Source: Beijerinckiaceae bacterium
GTDB lineage: Bacteria > Pseudomonadota > Alphaproteobacteria > Rhizobiales > Beijerinckiaceae
Assembly (NCBI GenBank): GCA_009773635.1
Contig: WSYC01000016.1
Span: 1 to 64,000 of the forward strand
Length of the DNA stretch: 64,000 nucleotides
Reading direction: 5' to 3'
Below the pieces are notes generated by a model. It was given only the letters and a program-made list of their open reading frames with translations. It was not told the origin of the DNA and did no database searches. Within the stretch, counting starts at the first letter, position 1; each line of letters starts with the position of its first letter. This document shows, one piece after another, positions 1-64,000 of the stretch. The position numbers and the translations under genes are program-made.

Positions 1-825
1 GCCGTCAAGGCGCCGGGCTTCGGTGATCGCCGCAAGGCGATGCTCGAGGACATCGCCATCCTGACCAACGGCCAGGTGATCTCGGAAGACCTCGGCATCA
101 AGCTGGAGAGCGTCACGCTCGACATGCTCGGCCGCGCCAAGAAGGTGACGATCTCCAAGGAGAACACCACCATCGTCGACGGTTCCGGCGCCAAGGCCGA
201 GATCGAGGCGCGCGTCGCCCAGATCAAGGCCCAGGTCGAGGAGACCACCTCCGATTACGACAAGGAGAAGCTCCAGGAGCGTCTGGCCAAGCTCGCCGGC
301 GGCGTCGCGGTGATCCGCGTCGGCGGTTCGACCGAGATTGAGGTCAAGGAAAAGAAGGACCGCGTTGATGACGCGCTGAACGCCACCCGCGCTGCGGTGG
401 AAGAAGGCGTGCTGCCGGGCGGTGGCGTTGCCCTGCTGCGTGCCGCTGGCGCGATCGGCAAGCTCAAGCCTGCCAATGAAGACCAGAAGATCGGCATCGA
501 GATCGTCAAGAAGGCGCTCACCACGCCGGCTCGCCAGATCATCGACAACGCCGGTGACGACGCCGCCGTGATCGTCGGCAAGCTCGTCGAAGCCAAGGGT
601 TACAATGACGGCTACAATGCCCAGACCGGCGAATACGTCGATATGGTCAAGGCCGGCATCATCGACCCGACCAAGGTCGTGCGCACGGCGATCCAGGACG
701 CGGCCTCGGTCGCCGGCCTCTTGATCACCACCGAAGCGATGATCGCGGAAGCCCCCAAGCGCGAGTCGGCCCCGGCGATGCCGGGCGGCGGCGGCATGGG
801 CGGCATGGGCGGTATGGATTTCTAA
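1..825 (+). CDS. groEL: Chaperonin GroEL, 3' part (5' end outside window)
   Basis: ATP-driven 60-kDa chaperonin subunit that folds cytosolic proteins with GroES. The reading frame is open from base 1 and gives 274 residues, about the second half of the usual ~548. It begins at the conserved [19 protein letters not shown] segment of the apical domain. It continues through the intermediate domain ([15 protein letters not shown], holding the catalytic Asp) and the equatorial domain, and ends in the typical [11 protein letters not shown] tail. The 3' end with its stop codon is partly copied again about 100 bp downstream. Alphaproteobacteria often carry several groEL copies; nothing here tells which one this is, and groES is not in view. 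Confidence 0.98.
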
Positions 826-961
826 GGAAATCCTGCCCGCCCCTTCCAAAAGAGAAACTCCGATCCCCGGCAACAGCCGGGATCGGATGCGGTATGGGAA
901 ACTCCGATCCCCGGCAACAGCCGGGATCGGATGCGGTATGGATTTCTAAGGAAATCCTGCC
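811..961. repeat. Duplication of the groEL 3' end plus a 44-bp tandem repeat
   Basis: The 27 bases at 811-837, which span the last groEL codons and stop, recur exactly at 935-961. Between them a 44-bp unit is present twice head to tail (854-897 and 898-941), without a mismatch that I can see. Each unit contains an imperfect palindrome (gatccccgg...ccgggatc) and ends in ggtatgg, the same heptamer found in the groEL tail. This heptamer may have been the point of slippage or recombination. The repeats lie between the stop codon and the terminator, so they should be transcribed in the 3' UTR. Confidence 0.9.
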
Positions 962-976
962 GAAGACTGAAATGCG

Positions 977-1004
977 AAAGGCCCGGAGCAATCCGGGCCT
1001 TTTT
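977..1004 (+). terminator. Rho-independent terminator of groEL
   Basis: GC-rich stem aaggcccgga / tccgggcctt with a four-base loop (gcaa), followed directly by a T run. It is placed to end groEL transcription. Confidence 0.9.
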
Positions 1005-1369
1005 CAGCCTGTTACTTTGAATTTGATGCCCGCTCCTTTGCGCCGCTCCCCCGCTTCATTCTTCATCGGGAACCGGACGAAGAAGGCATCCGTGCCGGCA
1101 AAATTCCTGTTCGGGGTATAGATAAGCGATGCACCTTCGACAGTGAGTGAACCGTGCTGGGGTGGGCGAACAATAATCACACCCGCAAGCGAGGTCCTTC
1201 CGGAGCCGCTGAGATACACCGAAATCGTGCATGGCGCGCCCTTTTCAACGCCCGTTACCAGGCCTGTGCTCAGCTCTCTTTGTCGCCCATGAAAATGCGC
1301 CTTGCATTCCGCCAGAACACTTCCCGACAAAGCACAGAAGCCAAGAAAAAATGCCAACAGCCTCTTCAT
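1004..1369 (-). CDS. Small secreted Ig-like (Big_9-type) protein
   Basis: Predicted exported protein of 121 residues. The chosen ATG gives a classical signal peptide (MKRLLAFFLGFCALSGSVLA, probable cleavage after VLA). A GGAG lies 10 bases upstream of this ATG; a start nine codons earlier would spoil the signal peptide. The mature part has the pattern IIVRPPQHGSL...YTPNRNFAGTDAF, typical of single bacterial Ig-like/cadherin-like beta domains found in small rhizobial exported proteins. Two cysteines in the mature part could form a disulfide. No enzymatic motif is visible. The exact role is unknown. It shares its 3' end with the groEL terminator region. Confidence 0.6.
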   Translation of the reverse strand: MKRLLAFFLGFCALSGSVLAECKAHFHGRQRELSTGLVTGVEKGAPCTISVYLSGSGRTSLAGVIIVRPPQHGSLTVEGASLIYTPNRNFAGTDAFFVRFPMKNEAGERRKGAGIKFKVTG

Positions 1370-1426
1370 GGACCACTTACTCCAGAGTGCCATCAATGAG
1401 CCGGGGAGGATATGCCAATACGTGGG

Positions 1427-2059
1427 TCATGCAATCCCCCACACACTCGTCTTCTTGACCTCGTTATCCTCGAGCGCGCCAACCACCGGCACCATGTAGG
1501 TCGCAAGTTCCGTGAGCTTGGCTTTCGGCAGATAACTCCGGCCGGGATCGCCGATCAGCACGGTTGCACCACGCGCCTGCAAGCCTTCCAGCCAGCCGAT
1601 GACCCGGGCCGCCATCCCCTGCTCGTAGCAGACATCGCCGGCGAGGATAACATCCCATCCCCGATCCTCGCCGAGGATATCGCCCAGCGAAGCGGCGATA
1701 GAAACGGTATTGGCTCTCGCGTTGAGCCCGATGGCCTCGATTGCGTAGGCATCGATTTCCGCCGCCTCGACCACCCGCGCGCCTGCCTTCATCGCCGCAA
1801 TCGCGACGAGCCCGGACCCCGAAGCAAAATCGAGCACGTGCTTGCCGGCGACAACCGCGGGATGATCGAGGAGGTAGCGCGCCAGCGCCTGCCCACCCGC
1901 CCAGGCAAAGGCCCAGAACGGCGGCGGCTCCATGGCTTCATGGGCAACATGGAGCGATATCTCCGGCACATGCGGCACCGGCAGCAGCGCGGTGTTGGCA
2001 CGGATAAACCCCAGCCGCTGCGAGGAGGTAAAAGCGGGTCTTTCGCCAGCGTCAGGCAT
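1427..2059 (-). CDS. Class I SAM methyltransferase, ETF-beta lysine methyltransferase (METTL20) type
   Basis: 210 residues. A glycine-rich SAM site reads VLDFASGSGLVAIAA, followed by an acidic residue after the second strand (EAAEID). The preceding EPPPFWAFAWAGGQALARY segment is characteristic of METTL20-like protein lysine methyltransferases. Characterised bacterial members methylate the electron transfer flavoprotein beta subunit. The substrate here is inferred from the family and no etfB is in the window. The chosen ATG has a GGGGA seven bases upstream; the longer frame adds 12 unrelated residues. Confidence 0.7.
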   Translation of the reverse strand: MPDAGERPAFTSSQRLGFIRANTALLPVPHVPEISLHVAHEAMEPPPFWAFAWAGGQALARYLLDHPAVVAGKHVLDFASGSGLVAIAAMKAGARVVEAAEIDAYAIEAIGLNARANTVSIAASLGDILGEDRGWDVILAGDVCYEQGMAARVIGWLEGLQARGATVLIGDPGRSYLPKAKLTELATYMVPVVGALEDNEVKKTSVWGIA

Positions 2060-2276
2060 GCAGCATCCCCTGTTCAACCCGGCGCACCCGTACACCGAAG
2101 CCCGGATTTCGCCATGTTTGCACTGGAAAGGACAGGATCACTGCTCTATCAACCATCATTCAGGGGTCATGCGTCATGCACGCCACACGGTCAATCCCGG
2201 CGGGGTGCAAGCCGCTCCTGATCCGTGCATACATTTCACGCGTAGTGTCTTTATTGGTTGCAAAGAGAGGCTTTTG

Positions 2277-3395
2277 ATGTTCCGGGCGCGTTTTGCGGCA
2301 TTGACAATCATCGCCCTGACGGCCCTGTGGATCGGCTCCGGCTACCTCAGGAGCGATCACGGCCCCACGAAATCCGCGCGCGTCTCGCAGCCGGAAAAGC
2401 CGCTGTTCCGGGTTGTCGTTGCTGATGCCGATGTCCGGCAGCACGCCCGCAAGCTCAGCCTCACCGGCCGGACGCAGAGCGACCAGCGCGTCATTGTCAG
2501 CGCCCGCACCAATGGCATCGTGACGCGCGTAGCGGTCAAGCGCGGTGCGCGCGTCGCGGTCGGCGATCTTATCGCCGAACTCTCGGATGAAGCGCGCGAG
2601 GCCAATGTCGCACAGGCGAAGGCGCGGCTGGCGCAGCGCGCGGCGGAGCTGGATGCCCGCGAGGCGCTCGCGAAGCGCGGCAATTACCCGACGCTGAACC
2701 TCGAGCAACTGCGCGCGGAGAAGCAGGCGGCGGAGGCTGCACTGGCGACCGCCGAGGCGGAACTTCTGCGCGCGAATATCGTCGCGCCGATCGCGGGCAT
2801 TGTGAACGATGTTGCCATCGAAATCGGCCAGGGCCTGCAAATGGGGGCGATCATCGCCGATGTCATCGCGCCCGATCCGATGCTGGCGGTGATCGAGCTG
2901 CCCGAGCGCCGCCTCGCCGGGCTCCGGATCAACGATCCCGCCGAAATCCGGCTGGTGACCGGCGAGGTCCGGTCCGGGAAAATCCGCTTCGTCTCGCGCC
3001 GCCCGAGCGCGCAGACGCGAACCTACCGCGTCGATATCGAGTTCTCGAACGCAGATGCCGCGATCCCCGATGGCATCGCCGCCGAGGTCAGCCTTGTGCT
3101 GGCGCCGGTGGAGGCGGCGCGGGTGCCCCGGTCGGCGCTGACCTTCTCCGCCGAAGGTCAGCTGGGCCTCAGGATCGTCGACGCCGGCAGGATTGTCCGC
3201 TTCGCGCCGGTCGGGCTGGTCGATGACGAGGACAGCACCCTCTGGGTTTCCGGCCTCGCACGTGGCACCGTGATCATCGTGCGTGGGCAGGATTTCATCC
3301 GCGAGGGCCAGACCGTCGAGCCCGTCCGCGAGAGTGCGGAAGCCGCACCGGCAGGCGGCGAGCCCAAAAAGCCGAATGAGCCCAAAACACCATGA
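2277..3395 (+). CDS. RND efflux periplasmic adaptor (HlyD/MFP family)
   Basis: Membrane fusion protein of 372 residues linking an inner-membrane RND pump to an outer-membrane channel. It has an N-terminal membrane anchor (about residues 6-22). A lipoyl half-motif, an alpha-helical hairpin rich in Ala/Glu/Arg (NVAQAKARLAQRAAELDARE) and the second lipoyl half (LRANIVAPIAGIVND) follow, then beta-barrel and membrane-proximal domains. The start is set by gagagg seven bases upstream of ATG. The stop overlaps the pump ATG (ATGA), so the two genes are translationally coupled. The Pro/Lys-rich C-terminus is probably disordered. No outer-membrane factor gene is adjacent. Confidence 0.93.
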   Translation: MFRARFAALTIIALTALWIGSGYLRSDHGPTKSARVSQPEKPLFRVVVADADVRQHARKLSLTGRTQSDQRVIVSARTNGIVTRVAVKRGARVAVGDLIAELSDEAREANVAQAKARLAQRAAELDAREALAKRGNYPTLNLEQLRAEKQAAEAALATAEAELLRANIVAPIAGIVNDVAIEIGQGLQMGAIIADVIAPDPMLAVIELPERRLAGLRINDPAEIRLVTGEVRSGKIRFVSRRPSAQTRTYRVDIEFSNADAAIPDGIAAEVSLVLAPVEAARVPRSALTFSAEGQLGLRIVDAGRIVRFAPVGLVDDEDSTLWVSGLARGTVIIVRGQDFIREGQTVEPVRESAEAAPAGGEPKKPNEPKTP

Positions 3396-6300
3396 ACGCG
3401 CTCATCGCCTACGGCATCTCGCACGTGCGGCTCACGATCGCCGCGCTGCTGTTCCTGCTGGTGGCCGGCACCTCGGCCTATCTGGCCATCCCGAAGGAAG
3501 CCGAGCCAGATGTTCAGATTCCGATCGTCTATGTCTCGATTACCCAGCGCGGCATCTCGCCGGAGGATGTCGAACGGCTGATCCTGCGCCCGCTGGAGAC
3601 GCAACTGAAATCGGTCTCGAACGTCAAGGAAATGCGCGCCTCGGCCTTCGAGGGCGGCGGCTACGTGCTGCTGGAATTCCAGCCGGGGTTCGACGCCAAG
3701 AAAGCGGTGGCGGATGTGCGCGCGAAGGTCGACGATGCCAAGCGCGATCTGCCGCGCGATGCGGATGAGCCGAAGGTTACCGAGGTCAATCTCTCGCTGT
3801 TCCCGGTCATCATCATCGCGATGAAGGGCGACGTGCCCGAACAGACCATGGTGCGCCTCGCGCGCCAGTTGAAAACCGGCATCGAGCAGGTGCCGGGCGT
3901 GCTCGCCGCAGAGCTGAAGGGCGCGCGTGACGAAGTCGTGGAGATCATCGTCGAGCCAACGCTGCTTGCGGCCTACGGCGTCTCGCTCGATGATCTCGTG
4001 CGCATCGTCGGCGGCTCCAATACGCTGATCGCGGCCGGTGCGCTCGAAAGTACTACCGGGCGTTTTTCGGTGAAGGTGCCGAGCCTGATCGAGAAACCGG
4101 AAGACATTCTCAAGCTGCCGGTGCTGGCGACGCCGGGTGCGGTCGTGCGCCTCGGTGATGTCGCCGAAGTCCGGCCGACGTTCAAGGATGCGGTGTCGAT
4201 CACCCGCGTCGACGGCAAACCGGCGATCACGATCGAGGTATCCAAGCGCGTCGGCGCGAACCTGATCGATACGGTCGATGGCGTGAAATACGCACTGGAG
4301 AAGGCACGCGCGTTGCTGCCCGCCACGGTGGAGCTGACGACGACGCAGGATCGCTCGAAGGGCATCCGCACCATGCTCGCTGACCTCCAGAATTCCGTGA
4401 TCACCGGCATCGTACTGGTGGCTGCCGTGATCCTCGCGACGCTCGGCTTCCGGCCGACGGGCATCATCGGGCTTGCGATCCCGTTCTCGTCGCTGGTCGG
4501 CATTCTCGGGCTGCAACTCGCCGGGCTCACGGTCAATATCGTCGTGCTGTTCTCGCTCATTCTCGCTGTGGGCCAACTCGTCGACGATGCGATCATCGTC
4601 GGCGAATTCGCCGAGCGGCGCATGGCGGAGGGCATTCCGCCGGCCGAAGCCTACCAGCTCGCCGCCAGCCGCATGACCGGTCCGGTGATCGGCGCCACCG
4701 TGACCCGCATTGCGGCATTCTCGCCGCTCCTGTTCTGGCCGGGCATCGTCGGCGAGTTCATGAAGTACCTGCCACTGACGCTGATCGCGACGCTCTCGGC
4801 GAGCCTTGCCTTCGCGCTGTTCTTCGCGCCTGCCCTCGGCAGTGTCATTGGGCACTCCAAACACACGCCCGCCGCCGCATCGGCCCGCGAGGGGGTCTAC
4901 ATGCGCACGGTCCGCCTGGCGCTGAAGCACCCCGGTGTCACCATCCTCCTGGCGGTGGCGATGATGATCGTGGTGCCGGTGCTGCACGGCAAATTCGGCA
5001 AGGGCGTCGAGTTCTTTCCCGATGTCGAGCCGGATTATGCGCTCGTGCAGGTGCGGGCGCGCGGCAACCTCAGCCTCACCGAGAAAGACAGGCTTGTCCG
5101 GCTGGTCGAGGCGCGCATGCAGGACATGGGCGAAATCGACACCATCTACACCCGCATCGGCGAGCAGGGACGCGGTGGCAACAACGAGGTTTCCGCCGAT
5201 ACGGTCGGAGTGATCCAGTTCGAGTTCATCGACTGGCGCAAACGCCGCAAGGCACACGAGATCATGGATGATATCCGCGCGAAAACCGCCGATATCCCGG
5301 GCATCGAAATCGCCGTCTCGAAGCCGAAAGCCGGCCCGCCAACCGGCAAACCGGTACAAATTGAACTTGCTGCGCTCGACCCCGCCAATCTGGGGCCTGC
5401 TGCCAAGAAGGTCGCCGCGATGCTCGCCGCGCGATCCGATACCAAGGACATTGATGACGGTTTGCCGCTACCCGGCATCGACTGGACATTGCGGCTTGAC
5501 CGGGGTGAGGCCGCGAAGGTCGGCGCCGGCGCGGGCACGGTCGGCACCGCCGTCCAGCTCGTAACGAACGGCGTGAAACTCACCGAATACCGCCCGGCAA
5601 CAACCGACAAATCCGTCGATGTGCTGCTGCGCTACCCGCAGGAAAAGCGCTCGATCGATCAGCTCGACGACATGCTGGTCAATACCCCCGTCGGCCCGGT
5701 GCCGATCGGCACGCTGGTGACGCGCGAGGCGACGCCTGCTGTCGGCATCCTCAACCGCGTCAATGCGACGCGGGTGATCGGCGTTTCCGCCAATGTCGGC
5801 GAAGGCGTGCAATCGGCTGTCGTGCAGAAATCGGTCACCGAGGCCCTCGCGAAGATGGATCTCGGCGCCGGCGTCTCCTTCCGCCTCAAGGGCGAGGACG
5901 AGGAGCGCGCCAAGGCTTCGGCCTTTCTCATCAAGGCGTTCGGCGCGGCGATGTTCCTGATTTTCGCGGTGCTGCTGGCGCAGTTCAACAGCTTCACCAG
6001 CGTCGGGCTGATCCTGTCCTCGGTGATCCTGTCGACGATCGGCGTCTTCATCGGGCTGCTGGTGATGCAGCAACCGTTCGGCGTGGTGATGTCGGGCCTC
6101 GGCATCATCAGCCTCGCCGGGGTCATCGTGAACAACAACATCGTGCTGATCGATACCTACGATCACTTGCGCAGGGAGGGCATGGCGGCGATGGACGCGA
6201 TCATCAAGACCTGCGCCGAACGCGCGCGACCGGTGGTGATGACGGCCGGCTCGGCGGCACTCGGGGTCGCGCCGATCGCGTTCGGCATCAACGTCGACTT

Positions 6301-6496
6301 CCTCGAACGCGAGGTGACGATGGGCGCGCCGGCGACGCAATGGTGGATCCAGCTCTCGAGCGCAACGCTCTTCGGCCTGACGTTTGCGACCATCCTGACG
6401 CTGATCGTGACCCCGGCCTCGTTGATGCTGATAGCCAACCTCTCGGAGTGGCGCAAGGCGCGGCGGGCGCGCAGAGCGCTGGCGGCCAGCCCTTAA
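3392..6496 (+). CDS. RND family efflux pump permease
   Basis: Inner-membrane proton-driven multidrug pump of 1034 residues, the normal AcrB-family size. It has the usual two repeats, each a transmembrane bundle plus a large periplasmic loop. The first membrane helix precedes IPKEAEPDVQIP, and the repeat-2 loop contains GKGVEFFPDVEPDYALVQV. The acidic pair in TM4 (D398-D399 in GQLVDDAIIVGEF) fits the proton-relay position. The sequence is closer to the AcrB/MexB-like hydrophobic-drug branch and its less-studied relatives than to CusA, because the copper-binding methionines are not evident. No regulator is adjacent; the specificity is unknown. Confidence 0.95.
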   Translation: MNALIAYGISHVRLTIAALLFLLVAGTSAYLAIPKEAEPDVQIPIVYVSITQRGISPEDVERLILRPLETQLKSVSNVKEMRASAFEGGGYVLLEFQPGFDAKKAVADVRAKVDDAKRDLPRDADEPKVTEVNLSLFPVIIIAMKGDVPEQTMVRLARQLKTGIEQVPGVLAAELKGARDEVVEIIVEPTLLAAYGVSLDDLVRIVGGSNTLIAAGALESTTGRFSVKVPSLIEKPEDILKLPVLATPGAVVRLGDVAEVRPTFKDAVSITRVDGKPAITIEVSKRVGANLIDTVDGVKYALEKARALLPATVELTTTQDRSKGIRTMLADLQNSVITGIVLVAAVILATLGFRPTGIIGLAIPFSSLVGILGLQLAGLTVNIVVLFSLILAVGQLVDDAIIVGEFAERRMAEGIPPAEAYQLAASRMTGPVIGATVTRIAAFSPLLFWPGIVGEFMKYLPLTLIATLSASLAFALFFAPALGSVIGHSKHTPAAASAREGVYMRTVRLALKHPGVTILLAVAMMIVVPVLHGKFGKGVEFFPDVEPDYALVQVRARGNLSLTEKDRLVRLVEARMQDMGEIDTIYTRIGEQGRGGNNEVSADTVGVIQFEFIDWRKRRKAHEIMDDIRAKTADIPGIEIAVSKPKAGPPTGKPVQIELAALDPANLGPAAKKVAAMLAARSDTKDIDDGLPLPGIDWTLRLDRGEAAKVGAGAGTVGTAVQLVTNGVKLTEYRPATTDKSVDVLLRYPQEKRSIDQLDDMLVNTPVGPVPIGTLVTREATPAVGILNRVNATRVIGVSANVGEGVQSAVVQKSVTEALAKMDLGAGVSFRLKGEDEERAKASAFLIKAFGAAMFLIFAVLLAQFNSFTSVGLILSSVILSTIGVFIGLLVMQQPFGVVMSGLGIISLAGVIVNNNIVLIDTYDHLRREGMAAMDAIIKTCAERARPVVMTAGSAALGVAPIAFGINVDFLEREVTMGAPATQWWIQLSSATLFGLTFATILTLIVTPASLMLIANLSEWRKARRARRALAASP

Positions 6497-6523
6497 GGCT
6501 CACTCGTCAGCGCATTGCAGGCG

Positions 6524-7309
6524 TTACTGCGCGGTCCAGCCGCCGTCCATCGAGACGGTGGTGCCGGTGATCGAGGCCGCCGCCGGCGAGGCAAGGTAGA
6601 CCGCAAGGCCCGCGACCTGCTCGACCGTCACGAATTCCTTCGTCGGCTGGGCGGCGAGCAGAACCTTCTGCTTCACCTCGTCCTCGGTCATGTTGCGTGC
6701 CTTCATCGTATCCGGGATCTGTTTGGCGACGAGTGCGGTCCAGACATAGCCCGGAGCGATGGCGTTGACGGTGATCTTGTCGAGCGCGACTTCGAGCGCC
6801 ACGGTTTTCGTCAGCCCGGCGACGCCATGCTTGGCCGCGACATAGGCGGACTTGAACGGCGAGGCGATCAGCGAATGCGCCGAGGTCAGATTGATGATCC
6901 GCCCGCCACCACGCTTTTTCATGCCCGGCACCGCTGCCTTGATCGCATAGAAGGCCGATGAGAGGTTGATGGCGATGATCTGCTCCCACTTGTCATCCGG
7001 GAAGCTCTCGACCGGGGAGACGAACTGGATGCCCGCGTTGTTGACGAGGATATCGATGCCACCGAAGGCTGCTTCCGCCTCGGCCACCAGCGCGCGGATT
7101 TCCTCGGGCTTGAGCATGTTCGCGCCGTTGTAGAGTGCTTTGACGCCGAATTCCCGCTCGATCGCAGCGCGGGTCGCCTCGATTTCGGCGGCATCACCGA
7201 GACCGTTGAGCATCACGTTGGCACCTTCGGCCGCAAAAGCCCGCGCCATGGCGAGGCCAATGCCGCTCGTGGAACCGGTGACCAATGCGTTCTTGCCCTT
7301 CATCGACAT
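6524..7309 (-). CDS. bdhA: D-3-hydroxybutyrate dehydrogenase (SDR family)
   Basis: NAD-dependent oxidation of D-3-hydroxybutyrate to acetoacetate, the step that lets cells use degraded polyhydroxybutyrate. The 261 residues carry the SDR cofactor motif TGSTSGIG (residues 11-18), NNAG (90-93) and the catalytic S143, Y156, K160. The QPTKEFVT stretch and C-terminal SMDGGWTAQ match known hydroxybutyrate dehydrogenases. phaA/phaB lie 15 kb away, so the storage-polymer genes are not one operon. The gene is divergent from the Zur-like regulator, but no clear operator was found between them. Confidence 0.88.
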   Translation of the reverse strand: MSMKGKNALVTGSTSGIGLAMARAFAAEGANVMLNGLGDAAEIEATRAAIEREFGVKALYNGANMLKPEEIRALVAEAEAAFGGIDILVNNAGIQFVSPVESFPDDKWEQIIAINLSSAFYAIKAAVPGMKKRGGGRIINLTSAHSLIASPFKSAYVAAKHGVAGLTKTVALEVALDKITVNAIAPGYVWTALVAKQIPDTMKARNMTEDEVKQKVLLAAQPTKEFVTVEQVAGLAVYLASPAAASITGTTVSMDGGWTAQ

Positions 7310-7441
7310 TCTCTATTCCCTTTTCAAAACCATCGGCACGCTGTGCCGGCCCCACAAAACCGGACGGGTTCTAGCATTTCGCGTTGCAATATACAGCCGG
7401 ATCATCTCGCCAGAAAGGCGGATAGCCGCTATAGGATGCGC

Positions 7442-7996
7442 ATGGCTTCAAAACTGACCCTTCGTTATTCCGGTGGCCGGGACGGGGCGATCGCTCCGGC
7501 GCATGACCATGGCCACGCCTGTTGCGAGGCGCATCGCGTGCCGACGCAGGAAACCCTGCGCGCCGCCGACGAGATCTGCCTGAAAAACGGCGTGCGGATG
7601 ACCCCGCAACGCCGCGCCGTGCTGGCGGCACTGGCCGAGGCGAAACGACCGCTCGGCGCCTATGATCTCATCGAGGCGCTGCGCGAGGGCGGCACCGGGC
7701 GCGGCCCGGCCCCGATTGCCATCTATCGCGCGCTCGATTTCCTGCGCGAGAACGGCTTCATCCATCGGCTCGAAACACTGAACGCCTTCATCGCCTGCCC
7801 GCACCTGCACGGCGCGGGTGAGCGCGTCGTGTTTCTGATCTGCGATCGCTGCCACCATGTCGAGGAAGCCGTCGCGACCCCGCTCTCGGGTGCGTTGGCT
7901 GCTGTGGCAGCGGAGCACGGTTTTGCGGCAACCCGTCAGGTTGTCGAACTCGCCGGCATCTGCCGCAATTGCAGCACTGACCTCGCGAAGGCCTGA
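7442..7996 (+). CDS. zur: Fur-family zinc uptake regulator (Zur)
   Basis: DNA-binding metal sensor of 184 residues. It has a winged-helix N-terminal domain ([20 protein letters not shown]...[19 protein letters not shown]) and a dimerisation domain with ligands CPHLHG, CDRCHH and a C-terminal CRNC. The two CxxC pairs form the structural zinc site. A His/Cys-rich N-terminal tail ([11 protein letters not shown]) may add metal ligands. Zur rather than Fur is suggested by the CPHLHG motif and the terminal CxxC. The start has AGGA five bases upstream; an ATG two codons earlier is possible. ispG follows after 2 bp, so the two are probably cotranscribed. Confidence 0.85.
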
Positions 7997-7998
7997 CC

Positions 7999-9282
7999 AT
8001 GGACCTGATTCCTCCCCCCTGCCGCGAAGCAGCAGATGGTTTCGCGACCTTTGGTCCGCATGCCCGCCACGCATCGGTTGGCGTCAAGGTCGGGCATGTG
8101 CAGGTTGGCGGCATGATCGCCGGCCACCCCGCGCCGATCGTCGTGCAATCGATGACCAATACCGATACCGCCGATATCGACGGCACGGTGGTGCAAGTCG
8201 CGGCATTGGCGCGGGCGGGCTCGGAAATCGTCCGCATCACGGTGGATCGCGATGAAGCCGCCGCAGCTGTGCCCCACATCCGCGACAAGCTCGCAAGGCG
8301 CGGCGTCAATGTGCCGCTGGTCGGTGATTTCCACTACATCGGCCACACACTGCTGACCGATCATCCGGCCTGTGCCGAAGCGCTCGACAAATACCGCATC
8401 AACCCCGGCAATGTCGGGTTTCGCGAGAAGAAGGATCGCCAGTTCGGCGCGATTGTCGAGCTGGCGATCAGGCACGGCAAAGCCGTCCGCATCGGCGCGA
8501 ACTGGGGCTCGCTCGATCAGGAACTGCTGACCACGCTGATGGACGAAAACGCGAAAAACGCCGCGCCATTGGAAGCCCGGGCGATCCTGCGTGAAGCCAT
8601 GGTGCAATCGGCGCTGCTGTCCGCGGAACGCGCGGAGCAGATCGGGCTCGGGGCGGACCGCATCATCCTCTCCGCCAAGGTTTCGGCGGTGCAGGACCTC
8701 ATCACCATCTGCCGCATGGTGGCTGATCGCTCGCGCTATGCGCTGCATCTTGGCCTCACCGAGGCCGGCATGGGCTCGAAGGGCATCGTGGCCTCCTCGG
8801 CGGCGCTCGGCATCCTGCTGCAGGAGGGGATCGGCGATACCATCCGCTTCTCGCTGACGCCGGAACCGGGCGGTGACCGGACGCTGGAAGTGAAGGCCGC
8901 GCAGGAACTGCTGCAGACCATGGGGTTTCGCACCTTCGTGCCGCTGGTTGCCGCCTGCCCCGGTTGCGGACGCACGACATCAACCGTGTTTCAGGAACTT
9001 GCGCGGGACATCCAGAACTGGATCTCGACCTCGATGCCGGAATGGAAGACGCGCTATCCGGGCGTGGAAACGCTCAATGTCGCGGTGATGGGCTGCATCG
9101 TCAACGGGCCCGGCGAATCCAAGCATGCGGATATCGGTATTTCCCTGCCCGGCACCGGTGAAACCCCGGCCGCGCCGGTTTTCATCGACGGGAAAAAGGC
9201 GCTGACCTTGCGAGGCACCGCGATCGCGAGCGATTTCAAGGCGCTGGTCGCCGATTACATCGAGAAGCGCTTCTCGGCCTGA
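7999..9282 (+). CDS. ispG: (E)-4-hydroxy-3-methylbut-2-enyl-diphosphate synthase
   Basis: Penultimate enzyme of the MEP isoprenoid pathway. It reductively opens methylerythritol cyclodiphosphate to HMBPP with a [4Fe-4S] cluster. The 427 residues start with a TIM barrel ([29 protein letters not shown]). A C-terminal reductase-like domain carries the three cluster cysteines C320, C323 (CPGCGRT) and C366 (GCIVNGPGE), plus the Glu ligand E373. The ATG sits 2 bp after the zur stop. A prenyl diphosphate synthase that would use the pathway products is encoded at about 17.3-18.3 kb. Confidence 0.97.
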
Positions 9283-9309
9283 GCCGGCGGGCGAACCGCG
9301 CGCGTGGCG

Positions 9310-9993
9310 TCAGGCCGCGCCCGCGAGGCTTGCAAACATGCCCTTGCCATCGGTGCCGCCGACGAGGCTCTCGATCAGGTTTTCCGGGTGCGGCATCAGG
9401 CCGAGCACGCGGTGGTTCTCGGAATAAATGCCGGCGATGGCATTGAGCGAGCCGTTCGGGTTGCGCTTCGTGATGTCACCAGCCTCATCGCAATAGCGGA
9501 AGGCGACGCGGCCCTCACCCTCAAGGCGCGCGAGCGTCTCGGCATCGCAGATGTAATTGCCCTCGCCATGCGCGATGCAGACCTTGATGATCTGCCCCGG
9601 CGTGTAGGCGGAGGTGTAGGCGGTATCGTTGCGCTCGACGCGGAGGTGCTGCATGCGGCAGACGAACTTGAGGCCGGCGTTGCGCATCAGGATGCCCGGC
9701 AGCAGCCCGGCCTCGCACGCAACCTGAAACCCGTTGCAGATGCCGAGGACATAGCCGCCCTTCGCGGCATGGGCGCGCACGGCATCCATGATATGCGCCC
9801 GCGCGGCAATCGCGCCGGTGCGCATGTAATCGCCATAGGCAAACCCGCCGGGCAGCACGACGAGATCGGTTCCCGCCGGGAGATCATAATCCGCGTGCCA
9901 GGCGTGGGTGACTTTTGCACCCGCCTGGATCAGCGCGCGCGCGACATCGCCCTCGCGATTGGTGCCGGGGAATGTGATGACAGCAGCGTGCAT
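9310..9993 (-). CDS. purQ: Phosphoribosylformylglycinamidine synthase subunit PurQ
   Basis: Glutaminase subunit of the three-part FGAM synthase (PurL/PurQ/PurS) in purine biosynthesis. The 227 residues form a class I glutamine amidotransferase with nucleophile C86 in the LGICNGFQ elbow and a C-terminal GLMPHPE carrying the His-Glu pair. The ATG chosen overlaps the purS stop by one base (TGATG), so the pair is coupled. A GTG one codon earlier is possible. PurL is not in the window. Confidence 0.97.
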   Translation of the reverse strand: MHAAVITFPGTNREGDVARALIQAGAKVTHAWHADYDLPAGTDLVVLPGGFAYGDYMRTGAIAARAHIMDAVRAHAAKGGYVLGICNGFQVACEAGLLPGILMRNAGLKFVCRMQHLRVERNDTAYTSAYTPGQIIKVCIAHGEGNYICDAETLARLEGEGRVAFRYCDEAGDITKRNPNGSLNAIAGIYSENHRVLGLMPHPENLIESLVGGTDGKGMFASLAGAA

Positions 9994-10235
9994 CACCCCA
10001 AAACCTCAACCCGGTAATTCTCGACCACCGTATTCGCGAGCAGCTTCTCGCAAGCTTCCTTGAGCAAAGCCTCGGCGCGGGATTTGTCGGCCGTGGTGAT
10101 CTCGATATCGAACACCTTGCCCTGCCGGACGCTGTCGATACCCTCCAGCCCGAAGGACTTCAGCGCGCCTTCGATGGCCTTGCCCTGCGGATCGAGAACG
10201 CCGTTCTTCAAGGTGACGGTGACACGCGCTTTCAT
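9993..10235 (-). CDS. purS: Phosphoribosylformylglycinamidine synthase subunit PurS
   Basis: Small bridging subunit (80 residues, normal size) that holds PurQ and PurL together. It starts MKARVTVTLKNGVLDPQGKAIEGAL and contains GIDSVRQGKVFDIEI, both diagnostic for PurS. The ATG has AAGG upstream; the frame extends five codons further but without family similarity. It is cotranscribed with purQ. Confidence 0.95.
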   Translation of the reverse strand: MKARVTVTLKNGVLDPQGKAIEGALKSFGLEGIDSVRQGKVFDIEITTADKSRAEALLKEACEKLLANTVVENYRVEVLG

Positions 10236-10314
10236 GGAAGGACCTTGCAAGATGGTAGCGGAAAGGATCGCTGCGGATTAGCGCTTCTGGGAGGAGAGCG
10301 CAACCGCTTCCCGC

Positions 10315-10413
10315 GTCATTCCCGACGCCGCAGGCGGTCGGGAATCCATGGTTCAGGCACGCAGAAAGCGCAAGATGGATTCCCGTTCGGCGCCACGCGC
10401 CGCCGGGAATGAC
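10315..10413. repeat. Paired palindromic repeat (REP-like) between purS and purC
   Basis: Nested inverted repeats. The outer arms are gtcattcccg (10315-10324) and cgggaatgac (10404-10413). The inner arms are cgggaatccat (10339-10349) and atggattcccg (10375-10385). Each half is itself a small palindrome with a GC-rich centre. GTCATTCCCG...CGGGAATCCATG units of this kind are common dispersed intergenic repeats in alphaproteobacteria. In RNA it would form a long hairpin between purC and purS. Confidence 0.8.
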
Positions 10414-10420
10414 ACCTGCC

Positions 10421-11185
10421 CTATTGCACCAGTTTCGGCCCGCCCGCGACGGGGTTATCCCCCTCGGTGAGGATGCCGAGGCGGCGCGCCACTTCCGAAT
10501 AGGCCTCGATCAACCCGCCCATGTCGCGGCGGAACCGGTCCTTGTCGAGCTTGTCCGAGGATTTCATGTCCCAGAGGCGGCACGAATCGGGGGAGATTTC
10601 ATCGGCCACGACAACGCGCATCATGTCGCCCTCATACAGGCGGCCGCATTCCATCTTGAAATCGACAAGACGAATGCCGACGCCGAGGAACAGCCCGGTC
10701 AGGAAATCGTTGACGCGGATGGCCAGCGCCATGATGTCGTCGATCTCCTGCGGCGTCGCCCAGCCGAACGCCGTGATGTGCTCTTCCGAGACCATCGGGT
10801 CATTCAGCTTGTCGTTCTTGTAGTAGAACTCGATGATCGAGCGCGGCAACGGCGTGCCCTCTTCGATGCCGAGCTTGGTCGAGAGCGAGCCGGCGGCGAC
10901 ATTGCGCACGACGACTTCGAGCGGGATGATCTCAACCTCGCGGATGAGTTGCTCGCGCATGTTCAGCCGCTTGATGAAATGCGTGGGCACGCCGATGGAA
11001 TTCAGCTGCATGAACACATATTCCGAGATGCGGTTGTTCAGAACGCCCTTGCCGTCGATGATTTCGTGCTTTTTGGCGTTGAAGGCGGTGGCATCATCCT
11101 TGAAATGCTGGATGAGCGTTCCGGGTTCGGGGCCTTCGAACAGGACCTTGGCTTTGCCTTCATAGATGCGGCGACGACTTTTCAT
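10421..11185 (-). CDS. purC: Phosphoribosylaminoimidazole-succinocarboxamide synthase
   Basis: SAICAR synthetase. It joins CAIR and aspartate using ATP in purine biosynthesis. From this ATG the protein has 254 residues, the usual length, and starts [35 protein letters not shown] as in the family. Other signatures are the NRISEY segment and FKMECGRL. An ATG 10 codons upstream (11215) has a better AAGGAG ribosome site, so the native start is uncertain. It lies upstream of purS-purQ in the same direction, separated by a 185-bp palindrome-bearing spacer. Confidence 0.96.
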
Positions 11186-11501
11186 CGGCATGTACCGTGT
11201 TTTGGGGAAATCCATGGGTGCCGAGGCTCCTTGTCTTGACGAGCGCCGGCATCGGCGACTTCGCGAGGGCATGAGGACTACGCCGCGCCGCAATGGCTCT
11301 TTGGCGCTTCATGACCCCCGGTCGACCGGACCGTAGCCGATCCCGCCCCGCGATACAATGTTGCACGGCACACAAACTAGACTTAACAACCATTGATTTC
11401 CGAGCCTCGCGTCCCTATTCCCTTACCGACGCGCCCGCTGGCAACAGCGCGCGGAACCTGAAAAGCCTTTCGCCCCTTCGAGACAAGAGAGCTCCACGGC
11501 C

Positions 11502-11825
11502 ATGACGACGTTCGACAATCGCAAAGATACCGCCGAGAAGAAGTTTGCGCATGACGCCGAGCTTCAGTTCAAGGCGAGCGCGCGCCGCAACAAGCTGCTG
11601 GGCCAATGGGTCGCCGGCCAGCTTGGCCTCTCCGGCGCGGAAGCCGACGCCTACGCCAAGTCTGTCGTCATGGCGGACTTCGAGGAGGCCGGCGACGAGG
11701 ATGTGTTCCGCAAGATCGCCAAGGATCTCGCGACAGGCAAGGTTGAGGTCTCCGAACATGTCATCCGCCGCACGATGGATGAACTGATGGCCAAGGCCAT
11801 CGCGGAAATCCAGGCCGGCACCTGA
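11502..11825 (+). CDS. DUF1476 protein, F1-ATPase inhibitor zeta subunit type
   Basis: 107-residue mostly helical protein starting MTTFDNRKDTAEKKFAHDAELQFKA. This matches the DUF1476 family, whose Paracoccus member (zeta) binds the F1-ATPase and blocks ATP hydrolysis. The AHDAELQFKASARRNKLLG segment corresponds to the conserved N-terminal region important for inhibition. Its role here is inferred from the family. It is a single-gene unit with a terminator just downstream. The roughly 315-bp gap to purC upstream must hold divergent promoters; I see no firm -35/-10 pair. Confidence 0.9.
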   Translation: MTTFDNRKDTAEKKFAHDAELQFKASARRNKLLGQWVAGQLGLSGAEADAYAKSVVMADFEEAGDEDVFRKIAKDLATGKVEVSEHVIRRTMDELMAKAIAEIQAGT

Positions 11826-11889
11826 ATCCATCTTTTTTGGATGCAGCATACGATCCGGGCTGGAATCGCGCCCGGATTTCAGCATGATG

Positions 11890-11919
11890 AAAGCGTCGCC
11901 GATGGGGCGGCGCTTTTTT
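11890..11919 (+). terminator. Rho-independent terminator after the zeta gene
   Basis: Stem aagcgtcgcc / ggcggcgctt with a short loop, followed by six Ts. It ends the DUF1476 transcript and separates it from the HpcH/HpaI aldolase gene that begins about 45 bp later. Confidence 0.85.
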
Positions 11920-11965
11920 GTCTGAAGCCTCCGCCGCCGACATCCTCAAGCTGCCCGAGAGAACC

Positions 11966-12781
11966 ATGACCGCCAATCCGCTCCTGACGTTTGCCGACCG
12001 CCTCCGCAAGGGTCCCGCAGCTTTCGCGGCCTGGTCCGGCATGCGCGACCCCGCGGTCGTCGAGGCGATGCTGGCAGAGGGGTTCGACTGCGCCGTTTTC
12101 GATTGGCAGCATGGCTTTCACGACTACGCGACCATTCAGGCCGGCATCGCCAGCGCGCATGCCGCCGGCGCGGCGGCGATGGTGCGGATCGGGGTCGGCC
12201 AGTTCGCGGAGGCCTCGCGCTTCCTTGACTGGGGTGCGGCCGGCATCATCGCGCCGATGATCAATTCGGTCGCCGATGCCAAGACCTTCGTGGAGTTCAT
12301 GAAATACCCGCCCCATGGCGCTCGCTCGTGGGGTCCGGCGCGCGCCAGCAATCTCACCAAACTCTCCGGCTTCGATCACCTCAGCCGCGCGAATGATTTC
12401 ACGCTGGCCATTGCGATGATCGAGACCCGCGAGGCGCTTGCCGCGCTCGATGATATTCTCGCGGTGAAGGGGCTTGACGGCGTGCTGGTCGGGCCATCCG
12501 ATCTTTCAATCACGCTGACGAATGGCGGGGTTGTCGATGCCAACCACAAGCTGGTCGATGAAGGCCTGACGAAAGTCGTTCAGGCTGCCCGCAAGCACGG
12601 CAAGCTCGCCTGCGCCTTCTGCATGGACGGAACGCGGGCGGGCGAACTCGCCGCGCGCGGCTATCACCTGCTCACGATCGGGCAGGACCAGATCCTGCTG
12701 CGGCTCGCCTCCCGGCAGGAGTTGGCGAAAGCGCGGGCAGGCACGGATTCCGCCAATCTCGACGGTGCCGACGGCTATTGA
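11966..12781 (+). CDS. HpcH/HpaI family aldolase
   Basis: Class II metal-dependent aldolase of the 2-oxo-acid type; 271 residues forming a TIM barrel. Recognisable parts are DCAVFDWQHGFHDYATIQAG, the metal Glu in AMIETREALAALDDI, and GVLVGPSDLSITL. Family members cleave 2-keto-3-deoxy sugar acids or 4-hydroxy-2-oxo acids to pyruvate and an aldehyde; the substrate cannot be told here. The ATG follows cgagagaac. Upstream in-frame codons fall inside the preceding terminator, so a longer protein is unlikely. Confidence 0.85.
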   Translation: MTANPLLTFADRLRKGPAAFAAWSGMRDPAVVEAMLAEGFDCAVFDWQHGFHDYATIQAGIASAHAAGAAAMVRIGVGQFAEASRFLDWGAAGIIAPMINSVADAKTFVEFMKYPPHGARSWGPARASNLTKLSGFDHLSRANDFTLAIAMIETREALAALDDILAVKGLDGVLVGPSDLSITLTNGGVVDANHKLVDEGLTKVVQAARKHGKLACAFCMDGTRAGELAARGYHLLTIGQDQILLRLASRQELAKARAGTDSANLDGADGY

Positions 12782-12787
12782 TCAGAC

Positions 12788-13453
12788 CTAGACCGGAATT
12801 TTCAGCCCGAAATTCTGGGCCAGAAACAGCCCGCCGTGGATCAACCCGCCCTGATCGATGCCATGGGCGACACCAACCGAAAGATGCCACTGGCAGGGGA
12901 TTTCGGCCTTGCCGAACCCGTCCATGGCCTCGAACAGCGAATCAACCGGCAGGATAGTGTCCTGATCGCCGTGCACGAGCAGGATCGGCGGCTTGCCCTT
13001 CGCTTCCGTTTTGAGATGTTCCGGCCCGACAAGGTAGCCGGAATAGGCGATGATCGCCGCCGGCACGGTCTCGCGCCTGAGACCGACGTGCATCGCCATC
13101 ATCGCGCCCTGGCTGAAGCCAACCAGCGCGAGGCTGGAGGGAGGCAGCTGATGGCGGGCCAGCTCTTCGGTGAGGAAGTGCTCGAGGTCCGGCGCGGCCT
13201 GCTGGCAACCGCGCCAGCGCTCGGCGGGGTCGCGCATCGTCAGCGGCCACCACTGCCGCCCCATGGGGGACATGCCGCAGGGCTCCGGCGCGTGCGGCGA
13301 GACGAAGGCGGCATCGGGGAGCAATTCCGCCCAGTTCTGCCCGAGATCAATGAGATCGTTGCCATCCGCACCATAGCCATGCAGAAAAACGACGAGCTGT
13401 CGGGCCTGACCGGATTTTGGGGCAAGGCGCGGACCATCAAGCGGGCGGGGCAT
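12788..13453 (-). CDS. Alpha/beta hydrolase, carboxylesterase/phospholipase family
   Basis: 221-residue serine hydrolase of the Abhydrolase_2 (YpfH / acyl-protein thioesterase-like) family. It shows FLHGYGADGNDLIDL (oxyanion region), nucleophile elbow GFSQG with S114, and acid D165 in HGDQDTILP with H197. No signal peptide is present, so it is cytosolic. The substrate is unknown, probably short-chain carboxyl esters. The gene is convergent with the aldolase gene, 6 bp apart. Confidence 0.9.
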   Translation of the reverse strand: MPRPLDGPRLAPKSGQARQLVVFLHGYGADGNDLIDLGQNWAELLPDAAFVSPHAPEPCGMSPMGRQWWPLTMRDPAERWRGCQQAAPDLEHFLTEELARHQLPPSSLALVGFSQGAMMAMHVGLRRETVPAAIIAYSGYLVGPEHLKTEAKGKPPILLVHGDQDTILPVDSLFEAMDGFGKAEIPCQWHLSVGVAHGIDQGGLIHGGLFLAQNFGLKIPV

Positions 13454-13559
13454 CGGATTTCCTCAGGAAACGGTTATTCCCTTCACATGGCGAAACGCGC
13501 CGGGTTTGACAAGCAAGGCCGTGCTTCTGTCCGCCTGAAATCACCCGGAAGCTGGGCCA

Positions 13560-14792
13560 TCACGCCGCGCGCAGCGCCTCGACCGGATCGAGCCTTGCCG
13601 CCCGGAACGCCGGATAGAAGCCCGAAACAACCCCGACCAGCCCGGAAAAGACGAAGGCCGCCGCAACAATGGCGGGGTCGATCACCAGCGGCCAGCCGGC
13701 GATATCGGCCGAGATCATCGAGATGCCGATACCGATGAGGATGCCAATCACCCCCCCGATCAGCGCGATCAGCGTCGCCTCGATCAGGAATTGCGCCATG
13801 ACATCGCGCGGGCGCGCACCCACGGCCATCCTCAGACCGATTTCTTTCGTCCGTTCGGTGACGGACACCAGCATGATGTTCATGATGCCGATGCCGCCGA
13901 CCACAAGGCTGACCGCCGCCACCGAGAGCAGCAGCATCGCCATGGTGCGGGCGCTACCTTCCTGTGTCGCCTGGATCTCCGCGAGGTTACGCACCGAGAA
14001 ATCGTCGTCGCGCCCGTCCTGCAGCCGGTGGCGCTGCCGCAGCAGCTTCTTCATCTCGTCCTCGGCAGCGGCGATATCCTCGCCCTCGCGGATCTTCACG
14101 GTGATCTGGTTGACGGAGCGGTTCTTGGCGCGACTGGTACCGACGACACGCTGGCGCGCGGTCTGCAGCGGCAGCAGGATGACATCATCCTGATCGGTGC
14201 CACCCATGCTCTGGCCCTTCTTCGTCATCACGCCGACGATCTCGAACGGCACATTCTTGACCCGGATCTGGGCGCCGATAGGGCTTCCGCCGGCAAAAAG
14301 CTCGCGCGCCACGGTCTGGCCGATGATGGCGACCTGCCCACCGCGCCGGGATTCCTCCTCGGTGAATTCCCGCCCCTCTTCCACCGCCCATTCGCGCGCT
14401 GCGAAATAGGCGAGATCGACCCCAAGCGCGACCGAGGCCCAGTTCGCGCTGCCAGCGACGATCTGCACGCCGCCGCGCACCACCGGGGCCGCCGCTTCGA
14501 TCGCCGCGACTTCGGCCTTGAGAGCATGGGCATCGGCATCGGTCAGCGTCGCGGCATTGCCTGTGCCGAGCCGCGCGCCGCCGGCAGTGATATTGCCGGG
14601 AATGATGATGATGAGGTTGGCACCCAGCGCCTGGATTTGCGCATTGACACGTGCACGCGCGCCATTGCCGACCGAGACCATCGCAATCACGGCGGCAACG
14701 CCGATGACGATGCCCAGCATCGTCAGGACCGAGCGCAGGGCATGCGCGCGAATCGCGGATAACGAGGAGAGGAAGGCGTCGAGAACGCTCAT
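13560..14792 (-). CDS. MacB-type ABC transporter permease (FtsX/MacB domains)
   Basis: Inner-membrane permease of 410 residues. It has an N-terminal TM helix (LTMLGIVIGVAAVIAMVSVG), a MacB periplasmic core domain and three C-terminal TM helices (SLVVGGIGIMNIMLVSVTERTKEIGLRMAVGARPRDVMAQFLIEA), the MacB/FtsX signature. Unlike E. coli MacB, the ATPase is a separate gene upstream. The start MSVLDAF lies 13 bp after the ATPase stop; the frame stays open 50 codons further but without family similarity. With the adaptor it would form a tripartite exporter. Confidence 0.93.
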   Translation of the reverse strand: MSVLDAFLSSLSAIRAHALRSVLTMLGIVIGVAAVIAMVSVGNGARARVNAQIQALGANLIIIIPGNITAGGARLGTGNAATLTDADAHALKAEVAAIEAAAPVVRGGVQIVAGSANWASVALGVDLAYFAAREWAVEEGREFTEEESRRGGQVAIIGQTVARELFAGGSPIGAQIRVKNVPFEIVGVMTKKGQSMGGTDQDDVILLPLQTARQRVVGTSRAKNRSVNQITVKIREGEDIAAAEDEMKKLLRQRHRLQDGRDDDFSVRNLAEIQATQEGSARTMAMLLLSVAAVSLVVGGIGIMNIMLVSVTERTKEIGLRMAVGARPRDVMAQFLIEATLIALIGGVIGILIGIGISMISADIAGWPLVIDPAIVAAAFVFSGLVGVVSGFYPAFRAARLDPVEALRAA

Positions 14793-14805
14793 GGTTGCGC
14801 CCGCT

Positions 14806-15555
14806 TCATGCCGCTTCCGCCCAACTGGCGAGGCTGGCGGCGGCATCCTTTTGGACCTGCTCGACATCGGATACGATCTTGCCGTCGCGGAAACGGATGA
14901 CGCGACCAGCAAATTCGGCGACATCGGATTCATGGGTGACAATGATCACCGTCATGCCCTCGCGGTTCAGTTCCTGGAACAGCGCCATGATCTCGAGCGA
15001 GGTCCGGCTGTCGAGCGCACCGGTCGGCTCATCCGCCAGCAGGCAGGCAGGAGAATTCACCAGCGCCCGCGCGATCGCGACCCGCTGCTGTTGCCCGCCC
15101 GAAAGCTGGAGCGGCAGATGCGTCATGCGATCGGCAAGACCCACCCTGGCCAGCGCCTTTGCGGCGAGCTCTCGCCGCCGGGCCCGCCCCACGCCGGCAT
15201 AGATCATCGGCAGCTCGACATTGCCGAGCGCATCGACACGCTGGAGCAGGTTGAACTGCTGGAACACGAAGCCGATCTCGCGGTTGCGCGTCGTGGCCAG
15301 ATCCGCCGCCGAGAGGTTGGCAACCTCGCGCCCCTTGAGCCGGTAGGAGCCGCGATCAGGTTTGTCGAGCCCGCCGATCAGATTCATGAACGTCGATTTT
15401 CCCGAGCCTGAAGGCCCCATGACCGCCACGAACGAGCCGGGCATGATCGTTGTCGTTACCCCCGCCAGTGCGACGACGCGCTCGTCACCCATCTGGTAGG
15501 TCCGTTCAAGATCACGCACCTCGATCAGAGGTTGGCTGGGGGCATTGGCCGTCAC
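14806..15555 (-). CDS. ABC transporter ATP-binding protein (MacB/LolD-like)
   Basis: 249-residue nucleotide-binding subunit with Walker A GPSGSGKS, Q-loop FQQFNLL, signature LSGGQQQR, Walker B ACLLADEPT and switch His in VTHESD. It is of the MacB/LolD subfamily that powers mechanotransmission rather than direct transport. It sits between the adaptor (5 bp gap) and the permease (13 bp gap), so the three form one operon reading leftwards. Confidence 0.95.
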   Translation of the reverse strand: MTANAPSQPLIEVRDLERTYQMGDERVVALAGVTTTIMPGSFVAVMGPSGSGKSTFMNLIGGLDKPDRGSYRLKGREVANLSAADLATTRNREIGFVFQQFNLLQRVDALGNVELPMIYAGVGRARRRELAAKALARVGLADRMTHLPLQLSGGQQQRVAIARALVNSPACLLADEPTGALDSRTSLEIMALFQELNREGMTVIIVTHESDVAEFAGRVIRFRDGKIVSDVEQVQKDAAASLASWAEAA

Positions 15556-15560
15556 GGAGA

Positions 15561-17261
15561 TCAGAACCCGAACCGGGGCATCGAGCCCTGCCGCGCACCC
15601 TTGGCCGTGCCGACCGTGCCGGTGATGAGCACATCACCGGGCTTGAGATCGCCGCCGAGTACCTCGGAATACGCACCGTCGCTCGCCCCGAGCCGCAGCG
15701 AAACCGGGCGCGGATTGCCGCGTTCATCGAGCACGAACACCCGCCCCGGCGCACCATTGGCGGCACGGGCCGTGGCATTGCCTTGCGCACGCCCGCGCCG
15801 CGCCTCCTGGATCGCGCGATACTTGACCTGTTGCTCCGACGTCAGTTCCGCCTCGACAGCGCGGTTGAAACGCTGGCGCGCCGCCTGACCAGCCTCGCGA
15901 CGGGCGGCCTGATCGGACCCTGCAGCCTGAATCTCGCGGCGCATGGCCTGCGCCAGCTTGTCGACCGCAGCAACCTGCTCCGGGCTCAGCTGAAGCTCGG
16001 CCTTGAGCGCCGCCAGCATCGCCGCCTGATTACCCCCGCCCTGCGGCTGCGGATCGGCAAAGGGCCCGGCTGGACTTTCCCCACTGGGCGCGGTGGAGGA
16101 AGGCTCGGAGTTGCCGCCGGCCGCGCGGGGCGCTCCGGTGGGTTGCCAGCGCAGGGCGGCATTGGCAACCCGGAGCACATCGGGTTTGCGCTCGGTGAAA
16201 ATCCTCAGATTTGCGGTCATGCCCGGCAACAGCGCCATATCGTCATTGGCGACCTCGACCACGGTTGTGTAGATCACGACGTTCTGCACGGTCTGCGATC
16301 CCAGCCGGATCTGCTTGACCCTGCCGTTGAACGTGCGCGCCGGATAGGCGTTGACCGTAAACTCGACATCCTGCCCCGGCTTCACGCGCCCGACATCGGT
16401 TTCATCAACGTTCACATAGATCTCGATCAGTTTCAGGTTCTGCGCGACGAGGAACAGTGTCGGCGCCTGCAGCGACGCCGCCACGGTCTGCCCGAGCTCG
16501 ACATTGCGTTGGATGACGACGCCATCCACCGGCGAGCGGATTTCCGAATTGGCCAGATCAACCTCGATCTGTCGCACCAGCGCCTCGTTCTTGGCGATCT
16601 GGGCGTTGCCGGAAAGCTTTTGCGCCTCGACGATCTTGAGATCGGCCTGAAGCGCCGCAATCTGCGCGGCGGAGGAGGCGATCTGTGCTTCGGCCGAGCG
16701 CTTGGAGGAGGCCAATGTGCTGCGCTGGGTCGTCGCGGATTGCAGCGTCACCTCGGTGGCGATGCCGCGCGCCTTGAGGCTCTTCTGGCGCTCGAAGGTC
16801 GTCTCAGCGTCGATGAGCAGTGCATCGGCACGCTGGAGCTGCGCCTGAACATCGCTGGCCTGGGCTTCCGCCTTGCGCAGATCGGCGCGGGTTTTCTCGG
16901 CCTGCGCATCCGACAATTGGCGCGCGGCCCTCGCCTGCGCGAGATCGGCCCGCGCCGCGTCGTATTTTGCCATCAGGGTATCGCGGTTGAGGCGCGCCAT
17001 GACCTGCCCGGCTTTCACCTCGCTGTTGAAATCGGCGAGAATTTCGACAGCCTGCCCGGATAGCTGCGAGCCCACGATCACGGTCGTCGTCGGCGTCACT
17101 GCACCTGTTGCGGACACCGATGCGATGATCGGCCCGCGCTGGACCTTCTCCGAGCGATAACGCTGGCTGGCATCCCCGCCCTCCGGCGCGTTGCGCGAGG
17201 CCAGAGCCCAGACCCCGAGGCCACCCAGCAAGACGATACCGATCAGCAAAATTTTCTTCAT
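15561..17261 (-). CDS. MacA-like periplasmic adaptor with an extra helical domain
   Basis: 566-residue membrane fusion protein, about 150-200 residues longer than typical MacA. It has an N-terminal anchor (MKKILLIGIVLLGGLGVWALA), lipoyl halves, a long coiled-coil hairpin (LAQARAARQLSDAQAEKTRADLRKAEA onwards) and a beta-barrel. A Pro/Gly/Ser-rich linker follows, then a helical stretch (about residues 410-480) with two LxxEQ turns (LQLSPEQVAAV and AELTSEQQVKY). These resemble LTxxQ repeats of Spy/CpxP-like periplasmic proteins. The membrane-proximal domain resumes after it. The resemblance is inferred by eye. First gene of the operon with the ABC ATPase and permease. Confidence 0.9.
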   Translation of the reverse strand: MKKILLIGIVLLGGLGVWALASRNAPEGGDASQRYRSEKVQRGPIIASVSATGAVTPTTTVIVGSQLSGQAVEILADFNSEVKAGQVMARLNRDTLMAKYDAARADLAQARAARQLSDAQAEKTRADLRKAEAQASDVQAQLQRADALLIDAETTFERQKSLKARGIATEVTLQSATTQRSTLASSKRSAEAQIASSAAQIAALQADLKIVEAQKLSGNAQIAKNEALVRQIEVDLANSEIRSPVDGVVIQRNVELGQTVAASLQAPTLFLVAQNLKLIEIYVNVDETDVGRVKPGQDVEFTVNAYPARTFNGRVKQIRLGSQTVQNVVIYTTVVEVANDDMALLPGMTANLRIFTERKPDVLRVANAALRWQPTGAPRAAGGNSEPSSTAPSGESPAGPFADPQPQGGGNQAAMLAALKAELQLSPEQVAAVDKLAQAMRREIQAAGSDQAARREAGQAARQRFNRAVEAELTSEQQVKYRAIQEARRGRAQGNATARAANGAPGRVFVLDERGNPRPVSLRLGASDGAYSEVLGGDLKPGDVLITGTVGTAKGARQGSMPRFGF

Positions 17262-17331
17262 GCGGCCTGCATATCAAATTGCGCCGGGGCCTGCATGTGA
17301 AAGCTTGGTAATCTGGCACCGGTACATGCGG

Positions 17332-18252
17332 CTAATGGTCACGGGCGCGGTTGAAATCGAGCAACGCACACAGCGGCCCGGCCTGATTGCCGAATGCGCC
17401 CTGCAGCGCCATGCGCCCGGCATCGCTCGCGCGGTCAAGCTCGCGACGTGCACCATCGATGCCCAGCAAGGCGACGAAGGTCGCCTTGCCAGCGGCCTCA
17501 TCCTTGGCCAGCGCCTTGCCGACGCGCGCCGCCTCACCCTCGATATCGAGAAGATCGTCCCGGATCTGGAAGGCGAGCCCGAGGTTGCGGCCGTAGACGG
17601 CCAGAGCCCGCCTCTCCACCGGCGTGGTGCGCGGCGCGAGCACGGCGCCGGCGAGCACGGCGAACTCGATCAGCGCGCCGGTTTTCAGCGCCTGCAACCG
17701 CCGGATCGCGCGGTTCCCCAGTTTCTGGCGGCGCGCATTGGCGGCGAATCGCCCTTCTGCGGCCAGATCGAGCATCTGCCCGCCAACCATGCCATCGAGC
17801 CCGGCTGCCTCCGCCAGCATCGCCACGAGGCGCAGCTTGCGGGCAGCGGTGAGTTTCAGCGAGGACTGTGTCAGGATCGAGAACGCGAGCGTCAGCAGCG
17901 CGTCGCCGGCAAGGATCGCGGTTGCCTCGTCATACGCGCGATGAACCGTCGGCTGGCCGCGACGCATGTCGTCATCATCCATCGACGGCAGGTCGTCATG
18001 GACGAGGGAATAGCAGTGCACCGCTTCCAGCGCCGTGGCAACGCAAAGCGGGGCATGCCCCTCGACGCCGAAAAGGCGCGCCGATTCCATCACGAGATAG
18101 GGTCGCATCCGTTTGCCGCCGGCAAAAACGGCGTGCCGCATCGCCGCAACCAACCGCTCTGGTCGCCGCCCGGTGGTCAGGGCGACCCCCATGAAGGCAT
18201 CGACCTCGGCAGCAACACCCTGGAGCCGGGCGGAGAGAAATGCAGTATCCAT
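17332..18252 (-). CDS. ispA: Polyprenyl (farnesyl/geranylgeranyl-type) diphosphate synthase
   Basis: 306-residue all-helical prenyltransferase condensing IPP with allylic diphosphates. It shows GGKRMRPYLV, the first aspartate-rich motif DDLPSMDDDDMRRG and the second, DDLLD. The short chain length and sequence fit the IspA-type farnesyl diphosphate synthase group. The chain-length assignment is by similarity only. IspG of the same pathway is encoded at 8-9.3 kb. The 215-bp gap to rpmF contains a tatagag that could be an rpmF -10, but its -35 is weak. Confidence 0.88.
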   Translation of the reverse strand: MDTAFLSARLQGVAAEVDAFMGVALTTGRRPERLVAAMRHAVFAGGKRMRPYLVMESARLFGVEGHAPLCVATALEAVHCYSLVHDDLPSMDDDDMRRGQPTVHRAYDEATAILAGDALLTLAFSILTQSSLKLTAARKLRLVAMLAEAAGLDGMVGGQMLDLAAEGRFAANARRQKLGNRAIRRLQALKTGALIEFAVLAGAVLAPRTTPVERRALAVYGRNLGLAFQIRDDLLDIEGEAARVGKALAKDEAAGKATFVALLGIDGARRELDRASDAGRMALQGAFGNQAGPLCALLDFNRARDH

Positions 18253-18467
18253 CCAGTCTTGGCTCCCGACCCTTTCGGGGTGATGCCCCCGCCTGTTTCA
18301 TGCCATATCCGGCGCTGGATTAGGCGTGTTTTCGTGCCGTCACAAGAGATGCGAGTTTGCTCTGGCTTTTCCTGAAACAAGCGACTATAGAGCGCCCTTC
18401 ACGAATTATCCCAGATCGTCGTCTGGTTATTGGTCCGGTCTTCCGGGCCTCGCCGAGGAGTTTGACC

Positions 18468-18653
18468 ATGGCCGTTCCCAAAAAGAAAGTTTCGCGCATG
18501 AAGCGTGGACAGCGTCGCTCCGCCGATGCGATCGCCGCCCCGAGCTACATCGAGGACAAGAACACCGGCGAACTTCGCCGCCCGCATCACATCGACCTGA
18601 AGACCGGCATGTATCGCGGTCGTCAGGTTCTGCCGGCCAAGAGCGCCGAATAA
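18468..18653 (+). CDS. rpmF: 50S ribosomal protein L32
   Basis: 61 residues beginning [22 protein letters not shown], characteristic of alphaproteobacterial L32. The C-terminus ([16 protein letters not shown]) also fits; this branch lacks the zinc cysteines. The start is fixed by gaggag seven bases upstream. It is a single-gene unit with its own terminator. In other Hyphomicrobiales rpmF is often next to other genes; here it is divergent from the prenyl synthase. Confidence 0.97.
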
Positions 18654-18698
18654 CCTCTCCGGGTTGGTTGGGCCGATATCGCGCCTGTCCCAGAAAGC

Positions 18699-18730
18699 AA
18701 AGGCCTTGAGCACGCGCACAAGGCCTTTTT
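18699..18730 (+). terminator. Rho-independent terminator of rpmF
   Basis: Perfect stem aaggccttg / caaggcctt with a ten-base loop and a T run after it. It lies about 45 bp after the rpmF stop. Confidence 0.9.
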
Positions 18731-18759
18731 GTTGTGCCTGAAACAGTCTGCCGCTGGCG

Positions 18760-18954
18760 TCAGATGGTGCCGATCACTGTCAGGAAGCTGAGCGGCCGGG
18801 CCGAGGGCCTGTTGGCCAGGGCCGCGCCATAGGCGGCTTCACGCCGTTCGGCGATATCCTTGCGGCCGATGACCTTGCGCAGATCGCTGTCGCCATCCAC
18901 CATCAACTGCACCAGAAACTCGGTTGCGCGCCGCGGCGCATGATTGCTGTTCAT
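18760..18954 (-). CDS. Small hypothetical protein
   Basis: 64-residue frame starting MNSNHAPRRATEFLVQLMVDGDSDLRKVIGRKDIAERREAAY. GAAGG lies five bases before the ATG, a good ribosome site. The middle is charged and probably helical; the C-terminus is hydrophobic but too short for a confident membrane helix. The frame continues 53 codons upstream (to 19113), where another ATG gives MSTIKPLALYQIETFG; that extension could be real. I do not recognise a family. It faces the rpmF terminator and is divergent from the GGDEF-EAL gene. Confidence 0.45.
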   Translation of the reverse strand: MNSNHAPRRATEFLVQLMVDGDSDLRKVIGRKDIAERREAAYGAALANRPSARPLSFLTVIGTI

Positions 18955-19269
18955 GACCTTCTCCCGGTTGGAGCGATCCTGCGACTGACCGTGGCGGGGC
19001 ACGAGCCCCGTCCCGGGCTCGTTCCGGGACTGGAAATCCCGGATTCCGGCGCCGAATGTTTCGATCTGGTACAGGGCGAGGGGCTTGATTGTGCTCATGC
19101 CCGAAACTCGCAAATCGCATGCCGAATGCCGCTGCGAGGACCTCGTCTGTAAGCAAAGCTTTACCGTTCAAGTTGCATATTCGAGACGGGATTTCTCGTC
19201 GGGTCGCATTTCAGTCGTCGCCTCATGCTGCGGACGCCCGATATCAATGAAAGCCGACGCGGGGCTACG

Positions 19270-21018
19270 ATGGCACAAGACCCAGGGCAAGCGCTCGCCG
19301 ATCCGGCGCTGTCGAAGGATGACGGTTCCGAGATTCACGAGCCGGAAGCTGTGCACGATACCGGCGAGGACTTCGGCGACGCGACCTATTCCTGGAACAT
19401 CGAAACGGACCATATGACCTGGAGCGTCGACGCGGCGCCGCTTTTCGGACTTCGGGAAATGGCGTCGCTCGGCACCGGCACCAGCTTTGCCACGCTGGTC
19501 GATCAGGCAAGCCCGACCTCGCGGCACGCGGAAATCTTCGAGAGCGACCGCAAGGACCTCGGAACCGGCGTTCCCTTCGCCGCACGCTATCTCGTCAACC
19601 CGGCTCCCGGGGTCCGTTTCTGGGTCGAGGATACCGGGCGCTGGTTCGCCAACGAGGCCGGCAGACCGCGCCTTGTGCACGGCGTGTGCCGCCGGGTTCT
19701 CGCCCCGACCGCCGAAGAGCTGGCGATTGTCACGAAACGCCATTTCGACCCCGCAACCGGCGCGCTGACGCGGGCGGATTTCTGCAATTCACTCGCGCAT
19801 GCCATCGATGCCAATGCGAAAGATTCACGCGGGATCGTGGTGATGATGGTCGCCATCGACAACCTCGCGCAGCTCAACAAGACCTATGGCTATCAGGTGG
19901 GGGATGAAGTTATCGCCGCCATCGTTCGCCGCCTGCGCAGCACGATCCGCCGTCGGGATATTCTGGGGCGCTATGCGACCAACAAGATCGGCATCATTCT
20001 CGCGCCAAGCCTCGCCGAACACATGGAGTTCGTTGCAAGCCGCCTCGGCAGCGCCATCCGCTCGACGCCGATCGACACCAGCGCCGGGCCGATTTCGGCG
20101 GCGGTGCATATCGGCGGCGTCGCGGTGCCGCTTGAAGCCAAAACGACCATGGAAGCGCTGCACGCCTGCGAGGAAGCACTGACCGATGCCGGCGAGCGCC
20201 ACGACACCTCGTTCACCGCCTATTGCCGTAACCCCGATACGCAATCGAAACGCACCACCAACCGCGAATCGACCGATATTGTCCTCTCCGCCCTCAACGA
20301 GCGCCGCATCCGCTTGGCCTACCAGCCCATCATCGCCTCGCAGACCGGCGAGGTCGCGATGTATGAATCGCTGGTGCGCATGGTGACGCCGGAGGGCGAA
20401 TGGCTCGGCGCCGGGCATATCGTTCCGGTCGCGGAAAGGCTCGGCTTTCTCCACCTCATCGATCACCGCGTCGTGGAACTCGCGCTCGAGACCCTGCGGG
20501 AGCGGCCGGATATCGTCCTGACCGTGAATGTCGGGGTTGCCACCGCGCTGCACCCGGATTGGATGTCGGCCTTCCGCGCCCAGCTCGCGCTGGACCCCAG
20601 CGTCGCACGCCGCCTCATTGTCGAGATCACCGAGACATCGCTGATCGAGGATATCAACGCGGCGCGCACACTGATCGAGGGGATCAAGGAGCTTGGCGCC
20701 CGGGTTGCGATCGACGATTTCGGCGCCGGGCACACCTCGTTCCGCAACATGCGGCTGCTGCCGATCGACGTTCTGAAGATCGACGGGACCTTCATCAAGA
20801 ACCTCGCCCGCTCAGCCGACGATCGGTTCTTCGTGCAGACCCTGCTGCAGCTCGCCCGTCATCTCAAGATCGAGACAGTGGCGGAATGGGTCCAGGACGA
20901 GGAGACGGCAACGCTGCTCACATCCTGGCGTGTCGAATATCTCCAGGGCGATTTCCTCGGCAAGGCACACGACGGTGTGCCGCGCCACAAGGCCGACCCG
21001 CTCAAGTTGACCGCCTGA
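19270..21018 (+). CDS. PAS-GGDEF-EAL protein, probable c-di-GMP phosphodiesterase
   Basis: 582-residue cytosolic protein. An N-terminal PAS-like region (DATYSWNIETDHMTWSVDAAPLFG...GRWFANEAGRP) is followed by a GGDEF-fold domain whose active loop is degenerate (GRYATNKIGIIL replaces the GGDEF motif). This half should therefore not make c-di-GMP. The C-terminal EAL domain keeps ESLVR (EAL variant), the metal-site Asn in TVNVGVA, EITET, AIDDFGAGHTS, LKIDGTFIKNL and LQGDFL. Phosphodiesterase activity is thus plausible. No transmembrane segment is seen. The ATG is chosen over one 15 codons upstream; neither has a strong ribosome site. Confidence 0.88.
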   Translation: MAQDPGQALADPALSKDDGSEIHEPEAVHDTGEDFGDATYSWNIETDHMTWSVDAAPLFGLREMASLGTGTSFATLVDQASPTSRHAEIFESDRKDLGTGVPFAARYLVNPAPGVRFWVEDTGRWFANEAGRPRLVHGVCRRVLAPTAEELAIVTKRHFDPATGALTRADFCNSLAHAIDANAKDSRGIVVMMVAIDNLAQLNKTYGYQVGDEVIAAIVRRLRSTIRRRDILGRYATNKIGIILAPSLAEHMEFVASRLGSAIRSTPIDTSAGPISAAVHIGGVAVPLEAKTTMEALHACEEALTDAGERHDTSFTAYCRNPDTQSKRTTNRESTDIVLSALNERRIRLAYQPIIASQTGEVAMYESLVRMVTPEGEWLGAGHIVPVAERLGFLHLIDHRVVELALETLRERPDIVLTVNVGVATALHPDWMSAFRAQLALDPSVARRLIVEITETSLIEDINAARTLIEGIKELGARVAIDDFGAGHTSFRNMRLLPIDVLKIDGTFIKNLARSADDRFFVQTLLQLARHLKIETVAEWVQDEETATLLTSWRVEYLQGDFLGKAHDGVPRHKADPLKLTA

Positions 21019-21098
21019 GCATCGATCCCATGAAATCCGGCGCAAACAACTAGGCTTCGTTCAGGAGAAAGCGCCTCGCGCCTCCTCGCAAGGCCAGC

Positions 21099-21638
21099 CT
21101 ATTTGCCCTTTTTCTTGCCCGCATCTGCAGTTTCCGCATCACCCGATTTGCCGGCGCCGAAAGGTGCAAAGGCGCGCATGGCATCCTGGAAGATCGCCAT
21201 ATTGTTGCGCACCTGCTCTTCCATCGCGACCATCGGATTCTGCACGAAGGGGTTGGTCGGGAATGGATTGCCGCCAAAGCCCTTGGTGAACTGATCGCGC
21301 AGTTTCTGCTGATCGGTCATGAACTGGCCGAGCGAAAATTCCAGATACTTCGGCACCAGCGACTGCATATTATCGCCGTAGAACTGGATCAACTGCCGGA
21401 GAAACGTGATCGGCAGCAGGAACTGCCCCTTGTTCTCCTGCTCGAAAATAATCTGTGTCAGAACCGACCGCGTGATGTCATCACCGGACTTGGCGTCGGT
21501 CACGACGAAGTTCTCGCCCTGCCGAACCATCAACGCCAGATCCTCCAGCGTCACGTAGGAGCTGGTCCCGGTGTGGTAGAGGCGCCGGTTGGCATACTTT
21601 TTGATGACCGTCGGCTCTTTAGTACCAGTTTCCGCCAT
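21099..21638 (-). CDS. phaR: Polyhydroxyalkanoate synthesis repressor PhaR
   Basis: 179-residue DNA- and PHB-binding repressor that controls phasin and PHB genes. It shows the conserved N-terminal PHB-accumulation regulator domain (TVIKKYANRRLYHTGTSSYVTLEDLALMVRQGE) followed by the second conserved domain (ITRSVLTQIIFEQE...FLRQLIQFYGDNMQSLVP). A Gly/Asn/Pro-rich linker and a Lys tail follow. The ATG has ggagatgaa immediately upstream. It is divergent from phaA-phaB, as in many alphaproteobacteria, which fits local control. Confidence 0.95.
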   Translation of the reverse strand: MAETGTKEPTVIKKYANRRLYHTGTSSYVTLEDLALMVRQGENFVVTDAKSGDDITRSVLTQIIFEQENKGQFLLPITFLRQLIQFYGDNMQSLVPKYLEFSLGQFMTDQQKLRDQFTKGFGGNPFPTNPFVQNPMVAMEEQVRNNMAIFQDAMRAFAPFGAGKSGDAETADAGKKKGK

Positions 21639-21740
21639 TTCATCTCCACAATCCGGCGAAACGCCAACTTTCCGCATTATTTCATCGCGAATGGCCGAAG
21701 GGAAGCCCGGCTTTTTGGCCCAGCTATTCGAACAGCGCAA

Positions 21741-21750
21741 TGCAGGTGCA
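21741..21750. promoter_or_regulatory. Candidate PhaR-type TGCA site
   Basis: Between phaR and phaA lies tgcaggtgca, two TGCA boxes two bases apart. Known PhaR sites in alphaproteobacteria are TGC-rich. Downstream at 21774 is ttgacg, a possible phaA -35 box, but with a 19-base spacer to catagt. These are suggestions from sequence only. Confidence 0.3.
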
Positions 21751-21921
21751 ACCTTCTTAGCCTTGTTTCTCGCTTGACGATAGTTTCTTGGCAAGTCTCA
21801 TAGTCAGGACGGTTAAATCGGGGAAACCGAAGTCTGGATCAGGAAGCCTGGACCAGAGGGCGCGGGCACTCCCGCGAGCCCGACGAAACAGAGACCACAA
21901 GACCCTGGCGAGGAGAGAAGC

Positions 21922-23100
21922 ATGTCTGGAAATTCGATTGTTATCGCAAGCGCAGCCCGCACAGCTGTCGGCGCCTTCAATGGCGCCTTCGCTGATGTGC
22001 CGGCAGCGCAGCTTGGTGCTGCCGCAATCACCGGCGCACTGCAGCGCGCCGGGGTCGCCCCCGCCGAAGTCGACGAAGTAATTCTCGGCCAGGTTCTTTC
22101 GGCCAACCAGGGCCAGAACCCTGCGCGCCAGGCCGCCATGGCCGCCGGCATTCCGCAGGAAAAGACGGCCTGGGGCCTCAACCAGCTCTGCGGCTCGGGC
22201 CTCCGCACCATGGCGATCGGCATGCAGCAGATCGCCAATGGCGATGCGGACATCATCGTCGCCGGCGGCATGGAATCGATGACGCTGTCGCCGCACGTCG
22301 CCTACCTGCGCTCGGGCACCAAGATGGGTGAGCTGAAAATGCTCGACACCATGTTGCGCGATGGCCTGCTCGATGCCTTCCAAGGCTACCACATGGGCAA
22401 TACCGCCGAGAACGTCGCCGCCAAATGGCAGCTGACGCGCGACGAGCAGGATGCTTTCGCCGTCGGCTCGCAGAACAAGGCCGAAGCCGCCCAGAAGGCC
22501 GGCAAGTTCAAGGACGAGATCATCCCGTTCACGGTCAAGACCCGCAAGGGCGATATCATCGTCGATGCCGATGAATATCCCCGTCATGGCTCGACGCTGG
22601 AGACGATGGCCAAGCTCAAGCCGGCCTTCTCGAAAGAAGGCACCGTCACCGCCGGCAACGCCTCCGGCATCAATGACGGCGCGGCGGCTGCCGTGCTGAT
22701 GACCGAAGCCAATGCGGCAAAGCGCGGCATCACCCCGCTGGCCCGTATCGTTTCCTGGGCGACCTGCGGTGTCGATCCCGCGATCATGGGCACAGGCCCG
22801 ATCCCGGCCTCGCGCCGCGCGCTCGAAAAGGCCGGCTGGAAGATCGGCGATCTCGATCTCGTCGAAGCCAACGAGGCCTTCGCCGCACAGGCGCTGGCCG
22901 TCAACAAGGACATGGGCTGGGATCCGTCGATCGTCAACGTCAACGGCGGCGCGATCGCCATCGGCCATCCGATCGGTGCTTCGGGCGCGCGCATCCTCAA
23001 CACGCTGTTGTTCGAGATGCAGCGCCGGGGCGCGAAGAAGGGCCTCGCCACGCTGTGCATCGGCGGCGGCATGGGCGTCGCACTCTGCGTCGAGCGATAA
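21922..23100 (+). CDS. phaA: Acetyl-CoA acetyltransferase (beta-ketothiolase)
   Basis: First step of polyhydroxybutyrate synthesis: condenses two acetyl-CoA to acetoacetyl-CoA. The 392 residues have the acyl-enzyme C90 ([10 protein letters not shown]), the GHPIGASG His and the C-terminal CIGGGMG Cys. The start is set by aggaga six bases before ATG. phaB follows after a 109-bp spacer that contains an A-rich tract and a strong ribosome site, so the two are probably one operon. Confidence 0.96.
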
Positions 23101-23209
23101 AATCGCATTCAACGCCATGAATTGGGGGCAAAAGCCCCTTATTCAAACATTGAACTCTCAAAAATCTCAATAAAAAAAAGCCAAAAACAGCGTTCTAGGA
23201 GGAAGCATC

Positions 23210-23935
23210 ATGGCAAGGGTAGCATTGGTTACGGGCGGCTCGCGCGGCATCGGCGCGGCGATCTCCAAAGCGCTGAAGGCAGCGGGTTATTCGGTTGCGG
23301 CGTCCTACGCCGGCAACGATGCGGCGGCAGCCGCGTTCACGGCCGAAACCGGCATCAAGACCTACAAGTGGGACGTTTCGGACTACGACGCCTGCGTCGC
23401 CGGCATTGCCGCCGTCGAGGCGGATCTCGGCCCGGTCGAGGTGCTCGTCAACAACGCCGGCATCACCAAGGACGGCATGTTCCACAAGATGACAAAAGAC
23501 CAGTGGTATGGCGTCATCAACACCAACCTGAATTCACTGTTCAACATGACCCGCCCGATCTGGGAAGGCATGCGCGCCCGCAAGTTCGGTCGCGTCATCT
23601 GCATCTCCTCGGTCAACGGCCAGAAGGGGCAGATGGGGCAGGTGAACTATTCCGCCGCGAAAGCCGGTGACATCGGCTTTGTGAAGGCACTGGCACAGGA
23701 AGGCGCCAAGGCTGGCATCACCGTCAACGCGATCTGCCCCGGCTATATCGCGACGGAGATGGTGATGGCGATCGACCCCGCTATCGTTGAAAAGGCGATC
23801 CTGCCGCATATCCCGGTCGGTCGCCTCGGTCAGCCGGATGAAATCGCCCGCGCAGTGGTGTTCCTTGTCTCGGATGACGCCGGCTTCATCACGGGGTCGA
23901 CACTCTCCGCCAATGGCGGCCAGTACATGATCTGA
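23210..23935 (+). CDS. phaB: Acetoacetyl-CoA reductase
   Basis: NADPH-dependent SDR reducing acetoacetyl-CoA to R-3-hydroxybutyryl-CoA, the monomer of PHB. The 241 residues have TGGSRGIG (8-15), NNAGITKDG, the Ser in CISSVNGQKGQMGQ and Y147/K151. The QKGQMGQVNYSAAKAG segment is typical of PhaB. A near-perfect ribosome site (aggagg) lies eight bases upstream. A polymer synthase (PhaC) is not in the window. Confidence 0.95.
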   Translation: MARVALVTGGSRGIGAAISKALKAAGYSVAASYAGNDAAAAAFTAETGIKTYKWDVSDYDACVAGIAAVEADLGPVEVLVNNAGITKDGMFHKMTKDQWYGVINTNLNSLFNMTRPIWEGMRARKFGRVICISSVNGQKGQMGQVNYSAAKAGDIGFVKALAQEGAKAGITVNAICPGYIATEMVMAIDPAIVEKAILPHIPVGRLGQPDEIARAVVFLVSDDAGFITGSTLSANGGQYMI

Positions 23936-23963
23936 GCGCGCAGCGTTTGGTGGAAATCACTGG

Positions 23964-23989
23964 AAGGGCCGGGAAACCGGCCCTTTTCT
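23964..23989 (+). terminator. Rho-independent terminator of phaA-phaB
   Basis: Stem aagggccgg / ccggccctt around a gaaa tetraloop, with a T-rich tail. It ends the phaAB operon about 28 bp after the phaB stop. Confidence 0.9.
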
Positions 23990-24017
23990 TTTGGTCTGAT
24001 CCCCCTTATCCCGAGCT

Positions 24018-24890
24018 ATGTTCTCGCTTTCTCCCACAACGCCCGCCGGCCCAACTCTATGTGGTCTTGGTGCCATCCTGCTCTGGGGCCTGCTGGCTCT
24101 CCTGACCGCGGCAACCGAAGGCGTGCCGCCATTCCTGCTGACCGCCCTCACGTTCGCGATCGGCGGTGGGCTGGGTCTTGCCCTGCTCGCTGCGCGGGGC
24201 GAACTCGGCAAGCTCCGGCAACCTGTTCTTGCATGGCTGCTCGGAGTAGGCGGCCTCTTCGGTTCCCACGCACTCTACTTTGGTGCGCTGAAGAATGCGC
24301 CTCCGGCTGAAGCCAGTCTGATCGGCTATCTCTGGCCGCTGCTGATCGTGCTCATGTCCGGATTCCTGCCGAACGAGAAACTGAGCGGGCGGCACGTGGC
24401 AGGGGCGGCTATGGGGTTTACGGGCATCATCGCCCTGACGCTCGGAAAGGGCGGGATCGGGGGCGGGACTGCCCTCCCCCTCCTCGGCTACAGCCTCGCC
24501 TTCCTCTTCGCGCTCGCCTGGGCGAGCTATTCCGTCCTCTCGCGGCGGATGGCCGCGGTGCCGACCGAGGCCGTTGTCGGGTTTTGTCTCGTCACGGCCG
24601 CGCTCGCTGGCCTCGCGCATGTGGTGCTGGAGCCACTCGCCCTTCCCAGCGGCCTCAAGACATGGGGCGCAATCGTCGCCCTCGGGCTCGGCCCCGTCGG
24701 CGCGGCGTTCTTCCTGTGGGATATCGGCATGAAACGCGGCGACATCCGCTTTCTCGGTACCGCCTCCTATGCCGCACCGGTGATCTCGACACTGGCGCTG
24801 GTTCTCGCGGGTCGCGCCGAAGCCGGCTGGTCGCTGGCGCTTGCTTGCGCGCTCATTGTCGGCGGAGCAGTGATAGCACGCTCGAAATGA
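24018..24890 (+). CDS. DMT-superfamily (EamA) exporter, YddG-like
   Basis: 290-residue membrane protein with about ten hydrophobic helices in two EamA repeats. LCGLGAILLWGLLALLTAATEGVPPFLLTALTF starts repeat 1, with YLWPLLIVLMSGFLPNEKL at its end. The YLWP...E arrangement is like the aromatic amino acid exporter YddG, but the substrate is not certain. It starts just after the phaB terminator. The ribosome site is weak (gag). Confidence 0.82.
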   Translation: MFSLSPTTPAGPTLCGLGAILLWGLLALLTAATEGVPPFLLTALTFAIGGGLGLALLAARGELGKLRQPVLAWLLGVGGLFGSHALYFGALKNAPPAEASLIGYLWPLLIVLMSGFLPNEKLSGRHVAGAAMGFTGIIALTLGKGGIGGGTALPLLGYSLAFLFALAWASYSVLSRRMAAVPTEAVVGFCLVTAALAGLAHVVLEPLALPSGLKTWGAIVALGLGPVGAAFFLWDIGMKRGDIRFLGTASYAAPVISTLALVLAGRAEAGWSLALACALIVGGAVIARSK

Positions 24891-24907
24891 CGCGAAAGGC
24901 GATCTGA

Positions 24908-25666
24908 TCAGTCCGGCTTGCGCCAGTAGGCCGCCGTATAGAGATCGACAAACCCGAGCGAAGCGTAAAGACCGCGCGCGATCTCATTCTCGATCGCCGC
25001 CTGAAGAAAGATACGTTCCGCGCCGGCGCTTTTCGCCCAGGCGATGATGCCGGAAACCAGCACCCGCCCGAGGCCTTGCCCGCGACGATCGGGATCGACC
25101 ATCACCGAGCCGAATTCCGCCATGCCGCGATCGAGCGAGATCAGGGCGTAGGCTGCCGGCTGGCCGTCATGGTGAAGAGTCGCGTATCGTGTGGGCACCC
25201 GGATATTCTCGACGATGCCGCGCAAGGCGGCGGTATCGCGTTTTGCGCCTGTCTGCCAGCGACATGCACCTTCGATCCATGCCGCGGTTGGTGCGGCCTC
25301 AAGGTGCAGGGCATCGGGAATAGTCCCGGCTATCGCGGGTGCAATCATGCCAACAGACGCATCCTCCGGCCTGTAGCCACGCACGTCGAGATCGGTGCGG
25401 ATCGCCGTGCCGACAAGCGGCGACAGTCGGAACGAGGGGCGCAAGCCCGCCTCGGAGTAGAGCGCCTCAACATGCCGGATTTCAACATCATTGAGGGTTG
25501 CGCCCGGGCGCACGACGCAGGCCGAATTCGCGCGCCCTGAATACCCCCGGGCAAAGCGGCAAAGCCAATCCCCGACAACGAGGGTCTGGTGGCTCGGCCA
25601 TGCGTTCATCAGCCGCTCCTCGCAGGCCTGAACATCCACGAGCGCGCCAAAGAGTTGAGGGAACAT
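24908..25666 (-). CDS. GNAT family N-acetyltransferase
   Basis: 252-residue protein with a C-terminal GNAT fold: acetyl-CoA loop RRGQGLG in VMVDPDRRGQGLGRVLVSGI and a terminal LYASLGFVD strand. The N-terminal half (about 120 residues) has a weakly related fold, so this may be a double-GNAT protein with a degenerate first half. The acceptor is unknown. Its start is 2 bp after the cupin stop, so it is cotranscribed with the cupin gene. Confidence 0.8.
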   Translation of the reverse strand: MFPQLFGALVDVQACEERLMNAWPSHQTLVVGDWLCRFARGYSGRANSACVVRPGATLNDVEIRHVEALYSEAGLRPSFRLSPLVGTAIRTDLDVRGYRPEDASVGMIAPAIAGTIPDALHLEAAPTAAWIEGACRWQTGAKRDTAALRGIVENIRVPTRYATLHHDGQPAAYALISLDRGMAEFGSVMVDPDRRGQGLGRVLVSGIIAWAKSAGAERIFLQAAIENEIARGLYASLGFVDLYTAAYWRKPD

Positions 25667-25668
25667 CG

Positions 25669-26127
25669 CTATTTTCCCGCTCTTCCCATTCCGGGGTGCC
25701 AGCCGGGCGGCGCCATCTCGAACCCGTCAAACGAAAAGCCGGGCGAAACCGTACAGCCGACCAGCGACCACCCGCCCAGGCTCCTCGCACTCTGCCAATG
25801 CCCCGTTGGCACGACGATCTGCGGCCGCTGCCCGCCATCGAGCACCGGCCCTAGATGATGCACAACAGACTCCTGGCCGCTCTCGCTGACCGATACGATC
25901 ATCGGTGCACCCGCATACCAGTGCCAGATCTCGGTGGCATCAACCCGGTGCCAGGCCGATATCTCGCCGACTTTCAGAAGATAGTAGATCGCAGTGCCGA
26001 CCGAGCGACCGGCGGCATCCACCGCAGCGTCGCGAAAAGTCTCGCGGAAGTGCCCGCCTTCCGGGTGCGGCTTCAGATCGAGTAGCCGGATGATATCCTG
26101 AGCAGCGAAACTATCCATGGACGACAT
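25669..26127 (-). CDS. DUF985 cupin protein
   Basis: 152-residue cupin of the DUF985 family: LKPHPEGGHFRETFRD, TAIYYLLKVGEISAWHRVDATEIWHWYAGAP, WSLVGCTVSPGFSFDGFEMA. The His/Glu positions (HRVDATEIWHW) are likely metal ligands. The biochemical role of this family is not established. aggaaag lies about ten bases upstream of the first ATG; a second ATG three codons in is possible. A tandem 18-bp array ends about 20 bp upstream of the start. Confidence 0.85.
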   Translation of the reverse strand: MSSMDSFAAQDIIRLLDLKPHPEGGHFRETFRDAAVDAAGRSVGTAIYYLLKVGEISAWHRVDATEIWHWYAGAPMIVSVSESGQESVVHHLGPVLDGGQRPQIVVPTGHWQSARSLGGWSLVGCTVSPGFSFDGFEMAPPGWHPGMGRAGK

Positions 26128-26146
26128 CGAAGCAGTCTTTCCTGTC

Positions 26147-26266
26147 AGAAGGTGTTCTTGGCTTAGAAGGTGTTCTTGGCTTAGAAGGTGTTCTTGGCTT
26201 AGAAGGTGTTCTTGGCTTTGTTCTTGGCTTAGAAGGTGTTCTTGGCTTAGAAGGTGTTCTTGGCCT
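26147..26266. repeat. 18-bp tandem array copied from the gloB 3' end
   Basis: Unit agaaggtgttcttggctt. Full copies start at 26147, 26165, 26183, 26201, 26231 and 26249 (the last ends ...ggcct). A partial 12-bp copy lies at 26219-26230. The rightmost copy holds the real last codons of gloB (A-K-N-T-F-stop on the minus strand), and the others extend downstream of its stop. Copies look identical apart from the partial unit and the end variant, implying recent expansion. It fills most of the gloB-cupin spacer. It is not CRISPR: there are no spacers. Confidence 0.95.
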
Positions 26267-26966
26267 CGCGCCGGGCGGCAAACTCGGCTGCGTTGGCTGC
26301 CCGCACGAAGACGTTCGTCGCTTTTTCGTCCCCAACCGTTGTCGGCACGGTGAACTGACCGGCAGCGCGTGCCGCTTCGAACGTCTTCAATCGCGCGGCG
26401 ATGGCGGCATTGTCCGGCTCGATGTGGGCGCAGAACTTGGCGTTCGAGAGCGTGTATTCATGGCCGCAATAGATGCGCGTCGCATCCGGGAGGGCGGCAA
26501 TCCGCTTGACCGAGGCGTGAAGCGCATCCGCGGTGGAATCGAGCACGCGGCCACACCCCATCACAAACAGCACATCGGCGACGAAAATCACCTGCCCGGC
26601 CGCGAAATGATAGCTGACGTGATCGACGCAATGCCCCGGAGTCGCCCAGACATCGGCGCGGAGCGCGCCGACCTCGACGATATCGCCTTCATCGACATAG
26701 CGATCAGCACCGGGAACATCCGCCTTCGCCAGCACCGGCGCGATCACTCTGGCACCGTATTTGGCAACGAGCGGGGCGATGCCTTCGACATGGTCGAAGT
26801 GCCTGTGCGTGATCAGAATGAGGTCAAGCTTCCAGCCACGCCGAGCCAGCGCCGTCTCAATGGCAGTGGCCTCTGGCGCATCGATCGCCGCGACCACCCC
26901 GGTTTTCGGATCGCGGATCAGCACCCCGTAATTGTCGGAGCGGCACATAAAGAGTTCGATTTCCAT
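26247..26966 (-). CDS. gloB: Hydroxyacylglutathione hydrolase (glyoxalase II)
   Basis: Hydrolyses S-lactoylglutathione to D-lactate and glutathione in methylglyoxal detoxification. 239 residues from the chosen ATG. The metallo-beta-lactamase metal motif THRHFDH (H54, H56, D58, H59) and GHEYT are present. The C-terminal domain (NAKFCAHIEPDN...RARLKTFEAAR-like) is glyoxalase II type. The ATG at 26966 gives the usual MEIELFMC start; the frame continues 14 codons upstream. The stop codon lies in the first copy of the 18-bp array. Confidence 0.93.
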   Translation of the reverse strand: MEIELFMCRSDNYGVLIRDPKTGVVAAIDAPEATAIETALARRGWKLDLILITHRHFDHVEGIAPLVAKYGARVIAPVLAKADVPGADRYVDEGDIVEVGALRADVWATPGHCVDHVSYHFAAGQVIFVADVLFVMGCGRVLDSTADALHASVKRIAALPDATRIYCGHEYTLSNAKFCAHIEPDNAAIAARLKTFEAARAAGQFTVPTTVGDEKATNVFVRAANAAEFAARREAKNTF

Positions 26967-27098
26967 CAACCAATTCCCATATGATGAGTGCAACGCACCT
27001 TGCAGCACGCCACGTTTCTGTCAGGCTGATATAAGGGTGTTCAGCATGACTGGCACCCGGATTCGCGCAGCATCTCCCGGAAAACAAGATATTTCTTC

Positions 27099-27854
27099 AT
27101 GCATCTTGATGTCGTCGACCTCAAATCGTTTTATGCGAGCCCACTCGGCAATGTCGCTCAGCAGATGATCCTGCGCGGCATCCGCAGCCGGTGGGAAAAC
27201 CTGAGCGGCCTTGCGGTTCTGGGGCTCGGCTATGCCACACCCTATCTCGACGCTCTGCGTGAAGGCACGGAACGGACGCTGGCCTTCATGCCGGCACGTC
27301 AGGGGGTGATCGCCTGGCCGCCTGGCCAGCTCTCCTGCGCCAGCCTCGTCGAGGCCACCGATCTTCCCTTGCGCGATCAGGTTGTGGACCGCGTGCTCAT
27401 GGTCCATGCGCTCGAAACCTCCGACGATCCGGCGGCGCTGATGAGCGAGGTCTGGCGCGTTCTCGCGCCCGGCGGGCATATCATGATCATCGTGCCAAAC
27501 CGGCGCGGCCCCTGGGCACGGCTCGATACCACCCCCTTCGGGCATGGGCAGCCGTTTTCCAAACGTCAGCTGACCGGACTGATGCGACAGGCTCTGTTCA
27601 CGCCCACGCACTGGGGGGAGGCGCTGTTCATGCCGCCGATCCAGCGTCGGTTTTTCCTGCGGACAGCGATGGCCTGGGAGCGACTGGGCTCGAACCTGCC
27701 GCTGCCCTTCGCCGGGGTCTATGTCATCGAAGCGACGAAGCAGGTCTATCGCCCGGCGCTGGTGGGCAAAGCGGCCCGTGTTCGCGGCATTTTGCAGCCA
27801 ATGCTCGTTCCAACCGGCGGCGCGACAGCGGGCAAAGCTGCGTCAGCCGATTGA
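27099..27854 (+). CDS. Class I SAM-dependent methyltransferase
   Basis: 251-residue protein often found divergent from gloB in Hyphomicrobiales. The SAM motif I is LAVLGLGYATPYLDAL; the post-motif ALETSDDPAALMSEVWRVLAPGGHIMIIVPN is typical of Methyltransf_11 proteins. The C-terminal part (FFLRTAMAWERLGSNLPLPFAGVYVIEATKQVYRP) is specific to this group. The substrate is unknown. Its 3' end converges on metW with a 19-bp gap. Confidence 0.85.
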   Translation: MHLDVVDLKSFYASPLGNVAQQMILRGIRSRWENLSGLAVLGLGYATPYLDALREGTERTLAFMPARQGVIAWPPGQLSCASLVEATDLPLRDQVVDRVLMVHALETSDDPAALMSEVWRVLAPGGHIMIIVPNRRGPWARLDTTPFGHGQPFSKRQLTGLMRQALFTPTHWGEALFMPPIQRRFFLRTAMAWERLGSNLPLPFAGVYVIEATKQVYRPALVGKAARVRGILQPMLVPTGGATAGKAASAD

Positions 27855-27873
27855 AGCTCAATAAATTAGCCAG

Positions 27874-28506
27874 CTATTTTCCGCGCTCAAGCCAGAAAAT
27901 ACCCTGTTCACCGAGCAAATTCCAGAACCACCACGGCAACTGCACAGCAACTGGTTTTCCGGCTGCATTCAGAGCGTCCGCCCGGACAATCCTGGCGTTC
28001 AATTCCTCAGCCAGTGCCACGAAATCACGGATCGTGCAGAAATGGATATTTGGCGTGTTGTACCAGGTGTCCGGCAGGTTGTCCGTCACCGGCATCCGAC
28101 CCTGAAACATGAGATTCGCACGGATGCGCCAGTGGCCGAAATTCGGAAACGAAACGATCGCGTTGCGCCCGATCCGCAGCATCTGTTCGAGAACCACGCG
28201 CGGCTGCCGCGTCGCCTGCAGGGTCTGGGACAGGATCACAAAATCGAAGCAATCATCGGGGTAATCAGCAAGATCGGTGTCGGCGTCGCCCTGAATCACC
28301 GCCAACCCCTTGGCAACGCAGGCCGCAACGCCCTCGCGGGATAGCTCGATCCCCCGCGCATCGACATTCTTGTTCAGGGCCAGGTGATGCAGCAGCAGCC
28401 CATCGCCGCAGCCGACATCCAGCACCCGTGAGCCCGCGCTGACCATGCCGGCGACGAGGCGATGGTCAGACCGCATTTCCGTATTGGTGAAGGCTCCCGG
28501 TATCAT
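27874..28506 (-). CDS. metW: Methionine biosynthesis protein MetW
   Basis: 210-residue SAM-methyltransferase-fold protein ([59 protein letters not shown]). In bacteria of this kind MetW is coupled to MetX and needed for homoserine acetylation or its control. The start codon overlaps the metX stop (ATGA), so the two are translated together. Confidence 0.95.
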
Positions 28507-29666
28507 CGCCCCGCCTCCTTGATGCCGCGCGCCCGTGCAGCGCTGTCGAGAAACCCACGCGCTGTCGCGAAGAGGTTCGGCTCTTCGAGCAGGAAGGCGT
28601 CGTGCCCCTTGTCGGATTCGATTTCGACGAAGGAAACAGAAGCACCGGAGGCATTGAGCGCATGAACAATTTGCCGGCTATCTGATGTCGGAAATAGCCA
28701 ATCACTGGTAAAGGAAACAAGACAGAATCGTGTCTTCACACCCTTGAACGCCGCCGCCAGCGAGCCGCCATTGTCTGCCGCGAGATCGAAGTAATCCATT
28801 GCCCGCGTCAGGTAGAGATACGAGTTGGCATCGAAGCGCTCGACGAAGCTGATACCTTGATAGCGAAGGTAGGATTCGACTTGAAAATCAGCGTCAAAGG
28901 AGAATGTCGGCGCGTCCCGATCCTGAAAATTCCGCCCGAATTTTCGCTGTAACGCCGCCTCCGAGAGGTAGGTGATATGTGCGGCCATGCGGGCGACGGA
29001 AAGCCCCTTGACCGGCCGCGTTCCCTCGAGAACATAGCGCCCGCGCCGCCAGTCCGGGTCTGCCATCACCGCCTGCCGACCGACCTCGTGAAAGGCGATA
29101 TTCTGGGCTGAATGCTTTGCCGACGAAGCAATAGGCATTGCAGCGAAAACACGATCGGGAAACATCGAAGCCCACGCGAGAACCTGCATGCCGCCCATCG
29201 AGCCGCCGACAACGGCGAGCAAGGTTTCAATCCCCAGAAAATCGATCAACCGCGCCTGCGCGCGCACCATGTCACCGATCGTCAGCACCGGAAAATCAGT
29301 GCCATGGGGCTCTTCGGTCTGTGGATTGATCGAAGCCGGCCCGCTCGACCCCATACAGCCGCCGATAACGTTCGAGCAGATCACGAAGAAGCGATCAGTA
29401 TCAATCGGCTTGCCGGGCCCGACAAGGCTGAGCCACCAACCCGCCTTGCCGGTCACAGGGTGCACGTTCGCGACGTGCTGGTCCCCGGTCAGAGCGTGGC
29501 AGATGAGGATCGCGTTCGAACGCTCGGCGTTGAGCGTGCCATAGGTCTGGTAGGCGATCTGGAGCGGCGCGAGGATCGCCCCGGATTCAAGCTGGAGCGG
29601 CGCATCAGCGCCAAGCCGAAGGACCTTGGAATTGGGCTCCTCGACCTCGTTGATCCCTGCGCTCAT
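28503..29666 (-). CDS. metX: Homoserine O-acetyltransferase
   Basis: Acetylates homoserine with acetyl-CoA at the start of methionine synthesis. 387 residues from the chosen ATG, alpha/beta hydrolase fold. It has the nucleophile elbow GGSMGGMQ, catalytic Asp in [12 protein letters not shown] and His in [22 protein letters not shown]...[24 protein letters not shown] is typical. Some family members are succinyltransferases and sequence alone does not settle this. An inverted repeat overlaps a likely promoter upstream. Confidence 0.95.
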
Positions 29667-29756
29667 TCTCGCTGCCCCGCACTTTCTTGCGCCGCAAGGT
29701 CCCACCGTCTGCGAGCGGTGACAAAAAATCCTTTATGGCGGACAAGTTTGATAAAA

Positions 29757-29789
29757 AGATTAGTCTCGTTCGCTGAAACGAACAAGTCT
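29757..29789 (-). promoter_or_regulatory. metX promoter with an inverted repeat in the spacer (operator candidate)
   Basis: On the minus strand ttgttc (-35, 29785-29780) and taatct (-10, 29762-29757) are 17 bases apart. An imperfect palindrome with 11-base arms and a 6-base centre (29762-29789) spans from -35 to -10: agtctcgttcg - ctgaaa - cgaacaagtct. This is a natural position for a repressor site. It could also fold as an RNA hairpin in either direction. No SAM-II-like riboswitch sequence is visible in the leader. The bound factor is unknown. Confidence 0.5.
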
Positions 29790-29948
29790 TTTCTCTTATT
29801 CGTCCCTCCCGCAACCCGACTTGCGACCCGCCCCTCCGGGTTCTATCACTGGCACGGGTGCTTTTGCATGCGCTTGGCCAAAGGCGTGCCTTCAAAAGCC
29901 GGACCCTGCCTTCAAGAACCGGACTCCGACACAAACCCTGTGAGCCTG

Positions 29949-30782
29949 ATGACCCAACCGCCCTCTCCTCTCGCCGGCCTTCGCACAGAAATCGACCGGA
30001 TCGACGCCGGCATTCACGCGCTGCTCGTGGAGCGTGGCGATGTTGTCGGGCGCGTCATCGAGGCCAAGCGGGCTGCAGGCGACACCGGCTCGGCGTTCCG
30101 CCCGGACCGCGAAGCCGAGTTGATGCGCAAGATCGTGCTCAAGGCCCCCGGTCGCTGGCCGGTGGATGCCCCGGAGAACATCTGGCGCGTGATCATGGCG
30201 ACCTCGACCTTCACGCAGGTTCCCTACGCCGTGCATGCGGATCTCTCCGGTGGCGACACGCCGATGCGAGAGAGCATGCGCTTTCATTTCGGCTTCACCG
30301 TACCCCTGGTTCCTGCCGAGGATTCGATGGCGGTGATTGCTGCGGTCGATGCCTCACACGGTGATCTCGGCATGTTCCGCATCGATCAATCCGCGATGCT
30401 GGGTGCCTGGTGGAAGGGGCTCGAACGCCCGACCGCGCCGAAGATCATCGCGCGTTTGCCGTTCGCCGAACGGGCGGATCATCCGGCCGGGCTTCCTGTT
30501 TTTGTCATTGCCCGCCCCCAGCGCGACGGCCTTGCGCGGGAAACCGTGCTCGCCTCGGTGCGGGCGGAGCGATGGCGGATGGGTGCTGCCGACGCCCTCG
30601 CCGCCCTCGGAGCCGAACTTGTTTCCTCCGCCGGCGATGCCAATGGCGCCAATCTTCTGGTGGCACATCCGGCAGAAATATCAACGAAGGCATTGACGGA
30701 TGCGCTGGCTGGCGCGAAATGCGCGCCATCGCGCTATATCGAGATCGGATGCCACGCCCGCCGTTTCGTCCTTCCACGATAA
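29949..30782 (+). CDS. Chorismate mutase with a C-terminal PDT-like domain
   Basis: 277-residue protein. Residues ~8-90 are an AroQ-type chorismate mutase ([31 protein letters not shown]). The rest (~185 residues) looks like a decayed prephenate dehydratase fold ([27 protein letters not shown]) without an obvious TRF catalytic motif. A GTG three codons upstream is an alternative start. It is upstream of hisC and tyrC, so it supplies prephenate for tyrosine and phenylalanine. The second domain's role is an inference. Confidence 0.75.
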
Positions 30783-30885
30783 GGCTCGATTTTTCCACCC
30801 GTTTCTGCCCCCGGAGGCGGTGACGTTTCTCGTTGAGGTCCGAACCGCGCCGGCGGCGATCATCCGGCAGGATGGAGTTTGTCCC

Positions 30886-31989
30886 GTGTCTCTCGCCCCG
30901 ACCCCGCGCCCCGGAATCCTCTCGATTGACGCCTATGTGCCCGGCAAGAGCAAGGCCCCGGCGGGCGTGAAGCTCTACAAGCTCTCGTCCAACGAAACCC
31001 CGCTCGGTGCAAGCCCGCATGCGATTGCAGCCTACAAGGCAGCCGCGGACACGCTCGAACTCTATCCCGACGGCACTGCAGAAAAGCTGCGCACGGCGAT
31101 TGCAGCCCGCTACGGGCTCGACCCCAACCGTATCCTGTGCGGCGCGGGTTCGGACGAGCTGCTCTCGCTGCTCGCGCATGCCTACATGGGGGCAGGCGAC
31201 GAAGGCCTCTATTCCGAGCACGGCTTTCTCGTCTACCGCATCGCGACGCTGGCGACCGGCGCAACGCCTGTTGTCGCCAAAGAGCGCAACCTGACAACGG
31301 ATGTCGACGCGATGCTTGCCGCCGTGACGCCGAAAACGCGCGTCGTTTTCCTCGCCAACCCCAACAACCCGACCGGAACCTACATTCCGTTCGAAGAGGT
31401 GAAGCGCCTGCACGCCGGCCTGCCGTCAAACGTGCTGCTGGTCCTCGACGCCGCCTACGCCGAATACGTTCGCCGCAACGATTATGCCTCCGGCATCGAA
31501 CTCGTCGCCACCAGCGAGAATGTCGTGATGACCCGGACCTTCTCGAAGATCCATGGCCTTGCGAACCTGCGCATCGGCTGGCTTTACGCCCCGGCGGCGA
31601 TCATCGACGTGCTCAACCGCATCCGTGGCCCGTTCAACATGAATGGCCCGGCGATCGCTGCCGGCACTGCCGCGATGGAAGACCGCGAGCACGAGGACAA
31701 GGCTGTCATCCACAACGCGCATTGGCTCGCGAAAGTGACGCCGGCGCTCAAGGGCCTTGGTCTTGGGGTTACGCCCTCGGTCGGCAATTTCGTGCTGATG
31801 CACTTTCCGGATGTTGCTGGCAAACGTGCGCCGGATGCGGATGCCTTCCTCACCCGGCGCGGCATCATCCTGCGGCGGATGGACGCCTATGGCCTGCCGA
31901 ATGCCCTGCGCCTCACCATCGGCAGCGAAGAAGCCAATGGCGCGGTGATCGCCGCGCTGACGGATTTTCTCGCCGGCAAGCCAGCCTGA
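30886..31989 (+). CDS. hisC: Histidinol-phosphate / aromatic aminotransferase
   Basis: PLP-dependent class I/II aminotransferase of 367 residues, the usual HisC length, from a GTG start with GGAG ten bases upstream. [50 protein letters not shown] and the PLP lysine in [15 protein letters not shown] are present. Between chorismate mutase and tyrC it probably acts as the aromatic (phenylpyruvate / hydroxyphenylpyruvate) aminotransferase; histidine synthesis is also possible. Confidence 0.93.
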
Positions 31990-32002
31990 AGGGCCAAGCC
32001 GG

Positions 32003-32950
32003 ATGACACCTCCGTTTGAACGCCTCGCCATCATCGGCCTCGGGTTGATCGGCTCGTCCATCGCGCGTGCAGCCCGGAAATCCGGCGCGGCAAAAACGAT
32101 TGTCGCCATCGACCGGGACGCCCATGTGCAGGAACGGGTCACCGCGCTCGGGATAGCGGACAGCGTGACCGGCGACGTCGCAACCGGGGTCGCGGGTGCC
32201 GGTCTCGTGATCCTCTGCGTGCCGGTGATGGCGAATGCCGCGCTGGCTGCCGCCATCGCCCCGCACCTGGCACCAGGTGCAATTGTCTCGGATGTCGGCT
32301 CGGTCAAGGGCGCGGTTGTCCGCGATGTCGCCCCGCACCTGCCGACAGGGGTGCATTTCGTGCCCGCCCATCCGGTCGCCGGCACCGAGCATTCGGGGCC
32401 GGACGCGGGGTTTGCCGAACTGTTCGTCAACCGCTGGTCGATCCTCACGCCGCCTGCCGGCACCAACCCGGATGCCATCGCCCGCACGAAAGCGTTCTGG
32501 GAGGCGCTTGGCTCAAATGTCGAGGTGATGACACCGGAGCACCATGATCTCGTGCTCGCGATCACCTCCCATGTGCCGCACCTGATTGCCTACAATATCG
32601 TCGGCACGGCGGCGGACATGGAAGAGGTGACACAAGGCGAGGTCATCAAGTTCTCCGCCGGTGGTTTCCGCGATTTCACCCGCATCGCCGCCTCGGACCC
32701 GACGATGTGGCGCGACGTGTTTCTCTCCAACAAGGATGCGGTGCTCGAAATGCTCGGCCGCTTCAGCGAGGACCTGCTCGCGCTCCAGCGCATGATCCGC
32801 TGGGGCGATGGCGACGCGCTGCACGCTCTGTTCACGCGCACCCGGGCGATCCGGCGCGGCATCATCGCCTCCGGGCAGGAAACCGCCGCACCGAACTTCG
32901 GCCGGCAGGCGGACCCGCTGCCTCCTTCCGGCGATAGCAAAACGACCTAA
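32003..32950 (+). CDS. tyrC: Prephenate/arogenate dehydrogenase
   Basis: 315 residues. N-terminal Rossmann motif IIGLGLIGSSIARA, then CVPVMANAALAAAIAPHLAPGAIVSDVGSVKG, and the substrate region VPAHPVAGTEHSGPDAGFAELF. A conserved SHVPHLIAYNIVGTA helix follows. It oxidatively decarboxylates prephenate (or arogenate) with NAD(P). 13 bp after hisC, so one operon. Whether it takes prephenate, arogenate or both cannot be read here. The last 4 bp overlap the convergent DUF2125 gene. Confidence 0.94.
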   Translation: MTPPFERLAIIGLGLIGSSIARAARKSGAAKTIVAIDRDAHVQERVTALGIADSVTGDVATGVAGAGLVILCVPVMANAALAAAIAPHLAPGAIVSDVGSVKGAVVRDVAPHLPTGVHFVPAHPVAGTEHSGPDAGFAELFVNRWSILTPPAGTNPDAIARTKAFWEALGSNVEVMTPEHHDLVLAITSHVPHLIAYNIVGTAADMEEVTQGEVIKFSAGGFRDFTRIAASDPTMWRDVFLSNKDAVLEMLGRFSEDLLALQRMIRWGDGDALHALFTRTRAIRRGIIASGQETAAPNFGRQADPLPPSGDSKTT

Positions 32951-33978
32951 TAGAGCGGCGCGAGATTGGCGAGCGGGAACGGTCCGAAGCGCAGGCGGCC
33001 GTTTTCGAACACCAGCGCCACGGGCAGCCCCTGCCCGCCGCCAAGCTTGCCCAGAACCCCGCCGAGATCGAGGCCGCCGCGCCGGGCAAACCCGCTGGTG
33101 AGGGCATCGAGCCCCTTCGCACGCCCCTGAAGATTGCCTTCGAGGCGATGGAGCTCATCAAGCCCCATCACGCCGGAAAGATCGAGATTGGCTTGCCCTT
33201 TCGTCGCCTTGAGCACGACGACCCGTGCCTTGTGCCCGCCACGCCGCCATTCCTCCAGCACATCCTGGAAGCGCCGTTTCGGATCGGGGATGAACCCGGG
33301 CGCCGTCGCCTGAACTTCCATGCGGATCGGGTCTTTCGTGCCGATCAGCTGGTCGAGTGGAGCAAAGGTGAGGTCCTGCATCCGCGCGACGAGATCCGTG
33401 CCCGGCGTCTCGCCTGGCGAATGCCGCAGGTGCACCTCGAAGGACTTCGCCAGCGCCGCAATATCCCGCCTCTCGCCCTGTCCCGCACTCAGCGCAGGAT
33501 CAACGAACTCGACCGAGGCTTCCGAGATGCTTTGCAACCCGGCGCGCACGCTCGCCCGCGCACTCTTCCACGTCAGCTCGACATCGCCGGCGTCGTCGTT
33601 CTTGGCCAGGAAGGGCGGGCTGAGCACCGCGATGAAATGCCCTGGCGACAGGATGCGCGCGTGCAGCGAGAGCGCGCCGAGGCTGCCCTGATGGCGCAGC
33701 CCCTGTGCGCTCTTGAGAATGAGCTGCGGCTTGACGCAGGAAATCTCGATGCGGAACGGATAGCCGCCGACAGCGCGTTCCGGGCATACCCAGTCGCGGC
33801 CACGTTCGCCCTCGCGCGCGATGAAATTATCCGCGATCTTGCCGGCAGCATTGGCGCTGAAAAACCAGAAGCCGGTCCAGAGCGCCATGATGCCCAGGAG
33901 GATGCCAAACGGCAGGTAAAGGCCAAATCGCTTGGGGCGGGGAGTTAGCCCTTGCGGCGGCAGCATCTTTTCGGCCAT
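32947..33978 (-). CDS. DUF2125 protein
   Basis: 343-residue protein with an N-terminal transmembrane or uncleaved signal helix (FGLYLPFGILLGIMALWTGFWFFSANAAGKIADNF). A large beta-rich periplasmic region follows, with the conserved VCPERAVGGYPFRIEISCVKPQL segment. DUF2125 is an alphaproteobacterial family of unknown function. The two cysteines in that segment (VCPERA...ISCVKP) may pair. Convergent with tyrC (4-bp overlap). Confidence 0.9.
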   Translation of the reverse strand: MAEKMLPPQGLTPRPKRFGLYLPFGILLGIMALWTGFWFFSANAAGKIADNFIAREGERGRDWVCPERAVGGYPFRIEISCVKPQLILKSAQGLRHQGSLGALSLHARILSPGHFIAVLSPPFLAKNDDAGDVELTWKSARASVRAGLQSISEASVEFVDPALSAGQGERRDIAALAKSFEVHLRHSPGETPGTDLVARMQDLTFAPLDQLIGTKDPIRMEVQATAPGFIPDPKRRFQDVLEEWRRGGHKARVVVLKATKGQANLDLSGVMGLDELHRLEGNLQGRAKGLDALTSGFARRGGLDLGGVLGKLGGGQGLPVALVFENGRLRFGPFPLANLAPLY

Positions 33979-34016
33979 TGATTGATCCTGTCCTGAAAGT
34001 CACCGCCCTGCCCGAG

Positions 34017-34592
34017 ATGTCCGATACCGTGCCGATCAGTCCGCCGTCAATCTCGCCTGTCGCCGGCCTGACAGGGGATTTGTGGGTATTCGGCTACGGC
34101 TCGCTGATGTGGCGGCCCGGTTTTGCACATCAGGAGCGCCGGCCCGCACTGCTCCGGGGCGCGCATCGGGCGCTGTGCGTCTATTCCGTGCGCCATCGCG
34201 GCACGCAGGAGAAACCCGGTCTGGTGCTCGGGCTCGATCACGGCGGCTCGTGCCACGGCATCGCCTTCCGCGTCGCCGCCGCCGATGTCGCGGCCACCCA
34301 CGCCTACCTCACCGAGCGTGAGCAGATGAACCGGGTCTACAAGGAAGTGCTCCGGCCAATCGTGCTCGATACCGGGGAGCGGGTTCCAGCGCTTGCCTAC
34401 ATCGTCGACCGCCGGAACAAGCAATACGCGCGCGGGCTCGACCGCACCACCCTGCTGGCCCATATCCGGCAGGGATACGGCGAATCCGGCGCCTGCCGGG
34501 ATTATGTGCTCAACACCCTCGCCTCGCTCGCCGAACTCGGCATCGACGATCACGCCTTGTCATGGCTCAAGGCTTCGCTGCTGGCGGAATAG
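34017..34592 (+). CDS. ChaC-type gamma-glutamylcyclotransferase
   Basis: 191-residue protein with LWVFGYGSLMWRPGF (FGYGSL at 25-30), RALCVYSVRHRGTQEKPGLVLGLDHGGSC and the likely catalytic Glu in LTEREQMNRVY. These place it in the ChaC group, which cleaves glutathione to 5-oxoproline and Cys-Gly. The ribosome site is weak; a TTG 13 codons upstream is less likely. The 3' end overlaps the convergent plsC by 43 bp, unusually large. Confidence 0.9.
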   Translation: MSDTVPISPPSISPVAGLTGDLWVFGYGSLMWRPGFAHQERRPALLRGAHRALCVYSVRHRGTQEKPGLVLGLDHGGSCHGIAFRVAAADVAATHAYLTEREQMNRVYKEVLRPIVLDTGERVPALAYIVDRRNKQYARGLDRTTLLAHIRQGYGESGACRDYVLNTLASLAELGIDDHALSWLKASLLAE

Positions 34593-35308
34593 CCCGCTTC
34601 GGCCAGCAGGCGGTTGGTGTTGCTCTCGATCGTCTCCTGAACGCGTTCGAAAAAGACTTCCGGCGTTAGCCCGGCCGGGATCGGCTCCAGAAATTCCACG
34701 AGGATCGGGCGTGGGTAGTGCAGCAATGTGTTGCGTGGCCAAGCGAGGCCGGAGGTCATCGCCACCGGCACGCAGGGCACGTCGAGCTGCGCATAGAGCC
34801 GCGCCACACCGTATTTATAATCGGGCTTCGCGCCCACCTTGCGGCGCGTGCCTTCCGGGAAGATCAGGAGCTGGCGCCCTCTGCCCATCGCTGCCTTGGC
34901 GTGCGCCTGCATCTTCGCCATCGCCTGTGCGCGCTGGCCACGATCGATCGGGATCTGCTCGGCCTTGAGCAGATGCCAGCCGAACAGCGGCGTGCGCAGC
35001 AATTCGCGCTTGAGGATATAGGTCGCCTTGGGGAAAAACAGCAGCAGCGCCATCGTTTCCCAGGCGGAGTAATGCTTGGCGGCAACGAGCACCGGCCCCT
35101 TGGGGATTCGCTCCAGCCCGCGGAATTCGACCCGCGCCCCCACAATGTGCTCGTGCAGGAAGAGGCTCGTCCGCGCCCATGAGCGCGCAAACCACATCAT
35201 GACGCCCGACGGGAAAGGCCAGGCCAGCATCGCGGCCAGGAACCAGAAGGTGCAGTTGAGATAAAAGGCCACCTGAAACAGGGCCGAACGCAGAATGATC
35301 AGCGGCAC
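34550..35308 (-). CDS. plsC: 1-acyl-sn-glycerol-3-phosphate acyltransferase
   Basis: 252 residues from a GTG start with GAGG eight bases upstream. Makes phosphatidic acid. N-terminal membrane helix (FQVAFYLNCTFWFLAAMLAW), HX4E in AAKHYSAWET (H79, E84; this branch uses Glu where many have Asp) and FPEGTR (150-155). ATG codons at 35359 and 35413 would add non-conserved residues, but they would close most of the gap to ydcF. A dispersed repeat lies in that gap. Confidence 0.88.
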   Translation of the reverse strand: MPLIILRSALFQVAFYLNCTFWFLAAMLAWPFPSGVMMWFARSWARTSLFLHEHIVGARVEFRGLERIPKGPVLVAAKHYSAWETMALLLFFPKATYILKRELLRTPLFGWHLLKAEQIPIDRGQRAQAMAKMQAHAKAAMGRGRQLLIFPEGTRRKVGAKPDYKYGVARLYAQLDVPCVPVAMTSGLAWPRNTLLHYPRPILVEFLEPIPAGLTPEVFFERVQETIESNTNRLLAEAGYSASSEALSHDKA

Positions 35309-35440
35309 GTTGGTGTCCTCGTCGAAATCCCGGAAAAGGCGGCATTGATCCGCCCGCATTTCCCTGCCCCATGGCGCAACAGACGACAAGCCCAAACAGC
35401 GAAGGAAAAGCATCCTGCCGCTCTTTGGCCTCTCGCGTGT

Positions 35441-35484
35441 CGTCGACACAAAACCGGTGCCCACTTTTGTGCGACACGCTCTAT
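35441..35484. repeat. Dispersed element, AAAAGTGG...CCGG type, copy A
   Basis: 44 bases just upstream of plsC. Read on the minus strand they align without gaps to copy B at 51719-51762 (32 of 44 matches). They share atagagc...tg near the start, aaaagtgg, accgg and gtcga. It overlaps the extreme 3' end of ydcF by a few bases. Copy C is inside the nitrilase gene. Confidence 0.7.
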
Positions 35485-36119
35485 CCGCCGGAAAATCCGA
35501 GCGTATGCCGGATCGAGGCCGCCCAGTACTTGAGGAACTCGAATACGATGATCCTGAACAGCGTCGGGTCCTGCCACCAACGGTTGATCTTCGAGGCTTC
35601 CGGCACAACCGGATAGGGCTGGATCGACACGCCCGGCATGGCATATTCGAACTCCAGCATGGCCCGCGGCACATGGTAGCTCGACGTGACCAGAATGATG
35701 GAGCGGAAGCCTTGGCCTTGCGCCCAGCGCCGGGCCTCCACCGCATTGCCATAGGTGTTGCGAGCCTGATAGTCGAGGTCGACGCAGCACTCGAAAAGCC
35801 GCTCCCGACCCGGCCAGCGCCGCTTGAGCGCCTCCATCGGCGCGTGGATATTCACGCCTGAAATGACGAGGCGACGACCCTTGCCGCGTTCGAGCAAGAG
35901 CAGCGCATCATTGATCCGGTCTGCGCCGCCTGTGAGTACGACAATGCCGTCCGCTGGTGTCGGATCGCGCTGTTCGCGCTTTTCCAGCGAGCGCGCGAAC
36001 AGGATGACACCGATGAAAATGGCAACAAGCGCAAGGATGGCAACCCGGAACACAACCGCCAGAAATTCCCGGCTTGAGCCGGAAAAGAAGCGCGTTGACC
36101 GGGTGCCCTCTTCGCTCAT
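35481..36119 (-). CDS. YdcF family (DUF218) membrane protein
   Basis: 212 residues. One TM helix (VAILALVAIFIGVILFARSL), then a DUF218 domain: DGIVVLTGGADRINDALLLLERGKGRRLVISGVN, NTYGNAVEARRW, and the ILVTSSYHVPRAMLEF signature. Such proteins are linked to envelope polysaccharide or lipid-carrier metabolism but their reaction is unknown. The start overlaps the ftsX stop by 4 bp, so it is cotranscribed with ftsEX. Confidence 0.92.
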   Translation of the reverse strand: MSEEGTRSTRFFSGSSREFLAVVFRVAILALVAIFIGVILFARSLEKREQRDPTPADGIVVLTGGADRINDALLLLERGKGRRLVISGVNIHAPMEALKRRWPGRERLFECCVDLDYQARNTYGNAVEARRWAQGQGFRSIILVTSSYHVPRAMLEFEYAMPGVSIQPYPVVPEASKINRWWQDPTLFRIIVFEFLKYWAASIRHTLGFSGG

Positions 36120-37132
36120 TCGTGTCCGCTCAGCGTTCGATAGACCGTGGCGCGCGAGACAATTGCCGTCACGGCGGCAATCACCAGCCCTATCGCAAGC
36201 ACGGAGGCATATCCCGCCCCCGGCAGGCTGAAGCGCCCGAAGAGGGCCTCGACCTGCTCCGCACCGGGATTCATGGCAAAATTGGCTGAAGCCAGCGAAA
36301 TCACAAGATAGAACATGACCGCAGCCAGCCCGCCGATCAAGCCTCCCTTGAGTCCGAGGCGCAGGAAGTGCCGCTGGAATTCCCGCGCGATATAGGAATC
36401 CTCCGCCCCCACCAGATGCAGGACATCGATGATATGGGCCGTGCCGGCCATCGCGCCCCGCGTCGCGAAAGCCACGGCAAGGCCGGTCGCGACCAGTACC
36501 AGCGCGAGGATGATGATGCCGATCAGCACCAGTGAATTCGCCATGATCTTGAGCCGCCCCAGCCAGAGGCGGTGATCATCCAGCCCGGCATTGGGCACGC
36601 GCTCCGCCAGCTCGGCCTTGAGGCTCGCAAGTTCCGGGGTGCTTCCTGCCGAAAATTTCAGCACCACGAGGCGTGGCACCGGCAGCTCACCAAGGTCGAG
36701 CCCGGTGCCGAGCCAGGGCTCGAGCAGCTTCTCGCCTTCCTGCCGGTCGAACACCCTGACGACCTCGACGCCCCGGACGCGCTTGCCGAGGTCCGCCGCC
36801 ATGCGGACGTCGGCCTCGATATCGCGCCCCGCCATCGGCCGGATCTGGATCGTGACCTCGCGCGCGATCGAGCGCGACCAATCGGAGGAGGCATCCGCGA
36901 CAAGATGCACTGCCCCCGCCGTCAACCCGGCGAGGAAGGTCATGATAACGATGACCAGCACCAGCGCCCGCCCCGCGATCGAGCGTGCCGGCAGGATCGG
37001 CGACAGGGCGGAACGCGACGCCAGAAGATCGGAGGGCACGAGCCGCACAAGCGCCGCGCCGAGCATGGATACTGCCCCGCCGTCTGCCTTCGGCGCTCCC
37101 GGCGCCGGGGTCTGGTGCGCGCCCTCAGTCAT
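36116..37132 (-). CDS. ftsX: Cell division protein FtsX
   Basis: 338-residue permease-like partner of FtsE that controls cell-wall hydrolases at the division site. Four TM helices: one N-terminal (ALVLVIVIMTFLAGLTAGAVHLV) and three near the C-terminus (LVLIGIIILALVLVATGLAVAF; GLIGGLAAVMFYLVISLA; ASVLAIGLVIAAVTAIVS), with a periplasmic loop between. The start overlaps the end of ftsE by 8 bp. Confidence 0.93.
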   Translation of the reverse strand: MTEGAHQTPAPGAPKADGGAVSMLGAALVRLVPSDLLASRSALSPILPARSIAGRALVLVIVIMTFLAGLTAGAVHLVADASSDWSRSIAREVTIQIRPMAGRDIEADVRMAADLGKRVRGVEVVRVFDRQEGEKLLEPWLGTGLDLGELPVPRLVVLKFSAGSTPELASLKAELAERVPNAGLDDHRLWLGRLKIMANSLVLIGIIILALVLVATGLAVAFATRGAMAGTAHIIDVLHLVGAEDSYIAREFQRHFLRLGLKGGLIGGLAAVMFYLVISLASANFAMNPGAEQVEALFGRFSLPGAGYASVLAIGLVIAAVTAIVSRATVYRTLSGHE

Positions 37133-37844
37133 AGATGTGCAGATGTCCTTCTGCGAGAACCATCCGGCGGGCGTCGACAAGGTCCATGAGCTGGAGATCA
37201 TGCGTCGCCAGGACCACCGCCGTCCCGGTGTGATTGAGTTCGATGAAGAGCCGCAACAGGCGGCGCGCGAGGCTGGGATCGACGTTGCCGGTGGGCTCGT
37301 CCGCGAGCAACAGCGCCGGCTGCACGATCAGCGCCCGGGCGATCGCGGCGCGCTGCTTTTCACCACCCGAGAGAATCACCGGCGGCATGTGCATGCGATC
37401 GCCGAGGCCGACCCAGCGCAGAAGTTCAATGACCTCGGCACGGTAACTCGATTCCTCCCTCCCCTGCACCACCAGCGGAAGCGCGACGTTCTCATAGGTC
37501 GTGAGGTGATCCAGCAGCCGGAAATCCTGAAAGACGATGCCGACCCGACGCCGAAGCCGCGCCATCTCCGCTTTCGAAATGCCGGCAATGGATTGCCCGA
37601 AAAGCGTCACCCGGCCCCGGGTTGGCTTCAGGGTCTGGAGAATGAGCTTGAGCAGCGTCGTCTTGCCCGCGCCGGAAGGCCCGGTCAGGAACTGGAAGGA
37701 ATGCGAATGGATCGAGAAATCGAGATCACGCAGGATCTCCGGCCCGATCCCGTAGCGCAGGCCCACATTGTCAAACCGTACGAGCTCGGAGGGGGACTCT
37801 CCGATCTCAACGTCCACAGATGGATTGCCCGAGATTTCGACCAC
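37125..37844 (-). CDS. ftsE: Cell division ATP-binding protein FtsE
   Basis: 239-residue ABC ATPase with Walker A GPSGAGKTT, Q-loop FQDFRLLDHLTTYENVALPL (the RLLDHLTTYENVALPL segment is very FtsE-like), signature LSGGEKQR, Walker B LLLADEPTGNVD and switch VLATHD. First gene of the ftsE-ftsX-ydcF-plsC group; it drives FtsX rather than transport. Divergent from the zinc-ribbon gene, with a 95-bp spacer. Confidence 0.96.
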   Translation of the reverse strand: MVEISGNPSVDVEIGESPSELVRFDNVGLRYGIGPEILRDLDFSIHSHSFQFLTGPSGAGKTTLLKLILQTLKPTRGRVTLFGQSIAGISKAEMARLRRRVGIVFQDFRLLDHLTTYENVALPLVVQGREESSYRAEVIELLRWVGLGDRMHMPPVILSGGEKQRAAIARALIVQPALLLADEPTGNVDPSLARRLLRLFIELNHTGTAVVLATHDLQLMDLVDARRMVLAEGHLHIYD

Positions 37845-37939
37845 AGCTTTACCTACCCTTAACGCTCTTCAGCCAGGAATAGCGAGGGTGGCACATTCCG
37901 TGAACCCCCTTGCTGACGCACGAGCCGCAGAACCGCGAA

Positions 37940-38965
37940 ATGGCGCTGATCCGTTGTCCCAACTGTGACACTCTTCACGACCTCGAAGGTTCATTCTTTG
38001 CGAGCGGTGCGCGCAAGGTGCGTTGCGCATCCTGCCGGACGGTTTGGGAAGCCGCAGATCCCGAATCAGGCGCGGTCTCCAATCTAGTCATACCCAAACT
38101 GGATGCTAATCGCGAAGCTGCCAATTCGCTCCCCGAATTCGAAGCCACCGAGGAAACAAGCCCGCTCGATCAGGCTGCAATCGACGCGATCGATTTCTCC
38201 ACTCCTGACACCAATACCGCCATCCAGCCATCCGCCTCGGCGCCGGCGCAGGAGGGCGATGACATCTCGGCAGCAGAGCTCGAAGCCCTGTTCGCGGACG
38301 AGGCAAAGGCCAGCAGCGAAAGCACCGCTTCGGAGGCTTCAGACCGCACCGGAAAACCGGCCGAACACATCGAATTCGATCCGGCCTCCCTGGCCCGTGC
38401 CCAGGATGAAGCAGGCGATGCCACCTCCGAAGCCTCGATCGAGGAACGCCGGAAATGGCGGCGGGAAAAACACCTTGCCGCCACCGAGGCGCATCATCGC
38501 GCACCGACGAAGGGCAAGAAAAGCGGCTCGACCGCCGTTATCATGATGGCGGCAGGTGTCGGCACGCTCGCGATGCTGGGTATTCTGCGCAACGAGGCCG
38601 TCCGCCTCTTTCCGGCCAGCGCGCCGCTGTTCGAGGCTGTCGGCCTCAACGTGACCCCGGGCAATCTCGACATCTCCGATATCCGCAGCCGCCTGATGAA
38701 GGAGGAGGGTCGCGAAACCCTCGAAGTCACCGGCACGGTCACGAACCTCACCCAGTCCCCGCAGAAGATCCCCATCATGCGGCTGTCGATCCGGGGCAGC
38801 AACGGGCAGGAGATCTACGTCTGGACGGCGAGTGTCGACCAGCCCGAGCTGGGCCCGCGCGAAAAAACCACCTTCCGGCGCCGCCTCGCGAGCCCGCCGG
38901 CGGAATCGCACTCGGTGATGGTGCGCTTTGTGGCAAAAGACGATATCGTCGCCGCCATTCGCTAG
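37940..38965 (+). CDS. MJ0042-type zinc-ribbon membrane protein
   Basis: 341 residues. N-terminal zinc ribbon CPNC...CASC (MALIRCPNCDTLHDLEGSFFASGARKVRCASCRTVW), an acidic low-complexity linker of ~130 residues, one TM helix (STAVIMMAAGVGTLAMLGIL) and a C-terminal beta domain (GNLDISDIRSRLMKEEGRETLEVTGTVTNLTQ) of the DUF3426 kind. Common next to ftsE in this order; function unknown. Confidence 0.9.
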   Translation: MALIRCPNCDTLHDLEGSFFASGARKVRCASCRTVWEAADPESGAVSNLVIPKLDANREAANSLPEFEATEETSPLDQAAIDAIDFSTPDTNTAIQPSASAPAQEGDDISAAELEALFADEAKASSESTASEASDRTGKPAEHIEFDPASLARAQDEAGDATSEASIEERRKWRREKHLAATEAHHRAPTKGKKSGSTAVIMMAAGVGTLAMLGILRNEAVRLFPASAPLFEAVGLNVTPGNLDISDIRSRLMKEEGRETLEVTGTVTNLTQSPQKIPIMRLSIRGSNGQEIYVWTASVDQPELGPREKTTFRRRLASPPAESHSVMVRFVAKDDIVAAIR

Positions 38966-39008
38966 AGTGCGCGGCAGATGATTCGCGCCGGCGAACCGGG
39001 GAACAGCC

Positions 39009-39632
39009 TTGACGCCGCCGAACCAGCACCCTTCAGCCAAGCCAGCCGCAGACGTGGCACTCTCCCCGGTCGCCCGGGATCTGACCATCGAAGGGCCGGA
39101 CAACCACGTGATCCGCGTGCTGTTCGACGACCAGCAGATCGCGGCCCGTGTGCGTCAGCTTGCCGATGAGATCAAGGCATCCGATCCCAAAGAGCTGCTG
39201 GTCATCGCCATCCTGCGGGGCAGTTTCATTTTTGCGGCCGATCTTGTCCGCGCGCTTCACCACGCCGGGCTGGCGCCCAGCATCGAATTCATGCAGCTCG
39301 CGAGCTACCATTCGGGGATGTCGTCCTCGGGGCAGGTCACCATCGTCAAGGATATCGACAACAACGTCGATGGCCGGGATGTCCTCCTGATCGACGATAT
39401 CCTGGAATCGGGACGCACACTGGCCTTCGCCAAGGACCTGCTGACGGCGCGCGGCGCGAAACGCGTTCTGGCCGCCGTGCTGATCGAAAAGCCGGTCAAG
39501 CGCGCGGTGCAGTTTGAAGCCGATTTCGTCGGGTTTCAGGCCCCGGATTCGTTCCTTGTCGGCTACGGCATGGATGTGGCACATAAATTCCGGGAATTGC
39601 CCTTCGTGGGCATGATCCAGCCCGAAGCCTGA
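39009..39632 (+). CDS. hpt: Hypoxanthine phosphoribosyltransferase
   Basis: Purine salvage enzyme converting hypoxanthine or guanine plus PRPP to IMP/GMP. The 207 residues include the PRPP loop DVLLIDDILESGRTL and SGMSSSGQVTIVKDID. No ATG is near the conserved start: a TTG with GGGGA six bases upstream is chosen; GTG at 39054 is the main alternative. The receiver gene follows 21 bp later. Confidence 0.92.
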   Translation: MTPPNQHPSAKPAADVALSPVARDLTIEGPDNHVIRVLFDDQQIAARVRQLADEIKASDPKELLVIAILRGSFIFAADLVRALHHAGLAPSIEFMQLASYHSGMSSSGQVTIVKDIDNNVDGRDVLLIDDILESGRTLAFAKDLLTARGAKRVLAAVLIEKPVKRAVQFEADFVGFQAPDSFLVGYGMDVAHKFRELPFVGMIQPEA

Positions 39633-39653
39633 AATCCCGGATGGTGGCAGAGA

Positions 39654-40028
39654 ATGGCCAGAATTCTGATCGTTGACGACGAGCCTTCCGTCCGCATCCC
39701 GCTGCTGCGCGCGTTGCAGATCGACGGGCACAGCGTCGAGGAGGCCGTTGACGGCGCGGATGCGCTGGGCCGGCTGACAAGCGACGAGACCGGCTTTGAT
39801 CTGATGATCAGCGATATCCGCATGCCCGTGATGGACGGGATCGCGCTCACCCTCGCGGTTGCGGCGGAACGGCCGGGATTCCCGATTGTGCTGATGACCG
39901 GCTATGCCGAGCAGCGTGAACGCGCACGCGAACTTGAAGGGCTGGTCGAGGATGTGCTTACCAAACCCTTCCCGCTCGCCGAATTCCGCGCGGCCATCAA
40001 AGCCGTGCTCGAACGGCGCGGGTTGTAA
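39654..40028 (+). CDS. cpdR: CpdR-like single-domain response regulator
   Basis: 124-residue receiver domain without an output domain: acidic pocket D9/D10, phosphoacceptor D54 (MISDIRMPVMDG), T82 and K104. In Caulobacter and rhizobia CpdR, when unphosphorylated, helps ClpXP degrade cell-cycle proteins. The MISDIRMPVMDGIALTLAVA and TGYAEQRERA segments resemble CpdR, but paralogous stand-alone receivers exist. Probably transcribed with hpt. Confidence 0.8.
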   Translation: MARILIVDDEPSVRIPLLRALQIDGHSVEEAVDGADALGRLTSDETGFDLMISDIRMPVMDGIALTLAVAAERPGFPIVLMTGYAEQRERARELEGLVEDVLTKPFPLAEFRAAIKAVLERRGL

Positions 40029-40034
40029 ACAGCG

Positions 40035-40547
40035 CTATCCGCCGGGGTTCTGGATCGCGATCGCGGCATTGAGCAGCGCGGCAAACCCGACCCACGCGAG
40101 ATACGGGAAGAGCGCATAGCCCGCTGGCCGGTCGATGGCCTTGAACGCCCGGATCGTCAGCAGGATTGCGACCAGCAGGAAGCCGATCACGACAAGCCCG
40201 AGATAGGGCGAGCGCTTGGCAAAAAACGCCCACGACCATGCGACGTTCAGCGCCATCTGGCTCAGAAAGATGAGGATCGCCATCCCCTTCGGGCCCGCCT
40301 CCGGCCGCGCGCGCAGGATGCGCCAGAACGAGAGCGCCATCAGCGCGTACAGAAACGTCCAGACCAGCGGAAAAACGACATCCGGTGGGTTGAAGAACGG
40401 CTTCTGCAGGAGGTCATACCAGCCGCGCAACGCAGGAATCGTGAAGAGTTGCCCGACAAAGCTGGCAACCAGCGAGGGCACCATTGCCACAACCAGCAAG
40501 AGCAGCGCCCGGGCGCTCAGGGCGGGATAGAGGTGCGGATCACGCAT
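40035..40547 (-). CDS. TspO/MBR family protein
   Basis: 170 residues with five hydrophobic helices. The WYDLLQKPFFNPPDVVFPLVWTFLYALMALSFW segment (TspO signature KP.F.PP...W..LY) and NVAWSWAFF are characteristic. Binds porphyrins in characterised bacteria. AAAGG lies eight bases before the ATG; a GTG ten codons upstream is less likely. Convergent with the receiver gene, 6 bp apart. Confidence 0.93.
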   Translation of the reverse strand: MRDPHLYPALSARALLLLVVAMVPSLVASFVGQLFTIPALRGWYDLLQKPFFNPPDVVFPLVWTFLYALMALSFWRILRARPEAGPKGMAILIFLSQMALNVAWSWAFFAKRSPYLGLVVIGFLLVAILLTIRAFKAIDRPAGYALFPYLAWVGFAALLNAAIAIQNPGG

Positions 40548-40659
40548 GACGGGAGCCTTTCGGAAACGATCGTTCACCTATAGACCAAACCCGTCCGGGG
40601 CAAAGCGCGAACCGCCGTTTTGAATAAAATACCCTGAAGCTGAAGACCGGGAATTCACC

Positions 40660-41589
40660 CTAGGGCCGTGTCGCGAGATAAACCCCGAGCGCGGCGATGC
40701 CCATGCAGCCGATCTGCACGAGATCAAGCGTTTCCCCGAACATCGCATAGGCCTGCAACGCCGCCGTCGGCGGGATCAGATAGATCAGCGCCGCAACCTT
40801 CGATACCGCCCCGCGCCGGATCATCATCAGCATCAGGCCGATTGCGCCGATCGAGAGCACGACGACCGACCACGCCAGCGCAGCCCAGGTCTCCAGCCGG
40901 AATTCGAAGCGCATCGGCTCCAGCAACATCGCCAGCGGCAACGTGGTCGCGAAGGCCCCGACGTATTGCAGCACAGTGATCGACCTCAGATCCCCGGAGG
41001 CGACATATCTCTTCTGGTAGAAGGTGCCGAAGGTCACAGAAATCATCGCGATGACGTTGATCACAACCGCAAGGCCGAGACCCGACATGCCGGCGACCGA
41101 AACGCCCGTCAGCTTCGGCGCGATCACGCCGATCACCCCGACAAAACCGATGAGGATGCCCAGAAGGTGGACCGGCCGCAGCCGCTCGCCCGCGAGCCGC
41201 GCCGCGAGCGCCGCTGTCAGCAACGGCTGGACCGCAGCGATGAGCGCGGAAACGCCCGCCGGCAATCCCTTGGCGATCGCCCACCAGACACCGCCGAGAT
41301 AGATTGTGTGCAGAAGGACGCCGCTGGCCATCGCGTGGAAAGCCGCAGCACGCGTCTTCGGCCACTCGGCCCGCAGCGCGACGACCAGCATACCGACAAC
41401 CGCCGCCGCGACGGCGTAACGGACAGCGAGGAACGTCAACGGATCGGCAAAGGGAACCGCGTATTTCGCGACGATCCAGCCGGTCGACCAGATGACGACA
41501 AAAATCGCGGGCGCAACGGTGAGAAGAGACACGATGATCTGAAACCTGCTTGCCGGCAAAAATCCGGGCAATGGGAAGGAGGGGAGCAC
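40660..41589 (-). CDS. DMT-superfamily (EamA) transporter
   Basis: 309-residue protein with two EamA repeats: IFVVIWSTGWIVAKYAVPFADPLTFLAVRYA and GVSALIAAVQPLLTAALAARLAGERLRPVHLLGILIGFVGV. Ten TM helices. Substrate unknown, probably export of a small metabolite. The frame opens with GTG at 41589; a GTG at 41532 (VSLLTVAPAIF) gives a better fit to family starts. Confidence 0.88.
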   Translation of the reverse strand: MLPSFPLPGFLPASRFQIIVSLLTVAPAIFVVIWSTGWIVAKYAVPFADPLTFLAVRYAVAAAVVGMLVVALRAEWPKTRAAAFHAMASGVLLHTIYLGGVWWAIAKGLPAGVSALIAAVQPLLTAALAARLAGERLRPVHLLGILIGFVGVIGVIAPKLTGVSVAGMSGLGLAVVINVIAMISVTFGTFYQKRYVASGDLRSITVLQYVGAFATTLPLAMLLEPMRFEFRLETWAALAWSVVVLSIGAIGLMLMMIRRGAVSKVAALIYLIPPTAALQAYAMFGETLDLVQIGCMGIAALGVYLATRP

Positions 41590-41640
41590 ACCCCCTGCCC
41601 CGTTCTAGGCCATCCACGAGACGATTGGAAAGTCCGAAGT

Positions 41641-41677
41641 CGCCGGCATCGTGCCAAATACTGTCAGGATGCCGGCG
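41641..41677. other. 10-bp inverted repeat downstream of clpB
   Basis: Perfect arms cgccggcatc (41641-41650) and gatgccggcg (41668-41677) with a 17-base centre. It starts 8 bases after the clpB stop, where a terminator would be, but there is no T run. It may be a 3' stabilising hairpin. Confidence 0.5.
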
Positions 41678-41684
41678 GCGTGTC

Positions 41685-44309
41685 TTAGTTGAGCCTCGCA
41701 CCCTTCGGCGGCTTCTCGACCGCACCGAGCACCTGATCGCCGATGATGAGGCCACCCGCCCCGGCCGTGACCGGGATGGTCGCGCCATCGAGCACGTCAC
41801 CCGCCAGCAGCAGCTTGGCCAACGGATCCTGCAGGCTCTTCTGGATCACGCGCTTGAGCGGGCGTGCGCCATAGGCAGGATCGTAGCCGCGTTCGGCGAG
41901 CCATTGCCGGGCCGCTTCATCAAGCTCGATCGTGATCTTGCGATCCTCCAGAAGCTTCCGCAACCGTCCGAGCTGGATATCGACGATCGCAGCCATATCC
42001 TGCCGCTTGAGGCGTTGGAACAGCACGATCTCGTCGATCCGGTTGAGGAATTCGGGACGGAAATGTCCGCGCACCGTGGCCATGACATCGGCCCGCGCGG
42101 CATCCACGCCCTCATCCTCGCCAAGCGCGACGAGATAATCCGAGCCAAGGTTGGAGGTCATGATGATCAGCGTGTTGCGGAAATCGACCGTGCGCCCCTG
42201 CCCGTCGGTGAGGCGGCCGTCATCGAGCACCTGAAGGAGCACGTTGAACACATCCGCATGCGCCTTTTCGACCTCATCGAACAGCACGACCTGATAGGGC
42301 CGGCGCCGCACGGCCTCGGTCAAAGCGCCGCCCTCCTCATAGCCGACGTAGCCTGGAGGCGCGCCGATGAGGCGGGAGACGGAGTGCTTCTCCATGAATT
42401 CGCTCATGTCGATCCGCACCATCGCGCTTTCGTCGTCGAAGAGGAACGACGCCAGCGCTTTGGTCAGCTCGGTCTTGCCGACACCGGTCGGGCCGAGGAA
42501 CATGAACGAGCCCAGCGGCCGGTTCGGGTCCTGCAACCCGGCGCGTGAACGACGGACGGCGGTCGACACTGCTTCCACGGCTTCCTGCTGGCCCACCACG
42601 CGTTTGGCCAATTCCTGTTCCATGCGCAGGAGCTTGTCACGCTCGCCTTCGAGCATCCGGTCCACCGGAATGCCGGTCCAGCGCGAAACAACCTGCGCAA
42701 TCATATCCGGCGTCACCGCTTCGGAAGCGAGCGCCCCCGCCTGCTGCGCGCCGGCGGCTTCCAGTTCCTTGAGCTTCTTTTCCAACGCCGGAATGATGCC
42801 ATAGGCGAGTTCTCCCGCACGCTGGAATTCGCCCTGCCGCTGCGCCTGATCAAGGTGCGTGCGCGCCTGTTCGAGCTCGCCCTTGATGCGCTGGGCCTCG
42901 CCGAGCTTGTCCTTCTCCGCGCGCCAGGCGTTGGTGAGCGTGAGGGATTTTTCCTCGAGCTCGGCGAGTTCGCCGGTCAGCTTGCCGAGGCGATCCTTCG
43001 AGGCGGTGTCGGTTTCGCGCTTCAACGCCTCCTGCTCGATGCGAAGGCGGATGATCTCGCGATCAATGCTGTCGAGTTCCTCGGGTTTGGAATCAACCTG
43101 CATCCTGAGGCGCGCCGAGGCCTCGTCCACGAGATCGATGGCCTTGTCCGGCAGAAAGCGGTCGGTGATATAGCGGTTCGAAAGCGTCGCGGCCGAAACC
43201 AGCGCCGAATCGGTGATGCGGACGCCATGGTGCAACTCGTATTTCTCTTTCAACCCGCGCAGGATCGAGATGGCATCCTCCACGGTCGGTTCGGAGACGA
43301 ACACAGGCTGGAACCGCCGGGCAAGCGCGGCATCCTTCTCGACGTGCTTGCGGTATTCCTCCAGCGTCGTCGCGCCAACGCAGTGCAGCTCGCCGCGCGC
43401 CAGCGCCGGTTTGAGGAGGTTCGAGGCGTCCATCGCCCCCTCGCCCTTGCCCGCGCCGACGAGCGTGTGCATCTCGTCGATGAACAGGATCACGCCGCCC
43501 TCGGCTGCGGTCACCTCGGAGAGAACGCCCTTGAGCCGCTCCTCGAACTCGCCGCGATATTTCGCGCCGGCAATCAGCGCGCCCATGTCGAGCGCCATCA
43601 GTGCCTTGTCCTTGAGGCTTTCGGGCACGTCACCGTTGACGATGCGGAGCGCGAGACCCTCGACGATCGCGGTCTTGCCGACACCGGGCTCGCCGATCAG
43701 CACCGGGTTGTTCTTCGTGCGGCGCGAAAGCACCTGGATCGTGCGGCGAATTTCCTCGTCGCGCCCGATCACCGGATCGAGCTTGCCCTCACGGGCGGCT
43801 TCGGTGAGGTCGCGGGCGAATTTCTTCAGCGCATCATACTGGTTTTCGGCCGTGGCCGTATCGGCGGTCCGCCCCTTGCGGATCGCCTCGATGGCGGCAT
43901 TGAGGTTCTGCGGCGTCACGCCGGCCGAAGCCAGCGCCTTGCCGGCCGGATTGTCCTTCTCGATGGCGAGCGCGAGCAGAAGCCGCTCGACGGTCACAAA
44001 CGAATCCTTGGCCTTCTCGGCGGATTTCTCGGCGGTCTCGAACACGCGCGCGAGCTGCGGCGTGAGGTAGAGCCCCGAACCACCCTCGACCTTTGGCACC
44101 TTGGCGAGCGCGGCGTCCACCGCGCGGCGCACATCGGCGGATTTACCGCCTGCGCGGTCGATCAGACCGGCAGCAGAACCCTGATCATCGTCCAGCAGCG
44201 CCTTGAGCAGGTGCTCGGGCGAGAATTGCTGGTGCCCTTCACGCAGGGCAATTGTCTGCGCGGCCTGGATAAATCCGCGCGCGCGCTCGGTGTATTTCTC
44301 GGTAATCAT
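41685..44309 (-). CDS. clpB: Disaggregase chaperone ClpB
   Basis: 874-residue AAA+ Hsp100 that resolves protein aggregates with DnaK. N-domain ([39 protein letters not shown]), AAA-1 with Walker A GEPGVGKT and [11 protein letters not shown], a coiled-coil M-domain (~400-530), AAA-2 with GPTGVGKT and [26 protein letters not shown], then the C-domain. GAAGGGAAG lies upstream of the ATG; 45 upstream codons are untranslated. A heat-shock promoter is expected; a cttgcc at ~44443 is the only faint candidate. Confidence 0.98.
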
Positions 44310-44518
44310 GTGCTTCCCTTCCATGAGGCGAAGTTTTTCAAAGCGAAGTCTTGTCTGAAAAGACGTCCGGATAGGCCCCGCGAGGCAGCAGCCATCCTGA
44401 ACCCAATGTAGGTGTGGCCTGATCGCAACAAAAGGGGGTGGCAAGAGATTTTGACATGCCGCAAATCTGCCTTGCCGCCAACGCCGGGCAGGAACGCGCG
44501 CCGGACATGTCAGGCCAT

Positions 44519-44548
44519 AAAAAACGCCGCGCTGATGAAGCGCGGCGT
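44519..44548 (-). terminator. Rho-independent terminator of the DUF4167 gene
   Basis: On the minus strand: stem acgccgcgct / agcgcggcgt, five-base loop, then six Ts. It is 46 bases after the DUF4167 stop and upstream of clpB, so clpB must have its own promoter. Confidence 0.92.
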
Positions 44549-44593
44549 CCAGAGGACCGATCCGATACCGGTTCGCCCGAATGATGTTTCCCG

Positions 44594-45511
44594 TCAGCTC
44601 TGGTCGGAGCCTGAGGTTTCCGTCTCGAAGGCCGGGCCTTCGCCACCTTCACCAATGCGGACACGACGACGACGACGCGCACGGAACGGCGCACCGCCGG
44701 CCTCGTCCCCGGCTTCAGCAATCGCCGGCACCTGTGTCGCAACAGCTTCCGGCATCTCAACAGAGATCGGGCGCACCGGCGCAGTCAGGAAGGCCGGGAG
44801 AACCGGCTGTTCCGCACCCTCAAGATCGGGCTGCGGGCGGCGCGGGCGGTTCGGATTGAAGCCGCCACGTTCAGCGAAACCACCACGTTCCGGATTATTG
44901 CGGTCCTGATTCCGGTCCTGCCCGCGATCCCCACCGGCATTCCGATCATTCCCTTGGCGGTCATTCCCCTGGCGAAAGCCACGGTCCTGATTGCGGTTGC
45001 GGTCGCGGTTGCGGTCGTTGTTGTGCGGACGATCGCCGCGACCCGGGTGACGGTCCTGCCGCTCGTGGGTAGGCCGCTCGTGCGGCTGTTCGTCGCCGTC
45101 GCCCGGCTCGGCACCCTCGCCACCTTCACCCTGCCCCCGCTCGCCCGAAAACGACGGCTGGCCAGGCTGCTGATTCTGCTGGACAGTGCGGACGTTGAAA
45201 CGGTCGGATGCCGTATCGAAATCGTCATCATCGTCGTTTTCGTCGGCAGTGCCATTTTGCTGCGCAAGCTGGGCCTGATGCGCCGCGGCGATCAGGCGGT
45301 AGTAATGCTCGGCATGCTGGAGATAGCTCTCCGCCATCACCGGATCGCCGGAAACATGGGCATCCCGCGCGAGCTGGGTATATTTCTCGGCAACGTGCTG
45401 CGCCGTGCCGCGGACCTTCACGTCCGGCCCGTTTGATTCAAATGACCGCGTCAAAGGATTCGGGCCGCGACGATTGCGACCGCGCATGCGCTTGTTCTGT
45501 CCTGGTCTCAT
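44594..45511 (-). CDS. DUF4167 protein with Arg/Asn/Asp-rich disordered tail
   Basis: 305 residues. N-terminal conserved helical domain ([74 protein letters not shown]) typical of DUF4167. After residue ~95 an acidic run and a long low-complexity region of R/N/D/G/Q repeats ([13 protein letters not shown]), then an Arg cluster ([11 protein letters not shown]). Looks RNA-binding, but no function is established. The ~297-bp gap to prmC holds its promoter; nothing else seen there. Confidence 0.9.
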
Positions 45512-45808
45512 TGGTTTCTCAGTTGCCCAAAACCGGAATATCCGGTGCTCCCCGGCCCAAATGGGGGGCTTCGCCCCGCATGTCACCAGCCCGAACAGGC
45601 CTTGTTCGCCCTGCCCTGCCGGAATTGCGATCCCGCCTCAAGAACCCTGCCATAAGCGGGTCTGGATATCGGAAAAATGGTGGGCTCAACCGGTTCCTGA
45701 TCCAAGAGGGAGAAGGGATCGAAACGCGTCCGTGCACAGCACCGTTCCCCCACTCCATACCGTGCGGCTTCGCCAGAAGCAAGCATTCCTTGGTTTGATC
45801 TCTGGGGC

Positions 45809-46729
45809 TTAGCCCTTGCTCCGGCCGCTCTTGTCCCCCGCCGGCGCACGCCCGAAGACGACGCGCAGGATTCCTCCGAGATCACGGCGCATCCCGACCG
45901 TGCGAAAGCCCGCGGCTTCCATCATGCCGTCGACGGTTTCCGCCTGCCCGAAACCAACCTCGAGCGCCAGAAAGCCTTCCGGCGCAAGGCGCGAGGGCGC
46001 ATCCGCAATCAGCCGGCGATAGAAGCTCAGCCCGTCCGGTCCGCCATCGAGCGCGAGGTGCGGATCATGAAGGCGCACCTCCGGTTCGAGGGTCGTGATC
46101 TCTGCCGAGGCAATGTAGGGCGGATTGGAGACGATGATATCGAACGCACCATCGATCCCTGCGAGCAGATCACCCTGCCGGAACGCGGCCCGCGCCGACA
46201 GGCCGAGGCGTTCAGCATTCCCGGCGGCCATGGCGACGGCTTCGGGCGCAAGATCAACGCCGACGCCCCGCGCCGCCGGCAGGTTTGCCAGCAATGCGAG
46301 CAGGATGGCGCCTGTGCCGGTCCCTATATCCAGCAACGCAAGCGGGGCCCCGCGCCTGACGCCCGCATCAACATCCGCCAGCACGGCTTCCACCAGTGTC
46401 TCGGTATCCGGTCGCGGATCGAGGGTTGCTGCGTTCAACTCGAAATCGAGGCCGAAGAATTCCCGCCTCCCGATGATTCGGGACAAGGGCTCGTGTGCTT
46501 CCCGGCGCAGGAGCAGCGCGGCGAGGCGCTCCACCGCAGGGCCGAGAAGGATCTGCTCGCCCCGCATGAGGGTTGCGAGATCGATCCCGAGCGCCGTCAT
46601 CACCAGGAGGCGTGCCTCACGGCGCGGCTCGTCGATATCCGCGGCGACAAGCCGATTGGCAAGAAGGTCAACCGCTGCGCGCAGGGTGAGGCCCGGGGAC
46701 AGGTTTGCCGGATCTCCCGGGGCGCTCAC
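45809..46729 (-). CDS. prmC: Release factor N5-glutamine methyltransferase
   Basis: Methylates the GGQ glutamine of release factors. 306 residues: N-terminal helical domain, then SAM motif [17 protein letters not shown] and the NPPY motif ([11 protein letters not shown]), which binds the amide substrate. [27 protein letters not shown] is characteristic. Its start overlaps the prfA stop by 4 bp. Confidence 0.96.
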
Positions 46730-47814
46730 GCCTCATCCCCGGCGAGGAGTTGCGCCTGATGATCGGTGATCAGCGCCTCGACGAGTTCATCGAGCCCGCT
46801 GCCCTCGATCACCTGATCGAGCTTGTAGAGCGTGAGGTTGATGCGATGATCGGTCACCCGCCCTTGCGGGAAATTATACGTGCGGATGCGCTCCGAGCGA
46901 TCACCAGAGCCGAGCTGGGTCTTACGATCGGCAGCACGCGCGCTGTCGAGCCGCTGGCGCTCCATGTCGAACAGCCGCGATCGCAGGATATCCATCGCCC
47001 GCGCCTTGTTCTTGTGCTGAGAACGCTCCTCCTGCACCACCACGGCCAGCCCGCTGGGCAGATGCGTGATGCGGACGGCGGATTCGACCTTGTTGACGTG
47101 CTGCCCGCCCGCGCCCTGCGAGCGCATGGTTTCGATCTTGAGATCGGTCGCCTCGTTGATGGTGACATCGACCTCCTCCGCCAGCGGTAGCACCGCAACG
47201 GTCGCGGCAGAGGTGTGGATACGCCCGGAGGCCTCGGTATCCGGCACGCGCTGGACGCGGTGCACGCCGGATTCAAATTTCAGACGCGAGAAGACGCCCT
47301 CGCCCTTGATCTCGGCGATAACCTCCTTGTAGCCCCCCGCCGTGCCTTCACTTGCCGAGGACACCTCGACCTTCCAGCCCCTGAGTTCAGCGTAGCGCGC
47401 GTACATGCGGAAGAGATCGCCGGCAAAGAGCGCGGCTTCATCCCCGCCCGTGCCGGCGCGGACTTCGAGGATGACCGAGCGTTCGTCCGCCATATCCTTC
47501 GGCAGCAGCGCGATGCGGATCTCTCGCGCCAGCCGATCCTGTTCGGCTTCCAGCCGCTGCTTTTCCTCGAAGGCGAGTGCGTGCATCTCGGCATCAAGCG
47601 CGGGATCGGCAAGCATCGCCTCGGCGCCAGCGCCTTCGCCAACAAGTGTCCGATAGGCGGCAATCGCCTGAACGACGGGTGCCAGCGCGGAGGCTTCCCG
47701 GCTCAGGGCGACAATTCTGGCGGAATCGGAAGCCGATTCCAGTTCGCGCGAAATCATCTCATTTCGCGCAAGAATGGCATCGAGTTTGTCTTCCGGGAGC
47801 GTGATGTCGGCCAT
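46726..47814 (-). CDS. prfA: Peptide chain release factor 1
   Basis: 362 residues; terminates at UAA/UAG. GGQ at 236-238 ([19 protein letters not shown]), stop-codon tripeptide PDT at 191-193 ([22 protein letters not shown]), an RF1-type PxT. PrmC follows in the same operon and would methylate Q238. Confidence 0.98.
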
Positions 47815-47882
47815 GGCGCGTTTGCTATTCTCGACGCATTTTCTTCACGCGAACCGGCATCCACTTCGCTCGAAAATGCTTT

Positions 47883-50153
47883 TTAAAACGACAGATCGTG
47901 CGCGGCGGCGAATTCGGTCAGATCCGCGCGCAGGGTTGGGCCATCAAACGCCGTCTCCAGCTTGCCCCGGACAAAGGTTTCCAGCTTGCCAATATCAACC
48001 CCGCGCACCAGCGCCTTGACCGGGCCGATGTTGGACGGTGACATCGAGAACGAACGGAACCCGAGGCCGAGAAGGGCCAGCGCCTCGATCGGCCGCCCCG
48101 CCATCTCGCCGCAGATGCTGACGGGCTTGCCGGTCTCGCGCGAGAGCCGTGCGACGCTGGCCAGTGCCCGGAGAAACGAGGGGTGAAGCGTGTCGAAGCG
48201 CGTCGCCACCCGCGCGTTCTCGCGGTCGGCAGCGAACATGAACTGCATGAGATCATTGGTGCCGATAGAGACAAAATCCACTGCGGCGAACAGCCGGTCG
48301 AGATCAAACAGCAGCGAAGGAACCTCCAGCATCACGCCGAGGTGCACCTGCCTCGGGCCATTCTGGTTGAGGCGACGCAGCCGTTCACGCTCCCGATTGA
48401 GCATGCCGCGTGCAGCCTCGAACTCCTCAAGGGTCGAGATCATCGGCAGCATGATCCGCAAGTCCCGGTCGCGGGTCGCGTTCAGCAAGGCACGCAACTG
48501 GGTGCGCAGCAGCGCGGGCCGGTCGAGCCCGATCCGCACGGCCCGCCATCCGAGCGCGGGGTTCTCCTCGTCGATCTTGCGCAGATACGGCAACACCTTG
48601 TCGCCGCCGATATCAAGCGTGCGGAAGGTGACCGGGCGCCTGTCGGCGATATCGATGATCGTCCGGTAGAGCGCCTCCTGCGCCTGGGCGCGCGGCAGCG
48701 AGGGCGCGACCATGAACAGGATTTCGGTACGGAAAAGCCCGACACCCGCCGCCCCCGTTTCATCAAGATTCGGCAGGTCCACGAGCAGGCCCGCGTTCAT
48801 CTGGATATCGACGGAAACCTTGTCCTTCGAAATCGCCTGCTTGTCGCGCAGGGCGCGATACTGCTCCTGCCGCTTCGCCCGCATCCGGGCGCGCTCGGCG
48901 TAGGCGGCCTCGACATCCGGCGAGGGCCGGATCTGGATTTCACCGCTGGCGCCATCGATGATGATCGCATCGCCCTGCTCGACAAGCCCGATAATGCCCT
49001 CGGCTTTGCCGACCGTGGGAATACCGAGCGCGCGCGCGACGATGGCGACGTGGCTGGTTGCGCCCCCCTCTTCCAGCACAAGCCCTCTGAGACGCAGGCG
49101 CTGGTATTCCAGCAGCGCCGCCGGCCCCATGGCACGGGCGACGAGAATGGCGTTTTCCGGCAGGTTCTCCGCCGCAAGTGTGAAGGCTGCGCCGGTCAGC
49201 TGGTGCAGGAGCCGGTTGGCAAGATCGTCGAGATCATGCAGTCGCTCACGCAGGTAGGGGTCCGTCTGCCGGAGCAGCCGGACGCGGATATCGCTCTGCA
49301 CGCGCTCGACGGCAGCCTCGGCAGTAAGCCCGGTGTGGATCGCCTCCTGAAGCTTCCGGATCCAGCCGCGATCCTGCGCGAACATGCGGAAGGTTTCGAG
49401 CACATCCCGGTGCTCGCCGGCATGGCTGAGCCCGCCGTGATCCATGAGATCGTCGATCGACGCCCGCAGGAGTTCGAGCGAGGCGTTGAGCCGCTTGAGT
49501 TCGGCCTCCGGGTCATCCGCAACGAGGTTCTTGATGACGACGCGTGGCTCGTGCAGCACGACATGACCAAGGCCGACGCCTTCCGCGATCGGCTGGGCCA
49601 CCAGCGCCACCGTGCGCTTGACGACCGTGCCGCCGCTGCCGGGCCGGGCGAGCGCTTCAAGTTCGCCACCGGCGATCATCTCGGCGAGCACCATCGCGGT
49701 GGTCTGGAACGCCTCGATTTCCTCCTCGGAGTAGATGCGCGCGGCGCGGTTCTGCACGACGAGAACGCCGATGGCGTTGCCGGCCCGCAAGATCGGCACC
49801 CCGAGGAAGGAGGCGTAGATCTCCTCGCCCGTTTCCGGCTTGTAGGAGAACGAAGGGTGGCTCTGCGCATCCGACAGCGCAAGCGGCTGGGCTTCGCGCG
49901 CGATGAGGCCGACAAGGCCCTCGTCCATCCGCATCGTTGTCAGATGGACCGCCTCCCGGTTGAGGCCTTCGGTCGCATAAAGCTCAAGCGTGTTGTCGGC
50001 ACGGGCGACATAGACCGAGCAGACCTCGGCGACCATGTTGTTCGCGATCAGCACGACGATGCGGTCGAGACGCTCCTGCGCGCTGGCGGGTTCGCTCATC
50101 ACCTCGCGCAGGCGGCGCAGCAATACGCGCGGACCGACGAGGGAGCCTCGCAT
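47883..50153 (-). CDS. ptsP: Phosphoenolpyruvate-protein phosphotransferase EI-Ntr
   Basis: 756 residues. N-terminal GAF domain (ERLDRIVVLIANNMVAEVCSVYVARADNTLELYATEGL), then EI: PEP-utilising N-domain, phospho-His domain (LVLEEGGATSHVAIVARALGIP, active His) and a PEP-binding TIM barrel (GLFRTEILFM, TLDIGGDKVLPYL, CGEMAGRP). Feeds the nitrogen-PTS (NPr, EIIA-Ntr), a regulatory chain. It is downstream of lysC, as in other alphaproteobacteria. Confidence 0.97.
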   Translation of the reverse strand: MRGSLVGPRVLLRRLREVMSEPASAQERLDRIVVLIANNMVAEVCSVYVARADNTLELYATEGLNREAVHLTTMRMDEGLVGLIAREAQPLALSDAQSHPSFSYKPETGEEIYASFLGVPILRAGNAIGVLVVQNRAARIYSEEEIEAFQTTAMVLAEMIAGGELEALARPGSGGTVVKRTVALVAQPIAEGVGLGHVVLHEPRVVIKNLVADDPEAELKRLNASLELLRASIDDLMDHGGLSHAGEHRDVLETFRMFAQDRGWIRKLQEAIHTGLTAEAAVERVQSDIRVRLLRQTDPYLRERLHDLDDLANRLLHQLTGAAFTLAAENLPENAILVARAMGPAALLEYQRLRLRGLVLEEGGATSHVAIVARALGIPTVGKAEGIIGLVEQGDAIIIDGASGEIQIRPSPDVEAAYAERARMRAKRQEQYRALRDKQAISKDKVSVDIQMNAGLLVDLPNLDETGAAGVGLFRTEILFMVAPSLPRAQAQEALYRTIIDIADRRPVTFRTLDIGGDKVLPYLRKIDEENPALGWRAVRIGLDRPALLRTQLRALLNATRDRDLRIMLPMISTLEEFEAARGMLNRERERLRRLNQNGPRQVHLGVMLEVPSLLFDLDRLFAAVDFVSIGTNDLMQFMFAADRENARVATRFDTLHPSFLRALASVARLSRETGKPVSICGEMAGRPIEALALLGLGFRSFSMSPSNIGPVKALVRGVDIGKLETFVRGKLETAFDGPTLRADLTEFAAAHDLSF

Positions 50154-50276
50154 CACCAGAGCATCCTTTCCCTGACCATCTCGCCGGCGCCCGCCGACAG
50201 CGGCGGGCACAGGGGGCGAGTCAGCCCTTCACTGAGCTACAATGCAGCATGGCATCGGCGCAAGCCGTGTCGACCA

Positions 50277-50301
50277 GATTCAGGGCAGGTCGCCCTGAAT
50301 C
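50277..50301. other. Perfect 10-bp inverted repeat between lysC and ptsP
   Basis: Arms gattcagggc (50277-50286) and gccctgaatc (50292-50301), five-base loop. A strong hairpin in either strand, but without a T run. It is 63 bases after the lysC stop and ~125 bases before ptsP. Could be an attenuating, stabilising or protein-binding structure. Confidence 0.6.
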
Positions 50302-50364
50302 AGCTGCGGATTGCGCGCGATCCGATCCGGGTTCCTGTGGCAACGATCCCATGAGGATCGAATG

Positions 50365-51639
50365 TTACGCCGCGTCGAGTCCGTAAAGCGAGTGCAGCGT
50401 GCGCACCGCAAGTTCGGTGTAGGCGACGTCGATCAGCACGGAGAACTTGATCTCGCTGGTCGTGATCGCACGGATGTTGATGCCGCGATCCGCGAGCGCC
50501 TTGAAGGCCTTGGCGGCAACGCCGGCGTGGGAGCGCATGCCGACGCCGATCGCGGAAATCTTCGCCACATCCTGCACGCCCTGCAGCAGCTGATAGCCGA
50601 TCTCGCCCTCGCGCTGCTTGATGACATCCATCGCGCGGGCATAGTCCGCCGAGGGCACCGTGAAGGTGATATCGGTCGTCGCGCCATCGGCCGAGACATT
50701 CTGGACGATCATGTCGACGACGATCGAGGCATCCGCGAGCGGCTCGAACACGGCTGCGGCGATGCCGGGCTTGTCCGCCACCTGCCGAAGCGTGATCTGC
50801 GCCTCGTCCTTCGAATAGGCGATTCCGGTGACAACGGGCTGTTCCATGATTTCTTCCTCAGCGCAGATCAGCGTGCCCGGCATCGGCTGGGCGGGATTGT
50901 CGAAACTCGACCGCACAAACGTGCGGACATTATGCACCATCGCAAGCTCGACCGAGCGCACTTGCAGCACCTTGGCGCCAAGCGATGCCATTTCCAGCAT
51001 TTCCTCGAACGCAACCTTGTCGAGCCGGCGCGCCTTGGTGACGATCCGAGGGTCGGTTGTATAGACGCCATCGACATCGGTGTAGATGTCGCAACGCTCG
51101 GCGTTGAGCGCCGCAGCCAGTGCCACGGCGCTCGTATCCGATCCGCCGCGCCCGAGCGTCGCGATGCGCTGGGCGCCAGGCTCGATGCCCTGAAATCCCG
51201 CGACAACGGCAACCTCACCTGCATCCGCGAAAGACTTCAGCATCGCACTGCCGTCGATACCGGCAATCCGGGCCGAGCCATGCGCGGTATCGGTCGTGAG
51301 CGGGATCTGCCAACCCTGCCAGGAGCGCGCCTTCAGGCCAATCGCCTGCAGGCAGATGGCGAGAAGGCCGGAGGTCACCTGCTCGCCGGAAGCGACGACG
51401 GTATCATACTCGCGCTGGTCATAGAGCGGCGAGGCGTCCTTCACCCAGGCGACGAGCTCGTTCGTTTTGCCGGACATCGCGGAGACGACCACAGCGACGT
51501 CATAGCCCGCCTCGACCTCACGCTTGACGTGCTGCGCGACGTTCTTGATGCGCTCGATATTGGCAACCGACGTGCCTCCGAACTTCATGACGAGGCGGGG
51601 TCGACCGCCGGACTGGGGACGTGGATTGGGACTGTGCAT
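50365..51639 (-). CDS. lysC: Aspartate kinase
   Basis: First enzyme of the aspartate family pathway (Lys, Thr, Met). 424 residues from an ATG with GAAGG five bases upstream; the conserved part starts LVMKFGGTSVANIERI at residue 16. VSAMSGKTNEL, SGEQVTSGLLA, FQGIEPGAQRIATLGRGGSDTSAVALA follow. Two C-terminal ACT domains (from ~260) should bind feedback inhibitors. MetX (28.5 kb) is in the same pathway. Confidence 0.97.
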   Translation of the reverse strand: MHSPNPRPQSGGRPRLVMKFGGTSVANIERIKNVAQHVKREVEAGYDVAVVVSAMSGKTNELVAWVKDASPLYDQREYDTVVASGEQVTSGLLAICLQAIGLKARSWQGWQIPLTTDTAHGSARIAGIDGSAMLKSFADAGEVAVVAGFQGIEPGAQRIATLGRGGSDTSAVALAAALNAERCDIYTDVDGVYTTDPRIVTKARRLDKVAFEEMLEMASLGAKVLQVRSVELAMVHNVRTFVRSSFDNPAQPMPGTLICAEEEIMEQPVVTGIAYSKDEAQITLRQVADKPGIAAAVFEPLADASIVVDMIVQNVSADGATTDITFTVPSADYARAMDVIKQREGEIGYQLLQGVQDVAKISAIGVGMRSHAGVAAKAFKALADRGINIRAITTSEIKFSVLIDVAYTELAVRTLHSLYGLDAA

Positions 51640-51718
51640 CAGAGCCTTCGCGCATTCGGATACGCCCGCATCTGCATCAATTGATGCAGACAGGGTGGAA
51701 AAAGCAGACCGCGGGCGT

Positions 51719-51762
51719 ATAGAGCATGAACCGGAAAAGTGGAAACCGGATTTTCGTCGAAG
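51719..51762. repeat. Dispersed element, AAAAGTGG...CCGG type, copy B
   Basis: In the gap between the divergent lysC and ubiG. Begins atagagcatg, core ggaaaagtggaaaccgg, then attttcgtcgaag. Aligns without gaps to copy A (35441-35484, read on the other strand). It lacks the closing inverted-repeat arm seen in copy C, so it may be a truncated unit. Confidence 0.75.
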
Positions 51763-51843
51763 GACCGACAAAATGGACCCCGGCTGTCGTTCGCCCATGC
51801 CATCTCCGGCGCCGCTGCCGGAAAAATCGAGAGGATGTCAGCC

Positions 51844-52599
51844 ATGAAGAACGCTGCAACCGCAGGTCAGAGCGCGCTCGTCGATGCCGGCGAGATCGCG
51901 CGCTTCAACGCCATGGCGGCGGATTGGTGGAACCCCGATGGCCCGATGAAGCCGCTGCACCGGCTCAACCCTGTCCGCCTCGGCTTCCTCAAGCAGGAAT
52001 TCGCACGCCATTTCGGACGGGATGCGCGCGCGATGCGCCCGTTCGAGGGGCTCTCGCTGCTCGATATCGGCTGCGGTGCAGGCCTTGTCGCCGAGCCGCT
52101 GGCGCGGCAGGGGTTTGCCGTCACCGGCATCGATCTCGCGGAGGAAAATATCGCCGTCGCCCGTGCGCACGCCGAGGCGCAAGGGCTCGCCATCGATTAT
52201 CGCGCCAGCCCGATCGAGACCCTGCCCGAGGATGCGCGGTACGATGCCATCACGCTACTGGAGGTCGTCGAGCACGTGCCGGATGTACCGGCCTTTGTGA
52301 TGGAGGCCGCGCTGAGGCTCAAGCCTGGCGGCATGCTGATCGCCTCGACGCTCAACCGGACGATGAAAGCCTATGCGCTGGCGATCCTTGGTGCGGAATA
52401 TGTGCTGCGCTGGTTGCCGGTCGGCACGCACGACTGGGCGAAATTCGTGACGCCCGATGAGCTGGATGCCAGCTTCGAAGCTGCAGGGCTCGCGCCGGCC
52501 AACCGGTCCGGCATGGTACTGAACCCGCTCGGGATGGAGTGGCGGCTTTCAGGGGATTGCGACGTCAACTACCTCGCATCGGCCACGAAGCCCGCGTGA
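51844..52599 (+). CDS. ubiG: Ubiquinone biosynthesis O-methyltransferase
   Basis: 251 residues. Catalyses the two O-methylations of ubiquinone synthesis. EIARFNAMAADWWNPDGPMKPLHRLNPVRL is diagnostic of UbiG; SAM motif LLDIGCGAGLVAEPLA. GAGAGG sits about nine bases before the chosen ATG; the ATG three codons earlier has no room for it. Divergent from lysC. Confidence 0.97.
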   Translation: MKNAATAGQSALVDAGEIARFNAMAADWWNPDGPMKPLHRLNPVRLGFLKQEFARHFGRDARAMRPFEGLSLLDIGCGAGLVAEPLARQGFAVTGIDLAEENIAVARAHAEAQGLAIDYRASPIETLPEDARYDAITLLEVVEHVPDVPAFVMEAALRLKPGGMLIASTLNRTMKAYALAILGAEYVLRWLPVGTHDWAKFVTPDELDASFEAAGLAPANRSGMVLNPLGMEWRLSGDCDVNYLASATKPA

Positions 52600-52617
52600 T
52601 CCCGCGGGCCGATCCGG

Positions 52618-53043
52618 TCAGTTGAGGTCATCCGGCAGCACCGGAACCGGCAGAACCTCGATGCCTTCCTCGCCGAGCGCCCGCGCCTCGTCCGGGCTGG
52701 TCACACCATAAATCGCGCGCTCGTCTTTTTCACCGTAGTGGATCTTGCGGGCCTCATCGGCGAATTCAGCCCCGACATTCTCGGCGTTGGCCTCGAGATG
52801 TTGGCGGAAGGCGCGGAGAATCGCCCGGATTTCGTGATCCTTGCTCCCCGGCGCAACAACGGGCTGCGGCTCCTGATCATGCACGGCCACCGCCGGCGCC
52901 ATGATCTGTTTCACGATCGAGTGCGAACCGCATATCGGACAGTTGAGCTGCCCGGCGGCAACCTGCGCGTCGAAAGCATCGCTGTCACGGAACCAGCTGT
53001 CGAATGCATGGGCGGCTTCGCACTGGAGAGCGTAACGGATCAT
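52618..53043 (-). CDS. DUF1178 protein
   Basis: 141 residues starting MIRYALQCEAAHAFDSWFRDSDAFDAQ, with a CPICGS pair that with an N-terminal Cys could bind zinc. Conserved tail DEARKIHYGEKDERAIYGVTSPDEARALGEEGIEVLPVP. Family of unknown function. Its start overlaps the nitrilase stop by 4 bp; the two are usually neighbours. Confidence 0.93.
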   Translation of the reverse strand: MIRYALQCEAAHAFDSWFRDSDAFDAQVAAGQLNCPICGSHSIVKQIMAPAVAVHDQEPQPVVAPGSKDHEIRAILRAFRQHLEANAENVGAEFADEARKIHYGEKDERAIYGVTSPDEARALGEEGIEVLPVPVLPDDLN

Positions 53044-53948
53044 TCGGCCGCCTGTTCCACCCCGAACCCCTGCCGGGTAACAGCAATGTCACGCGCGTGA
53101 CGAAGGGCGGGGATACGGCTGCGCGCATCGGCAACAGCGGCAAGATCGAGCGCCGCGAAGATCGGTCCGGGTGTATCGCCGGCCTCGGCGAGCACACGGC
53201 CCCAGGGGTCAATGATGATGGAATGGCCGTAGGTCTCGCGCCCGTCCTCGTGCACCCCGCCTTGCGCGGCGGAGATCATGAACGAGCCGGTCTCAATCGC
53301 GCGGGCGCGTTGCAGAACGCTCCAGTGTGCTTCCCCGGTCTGTCTGGTGAAGCAGGCCGGCGCGGTCAGGATATCCGCCCCCGCCTCGGCGAGCGCACGG
53401 AACAGCGCGGGAAAGCGGAGATCGTAACAGATGCCCATGCCGAGGATCGCGTCCCGCACCGCAGGACCCCGAAAAGTGGCGTCCGGTTTTCGGACAAGGT
53501 CCTGCGGCAGAGCCAAAGGCGCGACGACGGCGCAGGTTCCGGCGGTGTAGGTGTTGCTTTCGCGCCAGCTTTCGCCGTTCGGCAGATCAACATCAAACAG
53601 ATGAAGCTTGTCATAGCGCGCGACGACGCCGCCGTCCGGCCCGACCAGCAAGCCGCGATTGGCGAGCTTGTCACCCTCTTTCACCGCGATCGAGCCGAGG
53701 TGAAAATGCACGGCGTGCTGGCGCGCGAAATCCCGGACCGCCGCGAGCATGGGATCAGCATCTTCGGGGCGGATCGCCTCGAAGAACGCGGGTCGGTTGC
53801 GCTCGATGATATTCGACATCTCCGGCGATTGCACGAAGCGCGCGCCGCGTGCCACCGCGTCCTTCGCCATGGCGAGGAGATCATCGATGTTGCGCGCCAC
53901 CGCTCGGGTGGTGCGCATCTGGAGGGCGGCAACGGTGAGCACGGTCAT
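53040..53948 (-). CDS. Nitrilase-superfamily (Nit1-type) amidase
   Basis: 302 residues; catalytic triad E43 (SPEMSN), K114 (YDKLHLFD), C174 (GICYDLRFP). Closest to deaminated glutathione amidase (Nit1). Residues 149-163 are encoded by a palindromic repeat element and extend the loop just before the catalytic Cys strand; usual homologues have about 15-20 fewer residues there. The reading frame is intact. Operon: grxC, this gene, DUF1178. Confidence 0.92.
   Translation of the reverse strand: MTVLTVAALQMRTTRAVARNIDDLLAMAKDAVARGARFVQSPEMSNIIERNRPAFFEAIRPEDADPMLAAVRDFARQHAVHFHLGSIAVKEGDKLANRGLLVGPDGGVVARYDKLHLFDVDLPNGESWRESNTYTAGTCAVVAPLALPQDLVRKPDATFRGPAVRDAILGMGICYDLRFPALFRALAEAGADILTAPACFTRQTGEAHWSVLQRARAIETGSFMISAAQGGVHEDGRETYGHSIIIDPWGRVLAEAGDTPGPIFAALDLAAVADARSRIPALRHARDIAVTRQGFGVEQAAE
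53461..53505. repeat. Palindromic element inside the nitrilase gene, copy C
   Basis: 45 bp with perfect 8-base terminal inverted repeats gcaggacc (53461-53468) and ggtcctgc (53498-53505) around the core ccgaaaagtgg...ccggttttcgg. Exactly 15 codons, in frame, so it adds 15 residues without breaking the gene. Similar GATC...GAAAAGTGG...CCGGTTTTCGG...GATC hairpins are familiar as intergenic repeats of Hyphomicrobiales. Confidence 0.75.
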
Positions 53949-53960
53949 GCCGGTATCATC

Positions 53961-54218
53961 CTAGGCTTTGAGCAGGGGATCAAGCCTGCCCCGCGCATCG
54001 AGCGCATGAAGATCGTCACAGCCGCCGATGTGCTGGCCGCCGATGAAAATCTGCGGCACGGTCGAGCGGCCGTTAGCGCGCTTTGCCATCGCGCGCTGGC
54101 CCTCCGGATCGGTGGTGAGGTCGATCTCGGTGAAGGCCGCGCCCTTCTGGGCGAGCAACGCCTTCGCGGCGCGGCAATAGGGGCAGGTTGATTTCGAATA
54201 GACAATGATCTCGGGCAT
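53961..54218 (-). CDS. grxC: Glutaredoxin 3
   Basis: 85-residue dithiol glutaredoxin: MPEIIVYSKSTCPYCRAAKALLAQKG with active site C12-P-Y-C15, cis-Pro in STVPQIFI, and GGCDDLHAL for glutathione. Reduces protein disulfides with glutathione. An upstream extension of nine codons lacks family similarity. 13-bp gap to comF. Confidence 0.97.
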   Translation of the reverse strand: MPEIIVYSKSTCPYCRAAKALLAQKGAAFTEIDLTTDPEGQRAMAKRANGRSTVPQIFIGGQHIGGCDDLHALDARGRLDPLLKA

Positions 54219-54231
54219 GAAGGCTCTCGGG

Positions 54232-55113
54232 TTAGATGTCGCCATCGGCGACGAGTGTGAAGGTCAGGACATCAATGCGGGCCGCGCCCGCCTTCCGCAA
54301 GATATGGGCACAGGCGTTCAAAGTGGAACCCGTTGTGCGGACATCATCGATCACAACCACGCGACGACCTGTGATCAACCCCTGATGTTCGGGCGCAATG
54401 CCGAAGGCACCCTGAAGGTTCTGCTGCCGTTCGGGACGCCGGAGCCCGACCTGCGCGCGGGTATGCCGGATGCGCCGGAGCGCATCGAGGTTGACCGGCA
54501 CGCCCGTCTGCCGCGAGACGGCGTTGGCCAGCAGCGCGGCCTGATTGTAGCGCCGCCGCCAGAGGCGAAAGCGATGCATCGGCACCGGCACCAGGAGATC
54601 GGCCTCCTCCAGCACGTCGCGGCCCGCTTGCACCATCATTTTCGCCATCAAGGTCGCAAGATCGAGCCGCTCGCCATATTTCAGCCGGCCGACGAGATCG
54701 CGCGCCGTATCCTTGTGCCGTGCCACCGCCCGCGCCCGATCAAACCGCGGCGGATCCGCAATCGCGGCCGGCGAGAGCATGCCCATGCCATAGTCCACCG
54801 CGAAAGGCGTGCCGAGGCGTTCGCAGTACGGTTTTGAAATCAACGGCATCGCGTTCCAGCAGGTGACGCAGAGCGAGAAAGGCGTCGCGGTCGCGGCCTC
54901 GCAGGTCACGCATTGCGGGGGATAGAGCAGTTCGACGCCAGTGCGAAGCGCTCCGCCGGCGATATGGCGCGGATGGAAACGCCGCAGGAACCTGCGCCAG
55001 CCGGCATCCGCGATATCCGGCGTTTCGGACGCTGGAAAATCCGCGACATCCGGCAAATCCGTGGTATCTGCGCCCGGCAGCGGTCTGGCTGAGGATTTGT
55101 GCGTGAGCGACAT
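54232..55113 (-). CDS. comF: ComF-family phosphoribosyltransferase-like protein
   Basis: 293 residues. Double zinc-finger-like cysteines (PPQCVTCEAA...LCVTCWNAM), HRFRLWRRRYNQAALLA and the PRPP-binding loop VVVIDDVRTTGSTL. ComF proteins aid DNA uptake in naturally competent bacteria; here only family membership is seen. The first ~45 residues are not conserved; the start may be later. The ATG lies inside the divergent methyltransferase gene start (CATG). Confidence 0.88.
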   Translation of the reverse strand: MSLTHKSSARPLPGADTTDLPDVADFPASETPDIADAGWRRFLRRFHPRHIAGGALRTGVELLYPPQCVTCEAATATPFSLCVTCWNAMPLISKPYCERLGTPFAVDYGMGMLSPAAIADPPRFDRARAVARHKDTARDLVGRLKYGERLDLATLMAKMMVQAGRDVLEEADLLVPVPMHRFRLWRRRYNQAALLANAVSRQTGVPVNLDALRRIRHTRAQVGLRRPERQQNLQGAFGIAPEHQGLITGRRVVVIDDVRTTGSTLNACAHILRKAGAARIDVLTFTLVADGDI

Positions 55114-55957
55114 GGCCCAAGAGGTTCCCGAACTCTTCGACTTCGTCAAGGCAAACCGCGCCGACAGCCGCGCATCCCGGCAAGGCCCGGCCCGTTTTCT
55201 ACTCGACAGGATGGCGGATGATCTCACCGATCGTCTTGCGCCAGTGCTTCGCCCCTTCGAGGCGGTGCTGGATTTCGGCACGCCGTTCGGGGCTTTCGGC
55301 GCAGTGCTGGAGGCGGTTCGCCCCGGCACGAAGCGGGTCACAGTGCCCCCGGCCGAAACCCGCGCACCGCTGCCGGAAGGTGCGTTCAACCTAGCACTCT
55401 CCGGCATGCAGATGCACCGCGTCAACGATCTGCCGGGCCTGCTGATCCAGCTCCGGCGCGCGCTGAAGCCGGACGGCCTGATGATGGCGACTTTCCCCGG
55501 TGGCGATACGCTGAGCGAGTTGCGCGATGCCTTGATGACAGCGGAGAGCGAGATCCGTGGCGCGGCGGGCCTCAGGGTCTTCCCGATGATCGACGTGCGT
55601 GCTGCCGGGCAATTGCTCCAGCGCGCGGGCTTCGCGCTGCCGGTGGCAGATAGCGAGCGGCTCACCGTGCGCTATCCTGATCTCTTCGCGTTGATCCGCG
55701 ATCTGCGGGCGATGGGAGGCACGGCATCCATGCTGGTACGGTCCGGCCAACCCGGCCTCACGCGCGGCATCATCCTCCGGGCGGCGGAGATCTACCGGGA
55801 ACGCTATACCGATGCGGATGGGCGCATCCGCGCCACCTTCGAGATGATCTGGATTTCAGGTTGGGCACCGGACGCGAGCCAGCCCAAGCCGCTGAAGCCG
55901 GGCAGCGCGAAAATGCGGCTGGAAGACGCCCTGAAGGCCGTCAGGAAAGAGCGTTAG
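55103..55957 (+). CDS. SAM methyltransferase-like protein, NDUFAF5/BioC type
   Basis: 284 residues. FDFVKANRADSRASRQGPARFLLDRMADDL, MQMHRVNDLPGLLIQLRRALKPDGLMMATFPGGDTLSELRDAL and the C-terminal ATFEMIWISGWAPD are typical of the NDUFAF5 (complex I assembly) group. Motif I is degenerate (VLDFGTPFGAFG), as in members that act as hydroxylases. GTG is chosen because of gaggatttgtgc upstream; ATG at 55112 is the alternative. Confidence 0.85.
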   Translation: MSDMAQEVPELFDFVKANRADSRASRQGPARFLLDRMADDLTDRLAPVLRPFEAVLDFGTPFGAFGAVLEAVRPGTKRVTVPPAETRAPLPEGAFNLALSGMQMHRVNDLPGLLIQLRRALKPDGLMMATFPGGDTLSELRDALMTAESEIRGAAGLRVFPMIDVRAAGQLLQRAGFALPVADSERLTVRYPDLFALIRDLRAMGGTASMLVRSGQPGLTRGIILRAAEIYRERYTDADGRIRATFEMIWISGWAPDASQPKPLKPGSAKMRLEDALKAVRKER

Positions 55958-55976
55958 GGCCGGGCGCAAACATCAG

Positions 55977-56012
55977 GCTTATTTCAGTGCGCAAGCCTAT
56001 TTCAGCGCCGAG
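55977..56012. repeat. Imperfect 18-bp duplication of the flp 3' end
   Basis: gcctatttcagcgc (55995-56008, the flp stop region) recurs as gcttatttcagtgc at 55977-55990, 12 of 14 matches, 18 bp apart. On the minus strand the copy follows directly after the stop codon. Confidence 0.5.
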
Positions 56013-56173
56013 GTCATCGCCTCGCCGGCATTCGTCCACGAAGCCATGAAGCCGGAGTAGAAATTCGGCCAGGCCGCCAGCAGGGCAGCCGCGATCAAGC
56101 TGGCGATCAGGGTATATTCGATGGCCGTCGCGCCGCGCTCGTCGCGGGCAAATCGGCGAATCCATTGTCCCAT
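55997..56173 (-). CDS. flp: Flp/Fap-type pilin (58 aa)
   Basis: Short ORF MGQWIRRFARDERGATAIEYTLIASLIAAALLAAW... The Flp prepilin hallmark is clear: a basic leader ending in Gly (RFARDERG), then ATAIEY (Glu+5, Tyr+6) and a hydrophobic helix. TadV-type peptidase would cut after Gly. Major pilin of tight-adherence pili. No tad/cpa genes are adjacent here, so this is an isolated copy. Between the NDUFAF5-like and Nudix genes. Confidence 0.9.
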   Translation of the reverse strand: MGQWIRRFARDERGATAIEYTLIASLIAAALLAAWPNFYSGFMASWTNAGEAMTSALK

Positions 56174-56219
56174 CCGGGCCTCCTGCCGGTGCGCTGCCTA
56201 GCCGCACGCCGCTCCAAGT

Positions 56220-56618
56220 TCATACCAAATCGATGAGCGCAGGGATCAGGGGTTCGTCCGCCGGTGGCATCGGGAAATCCCGAAGTCTGGACGGAACCAC
56301 CCAGCGGATCGCCTGATGCTCCACCGCACGGGGCGTTCCTTCCCACCTGCGGCAGACATACAATGGCATGAGCAGATGAAAATCTTCATAACGGTGCGAA
56401 GCAAAACTCAGGGGTGCAAGGCAAGGTTCCTTAACCTGGATTTCGAGCTCTTCAGCCAGCTCGCGGATGAGCGTCTCCTCCGGACGCTCGCCCGGTTCGA
56501 CCTTGCCGCCGGGAAATTCCCAGAGGCCGGCGAGCTGCTTGCCCTCGGGCCGCTGCGCGATCAACACACGCCCGTCGGCATCGACCAGCGCTGCCGCGAC
56601 GACGAGCAGCAGCCTCAA
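56220..56618 (-). CDS. mutT: MutT-type Nudix hydrolase
   Basis: 132 residues with a complete Nudix box ([24 protein letters not shown]). Removes 8-oxo-dGTP in the classical role. [39 protein letters not shown] is MutT-like. The only start codon in place is TTG, overlapping the argJ stop (TTGA), with GGGGA eight bases upstream. Coupled to argJ. Confidence 0.92.
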
Positions 56619-57865
56619 GAGCGATAGTCCCCGTTGATCTCGACGTAGGCCTTGGTGAGATCGCAGGTGTAGACGGTTGCCTTGCCCCGCCCGAGCCCGA
56701 TCTCGACACGGATGTCGATCCGGTCGCCCTTCATGTAGGTGGACACCTTGGCCTCGTCATAGGCCGGATCGCGCCCGCCGGCTTCCGCGAGCCGGTAAGG
56801 ACCGAAATAGATCGACAGGAGGTCGCGCTCCGCCGGCTCGCCCGCCTTGCCGACAGCCATGACGATGCGGCCCCAATTGGCATCCTCGCCCGCGATCGCG
56901 GTCTTCACCAGCGGCGAATTGGCGATCGAGAGCGCGATGCGCTTGGCCGATTTCTTGGAGGTCGCGCCCTCGACCGTGACGGCAACGAACTTGCGGGCGC
57001 CCTCGCCGTCCTTCACCACCTGCGTCGCAAGATCGAGCAACACCTTGTTCAGCGCGCGCTTGAAGGCGGAGAGACGCGGGTCCTTTACCTGCGTGATCGG
57101 TGCCTGCCCACGCCTGGCAGCGGCACCGGTTGCGAACAGCATCAGGGTATCCGAGGTCGACGTGTCACTGTCGACGGTGATGGCGTTGAAGCTGTCCTTC
57201 ACACCAGCGGAGAGGCAGGCCTGCAACGCCTCGGCGCTGATCGCAGCATCGGTGAAGACGAAGGAGAGCATCGTCGCCATATCCGGCGCGATCATCCCCG
57301 CACCCTTGGCGATACCGGAGATCGTCACCGGGACACCATCGACCTTGAAGGTCTTCGACGCACCCTTGGGGAAGGTGTCGGTCGTCATGATGGCGCGTGC
57401 GGCATCCTGCCAAACAGCGCCGTCCACGCGGCCCGCGCAGTCTGCGAGAACGCCATTGAACTTCGTCGCATCAAGCGGCTCACCGATCACCCCGGTCGAG
57501 GCCAGCGCGACTTCCTCCGGCTTGCACTTCAGGGCTTTCGCTGCGATCTCGGCGGTGAGCCTGACTGCTTCCTTGCCCTTGAGGCCAGTAAACGCGTTGG
57601 CATTGCCGGAATTGACGACGATGCCGCGGGCCTTGCCTCCTGCCAGAATCGCCCGGCACCAGTCTACCGCCGCCGACGGACATTTCGACCGGGTGAAGAC
57701 ACCCGCCATGGTCGTGCCTTCGGCGAGCGTCGCCAGCAGCACATCCGTGCGCCCCTTGTAACGAATGCCCGCTTCGGCGGTGGCGAAGGCGACGCCCTCG
57801 ACCACTGGCATCTTCGGGAACTTCTTCGGAGCCAAAGGCGAAACAGGGACGTTCTTGCCGGCCAT
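56615..57865 (-). CDS. argJ: Bifunctional ornithine acetyltransferase / N-acetylglutamate synthase
   Basis: 416 residues; recycles the acetyl group from acetylornithine to glutamate in arginine synthesis. Autocleavage site in [12 protein letters not shown](198)ML: T198 becomes the N-terminal nucleophile of the beta chain. [10 protein letters not shown] and STGVIGEPL are conserved. GAGG eight bases before the ATG at 57865; a second ATG two codons earlier. Downstream mutT is coupled; prsA-like parvulin gene is upstream (55-bp gap). Confidence 0.97.
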
Positions 57866-57920
57866 AATCATATCCTCGACAGGAGATTTACGCTCAGAGA
57901 GTGCCGCAAACGGGCGCCGA

Positions 57921-58763
57921 TCAGTTCTTCTTGGGTTCGCCGTTCTTGGGCTCTTCCGCCTTCTTCGGCGCTTCGGTCTTCACGATTTTCGCGCTTGCGC
58001 GCAGCTGCGTCAGGAATTCGCCCTGCGCCTTGCCGGCCAATGCCTGCGCGATGCGGTCCTTGACCTGATCGAAGGTCGGGGCCGGCTTCTGACGACGCTC
58101 CTCAACCTTGATGACATGCCAGCCGAACTGGCTCTTGACCGGCGCGGAGACCTCGCCCGGCTTCATCGCGAAGGCGGCCTCGGCAAACTCCGGCACCATA
58201 CGATCCCGAGTGAAGAAACCGAGGTCGCCTCCTTCCGCCCCCGAACCGGGGTCCTTGGAGGCTTCTTTCGCGACCTTGGCGAAATCCTCGCCACCCTTGA
58301 CACGCGCCGCGATCTTCTTGGCATCGTCCTCGCCTTCGACGAGAATATGCCGGGCGCGGACTTCCTCGACGGGTTTGATCTGGCCAATCTGTTCGTCATA
58401 ATATTTCTTCAGCGCGACATCCGAGGCGACCTTCTTGGCCTCGACCATCAGAAGTTGCTGCATCATCACGCGCTGCTGGACATAGGCCATACGGCGCTTG
58501 AACTCGTCGCTCTGGTCGATCTTGTCGGCTTTCGCCTTCTGCGCCACGACCTTCATCTCGATGAGAAAATCGAGGGTGAGGTCTTTTACGCCCTGCGGCG
58601 GCAGGTTGGGATATTCCGAGGCGACATCTTCCACGGCAAGATTGACATCCGCCTCGGTAATGGCTTCGCCGTTCACGGTGGCGAGAACCTTGTTCTGCGC
58701 CTCGGCGGCTGAAAGGCCGAGCAGGGCGGAAAGCAGGAGAGTAGTGAATGCCAGCGTGCGCAT
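57921..58763 (-). CDS. Periplasmic peptidyl-prolyl isomerase (parvulin type)
   Basis: 280 residues: signal peptide ([23 protein letters not shown]), SurA/PrsA-like N-terminal helices ([14 protein letters not shown]), a parvulin domain ([38 protein letters not shown]...[20 protein letters not shown]...[11 protein letters not shown]) and a Lys/Glu/Pro tail. Folds exported proteins. Divergent from secA, which fits a secretion context. Confidence 0.93.
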
Positions 58764-59025
58764 GAGAGCTCCGGGAAGGATGAGAAACTGCCGGCCGAGC
58801 CGGCCGGGGATAGAAAAGAGGGACTTTGCCCTCCGTTAGCCCAAGTCGACGCCGATGGCGAGGGGCAAGAACGGGAGGCGATCACGGGAAGCAAGGGCGG
58901 CCCGACGATCAGGGGCCACCAGGTTCAGAAAGAGGCCTTCCATTCCTGAGGGCTCGCCAGTCCGGCGCGATGTTCACTTTATGCGCGGTTTTCGCGGTTT
59001 CAACGCCGCGCCAGCGTGGCAAACA

Positions 59026-59054
59026 TTGACAATCGCCCCCCCCGATCCTTATCT
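59026..59054 (+). promoter_or_regulatory. Likely secA promoter (sigma70-type)
   Basis: ttgaca (59026-59031), 17-base spacer, ttatct (59049-59054). A near-consensus -35. It is 123 bp upstream of the secA ATG. The whole 58764-59177 gap (414 bp) otherwise shows no gene; it must also hold the promoter of the divergent isomerase. Confidence 0.6.
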
Positions 59055-59177
59055 CCCGCTCCAAGATTACCCGGTTTTCCGGGCGCTTTGCTTTTGCCGC
59101 AGCGTTGATTCTCTCAACGAAGAGATGCTTCGGCGAAGAACTTTCCGCCACTCCGGCGAGAACAAGGATGACGTTTC

Positions 59178-62039
59178 ATGTTCGGCGCGCTCGCCAAGAC
59201 GCTTTTCGGCTCCGCCAATGATCGCCGCGTGAAGGGCTACCGTCCCCGCGTCGCGGCCATCAACGCAATGGAAGCCGAACTCGCGGCACTCTCCGATGAG
59301 GCCCTGCGCGCCCGGACGGATACTTTCAAGGCCCAGATCGCCGCCGGCGAGAAAACCCTCGACGATCTCCTCGTGCCCGCTTTCGCGACCGTGCGCGAAG
59401 CCGCCAAGCGCACGCTGGGGCAGCGCCCGTTCGATGTCCAGCTCATCGGCGGCATGGTGCTGCACGACGGCGATATCGCGGAAATGAAGACCGGCGAAGG
59501 CAAGACGCTGGTCGCGACCTTGCCGGTCTATCTCAACGCACTCGCCGGCAAGGGCGTCCATGTCGTCACCGTCAACGATTATCTCGCCCGCCGCGACGCG
59601 GAATGGATGGGGCAGATCTACCGGTTCCTCGGCCTCACCGTCGGCATTATCGTGCATGGGCTCGATGACGCGGAGCGCAAGACGTCCTACGCCTGCGACA
59701 TCACCTACGGCACCAACAACGAATTCGGCTTCGATTACCTGCGCGACAACATGAAGTACGAGTTCGCGCAGATGTGCCAGCGCGGTCATGCCTTCGCGAT
59801 TGTCGACGAGGTCGACTCAATCCTGATCGACGAGGCCCGCACGCCGCTGATCATCTCGGGACCGACCGAGGACCGTTCCGAACTCTACAACCAGATCGAC
59901 GCCATCCTGCCGCGCCTTGTGGCCGAGGATTACGAGGTCGATGAAAAAGGCCGCACGGTCCACCTCACCGAGGCCGGCAACGAGCATATCGAGGAGCTTC
60001 TTGGCGAAATCGGCCTCCTCAAGGACGGCTCGCTCTATGATGCCGCCAATTCCACCCTCGTCCACCACGTGAACTGTTCCTTGCGCGCGCATCGCCTGTT
60101 CACGAAGGACAAGGATTACATCGTCCGCTTCAACCCGGAGAACCGGACGAATGAGGTCGTCATCATCGACGAGTTCACCGGCCGCATGATGCCGGGTCGT
60201 CGCTATTCGGAAGGCCTGCACCAGGCGCTCGAAGCAAAAGAGCGCGTGCCGATCCAGCCCGAGAACGTCACGCTCGCCTCGATCACTTTCCAGAATTACT
60301 TCCGCCTCTACGACAAGCTCGGCGGCATGACCGGTACCGCCGGCACCGAAGCCGACGAATTCCAGCAGATCTACGGGCTCGAAGTCGTTGAAATCCCGAC
60401 CAATGTGCCGGTGGCCCGCCTCGATCAGGACGACGAGGTCTATCGCTCCGCACGCGAGAAAAACCTCGCCATCATCGCGGAAATCGAGCGCGCGAAGGCG
60501 CGCCGCCAGCCGGTGCTCGTCGGTACGACCTCGATCGAGAAGTCCGAGGCGCTCGGCGAATTGCTTGCCAGCCACGGCTTCAAGCAGATCGACCTTGGCG
60601 ACCCCGACGCGTTCAAGCCGCTGCTTGATGGTGATCAGGGCACGACGCAGGAAAAGCTCTTCGCGGTGCTCAACGCCCGCTACCACGAGCAGGAAGCCTT
60701 CATCGTCGCGCAGGCCGGCATTCCCGGTGCGATCACCATCGCGACCAACATGGCCGGACGCGGCACCGACATCCAGCTTGGCGGCAACCTCAAGATGCGT
60801 ATCGAGCGCGAATGCGAGGGTCTTGAAGGCACGGAGCGCGATGCCGCCATCACCCGCATCAAGGACGAGATCGAGCGCAACCGCCAGATTGTCCTCAATT
60901 CCGGCGAAGTGATCGAGCTTGAGCCTGCCAAGGGTTCGAAACCCGCGAAAACCTTCCAGGCACCGGGCGGCCTCTATGTCATCGCCGCCGAGCGTCACGA
61001 AAGCCGCCGCATCGACAACCAGCTGCGCGGCCGCTCCGGCCGTCAAGGCGATCCGGGCCGCACCAAGTTCTTCCTCAGCCTTGAGGACGACCTGATGCGC
61101 ATCTTCGGCTCGGAGCGCATGGACAGCGTGCTCCAGAAGCTCGGGCTGCAGGAAGGCGAGGCGATCGCACACCCCTGGGTCAACAAGGCGCTGGAAACCG
61201 CACAGAAGAAGGTCGAAGCCCGCAACTTCGATACCCGCAAGAACATCCTCAAATACGACGACGTGATGAATGACCAGCGCAAGGTGGTATTCGAGCAGCG
61301 CCGCGAGGTCATGGCGCAGGAAGATGTCGCTGAAACGGTCCGCGACATGCGGCACGGTGTCGTCGAGGACATGATCGCCCGCAATATTCCCGAAGGGGCT
61401 TACCCCGAGGCCTGGAATATCGCCGAACTCAAGGAAGAGGCTGCGCGCTTCCTCGCGCTCGATCTGCCAGTGGACGACTGGGCCAAGGAAGAGGGCATCG
61501 CCGATGAGGAAATGCGCGAGCGCATCCTCAAGGCTGCCGACGAAGCCTATGCCGAACGCGAAGCCAAGAACACGCCCGATGTGATGCGCTACGTCGAGAA
61601 GCAGGTGATTCTCCAGCTGCTCGATCACCTCTGGCGTGAGCACCTCGTGACGCTTGATCACCTCCGACAGGTGATCGGCTGGCGCGGCTACGCCCAGCGC
61701 GACCCGCTGAACGAATTCAAGTCCGAAGCCTTCGAGCTCTATGACAAGTTGCTCAACACGCTGCGCGAACACGTGACCGGCCAGCTGATGCGCGTCGAGG
61801 TCGTCTTCGAGGCACCGCCCGCACCGGAACTGCCGGAAATGCACGCCTCGCACATCGACCCCGCCACCGGACAGGACACCTTCGCCGCCGCCGGCGCGGC
61901 GCTCGGGTTCGCCCCGGCCGAAGAGGTTCGCGAGCGCGATCCGAACGACCCCGCCACATGGGGCAAGGTTGGCCGAAACGAGGCTTGCCCCTGCGGTTCC
62001 GGCAAGAAATACAAGCATTGCCACGGTCGTTTCGCCTGA
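59178..62039 (+). CDS. secA: Preprotein translocase ATPase SecA
   Basis: 953-residue motor of Sec export. Walker A in [33 protein letters not shown], preprotein crosslinking domain, [14 protein letters not shown], scaffold helices and the zinc-binding SecB site at the C-terminus ([17 protein letters not shown]). AAGGA lies upstream of the ATG. Full length for alphaproteobacteria. The next gene starts 9 bp downstream. Confidence 0.99.
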
Positions 62040-62048
62040 GGAGCGCCG

Positions 62049-62666
62049 ATGTCCCTGCTGAGCACCTTCAAGGACCTGCGCAGCCACCTGCAGATCATGC
62101 GCTGGGTTTGGGACGGCATGCCTCTGCCGCCGGTGCCCGCGGCCAAGCGCAAGATCATCCGCACACTGCTGGCGCGCCATGGTCTGACGACCTTCGTCGA
62201 GACCGGCACCTTCAAGGGTGATACCCTGGCTTCAGTTGCGGCCACGGGTATCCGCGCCATCTCGGTCGAGCTGTCAGCGGAGTATTTCGATCGGGCGAAC
62301 CAGCGCTTTGCCGGCCAGCGCAACGTTGAACTGCATCTGGGTGATGCGGGCGATGTTCTGCCGCGGATCGTCGCGACCCTGCAGGAACCCGCACTGTTCT
62401 GGCTCGACGGGCATTATTCTGCCGGCGAAACGGCACATGGGGTGCTGGCGTCCCCCGTCAGCGCGGAGGTGCGCTGCATTCTGGACTCACCCGTCAAGGG
62501 TCATGTCATGCTGATCGACGATGCCCATGAATTCACGGGCGAAGGCGGCTACCCCGAACTCGGCCGTTTTCTGACCGCGATTGCCGAAACAGGCCGCTAC
62601 CACGCAATGGTGCATGCGAACATCATCATCCTCGAACCCAATGACGTGCACTGGGGCACGGCCTGA
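62049..62666 (+). CDS. Putative SAM methyltransferase-fold protein
   Basis: 205 residues. FVETGTFKGDTLASVAATGIRAISVELSAEYFDRAN resembles the SAM motif I region of small-molecule O-methyltransferases; LFWLDGHYSAGETAHG and HVMLIDDAHEFTGEGGYPELGRF follow. Class not certain and the substrate unknown. AGGAG ten bases before ATG; probably cotranscribed with secA. Confidence 0.7.
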   Translation: MSLLSTFKDLRSHLQIMRWVWDGMPLPPVPAAKRKIIRTLLARHGLTTFVETGTFKGDTLASVAATGIRAISVELSAEYFDRANQRFAGQRNVELHLGDAGDVLPRIVATLQEPALFWLDGHYSAGETAHGVLASPVSAEVRCILDSPVKGHVMLIDDAHEFTGEGGYPELGRFLTAIAETGRYHAMVHANIIILEPNDVHWGTA

Positions 62667-62712
62667 GGGACTGCGACAGGCATGCGGCAACCAGCTTTGT
62701 GATCTGGGATTA

Positions 62713-62739
62713 AAAAAGGCGCTCCATGAGCGCCTTTTT
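62713..62739. terminator. Bidirectional Rho-independent terminator
   Basis: Stem aaaaaggcgctc / gagcgccttttt with a three-base loop, flanked by A and T runs on both sides. It serves both the secA operon and the convergent L,D-transpeptidase gene. Confidence 0.93.
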
Positions 62740-62786
62740 GCTGTTGGAAGCAGGCCGGACGCCAACTCCCTGTCCGCAGCGATCCC

Positions 62787-64000
62787 CTAGCGTTTGGGGG
62801 CCTTCGGCGGCAACGGGGCCTGAACCGCTTGCGGCTGGACCTCCGTTGTATCGGTAGAGCTGGCGGTCAGATTGCCGAGCGAGCCCATCCAGCGGCGATA
62901 GAACGCGGGCTCATCCTTCTTCGGCGCTTCCGTGGCAACCAATGCCGTCGCGCTGGAAGGCGGAGGGGCGGAAGACGCTCTGGCCACGGCTGCCGCTCCG
63001 GCGGCCTTGGCCGGCGTTGTCGCGGCCGGCGCAACATTGGCAGGCGCTGCGGCAGCGGTCGCCTGTACGCTGGCTTCCTGAAGCTTCAGCTGCGCCGCCT
63101 TGGCCAGCAGCTGTTGACGGTTCAGACCCTTGGCCTGTTCATGCGGCACCTCGACAACACCATGATCAAGCGCGTCCGGCTGCGAGACCGCAGCGACCCT
63201 TGAAGTGCCCTGCGGCACGGCGCTCACCTGACGAACCGAATCAGCGGATTGAACGGAAGCATAGATCGTATGCTTGAAGGACGGGTGCTGATCGCCATCC
63301 TGATAGACGCGCTTGACCGGCTTCACTCCGGCATGGATGAGGCTCGCGACCTGCTGTTCATCGTGCCGCTGCTTCTCGGCCACGGCCGACATCACACTGG
63401 AACTGGCCTCTTCCGGCGTCGGAGTGCAGGAGGAAACACCGAACCGATAGCGCCCGTTGCACGCGGCAACCTGCGGCTCGCGCTTCGTGACCTCGAAATG
63501 GTCAGAGCCTTCCTTGAGGTTCTTCCAGAACGGCATGTGCTCATCGGCGCGGTACTTCGCGAGGTTCTGCGCGGTCATGCGGAAGGGCAGCGACTGGAAA
63601 TGGATCGACTTCTGCCCGCCGCCGAACGCCTCACGCGAGAGCGCGTAGATATCTGCAATCTGCTCGTCCGTCATCGAGAAGCACCCGCGCGAGGAGCAGG
63701 CGCCATGCACCATGATCAGGCTGCCGGTGCGCCCGAGCTGCTTGTCGAAGGCGTTGGGATAGCCGACGTTGAACGAGAGATAGAAGGACGAATGGGGGTT
63801 CAGCTGGTTCTGCGTGATGGCGTAGAACCCTTCAGGCACCTGGCGGTCGCCCTCGGTCTTTTTCGGGCCAAGCTGACCGGACCAGCGGCACATCGGGAAG
63901 CTCTTGAGCAGGGCATATTCGCCCGAGGATGTCTGCTTCCAGACTTCAAGTTCGCTCTCCGCCTTGTAGGCGCGGAAGAGGATCGGCGAACGGGCGTTCA
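62787..64000 (-). CDS. L,D-transpeptidase (YafK/YkuD family), 5' end outside window
   Basis: 404 residues visible, open to the window edge. The extra N-terminal part reads SPILFRAYKAESELEVWKQ...LLKSFPMCRWSGQLGPKKTEGDRQVPEGFYAI, the YafK-type catalytic domain. The Cys motif is MVHGACSSRGCFSMTDEQIADIYAL. The C-terminal ~170 residues are Ala/Pro/Gln-rich, probably disordered. Murein-linked cross-linking or outer-membrane protein anchoring is the known family role. Confidence 0.9.
   Translation of the reverse strand, partial: NARSPILFRAYKAESELEVWKQTSSGEYALLKSFPMCRWSGQLGPKKTEGDRQVPEGFYAITQNQLNPHSSFYLSFNVGYPNAFDKQLGRTGSLIMVHGACSSRGCFSMTDEQIADIYALSREAFGGGQKSIHFQSLPFRMTAQNLAKYRADEHMPFWKNLKEGSDHFEVTKREPQVAACNGRYRFGVSSCTPTPEEASSSVMSAVAEKQRHDEQQVASLIHAGVKPVKRVYQDGDQHPSFKHTIYASVQSADSVRQVSAVPQGTSRVAAVSQPDALDHGVVEVPHEQAKGLNRQQLLAKAAQLKLQEASVQATAAAAPANVAPAATTPAKAAGAAAVARASSAPPPSSATALVATEAPKKDEPAFYRRWMGSLGNLTASSTDTTEVQPQAVQAPLPPKAPKR

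Follow-up and report, generated by a model that had tools for sequence, protein, structure and literature searches.

Palindromic insertions that are read in frame are best known from Rickettsia, and the RIME repeats, at ~103-108 bp, are made up of two palindromes. The RPEs of Rickettsia lie in frame in protein genes, and one tested enzyme carrying such an element was still active (PMC2229807). In-frame or intragenic palindromic repeats have already been published from Rickettsia, from enterobacteria and from several REP-bearing genomes (PMC2229807, PMC2759123, PMC3733652). Some GTAG and CGTC REPs are intragenic, for example in Rickettsia conorii, and REP families are also found in Bradyrhizobium (PMC3733652), where Br-REP1 and Br-REP2 are intergenic and have a consensus different from that of the element described here (PMC5082802). 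RIME and Bru-RS are repeats of the same order as the host of the present DNA (PMC2573895, PMC10800456), and the palindromic Bru-RS1 and Bru-RS2 of Brucella measure 103 and 106 bp in one locus (PMC10800456). Quasi-palindromes are known to be corrected by template switching, a process discussed for other palindromes (PMC6649704).

The window analysed is a stretch of 64,000 nucleotides from the genome of a Beijerinckiaceae bacterium (contig WSYC01000016.1, assembly GCA_009773635.1; here genome G000). On its minus strand it contains a gene for a Nit-type carbon-nitrogen hydrolase of 302 aa (53040..53948), recognised from its open reading frame and from PF00795 (CN_hydrolase), which in a profile search covered residues 5-276 with an E-value of 2.1e-50. 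The closest NCBIfam models were those of deaminated glutathione amidases, yet the protein scored far under their cut-offs. The AlphaFold2 model is a confident nitrilase fold (pTM 0.87, mean pLDDT 88.8), for which Foldseek returned mouse nitrilase-2 (2w1v) as the top solved-structure match. Residues E43, K114 and C174, which we take to be the catalytic triad, are all invariant in an alignment of 39 sequences; the C174 codon is located at 53427..53429 (minus strand).

This gene hosts a copy of a palindromic element, with the core AAAAGTGG-NNN-CCGGTTTT and variable arms, which lies on the plus strand at 53460..53506 and was found in the window by covariance model R1 with 59.2 bits (E 2.8e-16), the copy being itself a row of that model. 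The hairpin at 53460-53506 has 18 modelled pairs and a 3-nt loop; its arms GCAGGACC and GGTCCTGC (53461-53505) match perfectly over 8 nt and extend outward to 10 nt. An earlier note on this DNA had described a 45-bp palindrome with perfect 8-bp arms in frame inside the gene, and it is present at 53461-53505. The 45 bp are the length of the hairpin, while the net insertion relative to congeners is 57 bp, or 19 codons (53457..53513, minus strand; ~residues 146-164), with boundaries set by congener anchors to within +/-1-2 codons. The length of 15 codons given for the palindrome was also right, but it begins at the third base of codon 148, so its assignment to residues 149-163 is approximate. In the AlphaFold2 model the inserted segment sits between strands 141-145 and 167-171, just ahead of the strand that leads to C174, and it includes the lowest-confidence part of an otherwise confident model (pLDDT <50 at residues 153-155 and 157-162). 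No terminator-like site was found in 53300-53700, and an intrinsic terminator at the Nit copy was rejected on this ground.

Nit orthologues were collected by a relatives search of 61 genomes (59 with a match) and by a named-genome search, from which 27 of 80 loci were taken; 57 loci were aligned. Between two anchors, the Nit stretch measures 183 bp in G000, 186 bp in G006, 156 bp in G009 and 126 bp in 13 other congeners, and a second anchor set, read in six genomes, gave 177, 180 and 150 bp for the same three and 120 bp in three others. The comparison with orthologues proposed in the earlier note, in which 15 of the 16 other congeneric genomes were matched (G016 had no Nit match in the relatives search of the genus genomes), supported an insertion: the site is empty in 13 (G001-G005, G007, G008, G010-G015), and G006 has this element too, inserted at the identical codon, in the same phase and on the same strand, its insertion being 60 bp against the 57 bp of G000. 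G009 has 30 extra bp (10 codons) in the same loop, unrelated to the element. Ten element-unrelated extra codons occur at exactly the same loop at loci L045 (the G009 gene) and L073, and a few distant homologues have some extra residues there without the element. Because L073 agrees with G009 in this protein stretch and in length, G009 is probably Rhabdaerophilum calidifontis, and the window genome would then belong to Rhabdaerophilum. A four-protein tree of 16 genomes placed G000 and G006 as sisters (support 1.000), with G001 and G014, both empty at Nit, branching next; it is a rough tree, with missing data and possible sarcosine oxidase paralogues in some genomes. Given the empty sites in congeners and this tree, the simplest history would be a single gain in the ancestor of G000 and G006.

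The exact core occurs once in the window (0 in 100 shuffles), and a looser core with up to 3 mismatches three times, against a shuffle mean of 0.07. The covariance model located a second, intergenic copy at 35434..35480 (minus strand), directly after the stop codon of the gene at 35481-36053 (minus strand), and a third, also intergenic, at 47835..47880 (minus strand), adjoining the stop end of the gene at 47883-50210 (minus strand). A fourth copy, at 51723..51767 (plus strand; 25.8 bits), is degenerate, its outer arms pairing at only 3 of 7 positions, and lies upstream of a methyltransferase-like gene that has its called start at 51844; a fifth match was at chance level (E 0.39). The two intergenic copies previously listed are therefore present, with coordinates 4-7 bp off, but one of them is the degenerate copy at 51723-51767, and the copy at 47835-47880 had been missed. 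The longest open reading frame of the methyltransferase-like gene begins at a GTG inside the degenerate copy, while the gene caller starts it at 51844 (window 51739-51844).

The window copies belong to a large family. A count of genomic copies, which the earlier note had advised, gave 10 exact cores in G000 (0 in the reversed control), 45 places within 3 mismatches (5 in the reversed control) and at least 106 covariance-model matches at E<=0.01 among the 150 candidates scored out of 1851, as well as six further genes with in-frame copies. All 17 congeneric genomes had model matches; the fewest, 3, were in G009, where the exact core is missing, and the most, at least 150, in G004. The exact core was present in 65 of 150 genomes, its own included, with 5 control matches overall. 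The model was built from 41 aligned copies, partly the window's own, including four added rows from G006 and one from G004; three more G000 rows were omitted, namely two whose arms form fewer than 5 pairs and one L153 copy, while the second L153 copy was trimmed.

The arms of these copies differ widely and still pair. Arm statistics were based on 39 of the 45 places, with the armless L160-L164 and L166 removed by hand, which favours pairing somewhat; among these 39 copies there are 23 distinct left arms, and a copy's own arms pair at 6.5 of 7 positions, compared with 4.7 when combined with the arms of other copies (0 of 20000 permutations). In the alignment of 41 copies, both sides vary at 13 of the 18 pairs, 92.9% of cells pair, and 0 of 500 shuffles reached any of five covariation measures.

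The exact core occurs 149 times in G004, mostly with the same loop among the copies listed (L251-L277, odd numbers), and copies were near-identical at 13 of the 15 loci read; this near-identity looks like the result of a recent burst of amplification, making G004 a good place to seek a mobilising enzyme. Many copies have an A-rich tail. One full-length form (L314, 17249-17355) is 107 bp long, with a second palindrome and 13-nt terminal inverted repeats, CTAGAGCGTTTTC and GAAAATGCTCTAG, that are 92% complementary; the single-hairpin copies are without the second end. Of the features that define a MITE, terminal inverted repeats were thus looked at in one full-length copy, and target-site duplications were not visible on inspection of the empty sites, whose flanks have diverged. 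A transposon ending in CTAGAGCRTTTTC would be a candidate mobiliser. None of the 17 congeneric genomes, which include two of only 78-83% completeness, contained the Y1 (RAYT) transposase domain PF01797, and it was present in 4 of 26 genomes with at least 10 exact cores compared with 21 of 124 others; mobilisation by RAYT was rejected, as none was found in the genus and its presence was not associated with copy number. Rfam searches gave no match for the full-length copy and, at the gathering threshold, none for the window. The repeat occurs widely across the order and probably does not mobilise itself. One copy (L310, 9674-9719, contig C6) lies between two genes that, from their translations, we take to encode ribosomal proteins L18 and S5.

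The placement of copies relative to genes was assessed in a sample of 464 kb, composed of the window and the first 200 kb of contigs C6 and C24, chosen without regard to copies except for the window, with genes called by a simple codon-usage caller. The covariance model detected 22 copies in this sample, the weakest with an E-value of 0.004. Five of the 22 lie inside called genes (Nit, a protein kinase, a GGCT-like gene, LutB/LldF and TopA) with the frame open throughout, whereas 82% would be expected inside genes under random placement; copies are thus scarce in genes. Of the remaining 17, 16 lie no more than 55 bp downstream of a called stop codon, where 18% would be expected; the 55-bp limit was chosen after the gaps had been seen. 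Three of the 17 overlap a gene end by 1-2 bp. Two additional coding copies, in XseA and in sarcosine oxidase alpha, were found outside the sample, bringing the in-frame genes to seven.

Comparison with congeners makes the insertion visible in five of these genes: Nit, XseA, the kinase, sarcosine oxidase alpha and the GGCT-like gene. The last three are each 63 bp longer than in G006, while XseA has a net gain of 33-36 bp over G006, G001 and G004 at a variable loop site, where G003 has a segment of intermediate length. That shortened segment (L177), LPVAPKGGG, looks like the beginning of what is inserted in G000 and could represent a copy that has decayed. At the GGCT site, G016 has three unrelated extra residues, and L238 (G014) and L239 (G006) are empty. 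In TopA and LutB, alignments with PDB entries or profiles break at the element, these breaks being the basis for the two. Six of the seven coding copies are in sense orientation and the Nit copy is antisense; the sense copies use three frames, and the frame reading xAKVxxGFA or a variant of it occurs four times. Copies in long open reading frames ahead of fumarase, RNase D, two ABC transporter genes and others (names from translations) were rejected as coding, since the recognisable protein begins after the element. When GC3 was used to screen 15 copies of G006 and 15 loci of G004, no interior coding copy was detected and two G006 copies lay near the start of an open reading frame; the screen is insensitive, as it also missed the known G006 Nit copy.

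The kinase site carries in-frame copies in two clades, in tandem in one of them. The loop between HLDLKPSN and DFG holds copies in G000 (L184) and in G008, G004 and G010 (L194, L195, L199-L201). In position and frame they match G000: G004 and G008 have two tandem copies, and G010, where the gene is cut by a contig end, has at least one. The site is empty in G002, G006, G007, G011-G013 and G015, G001 and G014 have unrelated small extra residues there, and no kinase match was found in G003, G005, G009 and G016. On the simplest reading of these sequences, G000 and the G004/G008/G010 clade apparently acquired copies at this site separately, and the loop would be either a hot spot or an unusually tolerant site.

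Arms that pair are retained in all seven coding copies, five of them at 7 of 7 positions and TopA and LutB by reading. Between the Nit copies of G000 and G006, 4 of 11 arm pairs have changed, each on both sides with pairing kept, none has changed on one side, and 7 are unchanged; for this one coding orthologous pair the probability under independence is 3.7e-5. This compensation was scored on Nit only, the intergenic orthologous pair L026/L254 being outside the score. In the core, the letters outside the 3-nt loop are identical, while the loop, the bulge and the tail differ. At the protein level, 13 of 22 compared codons of the segment change amino acid, the last few being affected by the one-codon length difference. 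Pairing is kept while these residues change, which suggests that the DNA stayed a hairpin while being read as protein; what is conserved in the segment appears to be the palindrome, not the protein sequence. We give slightly less than even odds to the broader proposal that the evolution of the loop is dictated by the DNA palindrome, with arms changing together across species through template-switch correction or structural selection and not through the protein; residues at two separate places in the loop would then change together, as a consequence of the persisting self-complementarity of the nucleic acid. The data fit both template-switch correction and selection on folding, and do not separate them.

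Taken as a whole, the account that we favour, at a probability of roughly 85%, is that an order-wide palindromic unit was inserted in the Nit gene of the ancestor of G000 and G006, was tolerated as a loop, and that its arms then changed in pairs. A copy would have entered a loop-coding site of Nit in that common ancestor, and the enzyme would have gained a predicted loop of 19-20 residues between two strands just before the invariant cysteine; the outcome would be a loop instead of a disrupted gene because the length is divisible by three and one antisense frame has no stop codon. Tolerance by the enzyme is suggested by the open frame and the invariant residues. The subsequent paired changes would most likely come from replication past the quasi-palindrome, which copies one arm onto the other, or from a selected folded form of DNA or RNA. 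Length variation without the element at such sites (Nit in G009, the kinase in G001 and G014, GGCT in G016, and XseA) counts against this account, as do the single coding pair behind the compensation test and the scarcity of copies in genes (5 of 22, with 82% expected at random). Loop length also varies among Nit homologues, as would be expected of an ordinary loop that happens to be palindromic, but chance likeness of this kind is vanishingly improbable in view of the 0 exact matches in 100 shuffles, the same element in the sister orthologue and the model score of 59.2 bits. We consider it improbable as well, though far less so, that two independent insertions, or gene conversion, affected the same Nit loop in G000 and G006, the arm differences then reflecting different donors. 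Arms do vary strongly within the genome (23 distinct left arms among 39 copies), and the kinase site gives an apparent case of separate hits; however, the two Nit copies share codon phase and strand and have similar tails ending in the same CAAAGGCG, the two genomes are sister species, and the GCAGGACC arm is in none of the other 38 listed G000 copies, where a donor would be sought.

Two further explanations concern what has kept the segment since its gain. Selection on the folding of mRNA or DNA, for instance for decay, pausing or protein binding, could have maintained the hairpin instead of arm-by-arm mutational correction; the coding-strand RNA of the Nit copy folds at z -3.68, and the concentration of non-coding copies (16 of 17) within the post hoc limit of 55 bp after a stop codon, against 18% expected, is in keeping with such a role. 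We regard it as possible but on balance doubtful, given the lack of a terminator-like site in 53300-53700 and the fact that pairing is kept in coding as well as in non-coding copies, for which a general mutational process accounts equally well. It is much less probable that the segment was recruited for a function of the protein, such as substrate gating or subunit contacts near the nucleophile, and was kept by amino-acid selection. Its open frame in both sister species and its position just ahead of the strand leading to C174 would agree with recruitment, but 13 of 22 codons change amino acid between G000 and G006 while pairing persists, the segment has low pLDDT, and 13 congeners do without it.

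A Hyphomicrobiales genome here holds several in-frame palindromes, including those in topA, xseA and a protein kinase gene, most with clean empty sites in congeners. Extrapolating from five coding copies in 464 kb, ~35 genes of the genome could carry such segments, and, if true, the element would be a recurrent source of new loops in the genus. The paired changes in a coding hairpin allow one to test whether such segments are shaped by correction of the quasi-palindrome at replication rather than by selection on the protein. Two Rfam families named as Brucella sRNAs, BASRCI408 (23.3 of 398 bits) and BASRCI27 (20 of 59.8 bits), resembled the element far below their gathering threshold and over the hairpin part only, and when Brucella Rfam models were run against six further loci only L041 (1448-1541) matched at E<=0.1. 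Part of these sRNAs may, from this likeness of sequence, be the palindromic repeat described here, and the hairpin likeness may bear on how the two families are read.

The kind of element, a coding palindrome, is known; we did not find this family inside genes, with conserved pairing, in print. Neither the family inside genes nor such a coding palindrome with compensated arms was found among the literature matches listed, which cover the field in part, and the portions available of PMC12306157 and PMC2267715 had nothing on the element. Among described repeats, the GTAG and CGTC REPs are similar in being short palindromes mostly close downstream of genes, with some inside open reading frames, whereas the stems of CGTC REPs are of 8-9 bp with loops of 4-5, compared with 18 modelled pairs and a 3-nt loop here (PMC3733652). 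By eye, none of the 41 aligned copies has a GTAG or CGTC tag at its stem ends, and the window copy has CGTC only in its loop; membership of the CGTC/GTAG REPs was rejected for the missing end tag and the different stem and loop (PMC3733652). The full-length copy, with 107 bp and a second palindrome, resembles RIME and Bru-RS, a comparison made by architecture only and on one copy. RIME was named as intergenic (PMC2573895), unlike the single-hairpin coding copies found here, as far as the descriptions allow comparison. ERIC and RU of enterobacteria are likewise small mobile sequences fused in frame with genes, but, as likened by description, they are units of 103-168 bp in other organisms (PMC2759123).

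The nearest known systems are the RPEs, with which the coding palindromic repeats of Wolbachia are grouped here. RPE units are longer, at 105-146 bp (PMC2229807), than the coding insertions of 57-63 bp observed here (33-36 bp net in XseA), and RPEs lose their repeat identity (PMC6649704), whereas the arms of the present element undergo paired changes. Both are dispersed palindromes that occupy intergenic positions as well as, in frame, conserved protein genes (PMC2229807). The parallel with Rickettsia drawn in the earlier note thus applies to behaviour, and kinship of sequence forms no part of it: a dispersed palindrome family with in-frame copies that are absent from orthologues places the element in an RPE-like functional class, by the way it behaves.
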